Of a stretch of DNA of 64,000 nt, positions 1 through 64,000 are shown one piece after another (the first letter of the stretch is position 1; each line of letters begins with the position of its first letter). The notes under the pieces are model-generated. The model was given only the letters and a program-made list of their open reading frames with translations, was not told where the DNA came from and searched no databases. This DNA is from Lactobacillus sp. UCMA15818 (GTDB lineage Bacteria; Bacillota; Bacilli; Lactobacillales; Lactobacillaceae). Where the stretch lies: contig NZ_VJYB01000002.1 in NCBI RefSeq assembly GCF_030400225.1, positions 376,207-440,206 of the forward strand. Reading direction: 5' to 3'. The position numbers and the translations under genes were made by a program.

Positions 1-1
1 C

Positions 2-82
2 GTTGTTGAGCTGGGGCTTTCACTTAATCAGATTGAAGAGTGTTTTCTCAGCTTGTGTGCCAAAAATGAGTCTGATTCTTAA
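2..82 (+). CDS. 3' end of an unidentified gene (partial)
   Basis: An open frame enters from the left edge and ends at TAA 80-82, giving a 26-residue tail that reads VVELGLSLNQIEECF and then LSLCAKNESDS. The palindromic repeat at about 135-172 follows as a likely terminator. The G(L/I)S-x4-I/E ending recalls the C-terminus of short YtrA-type GntR regulators, but 26 residues are too few for a firm call and the product is left unnamed. The sense-strand reading and stop are seen directly; the family suggestion is only inference. Confidence 0.4.
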   Translation, partial: VVELGLSLNQIEECFLSLCAKNESDS

Positions 83-132
83 GACAAGTTCATGAGATAC
101 AATTTTGAGAATATGTTTTTATCCAAAACAAA

Positions 133-225
133 ATAGGGACTGGGTCAAAAGTTAAATTTTGATTCAGTCTCTATTTATTACGAATAACCCTGTTGCATAT
201 TTTGACATTTATGTGCTTTAGAAAT
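133..225 (+). repeat. Interspersed repeat copy 1 (head plus degenerate tail)
   Basis: The head is an inverted repeat (GACTGGGTCAAAA, loop GTTAAA, TTTTGATTCAGTC) at 137-169, followed by T-rich DNA. The tail (ACGAATAA near 180, then a sequence like GACATTTATGTGC) matches the family seen best at 41991-42145 but is decayed. It lies between the partial gene and ppx, which converge, so it probably ends transcription from both sides. Confidence 0.7.
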
Positions 226-233
226 ACAGAATA

Positions 234-1163
234 TTATTGCTGCTTCTTATCTACGAAATCAAATAATGCACCTTCACGCAATCCATGGTTTGAAAATAGT
301 ATTTGTGGAATATGTAGTGTCCGCAGAATTAGGGAAATTGGCATAAGACCACCTACAATAACGTCAGCACGAGCCTTTGCAAGCCCCGGGATCTTCTCTC
401 GTTCACTCTTATCCAAGTCTACTAGTTCAGCAAAGATAGTAAAAGCAGCATCACTGCTCAGTGTAAAGCCATGAACGTCTGGCGGATTTTCGGCATCAAT
501 TTTGCGACGGGCAATCTTTGCCAAAGTACGATTACTTCCGCCCAGAACTACGAGGTTTGTCTTGTGAGCATCCACTAGCCAGTCAACATCTGTCAAGGCT
601 TTTTCTACATCAGTCATTGCGAGAAACAATTCAGAAGCTTTAATCTTGTTGTCAAGGTTGAACGCTTGAGAGATAGTTACGGATCCGAGTGGGAGACTTA
701 TTAGGTGTGCTACTTGCTTTTGCTTTACCAGAATCAATTCGGTACTTGCACCGCCCGTGTCAATAATTAGGCAATTCTTGCCAACATCGAGAGTCCGAGT
801 TACTCCCAAAAAGTCTAGATAGGCTTCGCGTTCACCGGTAATTACCTCGAAGTCAATGCCAACCTTTTCTTTTACAAGTTTCAAGAATTCCGCTTGATTG
901 GTTGCAACTCGAACAGCTGCAGTTGCCAAAGCTTCAATATGAAGATGAGGGATTTTTTCGTAAACCGTTTCAAATTTTTCAAGTGCATCAAGTGTCCGTT
1001 CAATAGGTTCTTTTTGAAGGACCTTTTCTGCACCCATGTTTTCTGAAAGACGAACCATTTCTTTTAATTGGTGAGTAACCTTGGTTGTACCATCATCATT
1101 GATCTGAGTTATAGTCATTCTGACTGAATTAGATCCAAGATCAATCACCGCAAAATTAATCAT
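234..1163 (-). CDS. ppx: Exopolyphosphatase, Ppx/GppA family
   Basis: A 309-residue protein of the Ppx/GppA family, which removes terminal phosphate from polyphosphate (or hydrolyses pppGpp in GppA relatives) using an actin-like ATPase fold. The signature phosphate-binding loop DLGSNS is at residues 8-13, the TGERE segment near 109-113, and the second loop DTGGASTEL near 135-143. About 310 residues is the usual length of the short form lacking the C-terminal HD domain. ATG at 1163 is chosen because AAGGAGG lies 8 bases upstream; a longer GTG reading from 1184 would start upstream of that ribosome site. It is the last gene of a three-gene operon and its ribosome site sits in the end of ppk. 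Confidence 0.93.
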   Translation of the reverse strand: MINFAVIDLGSNSVRMTITQINDDGTTKVTHQLKEMVRLSENMGAEKVLQKEPIERTLDALEKFETVYEKIPHLHIEALATAAVRVATNQAEFLKLVKEKVGIDFEVITGEREAYLDFLGVTRTLDVGKNCLIIDTGGASTELILVKQKQVAHLISLPLGSVTISQAFNLDNKIKASELFLAMTDVEKALTDVDWLVDAHKTNLVVLGGSNRTLAKIARRKIDAENPPDVHGFTLSSDAAFTIFAELVDLDKSEREKIPGLAKARADVIVGGLMPISLILRTLHIPQILFSNHGLREGALFDFVDKKQQ

Positions 1164-1167
1164 TTCT

Positions 1168-3327
1168 TTATTCCTCCTTACCACTACCGGGCAGTTGTGG
1201 AGAAACGTCGTGATGAGTCATCGGAATAAAAGTTGAAGTATTCCTTTTTTCTGCACGCTGCTGATCCAGTAGCAATTGATTTTTTTGTTCTGCCTCTTTT
1301 ATAAAGTGTTCTTGTGCATTCAGACGTGTATGACCACGACGATCTATATGTGTAAAGATATTGTCTTGCAACGTCCGTGTCTTAACATTATCATCCCACA
1401 TTGTCCCAAAAATTGAAATGATTTTCTGTCTGATATTATCATCTAATGCAGGAAATAGTAATTCTACTCTCCGATTAAGATTCCTAGTCATCATATCTGC
1501 ACTAGAAAGATAGACATCTTCATTTCCTTCGTTATAAAAGTAATAGATACGACTATGTTCAAGGAAACGGCCAACAATTGAATGAACTTCTATGTTGTCG
1601 CTAACACCGGGAATATTGGTCTTTAGACAGCATATTCCGCGAATAATCAATTGAATTTTGACGCCAGCCGCAGAAGCTTCATACAAATGCTCAATAATCT
1701 CCTGATCGGACAAAGAGTTCATCTTCATTTTGATGGTGGCTTTGTGTCCTGCTTTTGCAGCCAAGATTTCATCATCAATCTTTTTATTAATGAATGACCG
1801 AATACGCTTAGGGGAGATATGCAATTTATGGAAATATGGTGGCTCTGAATAACCTGACAGCATATTAAATAAATTAGAGGCATCGATTCCAATGTCGCCG
1901 TTAGCGGTGATAATTCCCATATCGGTATAGAAGTTAGCAGTCACATCATTATAATTACCAGTTCCAAGATGAATATACCTACGGATTCCATCATTGTCAT
2001 GCCGAATAACTAATGCAATCTTACAGTGTGTCTTTAATCCAACGAGACCATAAATTACGTGGCAGCCCATCTTTTCAAGCTGCTTGGCCCACCGGACATT
2101 GTTTTCCTCGTCAAAGCGAGCTTTGACTTCAACAAGCACGGTGACTTGTTTACCATGTTGTGCTGCGAGTCCCAGGTAATTAATAATCGGTGACTTGCCA
2201 GAAACACGATAGAGTGTCATTTTGATAGCTAACACATTTTGATCGGTTGCGGCCTGACCGATGAAGTTTACGACTGAGCCAAAGGAGTCGTAGGGATGGT
2301 GCATAAAGAAGTCTCTTTTTCTAATGGACGCAAAGAAATCTTTGTTGTCTGCTAACGCTGGATCAACAAACGGTCTGAATTTTGAATATCTTAATTCAGG
2401 ATGACCCTCGACCAGTCCAGGCAATTTTTTTAAGAAGGTCAAGTCAATCGGACCGTTAATTTCATAAACTGCTTTTTTATCAATATCTAAGGTTTCAATT
2501 AGTCTTGATTTTAATCGATTATGCATTGAGTTTTCAATTTCTAAGCGCATTACGCCACCGTGTTCGCGTTTTTTTAATTGCCGTTGGACTTCTCTGAGCA
2601 AGTCTGAAGTATCTTCTTCAGCAACATCTAGGTCCATATCGCGAATAACACGGTATGTAGAAGCATCACTGACTTTGTATCCAATGAAGAGATTACCGAT
2701 GAATTCCTTGATAATATCTTCAAGTAGCATGAAAGTATTTTCTTCATGCGGAAGTCTAATAATTCTTGCGAAGACATCAGGAATTCTTACGGTTGCGAAG
2801 CGTCGATGCTTTTTGTTATCAGTCTCGTGGAGACGGACTGCAATATTCAGTGAATTATTGCTGATGAATGGGAACGGACGAGAAGAATCATCAGCTAAAG
2901 GGGTCAGAACTGGATATAATTCATCGTTAAAATAACGTTGAATGAATTTATATTGTTCTGCAGTAGCCTCTGTTGCAGTAATTATCTTGATATTACTTTT
3001 TTCCAATTGTGGCATAAGCGAACGATTATATGTTGTATAACGGCGTGTAACCATCTCTTGTTCTTTTTCATTAATTTTATCGATTTGTTCTTTAGGAGTC
3101 ATTCCAGAAGCGTCTGTAGTTTCGATGTTTACAGAATACATCTTGTTCAATGAAGCAACTCTGACCATAAAGAATTCATCAACATTGCTTTGTGTGATTC
3201 CAAGAAAATTTGCGCGTTCAAGCAGGGGGTTCTCAGATTCACGAGCCTCTTCAAGGACACGTTCATTGAACTCCAACCAACTTAATTCGCGATTTTTGAA
3301 ATAAGTTTGCTTATCAAATTTGCTCAT
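1168..3327 (-). CDS. ppk: Polyphosphate kinase 1
   Basis: A 719-residue PPK1, the cytoplasmic or membrane-associated enzyme that reversibly transfers the gamma-phosphate of ATP to polyphosphate through a phosphohistidine. The N-terminal FKNRELSWLEFNERV segment, the catalytic region with IHLGTGNYND (His near residue 452), and the GRFLEHSRIYYF and SSADMMTRNLNRRVE motifs of the C-terminal phospholipase D-like domains are all visible. Length is normal for the family. It starts with ATG 4 bases inside the end of the upstream ppx-like gene (ATGA overlap) and ends 4 bases before ppx, so the three are translationally coupled. Pairing with exopolyphosphatases implies controlled synthesis and breakdown of polyphosphate. 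Confidence 0.97.
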   Translation of the reverse strand: MSKFDKQTYFKNRELSWLEFNERVLEEARESENPLLERANFLGITQSNVDEFFMVRVASLNKMYSVNIETTDASGMTPKEQIDKINEKEQEMVTRRYTTYNRSLMPQLEKSNIKIITATEATAEQYKFIQRYFNDELYPVLTPLADDSSRPFPFISNNSLNIAVRLHETDNKKHRRFATVRIPDVFARIIRLPHEENTFMLLEDIIKEFIGNLFIGYKVSDASTYRVIRDMDLDVAEEDTSDLLREVQRQLKKREHGGVMRLEIENSMHNRLKSRLIETLDIDKKAVYEINGPIDLTFLKKLPGLVEGHPELRYSKFRPFVDPALADNKDFFASIRKRDFFMHHPYDSFGSVVNFIGQAATDQNVLAIKMTLYRVSGKSPIINYLGLAAQHGKQVTVLVEVKARFDEENNVRWAKQLEKMGCHVIYGLVGLKTHCKIALVIRHDNDGIRRYIHLGTGNYNDVTANFYTDMGIITANGDIGIDASNLFNMLSGYSEPPYFHKLHISPKRIRSFINKKIDDEILAAKAGHKATIKMKMNSLSDQEIIEHLYEASAAGVKIQLIIRGICCLKTNIPGVSDNIEVHSIVGRFLEHSRIYYFYNEGNEDVYLSSADMMTRNLNRRVELLFPALDDNIRQKIISIFGTMWDDNVKTRTLQDNIFTHIDRRGHTRLNAQEHFIKEAEQKNQLLLDQQRAEKRNTSTFIPMTHHDVSPQLPGSGKEE

Positions 3328-4832
3328 TGTAATTGCCTCCGTTGTTTTAGAGTAGCTTTTAGGCCGAATACTTTTTCGAAAAGTTGAGCCTTATTGGTGA
3401 AGGACCATTGTTCTAAGGCAATATTCTGATTTGAATATGCAAAAATAATTAATTCTGTTTCGCGTAGTGATACTGAAATTTTTTGGATCTTTTCTTCACG
3501 TGAGTCGTCCAGAGCGTCTGCAATACGCAAAAGAGAAGATAACTTAGCCACCTTCATTTGAACATCTGGATTAAGGTTTTTAAAATGAACCTCGCTTGCA
3601 GAGGGGGCTTCACTGCTATGGTAACGCGCTATTTCAGCAATAATCAAATTTTCAGTATTTGATAGTCCCAGAACCTTTGTAGACTGCAAAATGTAAGCAG
3701 AATGATTGTAATGACCTTGTTGATTAATATAATTGCCAATATCGGCAAGAATACAAGATACATGCAGTAACAGACGTTCTCGTTTACCCAAATGATGCAG
3801 CTTTTTTAATTGATCAAACAAATGCAGAGCAATCATAGTAACATTTTCTCTGTGTGATTTGCTTGTAAGATAACGCGTGGCCATATTTTCAGCGGTGGTT
3901 AAAATTAGTTCATCGAAGTTTTGCTTTTTTAGTCCAGTACGTTGGACACGATCGATTGCGAGTCCATCGGAAACTGTGATGTCGGTCAAAATAATATTTT
4001 GTGCTTTAGTCAATTTGACAATTTGGTACAACAATAAAAAATATGAAGCAATACTTGTTATCTCATTTTCATCAATTTCAAAATAATCCATCAAAAATTG
4101 GTCAGAAGCATTGGTAACTTTTTGGTAGAGCATTTTAAATTCTTCAAGTGGCATAGTATAAGATGCTTGATCAGTTGGAATGAACTTTTTATTAATTATT
4201 AACGAATCTTGTAAAATCAGATTAGAAGACATGGTTTGATTTGCAAAAACATGTTTAAGATGTTCAAGCTTACTTCCAATGTAATCTTCAAGTAAAGCCA
4301 TCGGGTTACTTGTGCTAGGCTTTAGCGCTGCATTAACATCATAAAGTTGTGCTGAACCTAAGTCGATATTCCAAGTAGAAGTGAATTTTTGGTCACTGAA
4401 TTGAGATAAGGAAACTCGCTCAGAGCCAAGACTTAATAAGAATGTCAAGGAAGAACTAATTTTTTTAAAATTATCCAAATGTGTAATAATTGCAGCGGCC
4501 TTATAATAAGTTAGCTGGCTCGTGTTCAGCCAATGGACGCGTAATGTCGTACGAACATAGATTTGTTCACCTAAATAACGTGCACTGATTTCATCCAAGG
4601 ATTGCTGGTTACCCCAAAAGCGATAATTTTTGACACCATATTCCTTTAGAATGAGTAAGAAACCGTTAAGTGCCATTGTGATACCTTGGACATTATGTTG
4701 ATATTCATATGTGTGGTTGCTATAAAAATTAGATGTAACATCTTCTACAATTGAGAAATCGTTTAAATCAACGATAGAGAGTTTAAGTTGTCTCGGAGTC
4801 ATATAAATGATGCCATATAGCTTCTTTGCCAC
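3324..4832 (-). CDS. Ppx/GppA-like protein with degenerate active site and HD domain
   Basis: About 502 residues, matching the length of long-form exopolyphosphatases (Ppx/GppA actin-like domain plus C-terminal HD domain). The C-terminal part (near residues 355-385) reads ADIGNYINQQGHYNHSAYIL, aligning with the HEVGLNINHSG...HSAYIL region of E. coli Ppx/GppA, so homology is clear. The N-terminal DLGSNS loop is replaced by YMTPRQLKLSI and the conserved His of HE/HD is Ala, so catalysis is doubtful. First gene of the ppx-like/ppk/ppx operon, overlapping ppk by 4 bases. The GTG at 4832 has GAGGTG 6 bases upstream; an in-frame GTG at 4841 is the alternative. It may regulate polyphosphate metabolism (inference). 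Confidence 0.75.
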   Translation of the reverse strand: MAKKLYGIIYMTPRQLKLSIVDLNDFSIVEDVTSNFYSNHTYEYQHNVQGITMALNGFLLILKEYGVKNYRFWGNQQSLDEISARYLGEQIYVRTTLRVHWLNTSQLTYYKAAAIITHLDNFKKISSSLTFLLSLGSERVSLSQFSDQKFTSTWNIDLGSAQLYDVNAALKPSTSNPMALLEDYIGSKLEHLKHVFANQTMSSNLILQDSLIINKKFIPTDQASYTMPLEEFKMLYQKVTNASDQFLMDYFEIDENEITSIASYFLLLYQIVKLTKAQNIILTDITVSDGLAIDRVQRTGLKKQNFDELILTTAENMATRYLTSKSHRENVTMIALHLFDQLKKLHHLGKRERLLLHVSCILADIGNYINQQGHYNHSAYILQSTKVLGLSNTENLIIAEIARYHSSEAPSASEVHFKNLNPDVQMKVAKLSSLLRIADALDDSREEKIQKISVSLRETELIIFAYSNQNIALEQWSFTNKAQLFEKVFGLKATLKQRRQLQ

Positions 4833-4841
4833 AATATTCAC

Positions 4842-5283
4842 CTCAATTTTAGTTTCTAACTTAATATTAACAATTTTTTACTTTTTTTTAAAGAAAAGAT
4901 TGTGTAAATAATAGGTAAATGAAGTTCTTTACATAGCGGGGAAGCTTGGTAAATTAACTATGTTGGGGAGTGTGACAAAAGATGATAAAATTTAATTATT
5001 GACCCAGTACTTCTACAGAAAAATTCAATAGGAGTTTTTATATAACCAATTGGAGTATTTCAACTGACAAAATGAACTAATCATGGTAATATTCTATAAG
5101 GAAAGCGTGGCTTAAGTCGGTAGAATTTGTAGTTAACGGAGAAGCTTGGCTTATGGAACACGTTTATCCAAAGTCCATAAGGAGACTAGTTTAAAATTTA
5201 ATTTTTGACCTAGCCACTAAATTTACATCACCGTATATATAGAAGACCGTATAATAAGATAACCGATAGGAATGGGAATTTTC
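4842..5283. repeat. Intergenic region with two decayed interspersed-repeat copies
   Basis: This 440-base gap holds no convincing gene. Two decayed copies of the interspersed repeat lie in minus orientation. One is compact, about 4960-5010 (GGGAGTGTGACA followed by a head ending in TTGACCCAGTA). The other is fuller, about 5095-5216 (GGCTTATGGAACACGTTTAT in the tail, then a head like AAATTTAATTTTTGACCTAG). A TATAAT box at 5250-5255 lies about 30 bases before ddl and is its likely -10 element; no good -35 box is visible. Confidence 0.6.
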
Positions 5284-6423
5284 ATGGAAAAAAAGAAATT
5301 ACACATTGCATTGCTTTTTGGAGGTAACTCATCAGAACATGCTGTTTCGAAACGTTCTGCGCACAACATTTATGATGGAATGAATAAGGATAAGTACGAT
5401 GTTTCTGTATTTATGTTCACGAAAAAAGGCTACCTTTTAGGAAACAAAGATTCAATGAGAATTTTTAATGGGGAAGATGAGGATAAAGTTGTTGCTGAAG
5501 CAACCGCAACTGTTGATTTTTCTAACCCGCTTGCAAACATTCAAAATATTTCTGAAGTGAAAGATATTGATGTTTTCTACCCAGTTATTCATGGCAATAT
5601 GGGGGAAGATGGGACGGTTCAAGGCTTATTTAGGTTACTGAACAAGCCCTGGATTGGTAGTGGAATCACTTCTTCAGGTGTGTCTTTTGACAAGGATTTA
5701 ACAAAGCAGTTACTAACCCTTCATGGTATTCGCAATACAAAATACGTTGTGGTTACTCCAGAAAATCAAGCAGAATATACTTACGAAAAATGTAGCAAGG
5801 AACTTGGAGCAACAATGTTTGTCAAACCGGCGCGTCAAGGCTCCTCAGTTGGAATTTACAAGGTTGAAAATCAAGCAGAGTTTGATAAAGCTGTCAAAGA
5901 AGGTTTTCATTATGACTTTAAACTGCTTGTTGAAGAGGCAATTGATCATCCGCGCGAAGTTGAATGTTCAGTATTAGGCAATCGCAGTGCTAAGGCTTCA
6001 AAACTTGGTGCAATTAAGATACCAGATGACGATGTTTTCTATGATTACAATAACAAATTTGTCGATGCTTCAGGTGTTGAATTCCAGATGCCAGTCGAAT
6101 TACCAGCAGGTTTGACTGCAGAGATCAAGCAGATGTCGTTAGACGCTTTCCGTGTGTTGGATAATCGTGGCTTGGCACGGATGGATTTCTTGGTTGATAG
6201 CAATAATGTACCTTATTTTGGTGAAGTTAATACCTTGCCTGGATTTACAAATATCTCATTATATCCGCAATTATGGGCTGTATCAGGCATTAACTACAGT
6301 GATTTAATTGATCAATTAATTGAACTAGCGCTTGAAGAGTTTGATGATAACGCAAGACTGCATTATGATTTCGTTGATCTTGGAAAAGAAAAGTTACCAG
6401 AAAAAAAAGACGAGATTAAATAA
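5284..6423 (+). CDS. ddl: D-alanine--D-alanine/D-lactate ligase, Phe-type
   Basis: A 379-residue ATP-grasp ligase that joins D-Ala to a second D-residue to make the depsipeptide/dipeptide end of peptidoglycan precursors. Seen: GGNSSEH near the N-terminus, HGNMGEDG, VKPARQGSSVG, and EVNTLPGFT near the C-terminus. The specificity loop reads FYDYNNKFVDASG, with Phe at residue 259 where D-Ala-D-Ala enzymes have Tyr. In Leuconostoc and vancomycin-resistant lactobacilli this Phe (F261) marks D-Ala-D-lactate ligase activity. ATG 5284 is preferred over ATG 5272 because a GGA-rich site lies 7-12 bases upstream of it, while 5272 leaves no room. Single gene followed by a repeat. Confidence 0.95.
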   Translation: MEKKKLHIALLFGGNSSEHAVSKRSAHNIYDGMNKDKYDVSVFMFTKKGYLLGNKDSMRIFNGEDEDKVVAEATATVDFSNPLANIQNISEVKDIDVFYPVIHGNMGEDGTVQGLFRLLNKPWIGSGITSSGVSFDKDLTKQLLTLHGIRNTKYVVVTPENQAEYTYEKCSKELGATMFVKPARQGSSVGIYKVENQAEFDKAVKEGFHYDFKLLVEEAIDHPREVECSVLGNRSAKASKLGAIKIPDDDVFYDYNNKFVDASGVEFQMPVELPAGLTAEIKQMSLDAFRVLDNRGLARMDFLVDSNNVPYFGEVNTLPGFTNISLYPQLWAVSGINYSDLIDQLIELALEEFDDNARLHYDFVDLGKEKLPEKKDEIK

Positions 6424-6657
6424 AAGTGATATCTGAGTTGGTATGATTTCGCGGTAGTGTGCATATTGTGCTTCACTAGGAGAACTTGTAGTCGCCTAGT
6501 TTTGAGAGAATATGTTTATTGTGAATCAATTAAGAGTTGGGGCTGGGTCAAAAGTTAAATTTTGATTCAGCTCCTTTATTTATTCCGTATAAACGTGTTT
6601 CATAAGTCAAAACTCTCCGTCTAACTTTTTTAAGGCAGTACACTTATGGCACACTCC
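6424..6657 (+). repeat. Interspersed repeat copy and flanking intergenic DNA
   Basis: No gene is seen between ddl and tag. The head palindrome (GGGCTGGGTCAAAA, loop GTTAAA, TTTTGATTCAGCTCC) is at about 6540-6574, then the tail with CCGTATAAACGTGTTTCATA, CTCCGTCTAACTT and CACTTATGGCACACTCCC up to 6652. This is a plus-orientation, nearly full-length copy whose head probably terminates ddl. The stretch 6424-6535 may be a further decayed copy in the opposite orientation. Confidence 0.75.
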
Positions 6658-6731
6658 CATCTTTTTTTGTTAGTATTAGAGAAGATAGCTAATTTTTTGC
6701 GTATATTTTTACATGGTGAAGGAGGAATTTG

Positions 6732-7301
6732 ATGAGATGTTCGTGGGCAATGGGGAATGATTTATTGATGGCGTATCATGATAAGGAGTGGGGGGTTCCA
6801 AAAAAGGATGATGCAGTCTTATTTGAGATGCTTTCACTTGAAATAATGCAGGCCGGTTTGAAGTGGGAAGTGATCCTGAAAAAGCGAGCTGGTTTTAGAG
6901 CTGCTTTTTATGATTTTAAGATACAAAAAGTTGCAGAGATGACCGAAGAAGACGTTCAACAGTTGATGACTAACAAAGAAATTATCCGTAATCAGCGAAA
7001 AATTCGGGCCATTATTAAAAATGCACAAAATTTACTTAGATTAAAAAAAGAGACAGGATTTGATTTTGGCGAATATCTGTGGAATTTTATTGGAAATAGG
7101 CAAATTATTAACCACTGGGAATTTGGTGAAGAAGTACCTGCACAAACGGCACTCTCGCAAAAAATCGCAAAGGATATGAAGAAACAGGGTTTTGCATTCG
7201 TTGGGCCAACGATTATTTATTCGTTTATGCAGGCAATAGGAATGGTTGATGACCATCTAGTAAATTGTGAAATAAAAAAAGATAATGTGGGCAGTAAATA
7301 G
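6732..7301 (+). CDS. tag: DNA-3-methyladenine glycosylase I
   Basis: A 189-residue TagI, which excises 3-methyladenine from alkylated DNA in base excision repair. The Zn-binding residues of the family are all present: Cys3 in MRCSW, His16 in YHDKEWG, and His175 and Cys179 in DDHLVNC. The catalytic Glu37 lies in SLEIMQAGLKWEVILKKR. Length and motif spacing match E. coli Tag. ATG 6732 is chosen because GAAGGAGG is 6 bases upstream; an in-frame TTG immediately precedes it. It appears monocistronic, ending before the convergent palindrome at 7410. Confidence 0.95.
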   Translation: MRCSWAMGNDLLMAYHDKEWGVPKKDDAVLFEMLSLEIMQAGLKWEVILKKRAGFRAAFYDFKIQKVAEMTEEDVQQLMTNKEIIRNQRKIRAIIKNAQNLLRLKKETGFDFGEYLWNFIGNRQIINHWEFGEEVPAQTALSQKIAKDMKKQGFAFVGPTIIYSFMQAIGMVDDHLVNCEIKKDNVGSK

Positions 7302-7409
7302 CCTTATGGGACAAGAATGTAACTTTACAATTCAGAGTAAGAAACATCTCCATTCCAGTACTCTTGAACTAATTTAATTTTGAATTCACATGTATATTTG
7401 GACATAAAA

Positions 7410-7457
7410 AAGTGCTCTATAATAATTAGATTTTTGTCTAACTATTATAGAGCACTT
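7410..7457. terminator. 48-bp palindrome, bidirectional terminator, family with a second copy at 19309
   Basis: Arms of 21 bases (AAGTGCTCTATAATAATTAGA, then TTTTTG, then TCTAACTATTATAGAGCACTT) differ at one pair. A and T runs flank the stem, so it can terminate both tag and the convergent usp operon. An almost identical palindrome, inverted, lies at 19309-19356, so this is a repeated element and not just a local terminator. Confidence 0.8.
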
Positions 7458-7509
7458 TAAGGTTTAAACTTTAACTAGTTTCATAGAAAATTGGATAAAC
7501 TAGCCAACT

Positions 7510-7980
7510 TTATTTTTCAGGTTTTTTGTTATCTAAATTCGTTCTAACAACAAGGACATCACAACTCGCAGTCCTTGTGACATACTCTGTGACCGAACCC
7601 AAAAGCAAGCGTTCGACTGCATTTAGACCGGTAGCACCAATCATAATTAAATCAGTTTTTAATTCAGTGGGTTTGTCTTTAGCGATAATAGTCTTCGGTG
7701 CACCATATTCGATAGAATAAGACACATTCTCAACGCCTTCAGCCTTGGCATCGCTAATATATTTTTCAATCTTTTTTTTGGCAGTCGCAACAACTTCGTC
7801 CACCATGCTGGCATCATAACTTGAAATATTTTGGAAGGCACGTGTGTCAACAACATGGAGTAACTCTAGGTGTGCTTCTTTGCCATTTCTCTTTGCAACA
7901 GCAACGGCTTTTTCGAAGGCCAATTCAGCCTCCTCAGAACCATCGACAGGTACTAGAATATTTTTATATTGTTGTAACAT
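7510..7980 (-). CDS. Universal stress protein, UspA family (ATP-binding type)
   Basis: A 156-residue single-domain Usp. It begins YKNILVPVDGSEEAELAF and carries the ATP-binding signature G-x2-G-x9-G-S (GATGLNAVERLLLGS, near residues 115-129), so it belongs to the nucleotide-binding branch. The cytoplasmic role in stress survival is known only generally. ATG 7980 is chosen for AAAGGGTG 6 bases upstream; an upstream in-frame start would add eight residues that are not Usp-like. It is the second gene after a small membrane protein, downstream of the 6S-like RNA. That layout matches the lacto-usp arrangement of lactic acid bacteria. Confidence 0.92.
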   Translation of the reverse strand: MLQQYKNILVPVDGSEEAELAFEKAVAVAKRNGKEAHLELLHVVDTRAFQNISSYDASMVDEVVATAKKKIEKYISDAKAEGVENVSYSIEYGAPKTIIAKDKPTELKTDLIMIGATGLNAVERLLLGSVTEYVTRTASCDVLVVRTNLDNKKPEK

Positions 7981-8060
7981 ACAAATCACCCTTTCATCTT
8001 TCACCCTTATTTTACTGCAATTTACTAGAAATTTAAAGCAAAATGATAGATTATAGTGAA

Positions 8061-8351
8061 TTAATTCTCAATATAGCTAAGCATTAAAATTGGTAAGATT
8101 GGAATAATTGCTACATCAAGAATTAGGATAACGGATACGAATACCTGATTATTGAGTAACAGACTTATAAAGGTTAAAGATGCAAGCAGCAGTAGAAGTA
8201 TGCCAGTAACTTGAATAATAATTCTTAAATCTGTATGCTTTTCAGGATGAAAGAGCATAAATGGTTTATTCTTGTGTTTCAGTAAATATAAGCCAATAAA
8301 AAGCAACAGTATTCCAAGTATAGATATGAATAAATTTATGATTGTACTCAT
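8061..8351 (-). CDS. Small three-helix membrane protein of unknown function
   Basis: A 96-residue hydrophobic protein with three predicted transmembrane helices, at about residues 3-22, 46-68 and 70-92, and a basic loop (HKNKPFMLFHPEKH) after the first. No catalytic motif is visible and I do not recognise a named family. It precedes usp, and a hypothetical gene plus usp is the arrangement described for the lacto-usp RNA locus. ATG 8351 is taken as the start; GTG 8357, closer to GAGG, is an alternative. Confidence 0.7.
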   Translation of the reverse strand: MSTIINLFISILGILLLFIGLYLLKHKNKPFMLFHPEKHTDLRIIIQVTGILLLLLASLTFISLLLNNQVFVSVILILDVAIIPILPILMLSYIEN

Positions 8352-8421
8352 CGTCACAATTCCTCACAAACAATATTAGTGTGCGCTGTAATTTTTTGCA
8401 TAGCAAAGAAGTTTATATACG

Positions 8422-8622
8422 CAAAATGAAAGGACTGTGCCAAAACAAACGTTTCAGTACAGCCCTCTCTTCCAAAAATGAACTTTGGAATCCGTCTAAT
8501 GCCGTTAATCGTCTCTGTAGTTGAACCCGCAAACAAGCAGGTGGTTTCTGATAATTCAGCTTCTAACTTCCTACACAACACAGGCATGTTATCTACAGAA
8601 TATTTCAAAAGCCAAGGTATAT
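8422..8622 (-). ncRNA. ssrS: 6S RNA-like (lacto-usp) RNA with its terminator
   Basis: The minus strand folds as a long bulged rod. The outer stem pairs CTTTTGAA with TTCCAAAG and TCTGTAGATAACATGCC with GGCATTAGACGGA. The interior is mostly unpaired. An apical hairpin ACCTGC/GCGGGT lies near 8530-8550. A hairpin with GGGCTGTACTGAAAC against GTTTTGGCACAGTCC (8430-8466) and a T-rich tract ends it. The size near 190 nt, position between rarA and the hypothetical-usp operon, and rod shape agree with 6S RNA; the lacto-usp motif described in this locus is, as I recall, regarded as a 6S RNA. The exact 5' end and promoter are not certain: TATATA at 8618-8623 and TATAAT at 8675-8680 are candidates. Confidence 0.65.
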
Positions 8623-8718
8623 AAGTGTTCGGTCAACCTTACATTGTGAGACAACGCGTACATTTCAGATTATGATTATATATTACCATAGGATTATATT
8701 TTTTTCAAATGTTAACGG

Positions 8719-10002
8719 TTACTTTTTGCCTTTCTGCATCTTTTTTAAGCGTCCATATTGTTCTTTCAATGCAGTCTCATAGCGCCCATTATCTTTTGGC
8801 TCGTAATAGCTCTTATTTTTAATTGGGTCAGGTAGATACTGCTGTGAAATCCAATCGTGCGGATAATCATGTGGATACAGATAATCAATTCCATGACCAA
8901 GTTTTGCAGCGCCTTGATAATGTGCATCTTTTAGATGGGCAGGGACATCACCATAGCCACCATGTTCGATGTCTGCGAGTGCTTTATCGATAGCAGTTAT
9001 TGCAGAATTTGATTTGGGTGACAGACAGAGATCGATTACGGCGACTGATAAAGGAATCCTAGCTTCAGGTAGACCGATTTTTTCAGCGGTAGTCACCGCT
9101 GAAACAGTTCTTGCAGCGGCAGGGGGATTCGCTAAGCCAATATCCTCATATGCAATAGTTAAGAGTCTGCGATTAACACTAATTAGGTCACCCGAAGCAA
9201 GCAGACGTGCAAGGTAATGAAGTGCCGCATCTGCATCAGAGCCACGAATAGATTTTTGGAAAGCTGAGATTACATTGTAATGTGCATCCCCGTCCTTATC
9301 TTGGACAAGCGCTTTGTGTTGCAAGCATTCCTCGATAATCGGTAAAATAATTTTTATTTTTTTGCTTTCATTTTCTGGTGGGGTAGACTTAACTGCTAAT
9401 TCAAGTGCATTTAAGGCACTGCGTAAATCTCCGTTTGTAGCACGACAAAGATAATTCAGTGCTTCAGATGTTACTGTAACATCAAGCGTTCCTAAACCAT
9501 TAACTGTATCAGATAATGCTCGTTCAACAGCTTGCTTGATGTCGCTTTCAGTTAGTGGTTTGACTTCAAATATTTGTGTCCGGCTTCTTATGGCAGGATT
9601 GATTGCTATATAAGGGTTCTCAGTTGTAGCACCAATTAAGATTATTCGTCCGCTTTCAAGATGAGGCAATAAGAAATCTTGTTTGGGCTTAGTTAAACGA
9701 TGGATTTCATCAAGTAAGAGGATGACTGTACCACTCATCTTGGCTTCTTCAGCGACGATTTCCAGTTCTTTTTTAGAATCGGTTGCCGCATTGAGCATCC
9801 TGAAAGCATATTTGGTTGAACCTGCAATTGCACTGGCAATACTCGTTTTTCCAGTTCCGGGGGGACCATAGAGAATCATTGAGGATAACATTCTTGCATC
9901 GACCATTCGCCTGATAATTTTGCCTGCACCAACTAGATGCTGTTGTCCGACAACTTCATCGATGTTCGTAGGGCGCATACGGTAAGCTAAAGGTTTGAGC
10001 AT
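8719..10002 (-). CDS. rarA: Replication-associated recombination protein A (AAA+ ATPase)
   Basis: A 427-residue RarA/MgsA/WRNIP1 family ATPase that acts at stalled replication forks. The Walker A GPPGTGKT is at residues 46-53, Walker B LLLDEIHR near 95-102, and the sensor region GATTENPY follows. The C-terminal tetramerisation domain includes SIRGSDADAALHYLARL and RLLTIAYEDIGLANP. Length is typical. ATG 10002 has AAAGGAG 8 bases upstream. It follows rpsD on the same strand but is separated from it by an intrinsic terminator at 10063-10094. Confidence 0.96.
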   Translation of the reverse strand: MLKPLAYRMRPTNIDEVVGQQHLVGAGKIIRRMVDARMLSSMILYGPPGTGKTSIASAIAGSTKYAFRMLNAATDSKKELEIVAEEAKMSGTVILLLDEIHRLTKPKQDFLLPHLESGRIILIGATTENPYIAINPAIRSRTQIFEVKPLTESDIKQAVERALSDTVNGLGTLDVTVTSEALNYLCRATNGDLRSALNALELAVKSTPPENESKKIKIILPIIEECLQHKALVQDKDGDAHYNVISAFQKSIRGSDADAALHYLARLLASGDLISVNRRLLTIAYEDIGLANPPAAARTVSAVTTAEKIGLPEARIPLSVAVIDLCLSPKSNSAITAIDKALADIEHGGYGDVPAHLKDAHYQGAAKLGHGIDYLYPHDYPHDWISQQYLPDPIKNKSYYEPKDNGRYETALKEQYGRLKKMQKGKK

Positions 10003-10062
10003 AATCTAACTCCTTTCATAAGTAAAGTATAGCATTATATTATTGGCTGCTGAATGATTGGA

Positions 10063-10094
10063 TTAAAAAAGCCAGACTCATAAGAGAATCTGAC
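10063..10094 (-). terminator. rpsD terminator
   Basis: On the minus strand GTCAGATTC pairs over nine positions (with G-T pairs) with GAGTCTGGC around a short loop, followed by a T6 run. It lies about 23 bases after the rpsD stop and separates rpsD from rarA. Confidence 0.85.
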
Positions 10095-10116
10095 CAAACT
10101 GACAAAAAGCCGGTTA

Positions 10117-10725
10117 TTAAAGTTTGTTGTAGTATTCAACGATAAGAGCTTCATCAACTTCAGCTTCAAGTTCTTCACGTTCTGGTAAACGAACTAATGA
10201 ACCTTCAAGCTTGTTTTCATCAAAAGTTACAAATTGTGGACGACCAACAATTGCTTCAAGAGCATCCTTCACGATTTGCAAGTTCTTTGACTTTTCACGT
10301 AATGAAATTACATCGCCTACAGAAACTTCGTATGAAGGAATATCAACACGTTTGCCATTAACCGTAATGTGACCATGGTTTACCAACTGACGTGATTGAC
10401 GACGAGTTGTAGCTAAACCTAAACGGTAAACCATATTATCCAAACGTTGTTCCAGCAAAATCATGAAATTGTCGCCATGACGACCTTGACGAATCTTGCC
10501 AGCGCGCTTGAAAAGGTTTGAGAATTGGCGTTCTGAAAGGCCATAAATCATACGAAGTTTTTGTTTTTCGCGTAATTGCAAACCATATTCAGACAACTTG
10601 CGACGGTTATTTTGACCGTGTTGTCCTGGAGCATATGGACGACGTGCCAATTCTTTACCTGTACCAGTCAATGAAATACCTAAACGACGTGATACTTTCC
10701 AACTTGGACCTGTATAACGAGACAT
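10117..10725 (-). CDS. rpsD: Small ribosomal subunit protein S4
   Basis: A 202-residue S4, a primary 16S rRNA-binding protein that nucleates 30S assembly and acts in decoding fidelity. It begins [16 protein letters not shown] and carries the S4 RNA-binding domain ([10 protein letters not shown]...[21 protein letters not shown]) at about residues 90-150. The Cys-free N-terminus is the non-zinc type common in Firmicutes. It is transcribed alone from a strong promoter at 10901-10929 with a leader of about 170 nt. The ribosome site can be hidden in a hairpin, consistent with S4 autoregulation as in Bacillus subtilis. Confidence 0.98.
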
Positions 10726-10735
10726 AAAAAAGTTC

Positions 10736-10895
10736 CTCCAATAATTTTTTTTGGAGTAAAATAGGCTTATCTACTTAGTATTCGTGCAGTTTGTTTTGCA
10801 GTGTTCACCCTTGCAGCTGAAGAGTTACTAACTGAACCGAAGAGGGCAACGAACTGTTGACGAGCTTACCGCAGACTGCTGCATATTTTACACAG
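10736..10895 (-). promoter_or_regulatory. rpsD leader with Shine-Dalgarno-sequestering hairpin
   Basis: The region between the rpsD promoter and start is about 170 nt and folds extensively. Just before the start, CTCCAA (10751-10756 on the minus strand) can pair with TTGGAG (10736-10741), the latter being most of the ribosome site. Autorepression of rpsD through its leader by free S4 is established in Bacillus subtilis; that this leader does the same is inference. Confidence 0.55.
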
Positions 10896-10900
10896 GTAGT

Positions 10901-10929
10901 AGTATAGCTAAAAATTGATTATTAGTCAA
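10901..10929 (-). promoter_or_regulatory. rpsD sigma-A promoter
   Basis: TTGACT at 10924-10929 and TATACT at 10901-10906 (minus strand) are separated by exactly 17 bases. The -35 box overlaps the stop codon of the upstream fRMsr gene. Confidence 0.8.
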
Positions 10930-11383
10930 GCTGATCACAGTGATTAAGCAGTATTTGAACTAAAGAATCCAATGTTTGTCGATCATCTTCTGTAAAACGA
11001 TTCTCACTAGGTGCATCTATGTCTAGGACTCCAATTTTTTCACCATTCTTGATTAGTGGGATAACGATTTCCGAGCGACTCGCTGCATCACAGGCAATAT
11101 GTCCTGGAAATGCTAAGACGTTGGCTACTACTAAGTCCTTTCCTTCCTGAAATGCTGTGCCACAGACACCCTTGCCAATTGAAATATGCATGCAGGCAAC
11201 TTTTCCTTGGAACGGTCCAAGAATTAATTCATTGCTTTTGTGTTCATAAAGGTAGAAACCGGCCCAGTTGATGTTTGAAAAACTATCAAAAATTAAAGCA
11301 GAGGTATTTGCTAAATTTGCAACAAAATTAGTCTCATTTGTCAGCAATGAATCTAGTTGTTGACCCAAAAGTGTATTTTTCAT
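10922..11383 (-). CDS. Free methionine-(R)-sulfoxide reductase (GAF domain, fRMsr)
   Basis: A 153-residue single GAF-domain enzyme that reduces free methionine-R-sulfoxide with thioredoxin-type electrons. The three family cysteines are at residues 64, 74 and 98 (GKVACMHISIGKGVCG and HIACDAASRSEIV), and NINWAGFYLYE is the ligand-pocket strand. The same gene (ytsP in Bacillus) sits before rpsD and opposite ezrA in other Firmicutes, so the context agrees. ATG 11383 has GGGAG 6 bases upstream; an upstream in-frame ATG at 11401 lacks one. Confidence 0.92.
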   Translation of the reverse strand: MKNTLLGQQLDSLLTNETNFVANLANTSALIFDSFSNINWAGFYLYEHKSNELILGPFQGKVACMHISIGKGVCGTAFQEGKDLVVANVLAFPGHIACDAASRSEIVIPLIKNGEKIGVLDIDAPSENRFTEDDRQTLDSLVQILLNHCDQLD

Positions 11384-11556
11384 CTTAAAACTCCCATTCA
11401 AGTTGTACTAATCTAGTGTATGTCAATATATACTATGATATAATTAAATAGATTTTAGATTGAAACAGGTAATTAGACAAGTTTTTTTGTGTGGTAGGAT
11501 TTTAGATCTTACTGTAAGGGAACAAAAAGTGTATTTTACATAGGAGTGAGGACTTG

Positions 11557-13272
11557 ATGACGTTAATTTTGAGTGCAATTGTAATAGTCGCAGTGGTGGC
11601 TTACTTTTCTTTTTTTTATTTGCAGCGGAAAAATAGTTCTGAGATTGCGGTGAAGAAGGAGCAAGTGAATAATCTTGTTGAGTCTTCAATGCATGAAGAG
11701 ATTCTTAGTACGGAGAAAATCAGACTATCTGGGGAGTCGCTTACTCAATTTGAGGAGACAAAACAAAATTATTTATATATGGTTAACCACAAATTACCTC
11801 AGATATCTGAACACCTAACGGAATTGGTAGATGCAAATACCCATTATCGCTTTTTTGAAGTTAGAAGGGAATTAAATCTCCTTAATACTAAGCTTGAAAC
11901 TGCTGTTAAGCTTGAAAAGGAAACAAAACAAAATTTACAGACATTCAAAAAAAGTAATCAAGAACATCAAAAAAGGACCAAGGAACTAGAAAAAAAGTAT
12001 CAAAATATTCGTAAGACACTGCTTGCAAAAAATTTTTCATTTGGCCCCAGTATTGATAAGCTCGAGGAGAATTTAGCTGAAATTGAAAAAACTTTTGATA
12101 GTTATAGTCAAACAACTACTTTAGGTGATTATGTGAAGTCAGCTGAGATATTGAAAATATTAAAAAAAGAGACAGCTCTGCTAGAAAATGCAATTAAAGT
12201 TATCCCCCCGCTATACCGCAGTGTGAAGAATGTCTATCCAGAACAGATAACTGAAATAAAGGAAGTATATGACAAGTTGTCTGCTGCCAAATATGGATTT
12301 ACAACGGATTTTGACAAAAAGATTGGTAACATTCAAACCTTAATTGCAACAAATATTGTTAATTTGAGCGCATTGGAATTGGACAATGCAAAAGAAACAG
12401 ATAAAAAAATTGATCAGGAAATCAATGAAGCATATGATGAGCTCGAATTAGAAATGAAGGCAAAAAGTGAAGTTGAAGATAGAGCGGAAACATTTGCGAA
12501 ATTCATTGCTCATGCAAGAAAAAATCAGCGCGAATTATTAATAGAGCTTGATCGCTTGAATCAAAATTATACTTTTAATCATAATGAAGTAGAAAATGCA
12601 AAACAACTTGATAAAGACTTAAAGGTAATTGAGCAAGGATTTGCAGACTATCAAGCAAAAATCAATAATCAGGAATTAATTGTATATTCTGATATTAAAG
12701 AAAATCAAGTTAAACAAGTTGAAGAACTCAAAAATATTGAAGAAAAACAAGCTAAGATTGGTGATGGTGTGCAATCTCTATGGAATGATGAACAAGAAGC
12801 TCATAAAGCGGTTCGCCTTTTTGATTTTGATATCCACGGTATGAAACGAGATCTTGAAAAGTTAAACTTGCCAGGATTGTCCAAGGAATACTTAGATTAT
12901 TTTTATGCTGTAAATGCTGAAATCGATGATTTATCGGATAAATTAAAGCAAGTTAAGATTGATATAGATGAAATAACCAAGCTTTTGATTGATACGCAAT
13001 CGGATTTGGATGTACTTAATGAAAAAACAAACGATATCATCGACAGTGCATCCTTAACAGAACGCCTGTTACAATATGCCAATCGATACCGTTTACGTTA
13101 TCCTGAAATTGCTCAAGCATCGGATAAGTCATATCATCTTTTCAATCAGAACTATGATTATGCAGGCAGCTTGGAACAAATTGCAACTGCCATCGACAAA
13201 GTTGATTCTGGGGCATACAAAAAAATCGAAGATGAATACTATGCAGGTAAGACAACTACGACCAATGAGTGA
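11557..13272 (+). CDS. ezrA: Septation ring formation regulator EzrA
   Basis: A 571-residue protein with one N-terminal membrane helix (about residues 3-22) followed by an almost continuous coiled coil of spectrin-like repeats rich in Lys/Glu/Leu. EzrA binds FtsZ, limits Z rings to midcell and links division to cell-wall synthesis in Firmicutes. Length is normal, and the position before nifZ-thiI and divergent from the fRMsr-rpsD genes is the conserved order. ATG 11557 follows GAGGACTTG; the preceding TTG is in frame but less likely. It is followed by a repeat-rich gap, so it is probably monocistronic. Confidence 0.93.
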   Translation: MTLILSAIVIVAVVAYFSFFYLQRKNSSEIAVKKEQVNNLVESSMHEEILSTEKIRLSGESLTQFEETKQNYLYMVNHKLPQISEHLTELVDANTHYRFFEVRRELNLLNTKLETAVKLEKETKQNLQTFKKSNQEHQKRTKELEKKYQNIRKTLLAKNFSFGPSIDKLEENLAEIEKTFDSYSQTTTLGDYVKSAEILKILKKETALLENAIKVIPPLYRSVKNVYPEQITEIKEVYDKLSAAKYGFTTDFDKKIGNIQTLIATNIVNLSALELDNAKETDKKIDQEINEAYDELELEMKAKSEVEDRAETFAKFIAHARKNQRELLIELDRLNQNYTFNHNEVENAKQLDKDLKVIEQGFADYQAKINNQELIVYSDIKENQVKQVEELKNIEEKQAKIGDGVQSLWNDEQEAHKAVRLFDFDIHGMKRDLEKLNLPGLSKEYLDYFYAVNAEIDDLSDKLKQVKIDIDEITKLLIDTQSDLDVLNEKTNDIIDSASLTERLLQYANRYRLRYPEIAQASDKSYHLFNQNYDYAGSLEQIATAIDKVDSGAYKKIEDEYYAGKTTTTNE

Positions 13273-13327
13273 GTATGCACTTTTTAAGTTAGACAGAGAA
13301 TGATGACTTGTAGAACAGAAAATCAAT

Positions 13328-13400
13328 TGTGGGGGGTGGGCCAAAAGTTAAAGTTTGGCCTAACCTCTCTATTTTTCCCGACTTATGTCATACTCTTCCT
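13328..13400 (+). repeat. Compact interspersed repeat copy
   Basis: A head palindrome (GGGGTGGGCCAAAA, loop GTTAAA, GTTTGGCCTAACCTC) is joined directly to the last 20 bases of the family tail (GACTTATGTCATACTC); the middle of the tail is missing. It ends exactly where the 120-bp tandem repeat starts. It probably terminates ezrA. Confidence 0.75.
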
Positions 13401-13687
13401 CAATTTATCTTAGTGCTCAAGAGCTATTCGATGATGATCACACTCAGATTTAAACGTGTTCACATCATCAACTCTTTGCGCCTAAACAAATTGCACACAA
13501 CCACAATCAGGTTGCTTTAGCAATTTATCTTAGTGCTCAAGAGCTATTCGATGATGATCACACTCAGATTTTAAACGTGTTCACATCATCAACTCTTTGC
13601 GCCTAAACAAATTGCACACAACCACAATCAGGTTGCTTTAGCAATTTATCTTAGTGCTCAAGAGCTATTCAATGATGATCACACTCT
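13401..13687. repeat. Tandem 120-bp repeat, about 2.4 copies
   Basis: Units start at 13401, 13521 and 13642, so periods are 120 and 121 bases. The first two copies are identical apart from one extra T, and the third stops after about 46 bases. Each full unit holds two inverted structures: GATGATG...CATCATC, and a nested pair, AAATTGC...GCAATTT around CAACC...GGTTG. Near-identity implies recent duplication or active homogenisation. There is no credible coding frame or SD site. It lies 110 bases before nifZ. Confidence 0.92.
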
Positions 13688-13798
13688 GTTTTCTAAATAT
13701 TTAAAAATTAACTTTGTTTTCAGCAGTATATATTGTAAAATAATTTGCGAGTTTTATTTAAAAAAAAGTATAAATTTTTTGGCATAGGAAGGATAGAA

Positions 13799-14947
13799 AT
13801 GATTTATTTTGATAATAGTGCAACAACTAAAGTTGCACCTCAAGTATTGGAGACCTACAGCAAGGTCAGCAAGCAAATCTGGGGAAATCCATCTTCACTC
13901 CATGCTTTAGGTGAAAAAGCATTTGGTTTATTGGAGCAAGCAAGATCACAGATTGCAGAATTAATGGGTGTCGAACAAGATGAAATCTTCTTTACAAGTG
14001 GTGGTACTGAAGGTGATAATTGGGTCGTAAAGGGGACAGCAATTGAAAAACGGATGCATGGTAAGCACATAATTACTTCAAGTGTTGAGCACCCTGCTGT
14101 GCTGAATTCAATGGCGCAATTAGAGAAGTTAGGCTTTGAGGTCACATACTTGCCAGTTGACGAAAACGGCCGGGTTTCTGTTGCAGACTTGGAAGGAGCA
14201 ATTCGATCAGATACGATTTTAGTCTCAATCATGGCTGTTAATAATGAAATAGGAGCAATTCAGCCGATTGATGAGATTGCTGCTGTGTTGAGAGCTTATC
14301 CTAAGATTCATTTTCATATTGATGCAGTTCAGGGTATCGGTAAGGGAATCCAGCAGATGATTATGAATGAGCGCGTTGATTTTGTAACATTTTCTGGGCA
14401 TAAGTTCCATGCTCCGAGAGGAATCGGGTTCATGTTTAAACGTCGCGGACGTAAACTGGCGCCATTGATGAGTGGCGGGGGACAAGAGAAAAACCTGCGT
14501 AGTGGAACGGAGAATCTTCCTGCAATTGCGGCAATGGCAAAGTCCTTACGATTATTGTTAGAAGAAGAAGAAAAAAAGGTGCAAAAGCAGTTTGAAATAA
14601 AAAAATTTATTTATGATTACGTCACTAAATTCCCTAAAGTAACGATGTTTTCACAAATGACATCAGACTTTGCACCGCATATTCTCTGCTTTACAATTGA
14701 TGGTGTTCGCGGAGAGACAATCGTACATGCCTTTGAGGAACATGAAATTTATATTTCAACAACGAGTGCATGTTCTTCCAAGAAACATGTTGTCTCAGGA
14801 ACACTGAATGCAATGAATATTCCTGATAAAATTGCAACGTCAGCAATCCGTATTAGCTTGGATGAACATAACAGTTTGGCAGAAGCTCGAGAATTTGTTG
14901 GCGTTTTTGAACAATTATATCATCAGTTTGAAAAGATTAATTCGTAG
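13799..14947 (+). CDS. nifZ: Cysteine desulfurase, NifZ-type (NifS/IscS family)
   Basis: A 382-residue PLP enzyme that takes sulfur from cysteine as a persulfide. It begins MIYFDNSATTKV. The PLP lysine is Lys202 in SGHKFHAPRG and the persulfide cysteine is Cys325 in STTSACSSKK. The adjacent thiI 20 bases downstream indicates the dedicated sulfur donor for 4-thiouridine in tRNA, as with Bacillus NifZ-ThiI. ATG 13799 has AGGAAGGA 6-8 bases upstream; an extended upstream reading is not NifS-like. The symbol follows the Bacillus name; iscS would also be acceptable. Confidence 0.95.
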   Translation: MIYFDNSATTKVAPQVLETYSKVSKQIWGNPSSLHALGEKAFGLLEQARSQIAELMGVEQDEIFFTSGGTEGDNWVVKGTAIEKRMHGKHIITSSVEHPAVLNSMAQLEKLGFEVTYLPVDENGRVSVADLEGAIRSDTILVSIMAVNNEIGAIQPIDEIAAVLRAYPKIHFHIDAVQGIGKGIQQMIMNERVDFVTFSGHKFHAPRGIGFMFKRRGRKLAPLMSGGGQEKNLRSGTENLPAIAAMAKSLRLLLEEEEKKVQKQFEIKKFIYDYVTKFPKVTMFSQMTSDFAPHILCFTIDGVRGETIVHAFEEHEIYISTTSACSSKKHVVSGTLNAMNIPDKIATSAIRISLDEHNSLAEAREFVGVFEQLYHQFEKINS

Positions 14948-14966
14948 AAATGAAAGGAAGTAAAGT

Positions 14967-16184
14967 GTGCAATATACAGAAATAATGGTTCGCTATGGCG
15001 AATTATCAACCAAAGGGAAAAACAGAAAAAGTTTTATTGATCGTTTAGGCTTTAATACAAGAGAGAGTCTGCATTCTTTTCCTAAGCTGATTATTAAGGC
15101 TAACAGAGACAGAATGCATATTCAATTAAATGATGAAGATAGTACAGCAGTGATGAAACGCTTGGGACAGGTCTTTGGTATTCAGAACTTCTCACCATCC
15201 ATTAAGGTTAAACGCGATATTGAACTTGTTAAGCAAAAGGCTGTTGAGATGATTCAAGAACAATTTGAAGAGGGCACGACTTTCAAGATTAATACACGTC
15301 GTTCAGATCATGATTTTGAACTAGACACTAATGAGATGAATGACTTACTTGGTGGCTATGTACTTGATAATATTCCAGGGATTAAGGTTCAGATGAAGAA
15401 GCCAGATATTACATTGCGTGTAGAGATTAGAAGTAATGGAATATTTCTTTCGAGTGAAACGATTAACGGTGCAGGCGGTCTGCCAGTTGGCACCGCCGGT
15501 AAGGGAATGTTGATGCTGTCGGGTGGAATTGACTCACCAGTGGCAGGCTATCTTGCTATGAAACGAGGAGTGGCAATTGAAATGGTGCATTTCTTCAGTC
15601 CTCCTTATACAAGTGAACAAGCCTTAAATAAGGCAAAAGAACTGACCTCTAAGCTTGCACCATTTGTAGGGAGTATCAAATTTATACAGGTTCCCTTTAC
15701 AGAGATTCAAGAAACGGTTAAGCACGATGTTCCATCAGGTTATTTGATGACCGTTCAGAGACGCTTCATGTTGCGCTTAACGGATCTGATTGTTCAAAAG
15801 CGTGGTGGACTCGCAATTTTTAATGGCGAGGCACTTGGCCAGGTGGCATCTCAAACACTTGAAAGTATGGTTGCGATAAATGATGTGACAACTCTTCCAG
15901 TATTGCGCCCAGTAGTTTCAATGGATAAAAATGAAATTATTGAGATTGCACAAAAAATTGATACATTTGATTTATCAATCATGCCATTTGAAGATTGCTG
16001 CACAATTTTTGCTCCACCAGCACCTAAGACAAAGCCACGTTTGGATAAGGCAAGACTCTACGAAGCGCGTTTAGATGCTGACGGAATGATAGAAAGAGCG
16101 CTGGCTGGAATTAAGATTACTGAAATTAAGAGTGACCAGAAGTTCTTGGACGAAACCAGTGACAGTTTTGCTGAACTTCTATAA
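14967..16184 (+). CDS. thiI: tRNA 4-thiouridine synthase ThiI
   Basis: A 405-residue ThiI that adenylates U8 of tRNA and inserts sulfur passed from NifZ. It has the N-terminal ferredoxin-like/THUMP region (about 60-165) and the PP-loop [11 protein letters not shown] (185-195), plus a Cys pair in [13 protein letters not shown]. The rhodanese domain of the E. coli enzyme is absent, as usual in Gram-positive bacteria. It starts with GTG 14967 preceded by AAAGGAAG at a good distance, 20 bases after nifZ, in the same operon. Confidence 0.96.
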
Positions 16185-16190
16185 TTAGGC

Positions 16191-16219
16191 TTGACGGTCT
16201 GATATATTCAAGCTATTAT
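16191..16219 (+). promoter_or_regulatory. valS T-box promoter
   Basis: TTGACG (16191-16196) and TATTAT (16214-16219) are spaced by 17 bases, just after the thiI stop, and start the valS T-box leader. The pheS T-box has a promoter with the same GGCTTGACGG core. Confidence 0.7.
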
Positions 16220-16224
16220 ATAGT

Positions 16225-16467
16225 GCATAAGCGAAGAACAAGAGGGTTTTGAGATTTTAAGTTTACAAGAGAAGAGGTTGTCTGCTGAAATACCTCTAAC
16301 TGATCTTGAAATTGTAGCTTGTAAGCTGTTGAGCTGAACTGGATTCTACAATTCATAAGTAAGCCTGACCGGACATGTTCGTTATCATGTAATTAAGAGG
16401 GGTTAAACGCCCAACTTAGGTGGTACCACGGTGAAAGTCGTCCTAATTTTTTTAGGAGGGCTTTTTT
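16225..16467 (+). promoter_or_regulatory. T-box riboswitch (tRNA-Val) before valS
   Basis: A classic T-box leader: stem I with GAGGTT...TACCTC, a candidate specifier GTA (Val) at 16314-16316, and the conserved T-box core TTAGGTGGTACCACGGTGA at 16416-16434. A terminator hairpin follows (GTCGTCCTAA against TTAGGAGGGC) with T6, ending near 16467. Uncharged tRNA-Val would pair with the leader and stabilise the antiterminator, allowing valS transcription. Confidence 0.92.
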
Positions 16468-16495
16468 GTTTTATAAAAAAGGAAGGACTGAGTGT

Positions 16496-19153
16496 ATGAC
16501 AAGAGAGATTGAGATGTCAACGAAATATGAACCACAACAGGTTGAACCTGGTCGTTATGAAAAATGGCTGAAACAAGGAGTGTTTAAGCCAAGTGGGGAC
16601 AAAGAAGCAAAACCATATTCAATTGTTATCCCACCACCGAATGTAACGGGTAAGCTGCATTTAGGACATGCATGGGACACGACACTGCAAGACATGATTA
16701 TCCGTCAAAAGAGAATGCAGGGTTTTGATACTTTGTGGCTTCCTGGGATGGATCACGCAGGAATTGCAACCCAAGCTAAGGTCGAGGCGCGTCTTGCTGA
16801 ACAAGGTATCTCTCGCTATGATTTAGGTCGTGAGAAGTTCATTGAAACTGTTTGGAAATGGAAAGACGAGTACGCTGATATTATTCATCAGCAGTGGAAA
16901 AAACTGGGATTGTCTTTAGATTATGACCGTGAACGCTTTACGCTTGATGATGGGCTTTCAAAAGCAGTACGGAAGGTATTCGTTACGCTGTATAAGAAAG
17001 GCCTGATTTATCGTGGTGAATACATTATCAATTGGGACCCTAAAGCTAGGACGGCATTATCCGATATTGAAGTTATTCATAAGGATGTAAAGGGTGCTTT
17101 CTATCATGTTAAGTATCCATTTGCTGATGAGACAACATTCAATGGGAAAAACTATATTGAAATTGCAACAACTCGTCCTGAAACCATGATGGGTGATGTT
17201 GCAGTTGCGGTTCATCCTAATGACGAGCGCTACAAGGAGATTGTTGGAAAGACACTGATCTTGCCATTACAGGGACGCAAGATTGAAATTATTGCTGACG
17301 AATATGTTGATCCAGAATTTGGAACAGGGATGGTTAAGATTACGCCAGCACATGACCCTAATGACTTTGCAGTTGGTAATCGTCATGACTTAGAAAGAAT
17401 CAATACCATGAATGAAGATGCATCGATGAATGCGAATGCCGGTAAGTATGAAGGAATGGACCGCTTTGAAGCACGTAAAGCAATTGTGGCTGACCTTGAT
17501 ACCGCGGGCTACTTATTGCGTGTTGAACCAATTACTCATAGTGTTGGCCATTCTGAACGTACGGGTGTCCAGGTTGAAGCGCGCTTATCGACACAATGGT
17601 TTGTCAAGATGAAGCCGCTAGCCAAGGTTGCTTTGGCAAATCAAGACTCGGAACAGAGAGTAAATTTTGTACCAAGTCGTTTCGAGAATACATTTACACA
17701 ATGGATGGAGAATGTTCATGATTGGGTAATTTCGCGCCAACTGTGGTGGGGACATCAGATTCCTGCATGGTACCATAAAAAAACTGGTGAAATTTATGTT
17801 GGTGAAGAAGCACCGCAAGATCTTGAAAACTGGGTTCAAGATGAAGATGTATTAGATACGTGGTTTTCAAGTGCATTATGGCCATTTTCTACAATGGGTT
17901 GGCCAGATGAGGATGCTGCTGATTTTAAGCGTTACTTCCCAACGGACACCTTGGTTACCGGTTATGATATTATTTTCTTCTGGGTCTCAAGGATGATTTT
18001 CCAAAGCCTCGAATTTACAGAGGAGCGACCATTCAAGCATGTACTCATTCATGGTTTAATTCGTGATGAGAATGGTGTCAAAATGAGTAAATCATTGGGA
18101 AATGGAATTGACCCAATGGATGTGATTGACAAGTATGGTTCGGATGCATTGCGCTGGTTCTTGTCTAATGGTTCTGCTCCCGGACAAGACGTACGCTTCA
18201 GTTACACAAAAATGGATGCTGCGTGGAATTTCATCAATAAAATCTGGAATGCCAGCCGTTTTGTTATTATGAATCTGGATGATGATACAACAGCACAATT
18301 ACCCGTAAAGAGTCAATGGAAATTGTCGGATAAATGGATTATCAGCCGTTTGAATGAAACTATTGGTGAAGTCACACGCCTATTTGACAGCTTTGAATTT
18401 GGTGAAGCTGGCAGAGCACTTTATAACTTTATCTGGAATGATTTTTGTGATTGGTACATTGAGATGTCTAAAGAAGATTTGAATGGAACAGATGAACAGG
18501 CAAAGAAAGATACGCAAAATATTTTGTGTTATGTTCTTGACCAAACTTTGAGACTGCTACATCCAATCATGCCATTTGTTACTGAAAAAATCTGGTTGGA
18601 AATGCCACACGATGGTGAATCGCTTGTGACAGCAAAGTATCCTGAATATGCTGCTGCTGATGTAGATGAAGTTGCACAAAGTGAAATGGAGAATCTAATT
18701 GAACTGATCAAGGCTGTTCGTAATAGCCGTGCTGAAGTCAATGCTCCAATGTCAAGTGCAATTGAAATTCTAATTAAGACGTCAAGTGAAAAAACAAAGA
18801 AGATTTTTGAAGCTAACGTTGATTACATCGAACGTTTCTGCCATCCTAAGAAGTTGAAAATTAGTGCTGCTGTTGTTGCACCTGATTTGGCAATGACATC
18901 TGTTATTACTGGTGCCGAGGTATATTTGCCACTTGCAGACCTAATCAATATTGACGAAGAAATTTTAAGATTGCAAAAGGAAGTTAAGAAATTAGAAAGC
19001 GAAGTTACTCGTGGAGAAAAGAAATTGGGTAATAAACGCTTTGTTGCTAATGCTCCTGCAGAAGTGGTTACTCAAGAAAGAGAAAAACTTGGAGAGTACA
19101 AGACGAAGTTAGAAGCAACGAAAGAGAGAATTGCGACTTTGGAGAAGAATTAG
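16496..19153 (+). CDS. valS: Valine--tRNA ligase
   Basis: An 885-residue class I aminoacyl-tRNA synthetase that charges and edits tRNA-Val. HLGH (HIGH motif) is at residues 55-58 in [13 protein letters not shown], the editing domain follows ([16 protein letters not shown]), KMSKS is near 530, and a C-terminal coiled coil ([17 protein letters not shown]) ends it. Length is typical. ATG 16496 is chosen from the AAGGA site about 9 bases upstream and the known MT...MSTKY start of relatives; ATG 16514 is possible. Controlled by the T-box immediately upstream. Confidence 0.97.
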
Positions 19154-19159
19154 TAAGGG

Positions 19160-19308
19160 AAATGTGCCATAAGCATAAATTGGGAAAATTTGAGTACCAA
19201 CTAGAAATTACGAACATAGTGGGTTTGCTATGAGTGATTTGAAGCTAGCTGGAGAATCTTGACTTATGAAACATATTTATTTGTAATAGAAAGACTAGAT
19301 TAAAAGTG
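19160..19308 (-). repeat. Interspersed repeat copy, minus orientation, decayed head
   Basis: The reverse complement matches the family tail across about 120 bases: CATAAATATG-type start, CTTATGAAACATATTTATTT, GAAATTACGAACATAGT and GGGAAAATTTGAGTACCAAC on the plus strand. The head near 19288-19305 is only a remnant. It lies in the 428-base gap after valS; the rest of that gap (19357-19582) is AT-rich and shows no gene. Confidence 0.7.
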
Positions 19309-19356
19309 AAGCACTTCATAATAGTTAGACAAAAATCTAATTATTATGGAGTGCTT
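19309..19356. repeat. 48-bp palindrome, second copy
   Basis: Arms AAGCACTTCATAATAGTTAGA and TCTAATTATTATGGAGTGCTT around CAAAAA, followed by T5. Inverted, it matches the palindrome at 7410-7457 at nearly every position, including the same single mismatched pair. It can serve as a terminator for valS. Confidence 0.85.
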
Positions 19357-19582
19357 TTTGTGTAAAATCATTGTGAACATGAAGTATTCTCCTATAGGTT
19401 TGAGTGAAGGTATAGAGATTCTTAATATTATTATAGAGTAAAAAACAATCTATTTTAATTGAAACTAATAGTAATAGCGCAGAGTATTAGTTATTACTTC
19501 ACAAAAAATTCATAAAAACTCTATAAAATTAAGAAGGATAGGACAGTTGCACTTTTTTTGATATAAAGGAGAATTTCATATT

Positions 19583-20536
19583 ATGAACTTAAAAAAGGCG
19601 CTGCATGGCAGTATTAGGAGAACCCAACTCTTTATTGACTTACCATATGAACAAAAAATTGGGAAAGAACTTAGAAAAAGTGAATTAAAGGCAGCAATTA
19701 ATGGCACAGCAGAATTAATTAAATTATGGACAAAAAGAAATAATCATACGCAATTAAAATATGATCTCTCAATAGTAATAATTTTGAAGAATGAGGCACC
19801 ATATATTAGAGAATGGTTGGCGTATTATATTTCAATTGGAGTAGAGCACTTTTATATCTATGATAACGATAGCCAAGATGATCTAAAGAAGATAATAGCA
19901 TCATTCAAAGATATGGTGACTTATATAAGATTTAGTGGGACTGCAAGGCAAATGGATGCATATAATGATGCTCTGAATAGGTATGGCAGCTATTCAAGAT
20001 ACATGGGTTTTTTAGACGCAGATGAATTTATCTACTTGAAGGGCGAGCAATTGAGTTTTGTTAATTTATTAAATGATTATTTTATTGACCCTCATGTTGG
20101 AGGTTTTGTAATTAACTGGCAAATATTTGGTTCTTCTTTTTTGAAAAAGAAACCTCAAGGATTGTTAACCAATAATTTTGTATATCGTGCTCAAAAAAAT
20201 TTCGAGAAGAACTTTCATATTAAATCAGTGGTTGATCCTAGAAAAGTAGCAGGATTTTTAAATGATCCGCACGGAGCTTTTTATTTACCTGGCTATTATG
20301 CAGTAAATGAAAAAAAACAAGAAGTGGATGGACCATTTTCTCAAAGGGTGAATACGGATAGAGTTCAAATTAATCATTACTTCACTAAATCCGAAGAGGA
20401 ATTTATCCAGAAAAAGGCGCGTGGACGAGCTACTAAAAATTCACAGCGAACGATGCAAGATTTTGTGGATCATGATAAAAATGATGTTTTTGATGATTCA
20501 ATGAGAGTTTACAATCAACAAAATAATCTTGAGTAG
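19583..20536 (+). CDS. Glycosyltransferase, GT92/DUF23-like
   Basis: A 317-residue protein with a GT-A-type nucleotide-sugar transferase core: IVIILKNEAPYIREWLAYY (residues 64-82), YIYDNDSQDD (91-100, the DND of the GT92/DUF23 group) and the DxD-like MGFLDADEF (141-149). A later INHYFTKSEEEF segment is also typical of the group. No signal peptide or membrane helix is evident, so it probably acts in the cytoplasm on a sugar acceptor for a surface glycan. ATG 19583 follows AAAGGAG at 11 bases. Coding DNA looks more AT-rich than its neighbours. It overlaps no other gene and leads into the UDP-glucose dehydrogenase. The substrate is unknown. Confidence 0.8.
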   Translation: MNLKKALHGSIRRTQLFIDLPYEQKIGKELRKSELKAAINGTAELIKLWTKRNNHTQLKYDLSIVIILKNEAPYIREWLAYYISIGVEHFYIYDNDSQDDLKKIIASFKDMVTYIRFSGTARQMDAYNDALNRYGSYSRYMGFLDADEFIYLKGEQLSFVNLLNDYFIDPHVGGFVINWQIFGSSFLKKKPQGLLTNNFVYRAQKNFEKNFHIKSVVDPRKVAGFLNDPHGAFYLPGYYAVNEKKQEVDGPFSQRVNTDRVQINHYFTKSEEEFIQKKARGRATKNSQRTMQDFVDHDKNDVFDDSMRVYNQQNNLE

Positions 20537-20561
20537 TTTTTGGAAAAGAGGACTTAGAAGG

Positions 20562-21797
20562 ATGACAAAAAAAGGAAAATTTAAAATAGCTGTTGCGGGA
20601 ACTGGATATGTTGGTTTAAGCATTTCGATTTTATTGGCACAGCGTAATCAAGTTTTTGCAGTTGATATTAATAAAAGAAAAATAGAGCTATTGAATAAGA
20701 AGATTTCGCCAATTGCAGATAAAGAAATTATTGAATATTTGGCATCACATGAATTGGATTTGATTCCGACAACTAATGCAGAGGTAGCCTATAAAGAAGC
20801 TGACTTTGTAGTAATAGCAACACCGACAAATTATGATAGTGAAAAGCAGTTCTTTGATACTTCTTCAGTTGAGCAAGTTATAAAATTGGTAAGACGGTAC
20901 AATAAAGAAGCGATTCTTGTTGTCAAGTCAACGGTTCCTGTAGGATTTACAAAGCGGATCAAGAATGAGCTCAAACTAGAAAATATAATTTTCAATCCAG
21001 AATTTTTACGAGAAAGCAAAGCTTTGTATGATAACCTGTATCCCTCAAGAATTATTATTGGTACTGATATGACAGATAATAAAGAAAGAGCGAATGCACA
21101 GCAATTTGCAAGTCTATTAAAAGCTGGTGCACTTGAACAAGATGTTGCAACGCTTGTAATGGGATATACTGAAGCTGAGGCAGTAAAATTATTTTCAAAT
21201 ACGTATTTGGCATTAAGAGTCAGTTATTTTAACGAACTTGATACCTATGCAGAATCAAAGGAGCTAAATACGCAGCAGATTATCTCTGGTGTTGGTCTAG
21301 ATCCAAGAATTGGTGATGGATACAACAATCCATCTTTTGGCTATGGCGGCTATTGTCTACCTAAAGACACGAAACAATTGCTTTCAAATTATCAGGACGT
21401 TCCACAGAATTTGATTGGAGCAATTGTGAAATCTAATGCAACACGGAAAGAGTTCATTGCGGAGCAGATTATAAGATTCATTAATAAAAATAAACTTGTT
21501 GAGGATACAGTTAATATAGGTATTTATAGGTTAACTATGAAGCAGAACAGTGATAATTTTCGTGAAAGTTCAATTCAAGGTGTCATCAAGGAATTACAAA
21601 AGATCCACCCAGGTATAAAAATTCTGATTTATGAACCAATGTTAAAAGAACATTCTGATTTTCAAGGATACAAAATCGAAAATAATTTACTTGAATTCAA
21701 AAAAAACAGCACTGTAATCGTCGCAAATCGTTTTAATGATGAACTAACAGATGTTCAAACTAAAGTGTATACGAGAGATTTATTTCATCTGGATTGA
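20562..21797 (+). CDS. UDP-glucose 6-dehydrogenase (HasB/Ugd-like)
   Basis: A 411-residue NAD-dependent nucleotide-sugar dehydrogenase, which oxidises UDP-glucose to UDP-glucuronate. The Rossmann loop GTGYVG is at 13-18, VKSTVPVGFT and FNPEFLRESKA follow, and the catalytic Cys265 is in YGGYCLPKDTKQL. The length of about 400 and overall look are those of the HasB/short Ugd branch. ATG 20562 is chosen from AAGAGG/AGAAGG just upstream; a longer reading overlaps the preceding glycosyltransferase. The pair probably forms one operon supplying and using a sugar donor (inference); no capsule operon is next to it. Confidence 0.93.
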   Translation: MTKKGKFKIAVAGTGYVGLSISILLAQRNQVFAVDINKRKIELLNKKISPIADKEIIEYLASHELDLIPTTNAEVAYKEADFVVIATPTNYDSEKQFFDTSSVEQVIKLVRRYNKEAILVVKSTVPVGFTKRIKNELKLENIIFNPEFLRESKALYDNLYPSRIIIGTDMTDNKERANAQQFASLLKAGALEQDVATLVMGYTEAEAVKLFSNTYLALRVSYFNELDTYAESKELNTQQIISGVGLDPRIGDGYNNPSFGYGGYCLPKDTKQLLSNYQDVPQNLIGAIVKSNATRKEFIAEQIIRFINKNKLVEDTVNIGIYRLTMKQNSDNFRESSIQGVIKELQKIHPGIKILIYEPMLKEHSDFQGYKIENNLLEFKKNSTVIVANRFNDELTDVQTKVYTRDLFHLD

Positions 21798-21938
21798 GAC
21801 ACAACATAAATCGGTAAAATTTGGGCACTTTGCTATTAGTAATTTGAAATTAGACGAAAAGATTGATTTATGGAACACATGTATACAGAAGCACTAATGG
21901 GACTGGCTCAAAATTAAACTTTTGATTCGGTCTTTTCC
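21798..21938 (-). repeat. Interspersed repeat copy, minus orientation
   Basis: The tail comes first on the plus strand (GACACAACATAAATCGG, GATTTATGGAACACATGTAT), then the head palindrome (GACTGGCTCAAAA against TTTTGATTCGGTC) at about 21901-21932 with a following TCTTTT. It closes the dehydrogenase gene. The gap on to 22105 also holds the folC promoter. Confidence 0.75.
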
Positions 21939-22047
21939 TATGTTTAATCAAGTTCTTAATTTGCTGTAAGCTAACTGGTATTAATTTGCATAAATAAAAA
22001 TTAAACATAGTTAGCATTATATTTTTCTAGATTGGCGTAAAAGTTGT

Positions 22048-22076
22048 TTGTTCTGGTAAGCCCTTTAATGTACAAT
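22048..22076 (+). promoter_or_regulatory. folC promoter
   Basis: TTGTTC (22048-22053) and TACAAT (22071-22076) lie 17 bases apart, about 30 bases before folC. A plausible sigma-A promoter. Confidence 0.5.
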
Positions 22077-22105
22077 AAATTTGAGAGTAAGAAGGGTTGA
22101 GAATA

Positions 22106-23416
22106 ATGGCGTTTGATAATTATGAACAGGCAGTTTCTTTTATTCACGGAAGAACACAATTTAAGAAAATTCCAACTCTGTCTAGAATGAGGTTATTTCT
22201 GGAGCGCTTAGGTAATCCTGAATCAGATTTGGAAATAATTCATGTGACAGGTACGAATGGAAAGGGTTCAACTGTAGCCTTTTTAAGAGAACTACTGGAG
22301 GAACAAGGACTTAAGGTCGGGACATTTACCTCACCTTTTATTGTCAGGTTTAATGAACGAATTCAAATCAATAAACAAATGATATCTGATGAGGAGTTGT
22401 TAATCCTTGTTAATTATATCGTACCAGTTGTTGCACAATTGGATAAGGAACTGTCTGAAGTTGGAGGTGGACCAACTGAGTTTGAGATTGTTACTGCACT
22501 AATGTTTTTATATTTTTCGCGGGAGAAGGTTGAGATTGCGGTTGTTGAAGTTGGCATTGGCGGAACCTTTGATTCAACTAATGTAATAAGCAGTCCGCTT
22601 GTCGCGGTGATAACGACCGTTGCCCATGACCATGCAAAATTACTGGGGAATACACTGGCACAGATTGCTGGTCATAAAGCGGGAATCATCAAAGAAGAGC
22701 GACCGGTTGTGCTCGGAGATATTCCCGAAGAAGCACTCACTGTAATTAGGAAGAGAGTAGCAGAAAAGAATGCAGAATTGTATATGCCAAGTGAGGGGTA
22801 TTCTTTCAAAGAAGCGCATAAAAAGATTCCGTGGGGTGAAGTTATTGACTATGAGGGCTTTGATTTAGCAATTACTGATTTACAGACCTCACTGATGGGA
22901 GAATTTCAGCGTGAGAATGCGGCAGTCGCGCTCAGTGCTTTTTTGGTCGTCGCAAGGCAAAAAAAATGGCACGTAAAGAGCAAGGAAATTCGTGCGGCTG
23001 TAAAAAAAGCGACTTGGCCAGGAAGATTTGAAGCCGTGAGTGAAAGCCCTTTGATTGTATTGGATGGGGCACATAACATTGCGGCAATGGATATGATTAC
23101 AAAGACAATTAAGAGAAGGTTCAAGAATCAGCATGTTTATATAATTGCTGCAATACTGGCAGATAAACAGCCGCGTGAGATGTTTGTCCAATTGAGTCAG
23201 CTTCCTAATACGACAATATATGCCACAACATTTGCAGGCCCGCGACCAGTAGCTAAAGTTGCGGAGGTTACCGAAGAAAGTGAAAAAATCGAATATTCAA
23301 AGAATTGGCAGGAAGCCTTAGTTGAAATCATTGCACAGATGTCAGAAGAAGATATGGTTTTGATTACTGGATCGTTGTATTTTGTTTCTGAAGTACGACA
23401 CTATTTTTTAGATTAG
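22106..23416 (+). CDS. folC: Folylpolyglutamate synthase/dihydrofolate synthase
   Basis: A 436-residue Mur-ligase-type ATP-dependent enzyme that adds glutamate to (dihydro)folate. The ATP loop VTGTNGKGST is at residues 47-56, followed by the HAGIIKEERP-type carbamoyl-Lys region (HKAGIIKEERPVVLG) and the C-terminal domain with LDGAHN. Length is typical. ATG 22106 follows AAGGG; an in-frame TTG nine bases upstream is an alternative. In many lactobacilli valS is directly followed by folC, so the two sugar genes before it look like an insertion. A HAD phosphatase starts immediately after, in the same transcript. Confidence 0.95.
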   Translation: MAFDNYEQAVSFIHGRTQFKKIPTLSRMRLFLERLGNPESDLEIIHVTGTNGKGSTVAFLRELLEEQGLKVGTFTSPFIVRFNERIQINKQMISDEELLILVNYIVPVVAQLDKELSEVGGGPTEFEIVTALMFLYFSREKVEIAVVEVGIGGTFDSTNVISSPLVAVITTVAHDHAKLLGNTLAQIAGHKAGIIKEERPVVLGDIPEEALTVIRKRVAEKNAELYMPSEGYSFKEAHKKIPWGEVIDYEGFDLAITDLQTSLMGEFQRENAAVALSAFLVVARQKKWHVKSKEIRAAVKKATWPGRFEAVSESPLIVLDGAHNIAAMDMITKTIKRRFKNQHVYIIAAILADKQPREMFVQLSQLPNTTIYATTFAGPRPVAKVAEVTEESEKIEYSKNWQEALVEIIAQMSEEDMVLITGSLYFVSEVRHYFLD

Positions 23417-23431
23417 GTGAGGATATTTAAA

Positions 23432-24085
23432 ATGAATTTAAAGTTAGTAATTTTTGATATGGATGGATTAGTGGTTGACTCCGAAAAAATATATTTTGCT
23501 GCAAATCAAAGAGCCGCCAAAAAGTTGGGGATGCAATATTCACTAGACTACTATCGGCGCTTCATTGGATCGGGTGATGATTTGATGTATTCAGAGATGA
23601 GTCGCGACTATGGTAGTCAGGAGCTGATTTCTGATTTTATTAATTTAAGTAAACAGCAAGTCTTTAATGTGATTAAAGAAGAAGGATTACCACTAAAAAA
23701 GGGTTTCTTAGAGTTAGCTTCTTATCTACGTGATGTTAAAATTCCAAGTATTTTAGCATCAAGTAATGATCGAAAAGCAATTGATTATTTTTTGAAGACT
23801 GCCAAAATTGGGCAATATTTTTCAGAGATAGTTTCAGCCAATGATGTGGCTAAGGCCAAACCCGACCCAGATATTTTTGAACATGCATGGACGGCGTCGG
23901 GTGAACACAATAAGAACGAAGCGTTGATACTTGAGGACTCATATAATGGTGTTTATGCGGCAAACGAAGCACATATTCCTGTGATCATGGTTCCAGACTT
24001 AATACAACCAACAAAAGAAGTTGCTGCAAAAACACAGGCGGTTTTAGAAAATCTAAGTGAAGTAAAAAGCTATCTCGAAAAATAG
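23432..24085 (+). CDS. HAD-superfamily hydrolase, beta-phosphoglucomutase-like
   Basis: A 217-residue HAD phosphatase of subfamily IA with an alpha-helical cap. Motif I DMDGLVVDSE has the nucleophile Asp9 and Asp11; motif II is ILASSND; motifs III/IV are KAKPDPDIF and LILEDSYNGVYAA. This group dephosphorylates small phosphosugars or similar metabolites, but the substrate cannot be read from sequence. ATG 23432 has GGTGAGGA 7 bases upstream, 15 bases after the folC stop, so it is translated from the folC mRNA. Confidence 0.9.
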   Translation: MNLKLVIFDMDGLVVDSEKIYFAANQRAAKKLGMQYSLDYYRRFIGSGDDLMYSEMSRDYGSQELISDFINLSKQQVFNVIKEEGLPLKKGFLELASYLRDVKIPSILASSNDRKAIDYFLKTAKIGQYFSEIVSANDVAKAKPDPDIFEHAWTASGEHNKNEALILEDSYNGVYAANEAHIPVIMVPDLIQPTKEVAAKTQAVLENLSEVKSYLEK

Positions 24086-24090
24086 GATGA

Positions 24091-24130
24091 ATCCCTTTTG
24101 TTTACGTAATTAAAAACGAAAGGGGTTTTC
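24091..24130 (+). terminator. Hairpin between the HAD gene and radC, containing the radC ribosome site
   Basis: CCCTTTTGTTT (24093-24103) pairs with AAACGAAAGGG (24114-24124), one G-T pair, then GTTTTCTT. It looks like an intrinsic terminator, yet the 3' arm carries AAAGGGG, which is also the only ribosome site for radC (ATG 24133). Confidence 0.7.
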
Positions 24131-24132
24131 TT

Positions 24133-24804
24133 ATGTTAACAAGCAGATATGATGAAGAAGAAATAATACAAAGATTGACTAAGTATAAAGGAGCTAGTTT
24201 AAGTCAAAAGGAACTTCTTTTTATACTTATTTGTGGGTTTTTAGGAAAAGAAAAGGCGGGCAAAAAAGTTAACCAATTTTTTTTACAATACACGGATTTG
24301 CGCCAAATAAAAGATCTTTCTGATATAGAATTGACGGAATTTGTTGGTAGTAAATATGGTGTTCAAATGTGCAGGGCGCTGTGTGAATTTGCTGAGAGAC
24401 TCAATAAAAGGCCGAAATTGACGCTGGGTAAAATATATACAAGTCAGGAAATAGGCGAGGAAATGTCATTGGAACTAGGACTGAGCTTACAAGAAGTATT
24501 ATTTGTAATACTATTAGATACCAAGAATCAAATAGTTGCCAAAAAGATTGTTTTTCAAGGAACGCTGGACACAGCAACAGTACACCCACGAGAAATCTTT
24601 CGGTTTGCATTGCAGTACGCGGCCGCGAGAATAATGATTGTCCACAATCATCCAAGTGGAGATACTGTGCCCTCAAAAAATGATCTGCAATTGACCAAAA
24701 GAATTGCAGAGTGTGGGGATATAATTGGTATTGGATTGCTTGACCACATTATTGTAGGTTCATCGCAGTACATGAGCATGCGTGAAGAGAAGATTCTTTC
24801 TTAA
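24133..24804 (+). CDS. radC: RadC family JAB1/MPN-domain protein
   Basis: A 223-residue RadC with a short N-terminal helical region and a C-terminal JAMM metalloprotease-like domain: HNHPSGDTVPSKND gives the H-x-H-x10-D zinc site (His171, His173, Asp184). RadC is named for DNA repair, but its true biochemical role is unsettled; relatives are linked to transformation and mobile elements. The start is fixed by ATG 24133, 8 bases after AAAGGGG in the hairpin. It stands alone between the HAD gene and a cold shock gene. Confidence 0.93.
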   Translation: MLTSRYDEEEIIQRLTKYKGASLSQKELLFILICGFLGKEKAGKKVNQFFLQYTDLRQIKDLSDIELTEFVGSKYGVQMCRALCEFAERLNKRPKLTLGKIYTSQEIGEEMSLELGLSLQEVLFVILLDTKNQIVAKKIVFQGTLDTATVHPREIFRFALQYAAARIMIVHNHPSGDTVPSKNDLQLTKRIAECGDIIGIGLLDHIIVGSSQYMSMREEKILS

Positions 24805-24892
24805 GATCTTTTTTTAGTCTTTGAATTCCTTGTTCAAGTGAGATGAATATGCTAAACTTTTCATTAGCTGATTATAAGAAGGATGTGTTTAT

Positions 24893-25099
24893 GTGCTCAC
24901 AGGTACAGTTCATTTTTTTGAAAAGGACGAAGGATATGGTTTCATTACCCCTGACGATGATGAACAAGATATTTTTGTTCATTTTTCAGCAATTAAAACT
25001 GAAGGTTATAAGACATTAGTAGAAGGTCAAAGAGTCGATTTCGTTGTTGCAATTGGAAAGCGAGGACCACAGGCGGTTAATGTCCATTTACTACAATAA
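24893..25099 (+). CDS. Cold shock protein, CspA family
   Basis: A 68-residue single cold-shock domain (OB fold) that binds single-stranded RNA/DNA. The RNP1-like KDEGYGFITPDD and RNP2-like DIFVHFSAI are intact. The start is GTG 24893 with AAGAAGGA 7-9 bases upstream; an ATG at 24891 is in another frame. It is more acidic and diverged than standard CspA proteins of about 66 residues (for example HFFEKDEGYGF for WFNxxKGFGF), so it may be a constitutive rather than a major cold-induced member. Monocistronic. Confidence 0.93.
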   Translation: MLTGTVHFFEKDEGYGFITPDDDEQDIFVHFSAIKTEGYKTLVEGQRVDFVVAIGKRGPQAVNVHLLQ

Positions 25100-25180
25100 A
25101 TAATTGTATAAATAATGATTAAGAATATTGAGAACTCAAGACATTTTGATTTTCATTTAGTATGCTGGCTAAGTAAACAA

Positions 25181-25214
25181 TTTTTGGTGAACGACATTTT
25201 TTGGTAAACGGCAT
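25181..25214 (+). repeat. Two tandem 17-bp direct repeats upstream of mreB
   Basis: TTTTTGGTGAACGACAT (25181-25197) is followed directly by TTTTTGGTAAACGGCAT (25198-25214), with two differences. The pair ends 14 bases before the TATAAT of the mreB promoter, a place where a regulator would act on transcription. Confidence 0.75.
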
Positions 25215-25224
25215 TTAAATCTTA

Positions 25225-25233
25225 TGGTATAAT
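25225..25233 (+). promoter_or_regulatory. Extended -10 promoter of mreB
   Basis: TGGTATAAT at 25225-25233 is an extended -10 element; no good -35 hexamer is visible at 16-18 bases. It lies 64 bases before the mreB start. Confidence 0.6.
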
Positions 25234-25296
25234 TGGGCTATTACTGAAGAACTGCATTATCTATTAAAATGAGGCAATGTGAAGGGATGAAATATA

Positions 25297-26301
25297 GTGT
25301 TCGGAATCGGGACGAAGAATATTGGCATAGATTTAGGTACAGCAAATACAATTGTATTTGCAGAAGGTAAAGGAATTGTATTACGTGAGCCTTCAGTTGT
25401 AGCTAAAAATACAAAAACAGGCGAAGTTGTTTCAGTTGGATCTGAAGCACGAGACATGATTGGACGGACACCGGCAAGTATCGTTGCAATTCGTCCAATG
25501 AAAGACGGCGTAATTGCAGACTATGATACAACAGTTGCAATGATGAAGTACTATATCCAAAAGGCTTTGGCTCGGAAGACAGGAAAGCCATATGTAATGG
25601 TTTGTGTTCCTAGTGGAGTAACCGAAGTAGAAAAAAGAGCAGTCATTGATGCTACTCGTGTAGCAGGTGCACGCGATGCATATGTGATTGAAGAACCATT
25701 CGCGGCAGCAATCGGTGCAGGCCTTCCAGTTATGGATCCAACTGGCAGCATGGTTGTTGATATTGGTGGTGGTACAACAGATGTTGCAACGATTTCTTTG
25801 GGTGGAATTGTTTCTAGTCGTTCAATTAGAATGGCTGGAGATAAGATTGATGAAGCTATCATCTATTATGTACGACAACATCATAATTTATTGATTGGTG
25901 AGAGAACAGCTGAACAATTGAAAATGGATGTTGCATCGGCTTCAATTGAGGCCGCAAAAGAATTGGATAGTCAGACAATTCGTGGTCGTGATTTGTTAAG
26001 TGGACTTCCAAGAACAATTGATATTGAAGCAGTTGATGTTGCACAGGCAATCCAAGAGGTCGTACAAGAAATTATCTCTGCAATCAAGGAAACGCTAGAA
26101 GAAACATCGCCTGAGATTGCAGCCGATGTAATTGATCATGGGATTGTTTTAACTGGTGGTGGTGCTCAGTTGCGTCATCTTCCTGAAGTAATTGCAGATG
26201 CAACCAAAGTACCAGTATTTATTGCATCGGAGCCACTAGACTGTGTTGCTATTGGTACCGGTGAATCACTTAAGAGTATTGAAGTAATGAAAAAAAGATA
26301 A
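25297..26301 (+). CDS. mreB: Rod shape-determining protein MreB
   Basis: A 334-residue bacterial actin that forms membrane-bound filaments guiding lateral wall synthesis. The N-terminal [14 protein letters not shown] phosphate loop, the second loop [16 protein letters not shown], and [15 protein letters not shown] near the C-terminus are intact. The start is GTG 25297 with AAGGGATG 8 bases upstream. It leads the mreBCD-minCD run, so cell elongation and division-site genes share a locus. A hairpin between mreB and mreC may lower expression of the downstream genes. Confidence 0.97.
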
Positions 26302-26327
26302 TATAGACGATTGAAACGTGTCATGTT

Positions 26328-26366
26328 GGGAGGTTGGGAGTATATTCGTCCAGCCTCCTAATTTTT
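26328..26366 (+). terminator. Hairpin between mreB and mreC (attenuator-like)
   Basis: GGGAGGTTGG (26328-26337) pairs with TCCAGCCTCC (26349-26358), followed by an imperfect T run. It is probably a partial terminator that sets mreB above mreCD. Confidence 0.65.
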
Positions 26367-26401
26367 GGATATGTCTATGAGTTTAGTGAGTGGAGGAAAC
26401 A

Positions 26402-27250
26402 ATGCAAAGATTTTTTTTCAATAAAAGACTTATCATTGTACTTATTACATTGATTATTGGGTTTGTATTAGTCGCATTTTCAGTTACTGTTAGAAATGAC
26501 AGGTCAACACCACCAATTATCCAACAAATTGGTAACGATACTGCAGGCTTGGTTGATAGGGTGGTAAGTTATCCAATTAGTGCGGTTGGCAATGCGGGTA
26601 GCGCAGTCGGAAGTTTGCTTAATACTTATCAAGAAAATCAGAAATTAAAAAAACAAGTTGATAATTTGGCATCTGAGAAGGTTTCCAATCAGACGATTCG
26701 CAGAGAAAATGCAGCTTTGAAAAAACAATTGAAGTTGAATAAGTCTTTGACAAATTATACTGCGGTAACGTCTTATGTCATCGCAAGGACACCTTCTTCA
26801 TGGCAAAATCAAATAATTATCAGCAAAGGGTCACTAGCTGGTGTCAAGAAGAATGCATCCGTCTTGTCTGACAAAGGTTTGGTTGGACGAGTTACCGAAG
26901 TAAATAAGACGAATAGTAAGGTCGAACTAATTAGTACAACGAATGATAATGCTAATCGCTTTGCTACAACAATTATTACAGATGATGGGTCAGTCAATGG
27001 TTTAATTACTAACTATAATGCTAACACCAACCGGCTAATAATGGGGCAGATTGATTCTCAAAAGACAATGAAGAAGGGTGATAAGGTCATTACTTCTGGT
27101 ATGGGTGGCAATTCTCCTCAGGGAATCTATGTTGGGACCGTTATGAAAGTTGAAAAAGACGATTATGGATTGGCCACAAAAGTCGAAATAAAGCCTGCAG
27201 CAGATTTGACAAATCTTAATATTGTTACTGTTGCAGAGAGAACAGATTAG
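26402..27250 (+). CDS. mreC: Rod shape-determining protein MreC
   Basis: A 282-residue bitopic membrane protein: a basic start, one membrane helix at about residues 10-30, a coiled coil at about 60-110 (NQKLKKQVDNLASEK) and a beta-rich extracellular domain with VIARTPSSWQNQIII and VISSGMGG-like ends. MreC links MreB filaments to penicillin-binding proteins. ATG 26402 follows GGAGGAAAC. It lies in one operon with mreD. Confidence 0.95.
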   Translation: MQRFFFNKRLIIVLITLIIGFVLVAFSVTVRNDRSTPPIIQQIGNDTAGLVDRVVSYPISAVGNAGSAVGSLLNTYQENQKLKKQVDNLASEKVSNQTIRRENAALKKQLKLNKSLTNYTAVTSYVIARTPSSWQNQIIISKGSLAGVKKNASVLSDKGLVGRVTEVNKTNSKVELISTTNDNANRFATTIITDDGSVNGLITNYNANTNRLIMGQIDSQKTMKKGDKVITSGMGGNSPQGIYVGTVMKVEKDDYGLATKVEIKPAADLTNLNIVTVAERTD

Positions 27251-27261
27251 AGGTTGGTTTG

Positions 27262-27777
27262 ATGAGAATTTCAAAAATACGTTATTATTACCCTTTAGGT
27301 CTGTTCGTCGCTCTTTTTCTAGATGGAACTTTAAGTAATATGTTTGCGGGTGCTTTCTTTAAGGCTAGTTTGTCCATTGAAAGTCGTTTATTTATTCTTT
27401 GGGTTGTAATGAGTGTTTTTTTTGCCAAAGTTGAGCATCCTTTTTTTTGGGCAGTTACGGTTGGATTAACTTTTGATTTGTTTTTTACAGGCATAATTGG
27501 ACCATTTTTTATGTTGGTTCCACTGATCCTTTATTTAACCAAAGTAATGTATAGTTTTTTTACACCATCCTTTATTGTGGTACTATTAATTTATCTGATA
27601 GATATTGCACTTTTTACACTTTTATTCTACTGGATTAACGTACTGATTGGTTTTACAAGTGTTTCGCTTGCAATCTTTATCAGCAGTACACTAGGACCCA
27701 CGTTAGCATTTAACTTGGCAGCGTTTGTAATATTATATTTGCCAATTAAAGGACTAATGGAGATGTCCTCAAGATAA
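27262..27777 (+). CDS. mreD: Rod shape-determining protein MreD
   Basis: A 171-residue polytopic membrane protein with about five hydrophobic helices, including LGLFVALFLDGTLSNMF and the family-typical TVGLTFDLFFTGIIGPF. It completes the MreBCD elongation complex. ATG 27262 lies 11 bases after mreC; TTG 27259 is in frame but less likely. The sequence is poorly conserved in this family, so context carries much of the assignment. Confidence 0.9.
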   Translation: MRISKIRYYYPLGLFVALFLDGTLSNMFAGAFFKASLSIESRLFILWVVMSVFFAKVEHPFFWAVTVGLTFDLFFTGIIGPFFMLVPLILYLTKVMYSFFTPSFIVVLLIYLIDIALFTLLFYWINVLIGFTSVSLAIFISSTLGPTLAFNLAAFVILYLPIKGLMEMSSR

Positions 27778-27792
27778 GGGGGGTGGATTGAA

Positions 27793-28470
27793 ATGCAGAA
27801 TGTTGTTTTAAAGGGGCACAAAGATGGTTATGTGATAGCGATTCGTGCTGATTCTAAGTTTGAAGATATACTTGCTGAAGTAACAGCTCTATTCGCAGAC
27901 TTGCAGAAGGATAAAAAACGGGATGCCACACAGCCAATCTCTTTTAACATTACTACAGGAACAAGGTTGCTAAGTGCCGAAGAAAAGAAAAAGATTGAGG
28001 ATATTGTAAGTAATTATCCGCTTTTTTCGATACATAAATTCACTTCAGATGTTATGCTTGTTCAAGATGCCATTGAGATGGTTGAGAGTAAAGTAGTGCA
28101 CCTCAATGCGAATACGGTGAGAAATGGACAAATCGAATATATTAAAGGTGATGTTCTATTTATCGGTAATTTGCATCGTGGGGGAATTTTGAGAGCCACT
28201 GGTAATATATTCTTACTTGGTAATTGTGAAGGAATCATACATGCAGGTTATTTAAGTGATGCACAGGCAATTATTGCGGGAAATGTTTCAAAAGCCCAAC
28301 AGGTTAGAATTGCGGATGTAGTTGATATCATTTCTGATGACGAGCACAAGATAACGAAAAATGGTGAGAATATAGTGTATGTTAACGATTTGCATGTACT
28401 TGATTATACTGAACGGGATCAAGTAAAAGCAATTAGACCAAAACTATTTGCACACATGGGAGGTTACTAA
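27793..28470 (+). CDS. minC: Septum site-determining protein MinC
   Basis: A 225-residue MinC that blocks FtsZ assembly away from midcell. An N-terminal domain of about 100 residues binds FtsZ; the C-terminal right-handed beta-helix domain binds MinD and reads GDVLFIGNLHRGGILRATGN and GNCEGIIHAG. ATG 27793 follows AAGGGGGGTGG. It is followed by minD after 2 bases. Confidence 0.95.
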   Translation: MQNVVLKGHKDGYVIAIRADSKFEDILAEVTALFADLQKDKKRDATQPISFNITTGTRLLSAEEKKKIEDIVSNYPLFSIHKFTSDVMLVQDAIEMVESKVVHLNANTVRNGQIEYIKGDVLFIGNLHRGGILRATGNIFLLGNCEGIIHAGYLSDAQAIIAGNVSKAQQVRIADVVDIISDDEHKITKNGENIVYVNDLHVLDYTERDQVKAIRPKLFAHMGGY

Positions 28471-28472
28471 AG

Positions 28473-29279
28473 ATGGGCAAAGCGATTGTTGTTACTTCTG
28501 GAAAAGGTGGGGTAGGAAAGACAACTACCTCTGCTAATTTAGGAACTGCACTTGCACTCTCGGATAAAAAGGTTTGTTTACTTGATTTAGATATTGGTTT
28601 AAGAAATCTCGATGTTATTTTAGGCTTAGATAATAGAATTATTTATGATATTGTGGATGTTGCTAAAGGAAGAGCAAAATTGCATCAGGCTTTAATCAAG
28701 GATAAGCGTTTTGACGACAAACTATTTTTACTGCCAGCGGCGCAAAACGCTGATAAGTCAGTACTTGAACCAAGTGAAGTTAAGGCAATTGTTGATGAAT
28801 TAAAACCTGACTATGACTATGTTCTGATTGACTGTCCAGCAGGGATTGAACAAGGATTCCTAAATGCTATTGCAGGGGCAGATCAGGCAATTGTTGTTTC
28901 AACACCTGAAATTTCGGCTGTTCGTGATGCAGACCGCGTTATTGGGCTACTTGAAAAAGCTGGTTTGGAAGAAGCTCCACAATTAATTATCAATAGAATC
29001 AGAACTCATATGATGAATGACGGGCAAGTTATGGATATTGACGAAATAACGCATCATTTATCTATTAATCTACTTGGAATTGTCTTTGACGATGACAAAG
29101 TAATTAGTACCTCTAATAAGGGAGAGCCTATTGTTTTGGACGAGACTAACCCAGCTGCACAGGGATATCGTAATATCGCACGTAGGATGCAAGGAGAGAC
29201 AGTTCCTTTGATGAATATCAAAGAAGTCGGGAAGAAAGGCTTCTTTCAAAATGTTTTTTCATGGCTTAAGAAAAAATAG
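28473..29279 (+). CDS. minD: Septum site-determining ATPase MinD
   Basis: A 268-residue ParA-type ATPase that recruits MinC to the membrane. The deviant Walker A GKGGVGKTT is at residues 10-18 with Lys11 and Lys16, and DCPAGIEQGF contains the switch II Asp. The C-terminus GFFQNVFSWLKKK is an amphipathic membrane-targeting helix. No minE is seen, as expected in Firmicutes. It ends the mre-min run before a terminator at 29295-29337. Confidence 0.97.
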   Translation: MGKAIVVTSGKGGVGKTTTSANLGTALALSDKKVCLLDLDIGLRNLDVILGLDNRIIYDIVDVAKGRAKLHQALIKDKRFDDKLFLLPAAQNADKSVLEPSEVKAIVDELKPDYDYVLIDCPAGIEQGFLNAIAGADQAIVVSTPEISAVRDADRVIGLLEKAGLEEAPQLIINRIRTHMMNDGQVMDIDEITHHLSINLLGIVFDDDKVISTSNKGEPIVLDETNPAAQGYRNIARRMQGETVPLMNIKEVGKKGFFQNVFSWLKKK

Positions 29280-29294
29280 GAATAATTTATAATT

Positions 29295-29337
29295 AAAAAA
29301 AGACGGAGAATTATCAGGACTTCGTTTTTTTTGTCTT
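29295..29337 (+). terminator. minD terminator
   Basis: AAAAAAAGACGGAG pairs with the ACTTCGTTTTTTTT arm around an AT-rich loop, ending in a T8 run about 40 bases after the minD stop. Confidence 0.7.
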
Positions 29338-29450
29338 ATTAAGTTCACTGCCCATTAAAAATGACAAATGAATTAATGAAGTGTAAACTTTTGCATAGAT
29401 AGCTTGTTTTTTGCAACGATATTCGGCAAAATTCAGAAAAGGGGAAGCAA

Positions 29451-30902
29451 ATGTCTATAACATTAGCGATTATTGAAGTTATTTTTATGTTGAACCTTGT
29501 TTTTGCAATATTAACAGTGTTCAGAGAAAAGCGTGAAATCTCAGCCACATGGGCTTGGTTGCTGGTTTTACTTTTATTACCTGTAATAGGTTTTATTCTG
29601 TATTTAATTATTGGAAAAAAACTTTCACGAAACAAAATTGATGATATTCGTACGCAAAAACAAATTGGAATTGATCAGTTGGTTAGCCTGCAAAAAGAGC
29701 AGTGGGATGAAAAAGAATTACTGCCAGCAGATGAAATAACTGATACGGCCCGCGAGATGGCACATCTTTTTTTAGAAACCGATAAAGCTATTTTAACTAA
29801 GCACAATAAAGTTGAGATATTGATAGATGGTAAAGAAAAGTTTAGAAGGTTATTTGCGGATATTGCGACTGCAACTGACCATGTTCATGTAGAGTACTAT
29901 ACGATTTATAATGATGAAATTGGGAACCAACTCTTACACCTGCTTGAGAAAAAAGCTGCTGAGGGTGTCAAGGTAAGGGTGATTTATGATAGTTTTGGTT
30001 CACATGGTACGACTAAAAAGTTTTTTGCTAAATTAGAGGAACTCGGCGGGCGGGCGGAATCATTCTTTAGTTCAGGTCGAAGTTTCTCTAGCTTTCGTCT
30101 AAACTATCGTAATCACCGTAAATTAGTGATTATTGATGGAAAGATCGGCTATATTGGAGGTTTTAATGTAGGAGATCAATACTTAGGTAAGAGTAAGAAA
30201 TTTGGATACTGGAGAGATACACATATTCGTGTACAGGGAAATGCGACTGATTCTATGCAGTCCAGATTTTTCATGGATTGGAATGCGACGGCACCTGAAA
30301 AGGATCGCATTGATTATCAAGAAAATTATTTTCCGTTGGTTAAGAGCCAAGGAAAGACGAGTATCCAAATTGTTTCGAGTGGCCCTGACAATGATATTGA
30401 AAAGATTAAACTCGGATACATTAAGATGATCAATAATGCGACTAAATATATAATGATTCAAACACCATATCTGATACCAGATGATCCGATTTTAGAAGCT
30501 CTTTCTTTAGCGGCATTTTCAGGAATTAAAGTAAAAATTATGATTCCTTCAATGCCAGATCATCCATTTGTATATCGTGCAACACAATACTATGCCCAGT
30601 CGTTAATTGCAACCGGCGTTGAGATATATAGATATGATAATGGTTTCTTGCATTCTAAAACATTAGTTGTGGATGATAGAATTGCGTCTGTTGGTTCTGC
30701 AAATATGGATTATCGAAGTTTTAAGCTGAATTTTGAAGCTAATGCTTTCTTGTATGATCAAGGAATAAGTGAACAATTAAGTAATATTTTTAGGGAAGAT
30801 ATGAAAAAGTCTACCAAATTAACGATGGATGATTTTAAGAAGCAATCATTGTGGCTGAAGTTCAAACAGTATTTTTCGAGACTTTTATCTCCAATTCTAT
30901 AG
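29451..30902 (+). CDS. cls: Cardiolipin synthase
   Basis: A 483-residue ClsA-type enzyme that condenses two phosphatidylglycerols to cardiolipin. Two N-terminal membrane helices (residues about 3-20 and 35-55) precede two phospholipase D motifs: HRKLVIIDGKIGYIGG near 221 and HSKTLVVDDRIASVGSAN near 401. Length is typical. ATG 29451 follows AAAAGGGGAAG. It stands alone between terminators and acts at the membrane, and cardiolipin enriches at poles and septa where the Min system works. Confidence 0.96.
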   Translation: MSITLAIIEVIFMLNLVFAILTVFREKREISATWAWLLVLLLLPVIGFILYLIIGKKLSRNKIDDIRTQKQIGIDQLVSLQKEQWDEKELLPADEITDTAREMAHLFLETDKAILTKHNKVEILIDGKEKFRRLFADIATATDHVHVEYYTIYNDEIGNQLLHLLEKKAAEGVKVRVIYDSFGSHGTTKKFFAKLEELGGRAESFFSSGRSFSSFRLNYRNHRKLVIIDGKIGYIGGFNVGDQYLGKSKKFGYWRDTHIRVQGNATDSMQSRFFMDWNATAPEKDRIDYQENYFPLVKSQGKTSIQIVSSGPDNDIEKIKLGYIKMINNATKYIMIQTPYLIPDDPILEALSLAAFSGIKVKIMIPSMPDHPFVYRATQYYAQSLIATGVEIYRYDNGFLHSKTLVVDDRIASVGSANMDYRSFKLNFEANAFLYDQGISEQLSNIFREDMKKSTKLTMDDFKKQSLWLKFKQYFSRLLSPIL

Positions 30903-30998
30903 AGAGTATTGCCGAGTGATCATATAAGATGAAATTGCTCTAGAATTTAAATTCTTGAGTAGTTCTAATTTGTTTTGAAAGAGTAGATGGAGAAATTA

Positions 30999-31934
30999 AT
31001 GAGCAAGAAAAGAATTTTTGGGATAGTAGTTGGAATATTAATTGTTACTTTACTGGCAGGAATAGGTGGTGCAAGTGCTTATCTTTATAACTTTGCTTTT
31101 GAACCGCAAAAGGCACTTAATTCGAAAGTTCCTATAAAAAAAGCTAAGAAACAAAATACTGATAAGAAGTGGTTAAATAACGTGAAGCAAAAGAGTTGGA
31201 ATGAAATCTCAGCCGGGCAAAATTTAAAACTTCATGCAGTATATGTTCCAGCAAAAAACGAGACAAATAAGACAATAATCGTTGCCCACGGTTATCAGGA
31301 GAATCATAAAGATATGGCTAGTTATATCCGAATGTTTCATGATCTTGGGTATAATGTCTTGGCGCCAGATGATCGTGGTGCAGGTCAGAGCCAGGGAAAA
31401 TATATCGGTTTTGGATGGCCGGATCGCCTAGATTATGTGAAGTGGATCAAGCAGATAATTGCGAAAGACGGTAAGAATTCTGAAATAGGACTTTTTGGTG
31501 TCAGTATGGGTGGAGCAACTGTCATGATGGTTAGCGGTGAGAAGCTGCCTAAACAGGTTAAAGCAATCGTTGAAGATGCTGGATATTCAAGTATTGAGGG
31601 GGAACTGACATATGAACTGAAGTCGCGGTTTAACCTACCAAAGGAACCATTAATTACAACTGCAGCTTGGTATGCTAACTTTAAGGCTGGTTTTAATTTT
31701 AAAGCAGGAAGTTCATTAAAACAGTTACGTAAGAATAAATTGCCGATCTATTTTATCCATGGCGGAGCAGATACATTTGTTCCCACAAAGATGGTCTACC
31801 AAAATTACGCAGCTGCTCAAGAACCCAAGAAAATATGGGTAGCTGCAAAGGCTGGGCACGCGATGACTTACTATGATTACCCAAACGAATATCAGCGGAG
31901 AGTAAGCCACTTTTTTACAGAATATTTACATTGA
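30999..31934 (+). CDS. Membrane-anchored alpha/beta hydrolase
   Basis: A 311-residue protein with an N-terminal membrane helix (about residues 7-28) and an extracellular alpha/beta-hydrolase domain. It has the oxyanion HGYQENHKD region, the nucleophile elbow GVSMGG (Ser near 169), the acid in GGADTFVP (near 257) and His in KAGHAMTY (near 288). It resembles the BAAT/S9-like family near E. coli FrsA relatives and Bacillus YqkD; the substrate is unknown. ATG 30999 has GGAG 7 bases upstream. It converges with the pseudoenzyme gene across a shared terminator. Confidence 0.85.
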   Translation: MSKKRIFGIVVGILIVTLLAGIGGASAYLYNFAFEPQKALNSKVPIKKAKKQNTDKKWLNNVKQKSWNEISAGQNLKLHAVYVPAKNETNKTIIVAHGYQENHKDMASYIRMFHDLGYNVLAPDDRGAGQSQGKYIGFGWPDRLDYVKWIKQIIAKDGKNSEIGLFGVSMGGATVMMVSGEKLPKQVKAIVEDAGYSSIEGELTYELKSRFNLPKEPLITTAAWYANFKAGFNFKAGSSLKQLRKNKLPIYFIHGGADTFVPTKMVYQNYAAAQEPKKIWVAAKAGHAMTYYDYPNEYQRRVSHFFTEYLH

Positions 31935-31948
31935 TAATTTTATAGAAT

Positions 31949-32020
31949 AAAAAGAGTGCGTTTTTCAGTAGTTTTGGACGAATATCCAAATTCTACTCCC
32001 TAATAACGTACTCTTTTTTT
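31949..32020. terminator. Bidirectional terminator
   Basis: AAAAAGAGTGCGTT (from about 31949) pairs with AACGTACTCTTTTTTT (to 32020) around a roughly 40-base middle. It serves the convergent hydrolase and pseudoenzyme genes. Confidence 0.75.
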
Positions 32021-32034
32021 ATATTATAGTGTTT

Positions 32035-32937
32035 TTACCAGAAAATGATTTGTGTGCTTTTTAAATCTTGCTTTAATTGCAAAAGCTCATGGTCATCGAT
32101 GGGAGTAATCAAGGGTGTAATCCCTCCAACCGGGCCTTTTTCAATAACAGGGTGCAGCATTGGATCAACATAGTTATCTGAGGAAGCGGTTAATACAAAT
32201 TTTGTACTAATTTGGCGGATGTTTCTCAAATTTTCTTTATCTTTTGGTAAAGAAGTTAAAAATTCTTCATTAGGAAAGAAAAAACTTAGAAATTTGGCGT
32301 AATCTTCTTGCCAAATAATCAGCGTGTTATGCTCTTTAGCAGTTTCGTTATATTTAGCAAGGCGCTCAGGATTTAGCGCGGAGAATCGGACCTTTGCATG
32401 CGCATCAGCAGGGAGATGAGCAATGAATTTGCCAAATTGTTTTTGGATACCTGCTTCACTAATGACAGGAGAGGAATTGTTTGTATACATTTTTGTATCT
32501 AAGTAAAAAACTATTGGTTGCTCCTTGCGAATGATTTTTTTCCAGTTTTTGATACGTTTATTATGTGCACCTTTATTAGTAAATGAATGACAATAAAAAA
32601 TAGATTTATTTGTTGAATTAATAAGAAAAACAAGTGAACCGAATAAGGAGTCATCATTTTTGTAAGCTGTTATTTCTAGTCCAGCAATTTTTTGCGTGTA
32701 CTGTGCTGGAATCATTTTAGGCTGGTTTTGCAGCTTAGCAATGAAACCAAAACGGATTAACTTTTGAATTAACGTGTAAAGTTCTTGTGATAAGTAGAAT
32801 CTGACATTTTTATCGGCTGTTCTCAGAGCTTGGATGTTATTTTCACTATAATGTGTGATAAAGACCCGTTCTTTAAGAACAACTTCACGAACATCAAGCT
32901 GAACATTTTCGAAAATCAATTCTGAATTATGTGTCAT
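32035..32937 (-). CDS. Metallo-beta-lactamase-fold protein without metal ligands (RNase J/exonuclease-like pseudoenzyme)
   Basis: A 300-residue protein that tracks the MBL-fold exonuclease (RNase J-like) layout but has lost its metal site. VFITHYSENNIQALRTADKN stands where VFITHAHxDHIGAL is expected; a later DDSLFGSLVFLI replaces DHSxPGxxGFLI; SIFYCHSFTNKGAH replaces IxYTGDFRxHG. These correspondences are by eye. The N-terminal strand with TGGTG-type metal-site glycines is absent, and the protein is about 130 residues shorter than active relatives. A regulatory or RNA-binding role is possible but unproven. ATG 32937; divergent from the HesB-like gene. Confidence 0.5.
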   Translation of the reverse strand: MTHNSELIFENVQLDVREVVLKERVFITHYSENNIQALRTADKNVRFYLSQELYTLIQKLIRFGFIAKLQNQPKMIPAQYTQKIAGLEITAYKNDDSLFGSLVFLINSTNKSIFYCHSFTNKGAHNKRIKNWKKIIRKEQPIVFYLDTKMYTNNSSPVISEAGIQKQFGKFIAHLPADAHAKVRFSALNPERLAKYNETAKEHNTLIIWQEDYAKFLSFFFPNEEFLTSLPKDKENLRNIRQISTKFVLTASSDNYVDPMLHPVIEKGPVGGITPLITPIDDHELLQLKQDLKSTQIIFW

Positions 32938-32982
32938 GTTAAAATCTCCTTTGGTAATACTAACTTTTTAGAAGCAGATATT

Positions 32983-33010
32983 TTGAGTCTTTTAATATAA
33001 CGTGTACAAT
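32983..33010 (+). promoter_or_regulatory. Promoter of the HesB-like gene
   Basis: TTGAGT (32983-32988) and TACAAT (33005-33010) lie 16 bases apart, 40 bases before the start codon. Confidence 0.55.
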
Positions 33011-33049
33011 ATAGTTGAGGCACAATAAAAATGAATGGAGGAATTAAAA

Positions 33050-33412
33050 ATGTATTTGAAAATCACTCCGGAAGCACAAACAAAATTACAAAGCAAGATA
33101 GGCGACACGGATGTCAAAGTTTTATTGGACTTTGATGATGGTGTGGGAGCCTTTTCACGTGTTGGCACCTGTACTTTAGCATCCGTTTTTCGCGTACTTT
33201 TAGTTGACCCAGCTGTTGATTCGCACGATTATGATGAAAATCTTGATACTGATATGGGTTCATTTGCTATTAAGGGCTATAGTAAGATGTACATGGACGA
33301 AAATATGACCTTAGAGCTAAATGAGAAGACCCAAATGTTACGTCTTAAAGGTGCCAATTCTGGTGAGTTAACGGCAGCTGTCAACGTCGAGCGCTTTGAA
33401 GTTGGAGTCTAA
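33050..33412 (+). CDS. HesB/IscA-like family protein lacking the cysteine triad
   Basis: A 120-residue protein of the Fe-S biosynthesis (HesB/IscA-like, YneR type) fold: MYLKITPEAQTKLQ at the start, LLDFDDGVG and GSFAIKGYSKMYMDENMTLEL later. True A-type carriers have three conserved cysteines in C-x60-C-x-C; here only one Cys (GTCTLA) is seen, so an Fe-S carrier role is doubtful and the function is open. ATG 33050 has GGAGG 7-9 bases upstream. Monocistronic, ending at a repeat head that can act as terminator. Confidence 0.8.
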   Translation: MYLKITPEAQTKLQSKIGDTDVKVLLDFDDGVGAFSRVGTCTLASVFRVLLVDPAVDSHDYDENLDTDMGSFAIKGYSKMYMDENMTLELNEKTQMLRLKGANSGELTAAVNVERFEVGV

Positions 33413-33445
33413 TTTAGGCTAATAATTCCTTAATCTGAGTAAAGT

Positions 33446-33608
33446 AGGAGCTAGATCAAAATTTAACTTTTGATCTGGTTTTTTTGTTGGTTTCAGATAA
33501 ATGTGTTCTACAAGGCAAACTTATTCGTCTAATTTCGAATTACCCATAGTAATACTTTGTTCGTAATTCTAAGTAGTACTCGAAACTTTTTGTCAGATGG
33601 GATACTCT
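33446..33608 (+). repeat. Interspersed repeat copy, nearly full length
   Basis: The head AGATCAAAA, loop TTTAAC, TTTTGATCT (33453-33475) is perfect and followed by T7. The tail (GATAAATGTGTTCTACAAGG, TTCGTCTAATTTCGAATTAC, AGTAGTACTCGAAACTTTTT) runs to about 33608 in plus orientation. It lies between the convergent HesB-like and C69 dipeptidase genes. Confidence 0.8.
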
Positions 33609-33616
33609 ACTTTTTA

Positions 33617-35050
33617 TCATAAATTAGCATCGGTTTTAAAATCAAGTGGTGAGAAGGCAGTTGCTTCGGTAATCAGTTGAGCAGTTAATTCTTCCACTTT
33701 TTTGATTGCGTAAAGAGCATTTTCATTTGAACTTTTTGTAATAAATACGATTTTATCTTTTGAAGTTAGACCACTTTGAACATGTTTATCAGTTTCACGA
33801 ATCCGTTTATTTAGCTCAATCCTAACTTCCTTTTGCAGTGCCTTTAACTTTGAACCAAATTCTAAATAGTTACTGTCGACCAAAATGCCAAGTAATTTGT
33901 ATTTCCAATAAGCTGAGTCTGTACTGTAAGTGGCATCTCCTTTTTTATAGGATTCTGGAGTATCACTGATGGCTGCATAGAAAGGAACAAAAATACTTTG
34001 AGCAGTGACACCCATGGCAAGCCATTGGATTCCTGCAAGTTCAGTGGGGAATCCAGGACGAATTTGGAGAATATGTGATTCTTGTGTTTTTGCTAGACTA
34101 ATTGGACGAAATTTGTGTTTTAATTCCACAGGACCTTGTCCAATTGGATCAAAGTCTGTTCCTTGGAAATGTGAACTAAGAATGAATTCAATATCTTCAC
34201 GGCTGATGAGATGACTTGCTTTACGAATGAAAGGAAGTTCTTGACTCATTGGATCTTGGATAATTTCAGGATTCAAGTATTTTTGACCATACCACACACG
34301 TGGGGTGCTATAGATTGCATCACTCAAATCTTGCGTTCCAAAAATTTTACGGAAATTAAAAGAGTCTGTGGCAATATTTAGTTTATTTAGCGAAACAAAA
34401 GCAACAATACCAGTTGAGAATAAGAAATTATTCTTATCTGTAAAGTCGATTTCTTGAATTGCTAGCTGATTGGCAACGACAGCATAGGAATCAGCAGGAA
34501 TCCGTTGTGCCACCCAATGATGACCTGTTGCGATCTCCATATACCAAGATTCTGCTTGATCAGCAAATAAAATACCGTTTGATTCACTTGCCCCTTTTTC
34601 CTCAACAATTCTGCCGAGATACTGGACACCCTCACGTGCAGAATGTATATATGGCAGTGTTACTGTGATCATTGCTTCTTCGCCAATTCCTTCAGAAACC
34701 AGTGGATCAGCTCCGAGAACTCGTTCGTTGGCATATGCACTTTCAGTAGCACTCATTGCGACACCATACTCATTAAAGCCGTCTTCGGCAAAGATCCCAT
34801 ACTTATCTGTCCATTCGGGTGTGGCAGTGTAGCGTCCACTAGTTTGGGGTAATTCCATTGTGAACCCATTGTCTGGTGAAACAAAAAGCTTCTGTTTGGC
34901 GTGATCACCATGAGGATATACTTTAAAATGTTTTGGCCAAGCAGTCTTTGCATCTTCGTTTCGAGCAATCATGATTGAACCATCAATACTTGCTTTTTTT
35001 CCTACAAGAATACTTGTGCAAGCTGAAAAACTTTGTTCTTTAAATGCCAA
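33617..35050 (-). CDS. C69 family dipeptidase (PepD type)
   Basis: A 477-residue N-terminal-nucleophile peptidase of family C69, which splits a broad range of dipeptides. Unlike enzymes made as longer precursors, the catalytic Cys11 lies near the start (SFSACTSILVGKKAS) and a short propeptide of ten residues would be removed. DGSIMIARNEDA and YGIFAEDGFNEYGVAMSATES are also family-typical. The start is TTG 35050 with a weak AGAAAGAAG 8 bases upstream. Lactobacilli usually have several such paralogs; this one stands alone. The exact pepD paralog name cannot be assigned. Confidence 0.93.
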   Translation of the reverse strand: MAFKEQSFSACTSILVGKKASIDGSIMIARNEDAKTAWPKHFKVYPHGDHAKQKLFVSPDNGFTMELPQTSGRYTATPEWTDKYGIFAEDGFNEYGVAMSATESAYANERVLGADPLVSEGIGEEAMITVTLPYIHSAREGVQYLGRIVEEKGASESNGILFADQAESWYMEIATGHHWVAQRIPADSYAVVANQLAIQEIDFTDKNNFLFSTGIVAFVSLNKLNIATDSFNFRKIFGTQDLSDAIYSTPRVWYGQKYLNPEIIQDPMSQELPFIRKASHLISREDIEFILSSHFQGTDFDPIGQGPVELKHKFRPISLAKTQESHILQIRPGFPTELAGIQWLAMGVTAQSIFVPFYAAISDTPESYKKGDATYSTDSAYWKYKLLGILVDSNYLEFGSKLKALQKEVRIELNKRIRETDKHVQSGLTSKDKIVFITKSSNENALYAIKKVEELTAQLITEATAFSPLDFKTDANL

Positions 35051-35400
35051 ATTAATTCTTCTTTCTTTTTCTAAATTATTTCGTTAAAATAATTCTAGCA
35101 TAGCATTGTTCTTTGTTGTAAAAAAAGTTATTACCATAATGACTTTCTTAATTCGGTCTGAATTATATAAATTAAAGCAAATTGTAGCATAAGTGGATTC
35201 TGTGATGTCTACAAACTTTGTTAATGCGAAAAATTTGCAGATAAAGAGCAGCAAGTTAAAATCAAGAACAAGTTGGATAATTAGTAAAAAGAGAAAGAAT
35301 CTTTTTTTAAATAGCATTTTTAGGAATTTTAATTGCTTTCTAATATTATTTCTGCTTTAATATAACTAACATTAATGTTTTAGTGAAAAGGGGAAAAAGG
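35051..35400. other. AT-rich divergent intergenic region
   Basis: A 350-base gap between the divergent dipeptidase and tautomerase genes. A minus-strand open frame of 77 codons (35084-35317) encodes a hydrophobic start and an ITFFTTKNN segment that faintly recalls the N-terminus of PAP2 phosphatases. It has no ribosome site, so I treat it as noise or a remnant. Promoters for the flanking genes must be here, but none is clear. Confidence 0.4.
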
Positions 35401-35586
35401 ATGCCGATTGTACATATTGATTTAATTGAAGGACGCACACAAGATCAACTTAAACACCTCGTGGAAGATGTCACTAAAGCTGTTAGCAAGAACACTGGAG
35501 CACCAGCTGAACATGTCCACGTTATTCTTAGTGAGATGAAAAAAAACCGCTATAGTGTAGGCGGAATTCTCAAGAGTGATGAATAA
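35401..35586 (+). CDS. 4-oxalocrotonate tautomerase family protein
   Basis: A 61-residue tautomerase-superfamily protein. After Met removal the N-terminal Pro ([13 protein letters not shown]) is the catalytic base of the family, and [18 protein letters not shown] is the typical C-terminal half with a beta-hairpin for hexamer contacts. Physiological substrates of such small tautomerases in lactobacilli are not known. ATG 35401 follows AAAAGG; an in-frame GTG at 35383 would place residues before the catalytic proline and is rejected. Monocistronic, with a terminator at 35604. Confidence 0.92.
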
Positions 35587-35603
35587 TTAGACGTGTGCGA
35601 GAT

Positions 35604-35631
35604 GGCTGGGACAGTATTCCCGGCTTTTTTA
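35604..35631 (+). terminator. Tautomerase gene terminator
   Basis: GCTGGGA pairs with TTCCCGGC around CAGTA, followed by T6. Confidence 0.85.
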
Positions 35632-35662
35632 TTTAATTAGAATTTTTGAAAAGAGAGGATGT

Positions 35663-36973
35663 TTGAAGTTGACAAGTTTATCAGATGAAGTAACAACGAA
35701 TGAAGCAGGACATTTAACAATTGGTGGGGTCGATACTTTAAAACTTGTATCTAAATATGGTTCACCCTTGATAGCGTATGATGTTTCAAAAATGAAAAGT
35801 CAGATAAGTCACTTCAAACAGGCTTTTACTGCTGCTGCTGTTCCTTATCGAGTGACCTATGCAAGTAAGGCTTTTTCTGCTGTTGCCATGTACCAATTAG
35901 TTGCAGGTGAGGGGTTAGGATGTGATGTGGTTTCTGGAGGAGAGTTAGTTGCTGCGTTAAAGGGCGGGATGCCAGCTGAAAGAATTGAATTCCACGGAAA
36001 CAATAAATTACCGATCGAACTGGAGATGGCAGTTGATGCCCAGATTGGTTGTATTGTAGTTGATAATTTCCAAGAAATCGCATATTTGGACAAAATTTTA
36101 AAAGAGAAAGACACGACAATTTCTGTAGTAGTTCGTGTTGCACCAGGTATTGAGGCTGAGACACATAAATATATTTCAACTGGTCAAGAAAATTCAAAGT
36201 TTGGTTTTGATGTACACAGTGGTCAAGCGAAGAAAGCACTAAAAGAATTGCTTGATAATCCTAGAATGAATGTCCTCGGAGTACATTGTCACATTGGTTC
36301 CCAAATATTTGCGGTCAAGGGTTTTGTAATGGCAGTCGATAAAATGGTTTCCCTGTTGAAGCAATGGAACGAAGAATTTGGATTTTCTGCCAAGTTGCTG
36401 AATCTTGGTGGAGGTTTTGGTGCACGCTACGTTGATAGTGATCAACCATCTTCTGCTGAAAATTTTGTAGAACAAATTATTACAGAGGTTAAGAAAAAAA
36501 TAACTGAAGCCAATCTCGAATTTCCAGAAATTTGGATTGAACCTGGTCGCTCACTGGCTGCTGAAGCAGGATCTACTCTATATACAGTAGGGTCACGCAA
36601 AGACGTAGAAGGAGTCTGTCACTTTGTTTCGGTTGATGGGGGAATGGGAGATAATATTAGACCCGCGCTTTATCAGGCAAAGTATGCTGCGATTCTGGCT
36701 AATAAGCCCCATGCATTGAAAGAGCAAATTGTTACCGTAGTAGGAAAATATTGTGAGTCTGGTGATATTTTGGTAAAAGATGCATTGCTGCCAATTACAC
36801 ATCCGGGTGATATCTTGGCAGTTCCATCAACAGGAGCATATGGATATACCATGGCAAGCAACTATAATCGTAATCCTCGACCAGCCGTTGTTTTTTGTGA
36901 AAACGGTGAGGATAAGCTGATTATCAGACGCGAGACTTACGAAGATCTATTGAATTATGACTTGGGTCTTTAA
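35663..36973 (+). CDS. lysA: Diaminopimelate decarboxylase
   Basis: A 436-residue fold-type III PLP enzyme that makes L-lysine from meso-diaminopimelate. The PLP lysine is in TYASKAFSAVAM (near residue 71), HCHIGSQ and EPGRSLAAEAG bind cofactor phosphate and substrate, and CESGDIL near 365 holds the active-site Cys of the dimer partner. The start TTG 35663 has GAGAGGA just upstream; TTG 35669 is an alternative. No other lysine genes are adjacent, so the gene stands alone here. Confidence 0.96.
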   Translation: MKLTSLSDEVTTNEAGHLTIGGVDTLKLVSKYGSPLIAYDVSKMKSQISHFKQAFTAAAVPYRVTYASKAFSAVAMYQLVAGEGLGCDVVSGGELVAALKGGMPAERIEFHGNNKLPIELEMAVDAQIGCIVVDNFQEIAYLDKILKEKDTTISVVVRVAPGIEAETHKYISTGQENSKFGFDVHSGQAKKALKELLDNPRMNVLGVHCHIGSQIFAVKGFVMAVDKMVSLLKQWNEEFGFSAKLLNLGGGFGARYVDSDQPSSAENFVEQIITEVKKKITEANLEFPEIWIEPGRSLAAEAGSTLYTVGSRKDVEGVCHFVSVDGGMGDNIRPALYQAKYAAILANKPHALKEQIVTVVGKYCESGDILVKDALLPITHPGDILAVPSTGAYGYTMASNYNRNPRPAVVFCENGEDKLIIRRETYEDLLNYDLGL

Positions 36974-37008
36974 TTTTCTGAATCTAACTTTTGTTTCAAC
37001 CCTAATTA

Positions 37009-37057
37009 AAAAAGTTCTGAAATTAGTTGATTTTCATCAATTATTTTAGAGCTTTTT
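37009..37057 (+). terminator. lysA terminator
   Basis: AAAAGTTCTGAAAT pairs with ATTTTAGAGCTTTT, with an inner TTGA/TCAA stem, ending in T6. Confidence 0.8.
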
Positions 37058-37167
37058 TATTTTATATATTGAAAATGCTGTAATTTAATATTTTACATAG
37101 AAGACAACAAAGTATGACAGGATCTGTATAATCTTGTTGTAGACTTCAAGTTGAAGGAGATGAGGGG

Positions 37168-37428
37168 ATGGAGTATAGTGCTAAGAAAAAGTTATTCTTG
37201 GTTTCAACAATTGTTTGAGTTGGGTTACTTCTAATAGCAAGTTTTAGTGATTTGGCAATCAGTAATACAGTAATAAACTATAATAGTATTTTTGGAACAG
37301 TTTTCCAAACACTGGGAGAACTTCCGGTTTATTGTATTTTTATGTTTTCGTTTTTCTTAATAGCAGCAATTATCTTTGTGATGCACGAATTATATAATCA
37401 TCTTTTGAGCAATGATTTAAAAATTTAA
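37168..37428 (+). pseudogene. Remnant of a PAP2-family membrane phosphatase with in-frame stop
   Basis: A good ribosome site (AAGGAGA, then ATG 37168) opens a frame that reads MEYSAKKKLFLVSTIV, then TGA at 37216-37218, then stays open for 69 codons to TAA 37426-37428. The rest reads VGLLLIASFSDLAISNTVIN and then an FGTVFQTLGELP segment and a second helix. This is the look of the N-terminus of PAP2/lipid phosphatases of lactobacilli (FDLxIS, NxxSxFGxxFExxGELP). The catalytic motifs KX6RP and SRXXXXXHXXXD, normally in the missing 130-200 residues, are absent. TGG to TGA would explain the stop. Confidence 0.55.
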
Positions 37429-37481
37429 TTTTAAGTATTAAATTTAAGAAGTGGCGGTCTACCAGCTGCAAAAGCTAAAAA

Positions 37482-37523
37482 ATGGGATAGAGGCAAAAAA
37501 TAAAATTTTGTCTCGGTCCCATT
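37482..37523. terminator. Palindrome, bidirectional terminator (repeat-head-like)
   Basis: TGGGATAGAGGCAAAA pairs with TTTTGTCTCGGTCCCA around a short A/T loop. Its size, CAAAA/TTTTG centre and convergent position (PAP2 remnant against HAD gene) match a diverged head of the interspersed repeat. Confidence 0.7.
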
Positions 37524-37549
37524 GATGATGCTATCCAATTTTGAATTGG

Positions 37550-38362
37550 TTATTCAGCCAAGCCTAGATATTTCTCAAGATAATTGGCTAAACCATCTTG
37601 TGTGTTATCAAGTTCGGTCACATCATTACTGATTTGCTTAAGTGCATCTGTCCCATTCTTCATAACAACACCCCAACCAGCATAATCAATCATCTCATAA
37701 TCGTTGTGTTCATCACCAAATGCAACAATATTTTTGCGGTCAATGTGATAGTTGCTGGCTAGAAGGCGAACGCCCTTTTCTTTAGTGATTCCTTTAGGAG
37801 CTAGTTCCAGAATTGGGTTTGCTCCACCCCATACGCCAACTTCAATATAATCACCGTAGTTTTTCTTTAATTCAGAAACTATTTTGTCTTTGGCATTTTC
37901 CTCAATCAAAAGTGTAATCGAAGCTGGATCAGTTGCCAGGTTATCTTCGTTTAGAAGCTGTTGTGTGCTTAGAGAGGTGGGAAAAAAGCCATCAGTTACA
38001 GGATTAACACTATCTGCAAGCATCATTGTTTTTGCTTCAGCCGCGATTAATTTGATTCCCAAGTTTTCTTTATTTTTTAATAAATCAAAAGCAATCTCGC
38101 GTGAAAAAGTATCTTGATATTCTTTACCCCAATTTCTGTAAGGAATATGACCAAGTGCACCATTGAAGTTAATCATAGGCGTCTTTATTTGCAGCTCGTC
38201 ATAGTAGTTTTTTGAGATACGATATGGGCGGCCAGTTACAATTGAGACAATGTGCCCAGCCTTACTCGCTTTTTGCAGAACACTAATAGTTTTTGAACTA
38301 ATAAGTGAATTTGCATTCAGCGTTGTTCCGTCTAAATCTAATGCAATTAATTTTTGTTCCAA
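37550..38362 (-). CDS. HAD-superfamily phosphatase, Cof type (IIB)
   Basis: A 270-residue Cof-type HAD hydrolase. Motif I LDLDGTTLN has Asp9 and Asp11, motif II is VTGRPYR, and motif IV is FGDEHNDYEMIDYAG. A C2-cap lies in the middle. Such enzymes dephosphorylate sugar phosphates, nucleotides or flavin and PLP precursors; the substrate is not readable. The start is TTG 38362 with GAGGTG 5-8 bases upstream. Monocistronic. Confidence 0.93.
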   Translation of the reverse strand: MEQKLIALDLDGTTLNANSLISSKTISVLQKASKAGHIVSIVTGRPYRISKNYYDELQIKTPMINFNGALGHIPYRNWGKEYQDTFSREIAFDLLKNKENLGIKLIAAEAKTMMLADSVNPVTDGFFPTSLSTQQLLNEDNLATDPASITLLIEENAKDKIVSELKKNYGDYIEVGVWGGANPILELAPKGITKEKGVRLLASNYHIDRKNIVAFGDEHNDYEMIDYAGWGVVMKNGTDALKQISNDVTELDNTQDGLANYLEKYLGLAE

Positions 38363-38484
38363 ATTAACACCTCATTCATGAAAACTCGTAGAATTTAAGA
38401 TACCATAAAAACACTAATTTTACTAGAGTTTGACATAACTAACGGTGTATAATTGGTACATAATTATATGGAGGCGATAGCACA

Positions 38485-39240
38485 ATGATGATTGTTGAAC
38501 CAAAAAGCATCAAAAACATCCCTGTTCTGGAGGTTGTTTTAGCTGACAGAAAAGAGGATAGTCTACCGCTAGTAATTTTCTATCATGGTTGGACTGGTTG
38601 CAAGGAGCGGGTCTTGACGCAGGGATATGAAATTGCAAAGAAGGGCTTTCGTGTTGTTTTGCCAGACGCAATGTATCATGGTGAACGTGAAGTTGATGGT
38701 CCTGCCGAAGATCATCAGTTACAATTCTGGCAAATAATTGCAAATTCGGTTAAAGAATTTCCAACTCTGATTAATTTTTATAAAAAAGAATTTGGTATCA
38801 AAGATGATAAAATAGGTGTGAGCGGCTTATCAATGGGTGGGATAACTACGTGTGCTCTCTTGAGTATCTATTCAGAAATAACCGCTGCGGTATGCTTGAT
38901 GGGTTCACCTCGCCCTGTAGAATTTGCTAGAATTCTGTTAGGTAAAATTCCAGGAGTTCAAGATGTTGACCCGGTATATATTGAAAAAGAGTTAGAGCAA
39001 TTATCAATTATCGATTTATCTACGAAGCCACAAAAAATTGCTGGAAGACCAGTGCATTTCTGGCATGCAACTGGGGATCGAATGGTTCCTTATAAACCAA
39101 CTAAGGAATTTTACGATAAGATAAAAGACCATTCGTACGCAGAAAATGTCAGCTTTTCCACTACTCAAGGCGGCGGACATAAGGTTTCTCAGGCAACAAC
39201 CATAGAAATGGCGGAAAAGTTTTCCGAATATTTTAATTAA
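38485..39240 (+). CDS. Alpha/beta hydrolase (esterase/dienelactone hydrolase-like, YtmA-type)
   Basis: A 251-residue serine hydrolase with HGWTGCKE oxyanion region, the nucleophile elbow GLSMGG (Ser116), Asp in TGDRMVPY and His in GGGHKVS. It is close to the prolyl oligopeptidase-like cytoplasmic esterases such as Bacillus YtmA. No signal peptide. Two adjacent ATG codons follow GGAGGCG; the first (38485) fits spacing best. It heads a four-gene run with the MIP18-like protein, an orphan permease and rsmF, with gaps of 13-22 bases. Confidence 0.9.
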   Translation: MMIVEPKSIKNIPVLEVVLADRKEDSLPLVIFYHGWTGCKERVLTQGYEIAKKGFRVVLPDAMYHGEREVDGPAEDHQLQFWQIIANSVKEFPTLINFYKKEFGIKDDKIGVSGLSMGGITTCALLSIYSEITAAVCLMGSPRPVEFARILLGKIPGVQDVDPVYIEKELEQLSIIDLSTKPQKIAGRPVHFWHATGDRMVPYKPTKEFYDKIKDHSYAENVSFSTTQGGGHKVSQATTIEMAEKFSEYFN

Positions 39241-39262
39241 ACCTAAAATGGGGGGATCCAGC

Positions 39263-39583
39263 ATGACTAGTAGAAGTGTTGAAGATGTAAAAGATGAAAT
39301 TATTGAAAAGTTAGAAAATGTGATTGATCCTGAGTTGGGAATTGATATTGTAAACTTGGGTTTAATTTACGAAATAGACCTCGATGCAGCTGGTTCATGT
39401 GAAATAAAAATGACGCTTACAACAATGGGCTGCCCATTAACCGATGTCTTGGCTGAAATGATTGAGCGTGAACTCCAGCCAATTGCTGAAGTCAATCAAG
39501 TAAATATTGATTTTGTATGGGAGCCAGCATGGACAATTGACAAGATGACAAGATATGCCAGGATGGCTTTGGGGATTCATTAA
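39263..39583 (+). CDS. MIP18/DUF59 family protein (PaaD/SufT-like)
   Basis: A 106-residue single-domain DUF59 protein: VIDPELGIDIVNLGLIYEID and TTMGCPLTDVLAEMI, with the conserved Cys in MGCP. Members such as SufT and the N-terminus of ApbC help Fe-S cluster assembly or delivery. No suf genes are adjacent here, so the partner is unknown. ATG 39263 follows GGGGGGA. It is the second gene of a four-gene run. Confidence 0.93.
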   Translation: MTSRSVEDVKDEIIEKLENVIDPELGIDIVNLGLIYEIDLDAAGSCEIKMTLTTMGCPLTDVLAEMIERELQPIAEVNQVNIDFVWEPAWTIDKMTRYARMALGIH

Positions 39584-39604
39584 AAAGGCTGGGAGACAAA
39601 ATAA

Positions 39605-40576
39605 TTGTTAACTAAAAGACTGTTCTTACTTTTATATACTGCTGTGCTTGCGCTTGCAAGCGTATTTCTTTTTGTAAAGATTCAGCAAAGAAGTTTAATA
39701 ATTCAATTGGATAATCATAACTTGTCTGCGGCTGCATACCATGTTACTTTGAGCAAAAAAGAAACAATTTGGGATGTTACACAGGCAATTGAAAAAAATA
39801 AAAATATCAAAAATGTACAAATTCATTTCCAAGACAAGAAAAATAAGCACTTGACTTATTTTTTTGGGACTGGAACTTTTGGTGTTCCACCAATGATTAA
39901 TGGTAGCTTTTTTGGGACTGGAACTTTCGATTCTGAAGTTGAAGTAGCGGTTGTTGGAAAGAATTATGAGAAGAAGCTATACGAACCAAAAGACCAAGAG
40001 TATTTAAAAATCAGCAATAAGTACGTGCCGGTATTAGGTGTGATGGGTGATAAGTATTCATCACAATTAGATAAACAGATTTTTATTGCACCAAGTATTG
40101 AAAAGAGTAAACAATTAACTGCTAATAACTACCGGATAATAATTGATGGGAAAAAGGCATTGAATAGAAATGTATTGAAATCAGTATTAGATGCTAAAGC
40201 GGTCGAACATTTGGCTCAGAAACATTTCTTGATTAATCAAGATTCATGGATATTAGACCATTTTCAAGAGTTGTTAATACTAGCTGCATTGTTTATATTA
40301 TTCGTGGTTGGAACAATTATTTGGATAATCAGCAATGGGAAACGTCAGCGCAGTCTTTTAGGTCAAGGGAAAGAATCTCGGCAGCTATTGTTTGAAGAGT
40401 GGGAGTTTTATGCTCTTTTATCAGGTCTAGGAACAATTTTTGGAGTAATGGGTGGAATGCTTATTACTGATTTAACTAATTATATACCGCTACTGATTTA
40501 TAATATAAGTGGAGTTATTTTAGCAAATATTATCTATATTTTGGTTTTAAGAAAAAGATTAAAAAGGTCTGAATAG
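39605..40576 (+). CDS. Orphan FtsX/MacB-like permease subunit
   Basis: A 323-residue membrane protein with one N-terminal helix (about residues 5-24), a large extracellular domain similar to MacB_PCD, and three C-terminal helices (about 221-243, 271-290, 296-313), the half-topology of FtsX-type permeases. The outer domain has FFGTGTFGVPPMINGS directly followed by FFGTGTFDSEVEVAVV: a 16-residue duplication encoded by two 20-base direct repeats at 39860 and 39908. No ATPase gene is adjacent. The start is TTG 39605 with GGGAGA 8 bases upstream. Function unknown. Confidence 0.65.
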   Translation: MLTKRLFLLLYTAVLALASVFLFVKIQQRSLIIQLDNHNLSAAAYHVTLSKKETIWDVTQAIEKNKNIKNVQIHFQDKKNKHLTYFFGTGTFGVPPMINGSFFGTGTFDSEVEVAVVGKNYEKKLYEPKDQEYLKISNKYVPVLGVMGDKYSSQLDKQIFIAPSIEKSKQLTANNYRIIIDGKKALNRNVLKSVLDAKAVEHLAQKHFLINQDSWILDHFQELLILAALFILFVVGTIIWIISNGKRQRSLLGQGKESRQLLFEEWEFYALLSGLGTIFGVMGGMLITDLTNYIPLLIYNISGVILANIIYILVLRKRLKRSE

Positions 40577-40589
40577 GAGTTATGATTTA

Positions 40590-41975
40590 ATGAAGTTTCC
40601 AGCGGATTTTAAAAAAAAGTATACTAATCTTTTAGGCGATGATGCACCTTCTTTTTTTGCAGGGTTACAAACTGAGGCAGTTAAAGCATTTCGTGTCAAT
40701 CCGTTAAAGGAAGATTATGAAAACATTGGTTATCCGCTTGATTATCCAGTATCTTATGCACCAACCGGGTTTTATGGAAGTGTTAGCGGCAAGTCACTGG
40801 AGCATCAGACAGGATATGTTTATAGCCAAGAGCCGAGTGCTATGTATGTTGCAGAGGTCGGGAATGTTAAACCAGGTGAGATTATTTTGGATTTATGTGC
40901 AGCACCAGGTGGTAAATCAACTCAGATTGCAGCAAAATTAGCTGGTAAGGGTTTGCTTGTTTCAAATGAGATTAATCGAAAAAGGGCAGGCATCCTTGCT
41001 GAAAATATTGAGCGTGTTGGGCCGACAAATGTTGTGATTCTAAATGAGAGTCCACAAGGAATGGCACGAAAAATAACGAATTATTTTGATAAGATTTTTG
41101 TTGATGCACCATGTTCAGGTGAAGGAATGTTTAGAAAAGATCCCGCTGCAATTAAATATTGGCATAAAGATTATCCAGCAGAATGTGCCGTTAGACAAAA
41201 AGAGATTTTGACTGAAGCAATGAAGATGTTGAAGCCAGGAGGTCAGCTAATTTACTCAACCTGCACTTTTGCGCCTGAAGAAGATGAACAGATTATCGAA
41301 TGGCTCGTGGAAAATTATGAGTTAGCATTAGTTCCTGTGCAGAAGTACGAAGGAATGGATTCGGGATTCTCAAGGCTTGCTGGCAATAATAAAGAGGTGG
41401 AAAAGGCAGTCAGGCTATTCCCGCATCATTTTAGAGGCGAGGGGCATTTTATAGCCAAGCTTCAAGACAAAAGAGAAACAACTAATGTTTGCAGTAATAT
41501 CAAGGAAAAAAAGAAAAAGGAAAAAACAAATTCAGTATTCAGAAGTCTTAGTAAGGAAGAAGAAAAGTTGTGGAAAGATTTTGAAAGCAAAGTCTTCAGG
41601 CAGCAACTCTTTATTCTTGATGATCTTAGATGTTGGGGAGATCAGCTTTTCTACTATCCAAGTAACTGGCCCAATATTCAAGATTTGAAATTTATCAAAC
41701 CCGGTTTTCAGGTTGGAATTTTTAAGAAAAAAAGATTTGAACCAGCATATGGACTTGCCTTGGCAATTAAAAGCACAAATGTACAACAAATTATTGATGT
41801 GACAATTGCTGAATGGGAGAACTATGTATCCGGAAATATAATCACATTGGTAGGCAAATTGCCTCCAAATGGCTGGTATGCTCTACGTTGCAACGGAAAA
41901 GTATTTGGTTTTGCTAAGTCTGTTAATGGGACTTTGAAGAACTTTTTTCCAAAGGGTTTACGCTTCACAATTTGA
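40590..41975 (+). CDS. 16S rRNA cytosine-C5 methyltransferase, RsmF-type
   Basis: A 461-residue NOL1/NOP2/Sun-family enzyme with SAM loop LDLCAAPGGKSTQ (near residue 105), DAPCSGEGMFRKD and the catalytic STCTFAPEEDEQ motif. A C-terminal PUA-like domain of about 150 residues (ending NGTLKNFFPKGLRF) is typical of the RsmF subgroup, which makes m5C in 16S rRNA. ATG 40590 follows TAGGAG at 11 bases. The last gene of a four-gene run, ended by the repeat head at 41991. Confidence 0.92.
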   Translation: MKFPADFKKKYTNLLGDDAPSFFAGLQTEAVKAFRVNPLKEDYENIGYPLDYPVSYAPTGFYGSVSGKSLEHQTGYVYSQEPSAMYVAEVGNVKPGEIILDLCAAPGGKSTQIAAKLAGKGLLVSNEINRKRAGILAENIERVGPTNVVILNESPQGMARKITNYFDKIFVDAPCSGEGMFRKDPAAIKYWHKDYPAECAVRQKEILTEAMKMLKPGGQLIYSTCTFAPEEDEQIIEWLVENYELALVPVQKYEGMDSGFSRLAGNNKEVEKAVRLFPHHFRGEGHFIAKLQDKRETTNVCSNIKEKKKKEKTNSVFRSLSKEEEKLWKDFESKVFRQQLFILDDLRCWGDQLFYYPSNWPNIQDLKFIKPGFQVGIFKKKRFEPAYGLALAIKSTNVQQIIDVTIAEWENYVSGNIITLVGKLPPNGWYALRCNGKVFGFAKSVNGTLKNFFPKGLRFTI

Positions 41976-41990
41976 TGAAGACATACAATA

Positions 41991-42145
41991 ATATAGGGTC
42001 TGGTTCAAAAGTTAAATTTTGAACCAGACCCTATATTATTACGAATAAATGTGTTTCATAAGTCAAAATCCGTCGTCTAACTTCGAATTACTTATAATTT
42101 CGAGTTGGTACTCAAATTTTCCAGACTTATGTCACACTCTCTATA
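41991..42145 (+). repeat. Interspersed repeat, best-preserved copy (reference copy)
   Basis: The head is a perfect 20-bp inverted repeat (41991-42010 with 42017-42036; ATATAGGGTCTGGTTCAAAA and its complement around GTTAAA). The tail starts ACGAATAAATGTG, and CATAAGTC at 42057-42064 pairs with GACTTATG at 42124-42131, with inner AACT...AGTT and CGAA...TTTCG pairs, so it folds as a 75-nt arm. It lies between convergent rsmF and fni and would terminate both. Confidence 0.92.
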
Positions 42146-42146
42146 T

Positions 42147-43175
42147 TTATATTAATTGATTTTTAAAGTTTAGCAGGCTATCAGAAAGTATTAATGAAAC
42201 TTTACGAAGTTCATCGACATTATGACAGCCTAAAATAGTCATAATAGCTTTGACCTGGTGTTTTAGGCTTTCAATTTGCTTGATTAAACCAGCAATATCC
42301 TCTTTTAGTAGGGTGTGCAGAAATAATCCAGAGATTCCAACATTATCTGCACCAAGGCAAAGACATTTGACAATGTCTAGGGCATCCCGAATACCACCAG
42401 AAGCTGTAAAAGAAAAATCATTTTCAAATGGTCGGCTTGCAATTAAGCATTCAGCGATATTCATTCCAAAATTGTCTAGACAATTAAAATTCTCGCTATG
42501 CAGCCGCTGATTTTCAATTCGTGCAAAATTTGTACCACCACGACCAGAAAGGTCCACATATTTGATATTTATCTTTTTTAATTCTTCTAAGGTAGCAGGG
42601 GAAATTCCAAAACCGACTTCCTTTACGATTACAGGTATTTCAAGTTCAGCTGCAATTTCAGCAATCTGATCCTGCCAATAAAAACTACGTTCACCTTCAG
42701 GCATAATGATTTCTTGGACAGCATTGAGATGTATTTCCAATGCGTCAGCAGAAATCATCTTAATTGCCTCTTTTGCAGCGTGCAAATTATTTCCTGCACC
42801 CAAATTGCCTATTACAAATCCATTAGGCATTGATTCTCTGACAACTTGAAAACTAGTGCTTGCATCTGGAAACTTAACCGCAATACTTTGGGATCCTGTT
42901 GCCATTGCAATTCCTGTTTCATTCGCTGCTAAAGCTAATTTTTTATTTAACTTCCTTGTTGAGGGGCTTCCACCTGACATTGCATTAATAAAAAAGGGCA
43001 CAGCGGACAACTTACCAGCAATGCTAGTAGAATAATCGACCTCTTCTACTGCTATTTCCGGCAAGTTGTTGGGGAGTATCCGAATCTGATCAAGCCCATT
43101 ATTACTTTGAGTGCTGAACTGCTTTTCTGCAATAAAGACATGTTCGTCTTTACGATGTGCGTGTCTTTGATCCAA
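42147..43175 (-). CDS. fni: Isopentenyl-diphosphate delta-isomerase, type 2 (FMN-dependent)
   Basis: A 342-residue FMN- and NADPH-dependent enzyme that converts IPP and DMAPP. It begins DQRHAHRKDEHVFIAEKQF, contains PFFINAMSGGSP, the VIGNLGAGN segment, and VDLSGRGGTNFARIEN. Type 2 isomerase together with the mevalonate pathway is standard in Firmicutes. The start is TTG 43175 with AAAAGGAGGAG 5 bases upstream. It is the last gene of mvaK1-mvaD-mvaK2-fni, after a 20-base gap. Confidence 0.96.
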   Translation of the reverse strand: MDQRHAHRKDEHVFIAEKQFSTQSNNGLDQIRILPNNLPEIAVEEVDYSTSIAGKLSAVPFFINAMSGGSPSTRKLNKKLALAANETGIAMATGSQSIAVKFPDASTSFQVVRESMPNGFVIGNLGAGNNLHAAKEAIKMISADALEIHLNAVQEIIMPEGERSFYWQDQIAEIAAELEIPVIVKEVGFGISPATLEELKKINIKYVDLSGRGGTNFARIENQRLHSENFNCLDNFGMNIAECLIASRPFENDFSFTASGGIRDALDIVKCLCLGADNVGISGLFLHTLLKEDIAGLIKQIESLKHQVKAIMTILGCHNVDELRKVSLILSDSLLNFKNQLI

Positions 43176-43195
43176 AATACTCCTCCTTTTAGAAA

Positions 43196-44269
43196 CTAGT
43201 CACTGATTTGGTGAACATGAAGTTTTAGCGGATTAATGCCAATTTTTTTCCAGCTATCAGTTAATAACTGTGTTTCATATTTTTTATTTATTACAACAAT
43301 TCCGCAATCACCGCCGCCAGCACCAGATGTTTTTGCCGCACCTTTAGCTTTTTCAGCAGTTTCGCATAGTAGGTGAAGAAGAGGTGTCTCAATCTCAACG
43401 TTGCTGAGTCGACCAAGTTCCTGCAGTAATTCCCGATTTTTACGAATTTCTTTCTGAATCACTTCAATACTATGATTGTGAAAGCCTTCAATCATGTTTA
43501 ACAGACATTGCTTGCTTGAGTTCAAAAAGTCTTGGTAGGATAAACGTTTTTCAGCTTTCTTTAGTCCAACTGCATCTACCAAATGTGACGTTGAAGCTGG
43601 CGAGCCTGTCCAACCAATCAATAGTTCTAGGTCCGTAGGTGGTGTTAACAATTCAACACTCAGCTGCGGCCACTCAATTGAAAGGAGTTTTTTTAAATTA
43701 AAAGTATTTCTTGCGCTTTTAAGCCATTCACGGTCAAAAGAACGATATGCAATCCAGCCACCGTATACACTGGCAGCAATATCGCCTAAGGATCCGTTCC
43801 CTTGAATATCAAGGTGTGCAATGGCAGATAATTTAAAGAGAATGTTATTTGCAATTGGCAAATCATAAAAGCGGCAGAGCGCTTTGACGGTCGCTACAGT
43901 AACTGCTGCTGAACTTCCCAGACCATACTTTTTTCCATCAGGGCTGTCAAGATCACTATCAATCCGTAAATGATAGCATTTCATAGTCTTATTTAAAGAT
44001 TGAGCATATGATTCTGTTAGGCGAATGGCAGATAAAATGTAATGGAATGGATTATCACGATTATCAAATATCATATTGTCGCCCTCGCGTTTCCAATACA
44101 GTGGTGTCTCTTTGTATTGCTGAGAATTGATCGTTCCATAGTCATCACTTTCTTCGACTGTGACAGTCACGAATTGATTAAGTGCGACTAATATAGCAGG
44201 GAATCCAGTTTCAACGACAGCATATTCACCTGCAATATAAAGCTTTCCAGGAGCTTTAACGGTTATCAA
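43196..44269 (-). CDS. mvaK2: Phosphomevalonate kinase
   Basis: A 357-residue GHMP kinase that phosphorylates phosphomevalonate. Family motifs: ITVKAPGKLYIAGEYAVVE at the start, KYGLGSSAAVTVATVKAL (ATP loop), and KTSGAGGGDCGIVV near the end. I choose TTG 44269, which gives the family start LITVKAPGK with AAGGGA 9 bases upstream; a TTG at 44290 would add seven residues. It begins 26 bases after mvaD and ends 20 bases before fni, in one operon. Confidence 0.94.
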   Translation of the reverse strand: MITVKAPGKLYIAGEYAVVETGFPAILVALNQFVTVTVEESDDYGTINSQQYKETPLYWKREGDNMIFDNRDNPFHYILSAIRLTESYAQSLNKTMKCYHLRIDSDLDSPDGKKYGLGSSAAVTVATVKALCRFYDLPIANNILFKLSAIAHLDIQGNGSLGDIAASVYGGWIAYRSFDREWLKSARNTFNLKKLLSIEWPQLSVELLTPPTDLELLIGWTGSPASTSHLVDAVGLKKAEKRLSYQDFLNSSKQCLLNMIEGFHNHSIEVIQKEIRKNRELLQELGRLSNVEIETPLLHLLCETAEKAKGAAKTSGAGGGDCGIVVINKKYETQLLTDSWKKIGINPLKLHVHQISD

Positions 44270-44295
44270 AAAATCATGTCCCTTCGACAAATAAG

Positions 44296-45264
44296 TTAAA
44301 TTAGGTGTGCGGCAGGCCCAGGTCCAGCCACAAACACCTTTTCTTGACCAAAACTATCCGAAAGAAAGTCTGTAATTACTTGAACATCTTTTTTCAGACA
44401 GATGACTTTTAAATTTGGTCCAGCATCTAGAGTATAATAACAGGATATACCTTGTGAACGCAACTTTTCCACAATTTGCATGGCTTTGATTGTATCGGGT
44501 TCAAAATAACTAAAATGAGGATGAGCGCTCATATTTAGGGCATGCATCTTCATTGCATTCTCTTCAGAAATCTCTCCAAAAGTTTCGAAGTCTCTTTCTA
44601 ATATGGCCTGTTTGATATTATTAAGATCCTCAGCAGTATTTTGAATCCAAGCTGAATAATAAGGTGATGTTTCAACGACACGCTTCATTCCAGCTCTGCT
44701 AGAAATTTTCTTGTAGTCTGTGCTGATTACAAGAGCCACCATTGTAACCTCGAAATCAGTGGGTATTTTGATTGGATACGCAAATGAAGTTTGGTCATCA
44801 TTTCCTTCTTGCCACTCGACCAAGCCGCCATAAATGGATCTGCAAGCTGAACCAGAACCTCGTCTTGCTAAGCGTGAGAGTTCTTTTTTATTTAAGTCCA
44901 AGCCTGCTGCTTTGCTCGCGGCCAGTGCCAGAGCTGCATAAGCCGAGGCTGAGGATGCTAATCCTGCCGTAGAAGGTACATGGTTTTGTGAAACAACTTT
45001 TGCCTTAATACTGATTGCGGCCTTTTGGCGGACAATATCAAGAAATTTGCTAACTTTGATACGATTTTTCTTAGAATTATCAAGCAAAAACAAATCTTCT
45101 TTAAGTCGCTCATCAAATGTAACACTTGTTTCGGTATAGAATCGATCCAGTGTTAATGAGAGACTGCTATTCATTGGCAGAATTAGCTCTTCATTCTTTT
45201 TTCCCCAATACTTAATCAAGGCAATATTAGTGTGTGCACGAGCTGTGTAAGTTGTCGCATTCAT
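44296..45264 (-). CDS. mvaD: Diphosphomevalonate decarboxylase
   Basis: A 322-residue GHMP-fold enzyme that decarboxylates mevalonate 5-diphosphate to IPP with ATP. It begins TARAHTNIALIKYWGK and carries STAGLASSASAYAALALA (ATP loop) and SGSACRSIYGG with the catalytic region; DAGPNLKVICL is near the end. Its ATG overlaps the mvaK1 stop by one base (TAATG), indicating translational coupling. Confidence 0.97.
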   Translation of the reverse strand: MNATTYTARAHTNIALIKYWGKKNEELILPMNSSLSLTLDRFYTETSVTFDERLKEDLFLLDNSKKNRIKVSKFLDIVRQKAAISIKAKVVSQNHVPSTAGLASSASAYAALALAASKAAGLDLNKKELSRLARRGSGSACRSIYGGLVEWQEGNDDQTSFAYPIKIPTDFEVTMVALVISTDYKKISSRAGMKRVVETSPYYSAWIQNTAEDLNNIKQAILERDFETFGEISEENAMKMHALNMSAHPHFSYFEPDTIKAMQIVEKLRSQGISCYYTLDAGPNLKVICLKKDVQVITDFLSDSFGQEKVFVAGPGPAAHLI

Positions 45265-46232
45265 TAATTAACTTCCTCCGTTGCGGTAATTCCTAGGGGC
45301 TGAATCCAGGTTTGTGCAGCGCCTTTGCGTTTTAAAATGACTTCGGCTTTTCGCGCTGCTTCTTTGGATGGCATCAAGCAAATGAAACATCCGCCACGAC
45401 CACCCCCAGTTAATTTGCTGCCAAGTGAACCAAGTTGGTTACTGAGGTTGATTAATCTATCTAGTTTCTCGTTACTAACACCAAGCTTTCTGAGTTGCTC
45501 TTGTGCATGATTAAAAGTATCTCCAAGTCCAGCAATATCATTATTATTGAGCTGCTTTTTTGCAGCATATGTGAGTTTTTCAAGTTTGTTCAACAAAACA
45601 GTTGTTTCAAAAGGCCTCTTTTGCAGCAGACTGCGAACACCGGCAATAGCTTCGCCAGTTCTACCTTTAATGCCGCTATCACAAATTAATAGACAGCCAT
45701 CAAGATGAATCGGAATCTTTTTTAATTCCTTTTTTTTAATCATCCAGACAGGTTGGTTGCTGGCTGATGTAGCGGCATCTAAGCCGCTTGGATTACCATG
45801 CATATCAATTTCAGAAACATTGGCAAGGGCCAACAAGTCTGCATGTGTAAGTTCTAATTCAAGGAAATTATATAATGCTCTGGTAACTGCAATTGCTGTT
45901 GCGGCAGAAGAACCCATACCGCGTTCAGCAGGTAAATCACTTTTTATTGTCATTACAAATGAAAGATCCTGTTTATTGTTTTTTCTTAAAATCAATAATA
46001 TTAGGTGCTTCAATCCTTTCATTGCTTTAGGCATCGATGCCAAGGGCCCATCAAAATACCGGCTTTTTATTGAAGAAGGCAGATTATAGGTCTGCTCTAT
46101 TGTGACAGTTGTTTTAACCTCAGACAATGGTAATGCAATTGCTGGTTTTCCGTAAACAACGGAGTGTTCACCAATTAGAATTATTTTAGCGTGGCTTACG
46201 CCTTCACTAAAATGGGCATGAAACATAGTCAA
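45264..46232 (-). CDS. mvaK1: Mevalonate kinase
   Basis: A 322-residue GHMP kinase, first kinase of the lower mevalonate pathway that supplies isoprenoid and undecaprenyl-phosphate precursors. HAKIILIGEHSVVYGKPAIA lies near the N-terminus, ERGMGSSAATAIAVTRAL is the ATP loop, and KLTGGGRGGCFICL is near the end. TTG 46232 is chosen because GGAAG lies 7 bases upstream; ATG 46226 would be 13 bases away, and a longer reading from 46319 adds a hydrophobic leader unlike the family. First gene of the operon. Confidence 0.94.
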   Translation of the reverse strand: MTMFHAHFSEGVSHAKIILIGEHSVVYGKPAIALPLSEVKTTVTIEQTYNLPSSIKSRYFDGPLASMPKAMKGLKHLILLILRKNNKQDLSFVMTIKSDLPAERGMGSSAATAIAVTRALYNFLELELTHADLLALANVSEIDMHGNPSGLDAATSASNQPVWMIKKKELKKIPIHLDGCLLICDSGIKGRTGEAIAGVRSLLQKRPFETTVLLNKLEKLTYAAKKQLNNNDIAGLGDTFNHAQEQLRKLGVSNEKLDRLINLSNQLGSLGSKLTGGGRGGCFICLMPSKEAARKAEVILKRKGAAQTWIQPLGITATEEVN

Positions 46233-46473
46233 AATGCCGCTTCCTTTCTTGCGATAGATTATCTGTAACGCAGTAAGTACAAAAGTTGTATAAGCAAATA
46301 GATTATACATATTTATCATTAATATAACAAATATCTGTAATTAAAAGCACAATTAAGGAAAATTTTAATTACTATTGAAGTATTTTGCAAGATAAATTTC
46401 TCTAAAGTACGTAAAAAATCTGTTTTTGTGCTAAAATTGCGAATAGATTAAGCTAGAAAGTCGGTGGACTATA

Positions 46474-49275
46474 ATGCGCTCGACAACCACATATGCAGTT
46501 GTTGATATTGAGACAACAGGCACGAGTATGGATGGCAGTAATCGGATGCTGCAATTCAGTTGTGTTTTTATAAATAATCAAAAGATAGTTAACACATTTA
46601 ATACAATGATTAATCCAGGAATACCAATTCCTATTGAAGTTCAAAAACTAACAGGTATTAGTGATAAAAATGTCAGAAAAGCTCCTTTTTTTGAAGACAT
46701 AGTAGGAACAATTTATTCTTTGTTGCAAGATACGGTATTTGTTGCTCATAACATTAATTTTGATTATCGTTTTTTGAATGAAGAATTTTTACGCTGTGGC
46801 TACCCAGAACTGAGTATTCAAGGAATCGATACTGTGCAGCTAAGTCAAATTATTTTACCAACATTACCAAGCTATCGCCTGACATATCTTGGCGAGTATT
46901 TTGCTATCAGACATGAACATCCACATCATGCTGACAGTGATGCGTTTGTTACAGCAAAGCTTTTCTTGTTGCTGTTAAGGGCGGTTAACAATCTACCAGT
47001 TCAGGTTTTGAAAATAATCAATCGTTTTCGTGAAAACCTTCTTTTCCAAACAGGAGATTGTTTTGCTGATGCTCTTAAAAAGCAGCGGTCAAGGACAGAA
47101 CGTCTACCAAATTATCTTGAAGCTGTTGGTGAACTAGTATTGAGAGCGGAAGTGCTGACGATTGAGAAGACAAGGGAGCATGATTATCCACAGACGCGCG
47201 AACAAAAAGAAAAGTTGTTTGGTAAATTCTTAGAGTGGCGTCCAACACAATCAGAAATGATGGATGAAGCATATCATTTATTAATACAGCAAGAAGAAAA
47301 GCAGCTGATGATTGAGGCACCAACTGGGTTAGGTAAGACACTAGGATATTTAATACCTGCATTATATGCTGCTGTCAAGGGACATCCAAGTGTCGTGTCA
47401 ACAGCCACCACGACTTTACAAATGCAGTTATTAGAGCAGACAGTTCCGCTTCTTAGACAAATAATGCCCTTTAATTTTACGGTAGCTGTTTTAAAGGGGA
47501 GCCATAATTACATAGACTTGCAGAAATTTGTTTCGTCTCTTAGCAAACCGCAGAGTAAACCATCACGGCTATTGCAACTTCGAATAGTTGTTTGGTTAAC
47601 AATGACTAAGACTGGTGATTTGAGTGAACTTCATCTGACAAAAATGCAGGATCCGCTTTTCGATGACATCAGGCATAAAGGACCGTTAAGTATTGAGAGC
47701 AGCAGTAGTTATTATACACACGATTTTGTGTTGCAGCAGCAGTTAAGACAAGCGACAGCTGATTTGATAATTACAAATCATTCTTATCTGTTGAATCATG
47801 CTGAGGGGCTCGGGGGCTTTAAAAAAAAATCGTTGATTATTGATGAGGCACAGCATTTTGGAAGCATTGCATTGAAGAGCAATCGAGCAGTTATTGATTT
47901 TGATTTGATTAAAATTATTTCTGATACACTTTTAGTTAAAATTGGCTCGCAAAGATCTTTTTCGTTTAAAGAATTAGAACAGCAATATTTTCTGTCATCG
48001 TCAGAAGCAAAAAAAATTGCAGCACAAATTAGAGTAATTGATAAGAGAGTACCTATACTGCGGGAATTGCTCAAGCAAAGATTCCTGCGAAAAGAAGAAA
48101 AAGAAAATAAGGAAGCAGCTTTCAATGAAGTTGCCGTGAAGACAAGTAAATTTCAAGGTTTTGTAAAGGAACATCTTGTAGATTATCAAAAAATCGCTAA
48201 GGCTAAAGCAGAATTCCAGATACAACTCTTGCGGTTGAAAACAAAATTTATTGAATTTAAAAGTCAAGAAAGATTGGATGGAAATACGCGAACATTTATA
48301 CTGGATTTTATTGACGGTGGTCTTGAGCTTTTGAAGGTATTGGAAAACTGGCATCGATTCGAGCTCGATGAACTTGATCAGATTGCTGAAGAAACTGTCA
48401 TTAGTCTCCAAATTCCAACGAAGCAAATCAATGGTCATTTACGGCTTAGTTTCGGACTTTTTAAGACAAATAATTATCTTTCACCTTTTATTTACTCGAA
48501 GTTTGAACACACACTTTTTGTCGGAGCCGCGCTAGTTTTACCGGAGGGTTCAGATTACATGAAAAATCAACTTGACTTGGCTAAGGAAACGAAGGTATTA
48601 AAACTCAATGGTAGTTTTGACTATCGAAACCAAGCATTAGGACTATTAATTGCTGATGCACCTGATATCGTCGCTGATACTGAAGGTTATGTAGCCTATT
48701 TAGGCAGGGTCATAGAGGATATTCTAAGCAATAATAATAAGCAGACAATGATTTTATTCAATTCGCTTGAGATGATTTCTAAAATCTATGATTATTTACG
48801 GCAAGCTGAGGTTTCTGACGAGAGACTGATTATCGCTCAAGGAATTACAGGTAGTAATGAAAAAATAATTAAGATGTTTGAATTGGGTGACAATGCTGTT
48901 TTACTTGGATCAGGAACTTTTTGGGAAGGCATTGATCTGCCTAAGGATCGGTTGGAGCTTTTGGTTATCACACGGCTGCCATTTCAGCCACCAGATACTT
49001 TGGTCAATCGTGCGAAGTATCGCTTGGCACAAAGCCAAGGGCAAGATTCGTTTAAGACAATTGCGTTGCCAGAAGCAATGTTTCGTTTGAAACAGGGACT
49101 TGGTCGATTGATTAGAACAAAGGAAGACAAGGGGGTCGTAATTGTTTTGGATAGCCGGGTGGTCTCGAGAACATATGGTGCTAAATTACGAGAAGTTTTT
49201 CCACATGAGATGCCAGTAAGAATTATCGAGTCAACCGAAATTCAGAATTATTTGTTTGATTTTTGGGAAAATTAG
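46474..49275 (+). CDS. dinG: DinG-family helicase with N-terminal DnaQ-like exonuclease
   Basis: A 933-residue protein. Residues 1-170 are a DEDDh exonuclease (VVDIETTG with Asp11 and Glu13, HNINFDYRFL near 90, HHADSDAF with the His/Asp near 150-156). The rest is an XPD/DinG-type superfamily 2 helicase with Walker A APTGLGKT near 282, DEAQ box near 456, and GSGTFWEGIDLP motif V/VI regions. No FeS-cluster cysteines lie between Walker A and the DEAQ box, as in the Gram-positive branch. It probably acts in nucleic-acid processing or repair. ATG 46474; the ribosome site is weak. First gene of the dinG-ypmB-aspB-asnS-dnaD-nth order also seen in Bacillus. Confidence 0.94.
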   Translation: MRSTTTYAVVDIETTGTSMDGSNRMLQFSCVFINNQKIVNTFNTMINPGIPIPIEVQKLTGISDKNVRKAPFFEDIVGTIYSLLQDTVFVAHNINFDYRFLNEEFLRCGYPELSIQGIDTVQLSQIILPTLPSYRLTYLGEYFAIRHEHPHHADSDAFVTAKLFLLLLRAVNNLPVQVLKIINRFRENLLFQTGDCFADALKKQRSRTERLPNYLEAVGELVLRAEVLTIEKTREHDYPQTREQKEKLFGKFLEWRPTQSEMMDEAYHLLIQQEEKQLMIEAPTGLGKTLGYLIPALYAAVKGHPSVVSTATTTLQMQLLEQTVPLLRQIMPFNFTVAVLKGSHNYIDLQKFVSSLSKPQSKPSRLLQLRIVVWLTMTKTGDLSELHLTKMQDPLFDDIRHKGPLSIESSSSYYTHDFVLQQQLRQATADLIITNHSYLLNHAEGLGGFKKKSLIIDEAQHFGSIALKSNRAVIDFDLIKIISDTLLVKIGSQRSFSFKELEQQYFLSSSEAKKIAAQIRVIDKRVPILRELLKQRFLRKEEKENKEAAFNEVAVKTSKFQGFVKEHLVDYQKIAKAKAEFQIQLLRLKTKFIEFKSQERLDGNTRTFILDFIDGGLELLKVLENWHRFELDELDQIAEETVISLQIPTKQINGHLRLSFGLFKTNNYLSPFIYSKFEHTLFVGAALVLPEGSDYMKNQLDLAKETKVLKLNGSFDYRNQALGLLIADAPDIVADTEGYVAYLGRVIEDILSNNNKQTMILFNSLEMISKIYDYLRQAEVSDERLIIAQGITGSNEKIIKMFELGDNAVLLGSGTFWEGIDLPKDRLELLVITRLPFQPPDTLVNRAKYRLAQSQGQDSFKTIALPEAMFRLKQGLGRLIRTKEDKGVVIVLDSRVVSRTYGAKLREVFPHEMPVRIIESTEIQNYLFDFWEN

Positions 49276-49365
49276 AGACGTTATCTTCAAAAAGAAGTTT
49301 ATTATTGTTATAATAATAAGGACGTCGGTAACAATATATTTAATTAAATGATATGCGAGGTTCTT

Positions 49366-49860
49366 ATGAAGAGGGCAAAAGATTATCGTAGCGGCACAAA
49401 AAAACTCTTTGCAGTTGCTGTCATAGTGGTTTTACTTTTTGGTGTATTCATCATTTGGTGGCAAGCACAGTCACCGAAGGAAACCGCTGAAAAGAATGCA
49501 GTTAGTTTTGCACGCAAGCATGCTGCTTTGAAAACAGAAACAGATTTTTATTTATTCAACAGAGAAAAGACTTACTTCACTGTAGCGGGTACCAACTCTA
49601 AGAAGCAGAAGATTTATGTTATTATTGCGAAAAAGGGTGGAGCTACAAAAATATTGCAGCAAAAAAAGGGTATTACTGAAGAAGATGCTGTCTCATTGGC
49701 AAAAAAAGAAAAACCTAAGAAAATCTTAAAGACAGCTTTGGGACTTTGGTCTAATGAACCTGTTTGGGAAGTAACATATCTTAATAAGTCGGACAACCTT
49801 TGCTATATTCTGTATGCATACAAAGATGGCAACACGGTAAAGTCTATTCAAAATATTTAG
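49366..49860 (+). CDS. ypmB: YpmB-like membrane-anchored protein (DUF5590/PepSY-like)
   Basis: A 164-residue protein with one N-terminal membrane helix (about residues 14-35) and an extracellular domain of two PepSY-like repeats, AVSFARKHAAL and GITEEDAVSLAKKE, plus GLWSNEPVWEVTYLN. YpmB proteins are conserved between dinG and aspB in Firmicutes, but their function is unknown. ATG 49366 has GAGG 5 bases upstream; upstream starts lack a ribosome site. Context supports the name. Confidence 0.85.
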   Translation: MKRAKDYRSGTKKLFAVAVIVVLLFGVFIIWWQAQSPKETAEKNAVSFARKHAALKTETDFYLFNREKTYFTVAGTNSKKQKIYVIIAKKGGATKILQQKKGITEEDAVSLAKKEKPKKILKTALGLWSNEPVWEVTYLNKSDNLCYILYAYKDGNTVKSIQNI

Positions 49861-49879
49861 TAGATTGAAGGCATAGTTT

Positions 49880-51061
49880 ATGAGAATTTCAAAAAGAGTA
49901 ATGCAAATCCAACCATCAGCAACACTTGAATTATCAGCTAAAGCAAAACAAATGAAATCTGAGGGAATTGATGTTATTAATCTTGGCGTTGGTGAACCTG
50001 ATTTTAATACACCAAAGAATATCAAGGCAGCTGCAATTAGGGCAATTAAGGAAGGCAAATCTGATTTTTATACTTCTGCTACAGGAATCAATGAGCTAAA
50101 AAAAGCAATCTGTATAAGGACTGCGACTGATTTTGGAGTTAATTATGAGCCAAATCAAGTTGCTGTAACAGTGGGCGGCAAGTTTTCTTTATATGTTTTG
50201 GCTCAAACGTTGTTGGACGAAGGTGATGAAGTCTTAATACCTCTACCATATTGGGTGAGCTATGGTGAACAAGTGAAATTAGCAGGTGGGGTACCTGTAT
50301 TTGTTACACCAGAAAACGGTTTAAAGGTAACTGTGGAAGAACTTGAGAATGCAAGAACAGACAGATCACGTATTGTGATTATCAACTCACCTCAGAATCC
50401 ATCAGGGTTGATTTATACACGGGATGAACTTGAAGCAATTGGCAATTGGGCTGTTGCACATGATATTGTGATTATTACTGATGATATGTATGGTAAGTTG
50501 GTATATAATGGGGCGCATTTTGTATCTCTGATTGAGCTTAGTGATGAGATTAGAAAGCAGACGATTTTGGTTAGCGGTTTGTCCAAGGCTTACTCAATGA
50601 CAGGTTGGAGAATTGGTTATACAATTGCTCCGGCTGAAGTAATTAAGAAAATGGGCGCATTGATTGGACATGCGACAAGTAATCTTGCTGCAGTCAGTCA
50701 ATATGCTGCGCTTGAGGCATTAACGGGTCCGCAGGAAGTAGTTGAAGATATGCGGAATGCTTTTGAAGAAAGACTGAATAAAATTTATCCTGAATTAACT
50801 GCATTACCCGGAGTTACTTTGGAAAATAAGCCGCAAGGCGCATTTTACCTGTTTCCTAATGTTAAGGAAACTGTAAAATTGACAGGCTTTGCCTCTACTG
50901 CTGAATTTGTGGCAGCATTGTTATCTGAGGCCCATGTGGCAGTCGTTGTTGGAAGTGCATTTGGTATGTCTGACCATATAAGAATGAGTTATGCTACTGA
51001 TTTAGAGAGTTTAGAAGAGGCTGTTAAGAGAATAAAAGCATTTATTGAAAAACGTATGTAG
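49880..51061 (+). CDS. aspB: Aspartate aminotransferase-like, class I/II
   Basis: A 393-residue fold-type I PLP aminotransferase in the Bacillus AspB branch. [20 protein letters not shown] near the start, [22 protein letters not shown], and the PLP lysine in [16 protein letters not shown] (Lys near 236) are seen. It transfers amino groups between aspartate/glutamate and oxo acids; the exact substrate is inferred from synteny (ypmB-aspB-asnS). ATG 49880, 19 bases after ypmB. It overlaps nothing; asnS starts 13 bases later. Confidence 0.94.
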
Positions 51062-51074
51062 GAGGATTCTTTTG

Positions 51075-52376
51075 TTGAAGACAATTAGTATTATTGACGC
51101 AAAAAATCACATTGGTGAAGAAGTGAAGATTGGAGTTTGGCTTACAAATAAGCGATCAAGCGGAAAAATTGCTTTTTTGCAATTACGTGATGGAACAGCA
51201 TTTTTCCAAGGAGTGGTAGTTAAAAATAATGTTAGCGAAGAAGTTTTTGCTCTTGCTAAAGAAGTCAAGCAAGAAGAAAGTCTCTACGTGACAGGGACTA
51301 TCCATGAGGATCAGCGTTCACCATTTGGGTATGAAATAGAATTATCAGGAATTGAAAAAGTTGGGGCAAGTGAGAACTATCCAATCTCGCCTAAGGAACA
51401 TGGTGTCGACTTTTTAATGGATCATCGTCATTTATGGTTGCGTTCCAAACGCCAATTTGCAGTAATGAAAATTCGCAACGAGGTAATTAGGGCAACCTAT
51501 GAGTTTTTCAACAAAGAAGGTTTCATCAAGATTGATGCACCAATCTTGACGGGTTCTGCTCCAGAAGGAACAACGGAACTCTTTCACACCAAGTATTTCG
51601 ATAAAGATGCCTATCTTTCTCAGTCGGGACAGCTTTATGAAGAAGCTGGTGCCATGGCTTATGGCAAAGTATTTTCATTTGGTCCGACATTTAGAGCCGA
51701 AAAATCTAAAACAAGGCGGCATTTAATTGAATTCTGGATGATCGAGCCAGAAATGGCTTTTATGCATCAAGAAGAAAGTCTAGAAATTCAGGAACGTTAC
51801 ATTGCATTCTTAGTTCAAAGCATAATCGATAATTGTACCTACGAGCTTGGAATTTTGGAACGTGATGTTGCTGTTTTGAAAAAGTATACTGAACTCCCAT
51901 ACCCAAGAATTTCTTACGATGAAGCGATTGAAATGTTGCAAAAATCGGGTGAATTCTCTGACATAGAATGGGGCGTGGATTTCGGTTCTCCAGAAGAAAC
52001 ATATTTGGCTGAACACTTTAGCAAGCCGGTTTTTGTTGTGAATTATCCTAAAGCAATTAAGCCTTTTTACATGAAGCCACATCCGACACGCGCAGATGTT
52101 GTGATATGTGCTGACTTACTGGCACCTGAGGGCTATGGTGAAATTATCGGCGGTTCTGAAAGAGCGACTGATCCAGCGTTCTTAGAGACACAAATTGAAA
52201 AAGCTGGATTAAATAAAGATGATTACCAATGGTACTTAGACTTACGTCGCTATGGTAGTGTGCCTCATTCTGGTTTTGGTTTGGGACTTGAGCGTGCAAT
52301 TACATGGCTTACTGGTGAGGAACATATTCGTGAGGCAATTCCATTTCCACGTTTATTGAACAGAATCTATCCATAA
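51075..52376 (+). CDS. asnS: Asparagine--tRNA ligase
   Basis: A 433-residue class IIb aminoacyl-tRNA synthetase: an N-terminal OB anticodon domain ([20 protein letters not shown]), motif 2 with [20 protein letters not shown], and motif 3 [15 protein letters not shown]. The length of about 430 is usual. TTG 51075 has GGAGG 9 bases upstream; TTG 51072 is an equal alternative; the longer reading overlaps aspB. Transcribed with aspB; a terminator follows at 52388. Confidence 0.96.
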
Positions 52377-52387
52377 GGAAGTAAGCT

Positions 52388-52428
52388 AAAAGCAGTTAGG
52401 GTAATGTATATTATCTTGACGGCTTTTT
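52388..52428 (+). terminator. asnS terminator
   Basis: AAAAGCAGTTAGGGTAAT pairs, with mismatches, with ATTATCTTGACGGCTTTTT around GTAT, about 12 bases after the asnS stop. Confidence 0.65.
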
Positions 52429-52456
52429 ATTTAAAAATGAAGAGTGGGGAGTATGA

Positions 52457-53179
52457 ATGGATAAAGCATTTGAAGAATATCTTAAAGCAGGACAGACAAC
52501 TATTTCTAATCTTATTCTTTATAATTATCCGCTGCTTGGTTTGAATGAGACCGAAATGATATTGGTATTTCAGATAATGAGTGCAACTCAAGCAGGTAAT
52601 TCTTTCCCAGGAGTAGAGCTCATCTCCAAGCGGATGGGAAAAAGTGAAGCTGAAGTTTATCAAGCAATGCATAGCTTGATCCAAAAGAACATTATGGAAA
52701 TAACTAGTATTCAAGATGAAAGTGGGATTAAGCATGATATCTATCAATTTAAAAAATTGTTCGAAAAACTAATAATGTTGGAACAACAAAAACAAAAGTC
52801 TCTGGTGAACAAAGATTTTAAGTCCACTCAAGAAAAGGTTTTTCAAAGCATTGAAGTTGAGTTTGGTAGGCCGTTATCACCCATTGAGATTGAAACGGTT
52901 AATCTATGGCTGCACAAGGACAATTATTTACCTGAATTGATTCTGTTGGCATTGAGAGAAGCGGTGCTGAATCAGGCATACAGTCTGAAGTATATTGACC
53001 GAATTTTGTTAAGTTGGGAAAGACAAAATATTCGATCTGCACAGGATGTACAACGAGAACAACAAAGAAAAAGGATGAAAACCCAGGATAGCTCGGCGAG
53101 TCAGGGCAGAACGAAAAGTGATCCAGACAGACCAAGTATTCCTTTATATCATTGGTCAAATAATAACAAAAAGGAGTAA
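52457..53179 (+). CDS. dnaD: DNA replication initiation protein DnaD
   Basis: A 240-residue DnaD with an N-terminal winged helix (YNYPLLGLNETEMILVFQIM) and a C-terminal DnaD-like domain (EFGRPLSPIEIETVNLWLHK). It acts in loading the replicative helicase at oriC and at restart sites in low-GC Firmicutes. ATG 52457, with GTGGGGAG upstream. nth follows after 4 bases, so they are co-transcribed; the dnaD-nth pair is conserved. Confidence 0.95.
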   Translation: MDKAFEEYLKAGQTTISNLILYNYPLLGLNETEMILVFQIMSATQAGNSFPGVELISKRMGKSEAEVYQAMHSLIQKNIMEITSIQDESGIKHDIYQFKKLFEKLIMLEQQKQKSLVNKDFKSTQEKVFQSIEVEFGRPLSPIEIETVNLWLHKDNYLPELILLALREAVLNQAYSLKYIDRILLSWERQNIRSAQDVQREQQRKRMKTQDSSASQGRTKSDPDRPSIPLYHWSNNNKKE

Positions 53180-53183
53180 GTTA

Positions 53184-53831
53184 ATGTTATCTAATGAAGA
53201 ATGTTTGCAGGCAATTGAAATAATGGGTGAATCATTTCCTGATGCACATTCTTCGCTGGTTGCGGATACAGATTTTCATTTTTTATTAGCTGTTATCATG
53301 AGTGCGCAAACAACTGATAAAGCCGTGAATATGTTAACGCCTAAGCTTTTTGAAACATATAGGACACCGCATGAATTGGCAGAAGCTGATGTCACTGTTG
53401 TGATGGCAATGATTAGAACAATCGGACTATATCGTAATAAAGCAAAGTACTTGGTTGCATGTGCGCAAAAAATTGTTGCGGATTTCGCTGGAGTTGTGCC
53501 ACAATCGCGCAAGGAATTGATGTCGTTGCCGGGTGTTGGGAGAAAAACTGCGGACGTTGTTCTGGCTGAATGTTTTGGGATACCTGCAATTGCTGTTGAC
53601 ACCCATGTTACCAGAGTATCTAAGCGCCTGAGAATGGTTGCACAAGATGCTGATGTGCTAAAAATTGAGCGGACTTTGATGAAAAAACTCCCGGAATCTG
53701 TTTGGATTGTTGCACATTTTAGGATGATATATTGGGGACGATACCAATGCATGGCTCGTTCACCTAAATGTGAAACTTGCCCATTACTTGAAATGTGTGC
53801 GGAAGGAAAAGAACGTGTGAGAACAAATTAA
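53184..53831 (+). CDS. nth: Endonuclease III
   Basis: A 215-residue bifunctional DNA glycosylase/AP lyase that removes oxidised pyrimidines. The helix-hairpin-helix LPGVGRKTADVVL contains the catalytic Lys121, and Asp139 is in AVDTHVTRVSKRL. The C-terminus has the Fe4S4 cluster C-x6-C-x2-C-x5-C (CMARSPKCETCPLLEMC). Length is normal. ATG 53184 has AAAGGAG 5-8 bases upstream. Last gene of the conserved dinG to nth order. Confidence 0.97.
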   Translation: MLSNEECLQAIEIMGESFPDAHSSLVADTDFHFLLAVIMSAQTTDKAVNMLTPKLFETYRTPHELAEADVTVVMAMIRTIGLYRNKAKYLVACAQKIVADFAGVVPQSRKELMSLPGVGRKTADVVLAECFGIPAIAVDTHVTRVSKRLRMVAQDADVLKIERTLMKKLPESVWIVAHFRMIYWGRYQCMARSPKCETCPLLEMCAEGKERVRTN

Positions 53832-53852
53832 AGGTCGTAACTATTAATTACA

Positions 53853-54263
53853 TCAAAATAGCTTAGTAAGTATTTCTAATAACGCTGTCCTCTCGTTAGG
53901 AGTTAAAGGAGCAAAGAACTTCTGAAATATAGCAGTATCGCGCTCAGATAATTTTAAAAGAAGATCATGCCCTTTGTTAGTTATTGCTATTTGATAAGCT
54001 CTGCGATCTGATGTTTGTTTACGTGTGATGAGTCCTTGTTGTTCAATACTTTTTAAAGTACGACTAGTTGCAGCTGGATTAACGTTGAGTTTGGCTGCTA
54101 ATTCTTTAGATGTACTATTGTTGTAACGATTAATATTTACCAATAATTGATATTGTGAAGCATAAATTCCGTATTCTTTGAGATGATCATTTAATAAATT
54201 AGTAATTTTTCGCGAAACTTGGTTGAGTGAGTGCGCAAGATCTTTTTCATTAATTTGAACCAA
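53853..54263 (-). CDS. MarR-family transcriptional regulator
   Basis: A 136-residue winged-helix regulator: NRYNNSTSKELAAKLNVNPAATSRTLKSIE is the recognition helix and ITRKQTSDRRAYQIAITNKG the beta wing. MarR proteins bind palindromes near their own operon and respond to small ligands. It lies 38 bases after the AEC transporter on the same strand, so the two probably form an operon and it may repress it (inference). ATG 54263. Confidence 0.92.
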   Translation of the reverse strand: MVQINEKDLAHSLNQVSRKITNLLNDHLKEYGIYASQYQLLVNINRYNNSTSKELAAKLNVNPAATSRTLKSIEQQGLITRKQTSDRRAYQIAITNKGHDLLLKLSERDTAIFQKFFAPLTPNERTALLEILTKLF

Positions 54264-54301
54264 AGTAGGTATCCTCCTTCCCGTTTGATGTGTTTGTCAA
54301 G

Positions 54302-55237
54302 CTAAATAAATAAGTTACTAATAAAAAAAATGAACGGAATAGTGATAAGACTCAAGAGAGTTGAAATCCCCATCAATGTAATTGCAGGGCTAACGTTATC
54401 GTGAATTTGAAGCGTAAACAAGACAACTATTCCGCCAACTGGACAGGCCATCATTAGAATTATTGTTGATAACGCAAGACCACTTATCCCAAGCAAAGGC
54501 ATAATAATAAGCGTTAGTAACGGATAGAATATATTACGAAGAATTAGTGAGATAATGATTGGGCGGGTTAACTTGCATTTTTTAAGGCTAATATTGGCCA
54601 AACTATTTCCGATTACAAGCATCGAAACTGGGGTATTAATTGAACTAATATACTTAATAATTTGATTAAGTAGTGCAGGTAATTCAATTGAGAAATAAAA
54701 AATATTCAGACCCAAAATAATGGCAATAATATTGGGATTAGACAGAACTTTACGAAATTTTTGGCTAATACTATGTTCGGTTTTTGATGTGACAAACATT
54801 GATATGCCATGTGTCCAATTAAAAAGATTGAAGAAAATCAAAGGAACCACAGCGTAGAAGACACCGCTAGAACCAAATAAGGAGCTAACAAGTGGAATAC
54901 CTATAAAACCAGCATTGGAATATACGCTACTAAATTTTGATATTCGACGCATATTGCGATCTTTAACGTGTTTGAATATGAGACTGGACAAAAAAATTTG
55001 AACTAAATACAAAATGAATGTTCCAAGTGCAATCATTAAAAAGATATGTACGCGGCTGGCAGAGTAAGGAGTTTCAAAAGATTTGATAATTAGGCATGGA
55101 GATACAATGTAAAGCAAAATATTGGTTAGATCATTGGCAGTTTGTTCATGAAGGAATTTCAACTTATTAGTTAAAACACCAACTAACATTAAACCAAACA
55201 TCAGGATAATTTGATTGAATAACAAGTCGATATTCAT
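54302..55237 (-). CDS. AEC family transporter (auxin efflux carrier/malate permease type)
   Basis: A 311-residue integral membrane protein with about ten helices in two five-helix halves (LMFGLMLVGVLTNKL at the start; LALSTIILMMACPVGG near 270). Members move malate, other organic acids or unknown compounds by secondary transport; the substrate is not readable. Pro/Gly breaks are in the expected places. ATG 55237. It precedes the MarR regulator, its likely local controller. Confidence 0.88.
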   Translation of the reverse strand: MNIDLLFNQIILMFGLMLVGVLTNKLKFLHEQTANDLTNILLYIVSPCLIIKSFETPYSASRVHIFLMIALGTFILYLVQIFLSSLIFKHVKDRNMRRISKFSSVYSNAGFIGIPLVSSLFGSSGVFYAVVPLIFFNLFNWTHGISMFVTSKTEHSISQKFRKVLSNPNIIAIILGLNIFYFSIELPALLNQIIKYISSINTPVSMLVIGNSLANISLKKCKLTRPIIISLILRNIFYPLLTLIIMPLLGISGLALSTIILMMACPVGGIVVLFTLQIHDNVSPAITLMGISTLLSLITIPFIFFISNLFI

Positions 55238-55342
55238 CTGAATTTTCTCCTTAATAGCTAAAACTGGTATTTTTTGAAAAAATTAAATAATAATGGTTAA
55301 CTAGTTAACTATTATGAAATTGTAACTCTTTTTTGTCAAGAA

Positions 55343-55415
55343 ACTTATGAAACACGTTTATACGGAATAAATAAAGGAGCTGCATCAAAATTTAACTTTT
55401 GACCCAGCTCCCTTA
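55343..55415 (-). repeat. Interspersed repeat copy, short, minus orientation
   Basis: CTTATGAAACACGTTTATACGG (55344-55365) is the tail start reversed; the head GGAGCTGCATCAAAA against TTTTGACCCAGCTCC is at 55376-55411. The remainder of the tail is missing. It lies after yidC and before the transporter gene, both read leftwards, and can terminate yidC. Confidence 0.8.
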
Positions 55416-55461
55416 ACTTCATCCAGCTATACCGTTGTTTACTTACCAACAAACTGTGATT

Positions 55462-56382
55462 CTATTTATTTCGATGTTGTTTTCCCGCATTGCGCGAACG
55501 GTTATTAGTTGATACATTATTATTATTTCCCTTTTTACTCTCAGGTTTTTCAACTACTGGAGTTGCAGGAGTTACTATTTTCTTAGGTGGATTTTTCTTT
55601 AATTCAGCTTCTATTTCTGCACGGATTTTTGGTCGCATTGCATTTACCAAAATAGTTTGCAAACAAGCAAAGATTCCACCAACAAAGAAATACAGTCCCA
55701 AACCAGCAGGTGAGACAAATGTCATTCCGCCTAACATGATTGGTGTGATAAAAAGCATTGACTGCATCTGCTTTTTTTGCTCTGGAGCAACTCCAAGGAG
55801 TGAAAGATAAGCCTGTATCCCATAGATGATAACCGTTAAAACAGCAAGGATAATACTTGGATTTCCTAGATTGATTCCCATGAAAACAGTTTTTGACAAT
55901 TCAGGCGAGTATTGAATTGCTGCGTATAGAGCTGCAAAAATCGGCATTTGAATAAGTAATGGCAAACAACCAATTCCACCTGTCATGGAAATACCATTTT
56001 CACGATACAGTGCCATCATTTCTTGGCTAATTGCTGTCTTTTCTTCAGTTGAGGATGCGTTTTTCTGACGTTCTTGAATATCAGCCATTTGTGGACGAAC
56101 AGAAGCCATCTTCTCTTGCTGGATTGTTGCACCACGGGCTTGTCTTAGCATCAAGGGCATGAGACACATTCTTACAATAAAGGTGATTGCTATTATTGCC
56201 CAACCGTAGCTGCCTCCCATTACACTTGTTAGCCAATTGATAACGTGTTGCGTGGGTATAGCTAAATGATCGTAGATTAAGCCATATGGTTTACCGCTTT
56301 TAGTTCTTTGAACGCAGCCGCTTAAAATCAAAGAAGCGACAACGAACACTGGTAACATAGTAAGACGCTTTATTTTTTTCAT
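55462..56382 (-). CDS. yidC: Membrane protein insertase YidC (SpoIIIJ/Oxa1 type)
   Basis: A 306-residue YidC of the Gram-positive lipoprotein type: the lipobox LSGC has Cys23 after a signal helix. Five membrane segments follow, with the conserved hydrophilic-groove Arg in TFIVRMCLMPLM (near residue 73) and a cytoplasmic loop with TEEKTAISQEMMALY. The C-terminus is long, basic and rich in Asn/Lys. In many lactobacilli there are two YidC genes, one next to rnpA; this copy lies outside that site, so it is the second paralog by context. ATG 56382. Confidence 0.94.
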   Translation of the reverse strand: MKKIKRLTMLPVFVVASLILSGCVQRTKSGKPYGLIYDHLAIPTQHVINWLTSVMGGSYGWAIIAITFIVRMCLMPLMLRQARGATIQQEKMASVRPQMADIQERQKNASSTEEKTAISQEMMALYRENGISMTGGIGCLPLLIQMPIFAALYAAIQYSPELSKTVFMGINLGNPSIILAVLTVIIYGIQAYLSLLGVAPEQKKQMQSMLFITPIMLGGMTFVSPAGLGLYFFVGGIFACLQTILVNAMRPKIRAEIEAELKKNPPKKIVTPATPVVEKPESKKGNNNNVSTNNRSRNAGKQHRNK

Positions 56383-56491
56383 TGTATTGTTCCTTTCAAA
56401 TAAACTACGCTATTTACTATACTTTATATATAGTACTTTTTCAATTACACTTCACAATATAATAATTTATTAAGAAATATTGAATTTTTAA

Positions 56492-56764
56492 CTAAAGGGT
56501 TACTTCAAATGACGTATATTCTTTTATCTCGTTATCAGCAATAGTGTAATTGGAAACACGGCCGCTGGGACTGGGTGACGCGATAATTTTCTTGGCAAAG
56601 TTGTGAACTGCTTGCGGATTACCTTGTGCTTCAATATAGACTGAACCATCACTTTGATTTTTCACGATTCCAGTTATATTTAATTGATCAGCTACCATTT
56701 TTGTACAATAACGGAAACCAACGCCTTGTACTCTGCCCTGGATTGTTATTTTAATAGATTTCAT
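56492..56764 (-). CDS. acyP: Acylphosphatase
   Basis: A 90-residue acylphosphatase, which cleaves acyl-phosphate bonds. The catalytic Arg18 lies in GRVQGVGFRY and Asn36 in VKNQSDGSVYIEAQG, both intact. ATG 56764 has GAGGAG 7-8 bases upstream; an ATG at 56773 is in frame but has no ribosome site. Upstream of yidC on the same strand with a 109-base gap; acyP-yidC adjacency is common in lactobacilli. Confidence 0.95.
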   Translation of the reverse strand: MKSIKITIQGRVQGVGFRYCTKMVADQLNITGIVKNQSDGSVYIEAQGNPQAVHNFAKKIIASPSPSGRVSNYTIADNEIKEYTSFEVTL

Positions 56765-56968
56765 GATAAACACTCCTCGTATTATATAAATTAATTCTTA
56801 CAAATTTTAGTTAGTTACTTGCATTCTGGTTACCACATGATAACTTCTAATTTACCCACTCACATGTTGTTCCGATTAGATGCTTTGTTTCATTATATAT
56901 TAGTATGATTTAAGTTGATCGTTATATGCTATACTTGTTTAGAAATTATTAAATTGGAGAAGATATTA

Positions 56969-57742
56969 ATGGAAATTATCCAGTCACCCCAGAATAAACA
57001 GGTTAAGGAATGGAAAAAGCTTTCTTCTAAAAAAGGACGTTTAAATCAAAAACAATATATTTTGGATGGTTGGCATCTTGTTAAAGAAGCACTGCAAGCT
57101 AATGAAAGTATTCAGCGTTTCTTAATTGTACCAGATTCGCGGTATGTTGATGAATTCAACGAATTTAATGTGACAAAAGCAGAGATTACATATATTTCTC
57201 CTGAAGTTGCCCATGCTTTAAGTGAAACTCCCAGTCCACAAGGTGTTTTTGCGATTATTATGATTGATGAATCGAAAAATGTGCTACCGTCAGATTTAAC
57301 TGGTGCATGGTTGTTGCTTGACAGTGTTCAAAATCCTGGAAATATTGGAACTATGATTCGAACAGCAGATGCAGCAGGTTTCAGAGGTGTTGTATTTGGA
57401 GATGGAACTGGCGATTTGTATCAGCCAAAAGTTGTTCGTTCAATGCAGGGAAGCCAGTTTCATTTACAATTATTGCAGTCTGATTTGACAACTTTCATTG
57501 CTGAACTGAAAAAGAAGGAAATTCCTACGTTTGGGACTGAACTAAACAAGGATGCCAAAAGTTATGACGAGATTGGCAAGTATTCTGATTTTGGGTTAAT
57601 AATGGGTAATGAAGGTAACGGTGTTCAAGCTAAACATTTGGAAATGACTAAGTATAATTTATATATCCCAATCATTGGGCAGGCAGAATCTTTAAATGTG
57701 GCAGTCGCTGCTGGAATCTTAATGTACACCTTAAAAAGCTAA
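56969..57742 (+). CDS. SpoU/TrmH-family RNA 2'-O-methyltransferase
   Basis: A 257-residue SPOUT methyltransferase: an N-terminal L30e-like substrate domain (about 1-95) and a knotted C-terminal domain with LDSVQNPGNIGTMIRTADAA, MGNEGNGVQ and IPIIGQAESLNVAVAAGI, the three SpoU motifs. It is the Bacillus YsgA-like family; the rRNA target is not known with confidence. ATG 56969 has TTGGAGA upstream. It is divergent from acyP, the same order as in several Firmicutes. Confidence 0.93.
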   Translation: MEIIQSPQNKQVKEWKKLSSKKGRLNQKQYILDGWHLVKEALQANESIQRFLIVPDSRYVDEFNEFNVTKAEITYISPEVAHALSETPSPQGVFAIIMIDESKNVLPSDLTGAWLLLDSVQNPGNIGTMIRTADAAGFRGVVFGDGTGDLYQPKVVRSMQGSQFHLQLLQSDLTTFIAELKKKEIPTFGTELNKDAKSYDEIGKYSDFGLIMGNEGNGVQAKHLEMTKYNLYIPIIGQAESLNVAVAAGILMYTLKS

Positions 57743-57843
57743 TTATTAAGATTAGTTTATAAACTTCCAAGTTCAATATTTAATAATTGCAAATTATACT
57801 GATTTAGGTATGATAGAGATAACTTTATTAAGAGGTGTATTGC

Positions 57844-58344
57844 ATGAAAAAGAATGAATGGCAAGATGATTCAGAATATATGAGTTATGTAGGCGAGCTT
57901 CTTGAGACTCCTGAAGTTCAACGATTAGCTGATTTTAAGCAACATTATTTTTCAAATCGTTTAGAGCATTCGATTGCAGTCTCTTTTGATAGTTATCGAA
58001 TTGCGAAGAGAATGCATTTGAATGCTCGTTCAACTGCAAGGGCTGGATTACTTCATGATTTGTTTTATTATGATTGGCGCACAACTAAGTTTGATAATGG
58101 AACGCATGCATGGATTCATCCACGAATTGCTGTACGAAATGCAAAGAAGATTACGGATTTATCCGCAATGGAACGTGATATCATAATCAAGCATATGTGG
58201 GGTGCAACTGTGGCTCCTCCCCGCTATCTTGAAGGCTATATTGTAACGATGGTTGATAAATATGAAGCTACATCTGAAGTTAGTGTGCCTTTATTTAATC
58301 GTTATGAGAGCCGCTTAAAGAAGCATTTAGGTTTTGTGAAATAA
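57844..58344 (+). CDS. HD-domain phosphohydrolase
   Basis: A 166-residue HD protein: HSIAVS, GLLHDLFYYDW (HD pair), THAWIHPRIAVRNAKK, IIKHMWGATVAPP and MVDKYEAT give the order of metal-binding histidines and aspartates of the superfamily. Members hydrolyse nucleotides or cyclic nucleotides; which one is unknown. ATG 57844 has GAGGTG at 9 bases; upstream starts have no ribosome site. It is next to a SpoU methylase and before an HxlR regulator; a terminator at 58353-58392 follows. Confidence 0.92.
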   Translation: MKKNEWQDDSEYMSYVGELLETPEVQRLADFKQHYFSNRLEHSIAVSFDSYRIAKRMHLNARSTARAGLLHDLFYYDWRTTKFDNGTHAWIHPRIAVRNAKKITDLSAMERDIIIKHMWGATVAPPRYLEGYIVTMVDKYEATSEVSVPLFNRYESRLKKHLGFVK

Positions 58345-58352
58345 TAAAGTTG

Positions 58353-58392
58353 GAAAAACTTCGCCTTTTTATTTGACGGTGAGGCTTTTTTC
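58353..58392 (+). terminator. HD hydrolase terminator
   Basis: AAAAACTTCGCC pairs, using G-T pairs, with GGTGAGGCTTTTTT around TTTTTATTTGAC. Confidence 0.75.
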
Positions 58393-58436
58393 GTGTAATT
58401 ATAAATATGTTAGGATAAGTTTTGGAGGTGAAGATA

Positions 58437-58775
58437 GTGCAAAAAGTAGTTGAAACCTATGTTCAATGCCCACGATTTGAAAAAACTTTCGGTATTTTGG
58501 GAAGAAAATGGAATGGGTTAATAATTGATGTTTTATTAACTGAAGGACCTCAACGCTTTCGGGATCTTGCTAACAAGGTCGATAAGTGCAGTGATCGTGT
58601 TTTGGTTGAACGCCTTAAGGAACTGGAAGAAGAAGGACTGCTTGAACGCGTGATATATGAGGATAGTTGCAGGCCAGTTTATAGTTTAACTGAGCGTGGC
58701 GAAAATCTTCGCTGTGTCATGGGTGAATTGCATGATTGGGCAAAAAAATGGTATACACTTGATGATTGCAAGTAA
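58437..58775 (+). CDS. HxlR-family transcriptional regulator
   Basis: A 112-residue HxlR/YodB-type winged-helix regulator: CPRFEKTFGILGRKWNGLII (Cys11 is the conserved N-terminal cysteine sensing electrophiles in YodB/HypR relatives), QRFRDLANKVDKCSDRVLVERLKELEE, and RPVYSLTERG. Two further cysteines, C54-like in DKCS and C in EDSCRP, could help. GTG 58437 has GGAGGTG 6 bases upstream; a TTG at 58422 is a longer option. No dedicated target gene is beside it, and pheST follows. Confidence 0.9.
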   Translation: MQKVVETYVQCPRFEKTFGILGRKWNGLIIDVLLTEGPQRFRDLANKVDKCSDRVLVERLKELEEEGLLERVIYEDSCRPVYSLTERGENLRCVMGELHDWAKKWYTLDDCK

Positions 58776-58778
58776 GGC

Positions 58779-58807
58779 TTGACGGATTACATGTGAGAGT
58801 ATAGACT
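58779..58807 (+). promoter_or_regulatory. pheST T-box promoter
   Basis: TTGACG (58779-58784) and TAGACT (58802-58807) are spaced by 17 bases. The core GGCTTGACGG is the same as in the valS T-box promoter. Confidence 0.6.
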
Positions 58808-58809
58808 CT

Positions 58810-59069
58810 ATAAAGAGTAAAGACATTGACGGAAAATAGTAGGATTTTTTTTATAGTCAGAGAGGAATATATTGGCTGAAATTATTCCATATAAGATTAT
58901 CTGAATTTCATTTCCTTAGTTGCCATCGGAATTTAGTCATAATGAATGATGTGCCGCTTACATGGGCGTTAACATGAAAGTGCTGGGTAGTAATAACATT
59001 TGCGTTATATTAGCTAGAACAAGGGTGGTACCGCGAGACCTCGTCCCTTTGATGGGATGGGGTCTTTTT
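58810..59069 (+). promoter_or_regulatory. T-box riboswitch (tRNA-Phe) before pheST
   Basis: Stem I is present with the GAGAGGAA segment and a candidate specifier TTC (Phe) at 58907-58909 in CTGAATTTCA. The conserved T-box core AAGGGTGGTACCGCG is at 59021-59035. The terminator stem GACCTCGTCCC against GGGATGGGGTC, followed by T5, ends at about 59069. Binding of uncharged tRNA-Phe would relieve termination and raise pheST expression. Confidence 0.92.
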
Positions 59070-59080
59070 GTCTTGAGAGG

Positions 59081-59125
59081 GAAACGGTGCAAAAAGTTAA
59101 ATTTTGATTTGGACTGTTTCTTGAT
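59081..59125 (+). repeat. Decayed interspersed repeat head
   Basis: GAAACGGTGCAAAAAG, then TTAAA, then TTTTGATTTGGACTGTTTC form the palindrome, with a fragment like the tail end (CCCGTTATGT) close by. It lies between the pheST T-box terminator and the pheS ribosome site, so it would be transcribed only when the T-box antiterminates. Confidence 0.6.
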
Positions 59126-59166
59126 AGTTCCCGTTATGTATGAATGAACAAGAAAGGAAAAAACAA

Positions 59167-60213
59167 ATGGACTTAAAAGATAGATTAACAAAACTAAAAG
59201 TTAAAGCTTTAAGTGAAATTGATACTGTTGAAGATTTAAAGAAGATTAATGAGATTCGGGTTAATTTGTTAGGTAAGAAGGGTCCCATCACAGAAGTGTT
59301 GCGCGGAATGAAAGATCTTTCAAAAGAAGAAAGGCCTGTTGTGGGTAGTCTCGCAAATAAGGTGCGTGATGAATTGACAGCAGCAATTACGCAACGCCGT
59401 GAGAAATTAGAAATAAGTAAAATTGCCAGAAAGCTTGAGAAAGAAAAAATTGATGTTACTTTACCCGGTGTTCCAGTCAAGGCGGGACAGCCGCACATTA
59501 TAATGCAGGTTATTGATCAGCTTGAGAAGCTTTTTCTTGGAATGGGTTATCAAGTGGTGGACGGACCTGAAATTGAGGAAGATCATTATAACTTCGAAAT
59601 GATGAACTTACCAAAGGATCATCCTGCACGTGATATGCAAGACACTTTTTATATTACCGAACAAATTTTGATGCGTACACAAACTTCTCCAGTACAAGCT
59701 CGTACCATGGAAAAGCATGATTTTGCTAAAGGCCCATTGAAAATGATTTCACCCGGTAAAGTGTATAGGCGTGATACTGACGACGCGACACATTCTCACC
59801 AATTTCACCAAGTCGAGGGTCTTGTCATTGATCGACATATTACGATGGGCGACTTGAAGGGAACTTTGCAGAGTATCGCACGAACTATCTTTGGGGATGA
59901 GCGTGAAATTAGATTGCGGCCTAGTTATTTTCCGTTTACTGAGCCCTCAGTTGAGGTAGATGTTTCTTGCTTTAAGTGTGGGGGCAAGGGTTGTACTGTC
60001 TGTAAGCAAACTGGTTGGATTGAAGTTTTAGGAGCAGGGATGGTTCATCCGAATGTTTTAACAATGGCAGGAATTGATGCAGAAGTCTACGGTGGTTTTG
60101 CTTTTGGATTAGGCCCAGATCGTTTTGCAATGTTAAAATATGGGGTTGATGATATCCGCGAGTTTTATTTAAATGATGTTCGTTTCCTATCACAATTTGC
60201 GCAGAAAGGATAG
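59167..60213 (+). CDS. pheS: Phenylalanine--tRNA ligase, alpha subunit
   Basis: A 348-residue alpha subunit of the class II (alpha-beta)2 synthetase. It has an N-terminal coiled coil, motif 2 around [21 protein letters not shown], the zinc-ribbon-like [16 protein letters not shown], and motif 3 [13 protein letters not shown] 59167 follows GAAAGGA at 8 bases; ATG 59140 would lie upstream of the ribosome site. Six bases before pheT, in an operon under the T-box. Confidence 0.97.
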
Positions 60214-60219
60214 AGATAA

Positions 60220-62625
60220 ATGAAGGTTTCTACAAAATGGCTCAAGGATTATATTGACTTAGATATTAATCCAGAAGAACTAGCTGAGAAAATTGAAAGA
60301 ACGGCAGTTGAAGTTGACGGTGTTTCTAGACTTGATAAGAATTTAAAGAAGATTGTGGTTGGTGCCACTGTCGAAGTGAGAAAACATCCCGAATCAGATC
60401 ATCTTAATATTTGCCAAGTTGACGTTGGAGCAGCTGAATTATTGCAAATTGTTTGTGGTGCACCCAACATTGCTGCAGGCAAGAAAGTAATTGTAGCGTT
60501 GCCTAATTCACGAATTGCAGGAAATGTGAAAATCAAAAAAAGTAAGATGCGAGGCGAAGTTTCTGAAGGAATGATTTGTTCGCTTCAAGAAATTGGATTT
60601 TCAGAAAGTGTTGTGCCCAAGGCCTACGCTGCCGGAATATACCTTCTTCCAGATGATGCTAAGCCTGGCGAACCAGTATATTCATACTTGGGGATGGATG
60701 AAGACATCATCGACCTTGATGTTACACCAAATCGAGCCGATATGTTGAGCATGAGGGGTACAGCGCATGAACTTGCCGCGATTTATGATCAGAAAGTGAT
60801 CTTAAAGAAGCCTGCATTACAAGAGGATCTAACCGATAAGATTTCTAATTATATTCAAGTGACAGCTGATAAAGAACTATCTCCTACATATTTGCTGCGA
60901 ATTATCAAAGATGTGCAGGTTGAAGAAAGTCCAATGTGGTTGCAAAGACGTTTGTGGAATGCTGGTATTCGCCCAATGAACAACGTTGTTGATGTGACAA
61001 ACTATATTTTACTCGATTATGGTCAACCATTACATTCTTTCGACTATCAGAAAATTGCTGGTAAAGGCATTGAAGTTCGTCTTGCTAAGTCAGGTGAAAC
61101 ATTACGGACACTTGATGAAGAAGAAAGGAAGCTTTTACCAAATGATATTGTGATTGCTGATGATAATGGGCCAATTGCTCTAGCTGGGACGATGGGCGGT
61201 TTAAATAGTGGTATTTCTGCTGAAACACAGGTTATTGCACTCGAAGCTGCTGTTTTCAATTCATCGGCTATTCGTAAAACTGCTAGAAAGCATAATTTGC
61301 ATAGTGAAGCCGCTATGCGATTTGAGCGTGGAATTAATCGCGGAACGGTTGCAGAAGCACTTGATATGGCAGCTCAGTTGATTGCTGAATTGGGCAATGG
61401 GAAAATCGTTGCAGGTGTAGCTGGTACGCAAGATAGTATTCAGCCAGTGATTATTAATATTTCAACTAAAAAAATTAATGATGTGCTAGGTACTGAATTA
61501 CAAATTGCAGAAATCAAGGATATTTTCGAAAGGCTTGGTTTTACAATTGAAGAAGAAAATGGTAATTTCACAGTTTCTGTTCCTGTAAGAAGATGGGATA
61601 TCAGTATTCCCGCAGACTTGATTGAAGAAGTTGCAAGAATTTACGGTTATGATAATTTACCAGCAACATTGCCTAGTGGCGAATTAACACCTGGGAAATA
61701 TACGTATAAACAACAAGTAATTCGGGATACAAGAAGTATTTTGGAAGAATCAGGATTGATGCAGGCAATTTCTTATGGGTTAACTTCAGATAAGAAAGCA
61801 CAAAGGTTTATGATGGAAGATGCTCAATCAACTAGATTGAATTTTCCAATGAGTTCGGATCGAACAACCGTCAGAATGAATCTGATTAGTGGTTTACTGG
61901 ATGATGTTGCTTATAATAATGCACGCAAGGTTTCAGATGTGATGCTATATGAACAGGGACGTGTTTTTTATCGTGATGTGGATAATGATCGGCCGCGCGA
62001 AGTTGAACATGTGGCTGCCGCAATGACGGGGCTATATTCAGCGCAATCATGGCATGATGAGAAGAAGCAGATTGATTTTTATGTTACCAAAGGAATTGTG
62101 GAGCACTTGCTAACTGTGCTGGGGGTTACAGATGTCAATTACAGAGCTTCACAAGAGCATGAAGAAATGCATCCTGGGCGAACAGCTGACATCTTTATAG
62201 GTAATCTCTTTATCGGTTTTGTGGGGGAGGTTCATCCAAATATTTCTAAGGAATATGGGATTGGAAGAACGTACGTCTTTGAACTTGATTTGCAAAAGAT
62301 TATTGACTTTAATAATGAACTAATTGTATATCAACCAGTGTCAAAATATCCTGTTATCACGCGTGACGTTGCAATGGCTGTCGGCAAGGAGATTGCAAAT
62401 GCTGATATTGTTAATTTTATTAAGAAACAAAGTGGCAAAATTTTAAGTAATGTGCAGCTTTTTGATGTTTATGAAGGCGGCAAAATAAGTACTGAACAAA
62501 AATCGTTGGCATATGAGTTAACATACAGTGATAGCTCAAAAACCTTGGAAGATGATGATGTCACCGCTGATTTTGAAAAAGTAATGAGTAAGTTACAAGC
62601 AAAATTTAATGTAGAAATTCGTTAA
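60220..62625 (+). CDS. pheT: Phenylalanine--tRNA ligase, beta subunit
   Basis: A 801-residue beta subunit. Domains in order: an N-terminal region, EMAP-like tRNA-binding OB fold (about 45-150), B3/4 editing domain (DVTPNRADMLSMRG then B3/4), B5 (ISTKKINDVLGTELQ), catalytic-like core, and the ferredoxin-like anticodon-binding domain at the end (YPVITRDVAMAVG near 705). Length is normal. ATG 60220, 6 bases after pheS, with AAGGATAGAG as ribosome site. Confidence 0.97.
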   Translation: MKVSTKWLKDYIDLDINPEELAEKIERTAVEVDGVSRLDKNLKKIVVGATVEVRKHPESDHLNICQVDVGAAELLQIVCGAPNIAAGKKVIVALPNSRIAGNVKIKKSKMRGEVSEGMICSLQEIGFSESVVPKAYAAGIYLLPDDAKPGEPVYSYLGMDEDIIDLDVTPNRADMLSMRGTAHELAAIYDQKVILKKPALQEDLTDKISNYIQVTADKELSPTYLLRIIKDVQVEESPMWLQRRLWNAGIRPMNNVVDVTNYILLDYGQPLHSFDYQKIAGKGIEVRLAKSGETLRTLDEEERKLLPNDIVIADDNGPIALAGTMGGLNSGISAETQVIALEAAVFNSSAIRKTARKHNLHSEAAMRFERGINRGTVAEALDMAAQLIAELGNGKIVAGVAGTQDSIQPVIINISTKKINDVLGTELQIAEIKDIFERLGFTIEEENGNFTVSVPVRRWDISIPADLIEEVARIYGYDNLPATLPSGELTPGKYTYKQQVIRDTRSILEESGLMQAISYGLTSDKKAQRFMMEDAQSTRLNFPMSSDRTTVRMNLISGLLDDVAYNNARKVSDVMLYEQGRVFYRDVDNDRPREVEHVAAAMTGLYSAQSWHDEKKQIDFYVTKGIVEHLLTVLGVTDVNYRASQEHEEMHPGRTADIFIGNLFIGFVGEVHPNISKEYGIGRTYVFELDLQKIIDFNNELIVYQPVSKYPVITRDVAMAVGKEIANADIVNFIKKQSGKILSNVQLFDVYEGGKISTEQKSLAYELTYSDSSKTLEDDDVTADFEKVMSKLQAKFNVEIR

Positions 62626-62632
62626 TCTGATA

Positions 62633-62672
62633 CAAAAAAGCTATAGAGAGTAGTGAATCTGTGGCTTTTTTC
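62633..62672 (+). terminator. pheT terminator
   Basis: AAAAAAGCTATAGA pairs, using G-T pairs, with TCTGTGGCTTTTTT around GAGTAGTGAA. Confidence 0.85.
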
Positions 62673-62777
62673 GTATAGGCTAATTTTTTATACATTAAGT
62701 ATTATTGAATCTTGATGCAAATTCAAGAAATCTTATGTATAATGAACTGGATAGTGTATTTCGAATGGAGGGATACT

Positions 62778-63911
62778 TTGAATAATAAGAATGACGACAA
62801 TAAAGATTTGCAAAGCAATAAGAATACGGATAATAAACTTTTTGCGAATCGAATTGTTCGAGGTGTGTTGCTCCTGATAGTTGTTTTATTAGTTGTTATA
62901 GGAATTATCGGTCATCATTACTTTGAAAGCGCGAAGCAGCCGTTGAGTCCTGGGAGCAGTAAAGTAATCGAGGTTAAAGTGCCAATTGGCAGCACAACTA
63001 AACAAATTGGTAGTATTTTAGAGAATAAAAAAGTAATTAAAAGCGGTTTTGTTTTTGACTATTATGTTAAAGCAAAAAAATATGGACAATTTAAGGCGGG
63101 TTATTATGAGTTAAAACCCTCTATGACTTTAAAGCAAATAGCTCTCAAGTTGCAAAAAGGTGGCGCAAGCGAGTCACAGAATTCGGGGAAAGTGCTTGTC
63201 CGCGAAGGTGTTACAGCTGACCAAATTGGTGATGTAATCCAGAAAAAGACACAATTCAAGAAGAAAGCTTTCCTAGCATTATTGAATAGTAAAACTTTTC
63301 TAAATGAATTAAAGGAACAGTATCCTGATTTGTTGGGATCAGCAGTGGATGCAAAAAATGTAAGATACAAGTTAGAGGGATATCTGTACCCTGCAACTTA
63401 TACTGTCGCAAAGAAAAGTACATTAAAACAGTTAATTACTTCAATGGTTATGAAGACCGATGAAATGATGAAACCTTATTATTCACAGATCAGTAAAAAA
63501 GGGTGGACTGTGCAACAGGTACTAACTCTTGCTTCACTAGTAGAACGAGAGGGTGTAACCGATTCAGACCGGAAGAAGATTGCAGGCGTCTTTGAGAATA
63601 GATTAGACAAGAATATGAAAATCCAGTCAGACATATCTGTTCTGTACGCTCTTGGAAAGCATAAAAAAACAGTTACTTATAAGGATTTGAAGGTTGATTC
63701 ACCTTATAATTTGTACAAAAGTACAGGTGTGGGTCCTGGACCATTTAATAATCCAAGCATTGATTCAGTAAATGCAGTGTTAAATCCAACCGATAGAGAC
63801 AAAAATTATTTGTATTTCATTGCGAATATCAAGACTGGTAAAGTATACTATTCACAAACATATGCGCAGCACCAAAAACTAACTGCTAAGTTAGCAAAAG
63901 ACAATAATTAA
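62778..63911 (+). CDS. mltG: Endolytic murein transglycosylase MltG (YceG-like)
   Basis: A 377-residue membrane-anchored lytic transglycosylase that cuts nascent peptidoglycan near PBP complexes, affecting elongation. It has a charged Asn/Asp/Lys-rich tail, one membrane helix at about residues 27-48, a LysM-like region, and the catalytic loop LASLVEREGVTDSDRKK with Glu256; TGVGPGPFNNPSIDSV is also typical. TTG 62778 follows GGAGGG at 5-8 bases; upstream starts add residues without a ribosome site. The udk gene follows, an arrangement common in lactobacilli. Confidence 0.94.
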   Translation: MNNKNDDNKDLQSNKNTDNKLFANRIVRGVLLLIVVLLVVIGIIGHHYFESAKQPLSPGSSKVIEVKVPIGSTTKQIGSILENKKVIKSGFVFDYYVKAKKYGQFKAGYYELKPSMTLKQIALKLQKGGASESQNSGKVLVREGVTADQIGDVIQKKTQFKKKAFLALLNSKTFLNELKEQYPDLLGSAVDAKNVRYKLEGYLYPATYTVAKKSTLKQLITSMVMKTDEMMKPYYSQISKKGWTVQQVLTLASLVEREGVTDSDRKKIAGVFENRLDKNMKIQSDISVLYALGKHKKTVTYKDLKVDSPYNLYKSTGVGPGPFNNPSIDSVNAVLNPTDRDKNYLYFIANIKTGKVYYSQTYAQHQKLTAKLAKDNN

Positions 63912-63934
63912 AAGAAGCAAAGGAGAAACAAGAA

Positions 63935-64000
63935 ATGACGGCAAATTCGGGCAAGAAACGACCTGTTATTATTGGAGTTACAGGGGGCTCGGGCAGTGGT
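63935..64000 (+). CDS. udk: Uridine kinase (partial, 5' end)
   Basis: The first 22 residues (MTANSGKKRPVIIGVTGGSG and on) include the start of a P-loop GVTGGSGSG, as in Udk uridine kinases, which phosphorylate uridine and cytidine. ATG 63935 has AAAGGAG upstream, 23 bases after mltG. The frame is open to the window edge. A kinase or ATPase with the same P-loop is the alternative, but mltG-udk adjacency in lactobacilli favours Udk. Confidence 0.85.
   Translation, partial: MTANSGKKRPVIIGVTGGSGSG

What the first reader, a model, noticed from the sequence alone, without database searches (positions are those of the whole stretch)
41991..42145. Interspersed repeat family with a palindromic head and a foldable tail, about 12 intergenic copies
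Seen directly: a head palindrome with a conserved CAAAA-GTTAAA-TTTTG centre followed by a tail with ACGAATAAACGTGTTTCATAAGTC and GACTTATGTCACACTC recurs near 135, 4960, 5095, 6540, 13328, 19160, 21800, 33446, 37482, 41991, 55343 and 59081, in both orientations and always between genes. The reference copy has a perfect 20-bp head and CATAAGTC/GACTTATG ends that close a 75-nt tail arm. Stem changes in different copies are often compensated (GGACTG, GGAGCTG, AGATC). It behaves like a MITE- or REP-like element recruited as a terminator. A function as RNA or protein-binding site is inference.
Basis: seen in the sequence. Interest (0 to 1): 0.72.

Follow-up and report, generated by a model that had tools for sequence, protein, structure and literature searches.

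The report
Mobile element that swaps gene terminators
The repeats are small non-coding mobile DNA elements of lactic acid bacteria that appear to insert by replacing the stop-signal hairpin at the end of a gene with a hairpin of their own, which would explain how so many copies are tolerated.

Summary
The repeat family is real. Its unit is about 170 bp: a 36-nt palindromic head, a short linker and a long imperfect hairpin body. It occurs in 11 of 14 genomes of the genus, and structural relatives in other Lactobacillales. Both ends resemble the 18-bp terminal repeats of an IS1182-family insertion sequence in the same genome (right 16/18, left 14/18), so it is best read as an IS1182-type MITE. 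Its insertion looks unusual. Flanks carry an A-tract on the left and a T-tract on the right. Eight species lacking it at the window site have terminator-like hairpins there. Five of 17 IS1182 copies in one relative, and up to five of 24 element copies in another, sit exactly where an older copy's head should be. This matches the stem-loop-replacing transposition reported for IS1272. Element-bearing spacers have a predicted terminator in 93/117 cases, but in 39/117 once the element is masked. Best reading: it swaps a host terminator hairpin for its own. Actual termination, and mobilisation by IS1182, are inferred. Rfam and nine literature searches gave no description.

The parts
41996..42031 (+). 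head of the reference copy: perfect 15-bp stem, 6-nt loop; outer arm is the left end of the element
42032..42050 (+). linker between head and body (ATTACGAATAAA; related motifs in other genera)
42051..42141 (+). body: long imperfect hairpin, GTGTTTCATAAGTC / GACTTATGTCACAC arms; right end resembles the IS1182 terminal repeat; shortened in this copy
136..225 (+). copy, head and start of body
   Evidence: 55.5 bits
5101..5217 (-). copy
   Evidence: 70 bits
6539..6658 (+). copy; body interrupted by an end of what looks like an IS150-type IS (name recalled, not tested); G002 has a head-like hairpin there
   Evidence: (110.3 bits)
13332..13470 (+). degenerate copy; G002 has an ordinary terminator in the orthologous spacer
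   Evidence: (34.8 bits)
19158..19317 (-). copy; outer half of the head is replaced by another palindrome; G002 has an ordinary terminator in that spacer
   Evidence: (92.7 bits)
21795..21934 (-). copy
   Evidence: 66.3 bits
33447..33609 (+). copy; G002 has a head-like terminator hairpin there
   Evidence: (100.7 bits)
55316..55411 (-). copy; G002 has an ordinary terminator in the spacer, but the neighbourhood is rearranged
   Evidence: (64.3 bits)
59079..59120 (+). head-like palindrome only, absent from G002; membership not supported by the model
   Evidence: (12.4 bits)
37480..37524 (+). head-like hairpin only; G002 has an ordinary terminator hairpin in the same spacer; probably an ordinary terminator
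   Evidence: (18 bits)

Best explanation
It is a non-autonomous mobile element (MITE) with IS1182-type ends that inserts by stem-loop replacement. Shown: the unit (head + linker + body), its IS-like ends, its copies, its place at gene 3' ends, the A-tract/T-tract flanks, and junctions at the edge of a resident copy's head. Inferred: an IS1182-family transposase acts on its ends and on a palindrome as target; the target palindrome, most often the hairpin of an intrinsic terminator or the head of an older copy, is lost and the element takes its place; the element's own head, next to the host's remaining T-tract on one side and its own T-rich linker on the other, restores termination in both directions, so insertion is nearly neutral.
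For: Ends: right end GGGAGTGTGCCATAAGTC is 16/18 and left end 14/18 identical to the IS terminal repeat GGGGCTGTGCCATAAGTC (G010 copies 14/18 and 15/18); that IS encodes a 571-aa protein above the NCBIfam cut-off for IS1182 (306.5 vs 270 bits). Site: in 25 G010 copies (of 28 listed; three with unclear or masked ends dropped) the base at -2 is A in 96%, and T is 60-68% at +1 to +5, against 30% A and 31% T overall; the same pattern flanks 17 IS copies of G005 (18 have both ends, one repeats the flanks of another and was left out). Window site: eight species without the element (G001, G002, G003, G004, G008, G009, G011, G013) show hairpins with A/T tracts, read by eye; in G008 and G011 only the downstream gene is the same; G000 and G005 carry the element in one orientation, G006 and G007 in the other with other DNA beside it, G010 has two, one partly masked, and G012 a rearranged one. 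Replacement: 5 of 17 IS copies abut an element at model positions 36-41, the first bases after the head (L065, L066, L068, L072, L074), and 5 of 24 full G010 copies abut another copy at positions 35-41, two of these with weak scores; chance for 5 of 17 given a head share of 0.0034 is 3e-9. Three G010 tandem units start at positions 33-35 right after a full copy. Terminators: convergent/tandem spacers without an element have a gene-directed predicted terminator in 233/494, element spacers in 39/117 with the element masked and 93/117 unmasked. Place: 63 convergent, 73 tandem, 8 divergent of 144 against 139/559/149 spacers. IS1272, an IS1182-family IS, was reported to replace inverted repeats without target duplication (PMC5678879; abstract, Results parts 1-2 of 3 and passages read).
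Against: Pairing of left and right flanks: the anchored inverted-repeat score beats shuffled pairing only modestly (54/5000), and the unanchored one not significantly (741/5000), in G010. Direct repeats flank three own-genome copies (L005, L012, L027; by eye) and one G005 IS (L062, 21 bp), and the direct-repeat score of the 17 IS copies is raised (154/5000), so other outcomes exist. No strain-level empty/occupied pair was found: in G006/G007 (92-98% identical, about 70 kb) the clear copies are shared, with one 54-bp difference inside a degenerate copy, and the listed plasmid records gave none. Head-edge junctions were not seen in 22 own-genome, 5 G005 and 5 G007 full copies. At the 6539, 33447 and 37482 sites G002 already has head-like hairpins. 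Several element-bearing genomes lack an intact IS1182 gene (G009 has no match at E<=1e-5; G003, G007, G010, G012 only short ones), and only 5 of 16 genomes of other genera with relatives have a PF13751 hit. Identity between own left and right ends exceeds shuffled pairing only weakly (682/10000; 191/10000 thinned).
Confidence: 0.68

Rival explanations
1. An ordinary MITE that inserts nearly at random with short target duplications; copies survive mostly at gene 3' ends, where they do no harm and their hairpin is useful.
For: Three own-genome copies with 8-12 bp direct repeats (by eye); one IS copy with a 21-bp direct repeat; selection would also give convergent enrichment.
Against: Near-identical, hence probably recent, G010 copies already carry the A|T flanks and show no direct-repeat signal (4009/5000 shuffles as high). 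Random insertion plus selection does not explain junctions at model positions 35-41 in up to ten nested cases.
Confidence: 0.15
2. A structured RNA kept by selection for a host role at mRNA 3' ends (processing, stability or small RNA), spread secondarily.
For: Strong covariation across genera (28 of 40 pairs; 19 of 40 on an unfitted alignment); conserved linker and arm-base motifs.
Against: Both orientations relative to neighbouring genes (tandem spacers: G000 18 same/17 opposite, G010 7/13, G005 2/10, G007 4/2), tandem and nested copies; no Rfam match at gathering score. A palindromic transposon body also keeps its pairing if its two ends are recognised alike.
Confidence: 0.1
3. The nested and IS junctions arise by recombination between the short repeats of IS and element heads, and the element itself is immobile today.
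For: Head arm and IS end share 14-15 of 18 bases; an intact transposase is missing from several element-bearing genomes.
Against: The opposite flank of the five IS copies is A/T-tract sequence, not the rest of the head; 16-bp homology is short for recombination (general knowledge).
Confidence: 0.07

Closest known systems
IS1272 and other IS1182-family insertion sequences (stem-loop-replacing transposition, PMC5678879)
   Same: Ends like those of the Liquorilactobacillus IS1182-family IS; loss of a target palindrome; usually no target duplication; several targets downstream of genes
   Different: The element has no gene, is 170 bp, and carries a hairpin head that looks like a terminator and is itself a target for later insertions
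MITEs derived from insertion sequences (for example RUP of pneumococcus; recalled)
   Same: Short, non-coding, IS-like ends, many intergenic copies
   Different: Apparent replacement of hairpins rather than simple insertion with target duplication; two-hairpin architecture conserved across genera
REP/BIME elements with RAYT (recalled)
   Same: Palindromic, intergenic, near gene 3' ends, targets of some IS
   Different: IS1182-type ends; a RAYT link was not searched for
BOX and SPRITE of Streptococcus pneumoniae (recalled; PMC3049150 seen in search listing only)
   Same: Modular foldable intergenic repeats in the same order of bacteria
   Different: Relation not tested by alignment

Membership tests
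MITE of an IS1182-family IS | terminal inverted repeats shared with an autonomous IS | tested here: met
   16/18 right, 14/18 left vs IS end in the own genome; not met in G016, another genus
MITE of an IS1182-family IS | short, not gene-coding, high copy number | tested here: met
   170 bp; 37 model matches above 50 bits in 400 kb of G000; hits in spacers
MITE of an IS1182-family IS | the IS with like ends is of the IS1182 family | tested here: met
   NF033551 306.5 bits, cut-off 270
MITE of an IS1182-family IS | transposase moves the element | not testable with these tools
   needs a transposition assay
MITE of an IS1182-family IS | internal sequence derived from the IS by deletion | not tested
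   body not aligned to the IS interior
Stem-loop-replacing element (IS1272-like) | target is a palindrome and is lost on insertion | tested here: met
   head-edge junctions, orthologous terminators; indirect, no strain-level pair
Stem-loop-replacing element (IS1272-like) | no target-site duplication | tested here: inconclusive
   no signal in 25 G010 copies; three G000 copies and one G005 IS show direct repeats
REP/BIME | associated RAYT (Y1) transposase flanked by the repeats | not tested
   not searched for
Known Rfam RNA family | match to a covariance model at gathering score | tested here: not met
   the window's three gathering-score matches are elsewhere; 13 loci in E-value mode gave six hits, all below gathering score
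Intrinsic terminator | stem followed by a T-rich tract | tested here: met
   predicted in 93/117 element spacers, 39/117 when masked
Intrinsic terminator | terminates transcription in the cell | not testable with these tools
   no 3'-end data

The most novel reading that the evidence does not exclude
An order-wide class of mobile elements spreads by exchanging one hairpin for another: it takes out a terminator stem-loop, puts in its own, and thereby offers a fresh target for the next insertion. Structure rather than sequence is kept over genera and families, so the transposition system would read DNA hairpins, and part of the terminators of lactic acid bacteria would be transposon-made.
Probability: 0.4. 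Interest if true: 0.8.

Novelty: new variant of a known kind. Interest (0 to 1): 0.66.

Why it matters
It would explain how a genome tolerates so many insertions: each one replaces a part with a working part. It makes the stem-loop-replacing mode proposed for an IS1182-family IS testable on many natural events, shows terminators as a mobile and renewable class of site, and gives a ready source of natural terminator swaps for measuring termination strength. If the relatives in other genera are confirmed, a widespread element family is missing from the RNA family library searched here.

Tried and rejected
A strain-level empty site was sought in the close pair G006/G007: the clear copies are shared, no informative insertion. 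Plasmid records with near-identical surroundings (L302 and L304 queries) gave no empty site among the rows listed (40 of 196 records and 2 of 2). Head-only copies as a separate mobile unit: in G010, 23 of 27 heads have a body next to them and the other four show the linker and then N, so not supported there; not settled elsewhere. Known RNA family: no match. Co-variation of left and right ends as proof of shared recognition: too weak. In G016 the head is not IS-like and the element ends do not resemble that genome's IS1182 ends, so the IS1182 link is claimed for Liquorilactobacillus only. The many weak model matches in other families were not all checked; scores near E 1e-4 may be chance, and I ran no shuffled-genome control. 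By eye the left flanks of L100:8291 and L102:19648 also look like headless bodies, but one search does not list them and they are not counted. Literature: nine full-text searches listed no paper that I recognised as describing this element; only open-licence PMC papers are held. PMC5678879: abstract, first two of three parts of Results, and passages; PMC9208149: passages only; all others: listings only.

Full report
What is there. The window's repeat is a unit of about 170 bp with three parts: a palindromic head of 36 nt, a linker of about 20 nt, and a body that folds as one long imperfect hairpin. The consensus begins GGGGCTGGGTCAAAAG and ends GACTTATGGCACACTCCC. The reference copy runs from 41996 to 42141 and is shortened in the body.

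How common. The window lies in a Liquorilactobacillus-like genome: the only plasmid records with a match are of L. hordei and L. nagelii, and all 60 stretches with an exact 41-base pattern are Liquorilactobacillus (records of the window's own genome may be left out there). Of 14 genomes of the genus, own included, 11 hold the element. In 400 kb of the own genome 37 model matches exceed 50 bits; 400 kb of G010, which is L. satsumensis by its contig lengths, has 39 such rows, many of near-equal score and sequence. G002 has almost none (1 profile hit in 220 kb).

Where it sits. Samples of four genomes gave 149 profile hits: 63 in convergent, 73 in tandem and 8 in divergent spacers, against 139, 559 and 149 such spacers; 5 fell in neither class and none was counted inside a called ORF. 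In tandem spacers the median distance to the upstream stop is 20-96 nt and to the downstream start 152-374 nt, by genome. ORF calling was a simple longest-ORF rule.

What it is related to. The own genome has one intact IS with a 571-aa transposase that passes the NCBIfam cut-off for IS1182 and 18-bp ends GGGGCTGTGCCATAAGTC on both sides. The element's right end matches 16 of these 18 bases and the left end 14. A L. hordei plasmid has an IS annotated as IS1182 family within 1 kb of the element. G005 has 18 IS copies with both exact ends, two of them with the same flanks; 17 were used. Several element-bearing genomes have only short transposase matches, and G009 none at E<=1e-5.

How it goes in. 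(a) Flanks: in 25 G010 copies (28 listed, three dropped for unclear or masked ends) the left neighbour bases are A-rich (96% A at -2) and the right ones T-rich (60-68% T at +1 to +5); base frequencies overall are 30% A and 31% T. The 17 IS copies of G005 look alike. Pairing the two flanks of each copy gives an anchored inverted-repeat score above shuffled pairing in G010 (54 of 5000 shuffles as high) and for the IS (110 of 5000); the unanchored score is not significant in G010 (741) but is for the IS (71); the direct-repeat score is not raised in G010 (4009) and is raised for the IS (154), at least in part by one 21-bp direct repeat in L062. (b) Junctions: five of 17 IS copies abut an element whose sequence starts at model position 36-41, just after the head. 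Among 24 full G010 copies, five abut another copy at positions 35-41, two of them with weak scores of 12-14 bits; one further fragment starts elsewhere. The 22 full copies from own-genome stretches outside the window gave one weak fragment that is not at the head edge, and five each in G005 and G007 gave none. Three G010 tandem units begin at positions 33-35 right after a full copy, and in G009 (L039) a headless unit follows a full copy. (c) Window site: eight species without the element have hairpins with A/T tracts there, read by eye, while six have the element or its head, in two orientations; in G008 and G011 only the downstream gene is shared. Across the window, G002 has ordinary terminators in the spacers of 13332, 19158, 41996 and 55316, head-like hairpins at 6539 and 33447, a terminator hairpin at 37482, and nothing at 59079; 21795 is unclear. 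In the automatic comparison, all 6 element-bearing convergent or tandem spacers have a gene-directed terminator in G002, against 11 of 22 without an element (p 0.03); the one element-bearing divergent spacer has none, like the 7 others. For G005 it is 6 of 7 against 18 of 36, with three spacers holding the element in both. (d) In another genus (G016), three of six IS1182-like copies (PF13751) are flanked by perfect inverted repeats of 6-15 bp running into their ends.

What it does there. Convergent and tandem spacers without the element have a predicted gene-directed terminator in 233 of 494 cases. Spacers with the element have one in 39 of 117 when it is masked and in 93 of 117 when it is not. 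So the element supplies the hairpin, and fewer other terminators remain (p 0.004). That these hairpins end transcripts is inferred.

How wide. A model built from 14 sequences of four genera finds matches in 99 of 201 genomes of the family (22 of 40 genera) and in 30 of 148 of an order sample (21 of 49 genera; the sample includes family members) at E<=1e-3, with at most 14 or 19 candidates scored per genome. Outside matches that were read: L263-L271, L273, L281, L282, and the plasmid copies L302 (L. plantarum) and L305 (E. faecium) keep the same two hairpins and an AAACGTGTTCCA- or AAACGGTGTTCCA-type motif while the stems change on both sides. A plasmid search with the L281 copy lists 122 records, 99 of them Enterococcus. 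Of the 11 loci (one from G002 of the own genus), by eye, 10 have at least four A in the last six bases on the left and 6 have at least four T in the first six on the right. On 22 sequences 28 of 40 pairs show changes on both sides, with 93.5% of cells paired and 0 of 500 shuffles as high (alignment fitted to the structure); on the unfitted alignment of 14 it is 19 of 40. The G016 copy read has a head unlike the IS ends, so heads may be exchanged.

Mechanism. The IS1272 study (PMC5678879) found that this IS1182-family member replaces inverted repeats, without target duplication, and proposed that palindromes form a cruciform and are lost. The junctions seen here fit that model for both the IS and the element. 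The most likely course is: transposase acts on the element's ends, joins them at the feet of a target hairpin, and the hairpin is lost. The element's head then stands next to the A- or T-tract left by the target. Because heads are themselves good palindromes, later insertions take out old heads and leave headless bodies. The steps of cutting and joining are inference.

Limits. No strain-level empty site was found, the transposition and termination steps are untested, other outcomes with direct repeats occur, and the IS1182 link is claimed only in Liquorilactobacillus. Nine literature searches and Rfam gave no description; subscription journals and ISfinder were not searched.

Noticed in passing
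window 7407-7458 and 19309-19359: A second palindromic family: two 51-nt hairpins in opposite orientation, 86% alike, AAGTGCTC...GAGCACTT, one of them standing in the head of the 19158 copy of the element.
   Followed up: partly
window 13401-13695: Two and a half tandem copies of a 121-bp sequence (98% alike) directly after the degenerate copy at 13332.
   Followed up: no
L062 1387-3183 (G005) and L304 204-1999 (L. hordei plasmid): IS1182-family IS with the same left flank in both; in L062 with a 21-bp direct repeat, unlike the copies at A/T tracts.
   Followed up: partly
L298 (G016): IS1182-like IS flanked by a perfect 15-bp inverted repeat on both sides, as if it had replaced the loop of a hairpin.
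   Followed up: partly
window 8356-8466, minus strand: Weak model match (24.7 bits, E 6e-4) just downstream of the 6S RNA gene at 8485-8674; head-like hairpin, perhaps an old copy.
   Followed up: no
L195 (G002), about 1491-1608: Headless copy with two symmetric ends and an A-tract on its left, perhaps an older form of the element.
   Followed up: no
L021, L025, L028, L090 (about 2340) and window 6539-6658: Copies whose body is cut by the end of another IS (TGTACTGCCT... end), two of them at contig ends.
   Followed up: no
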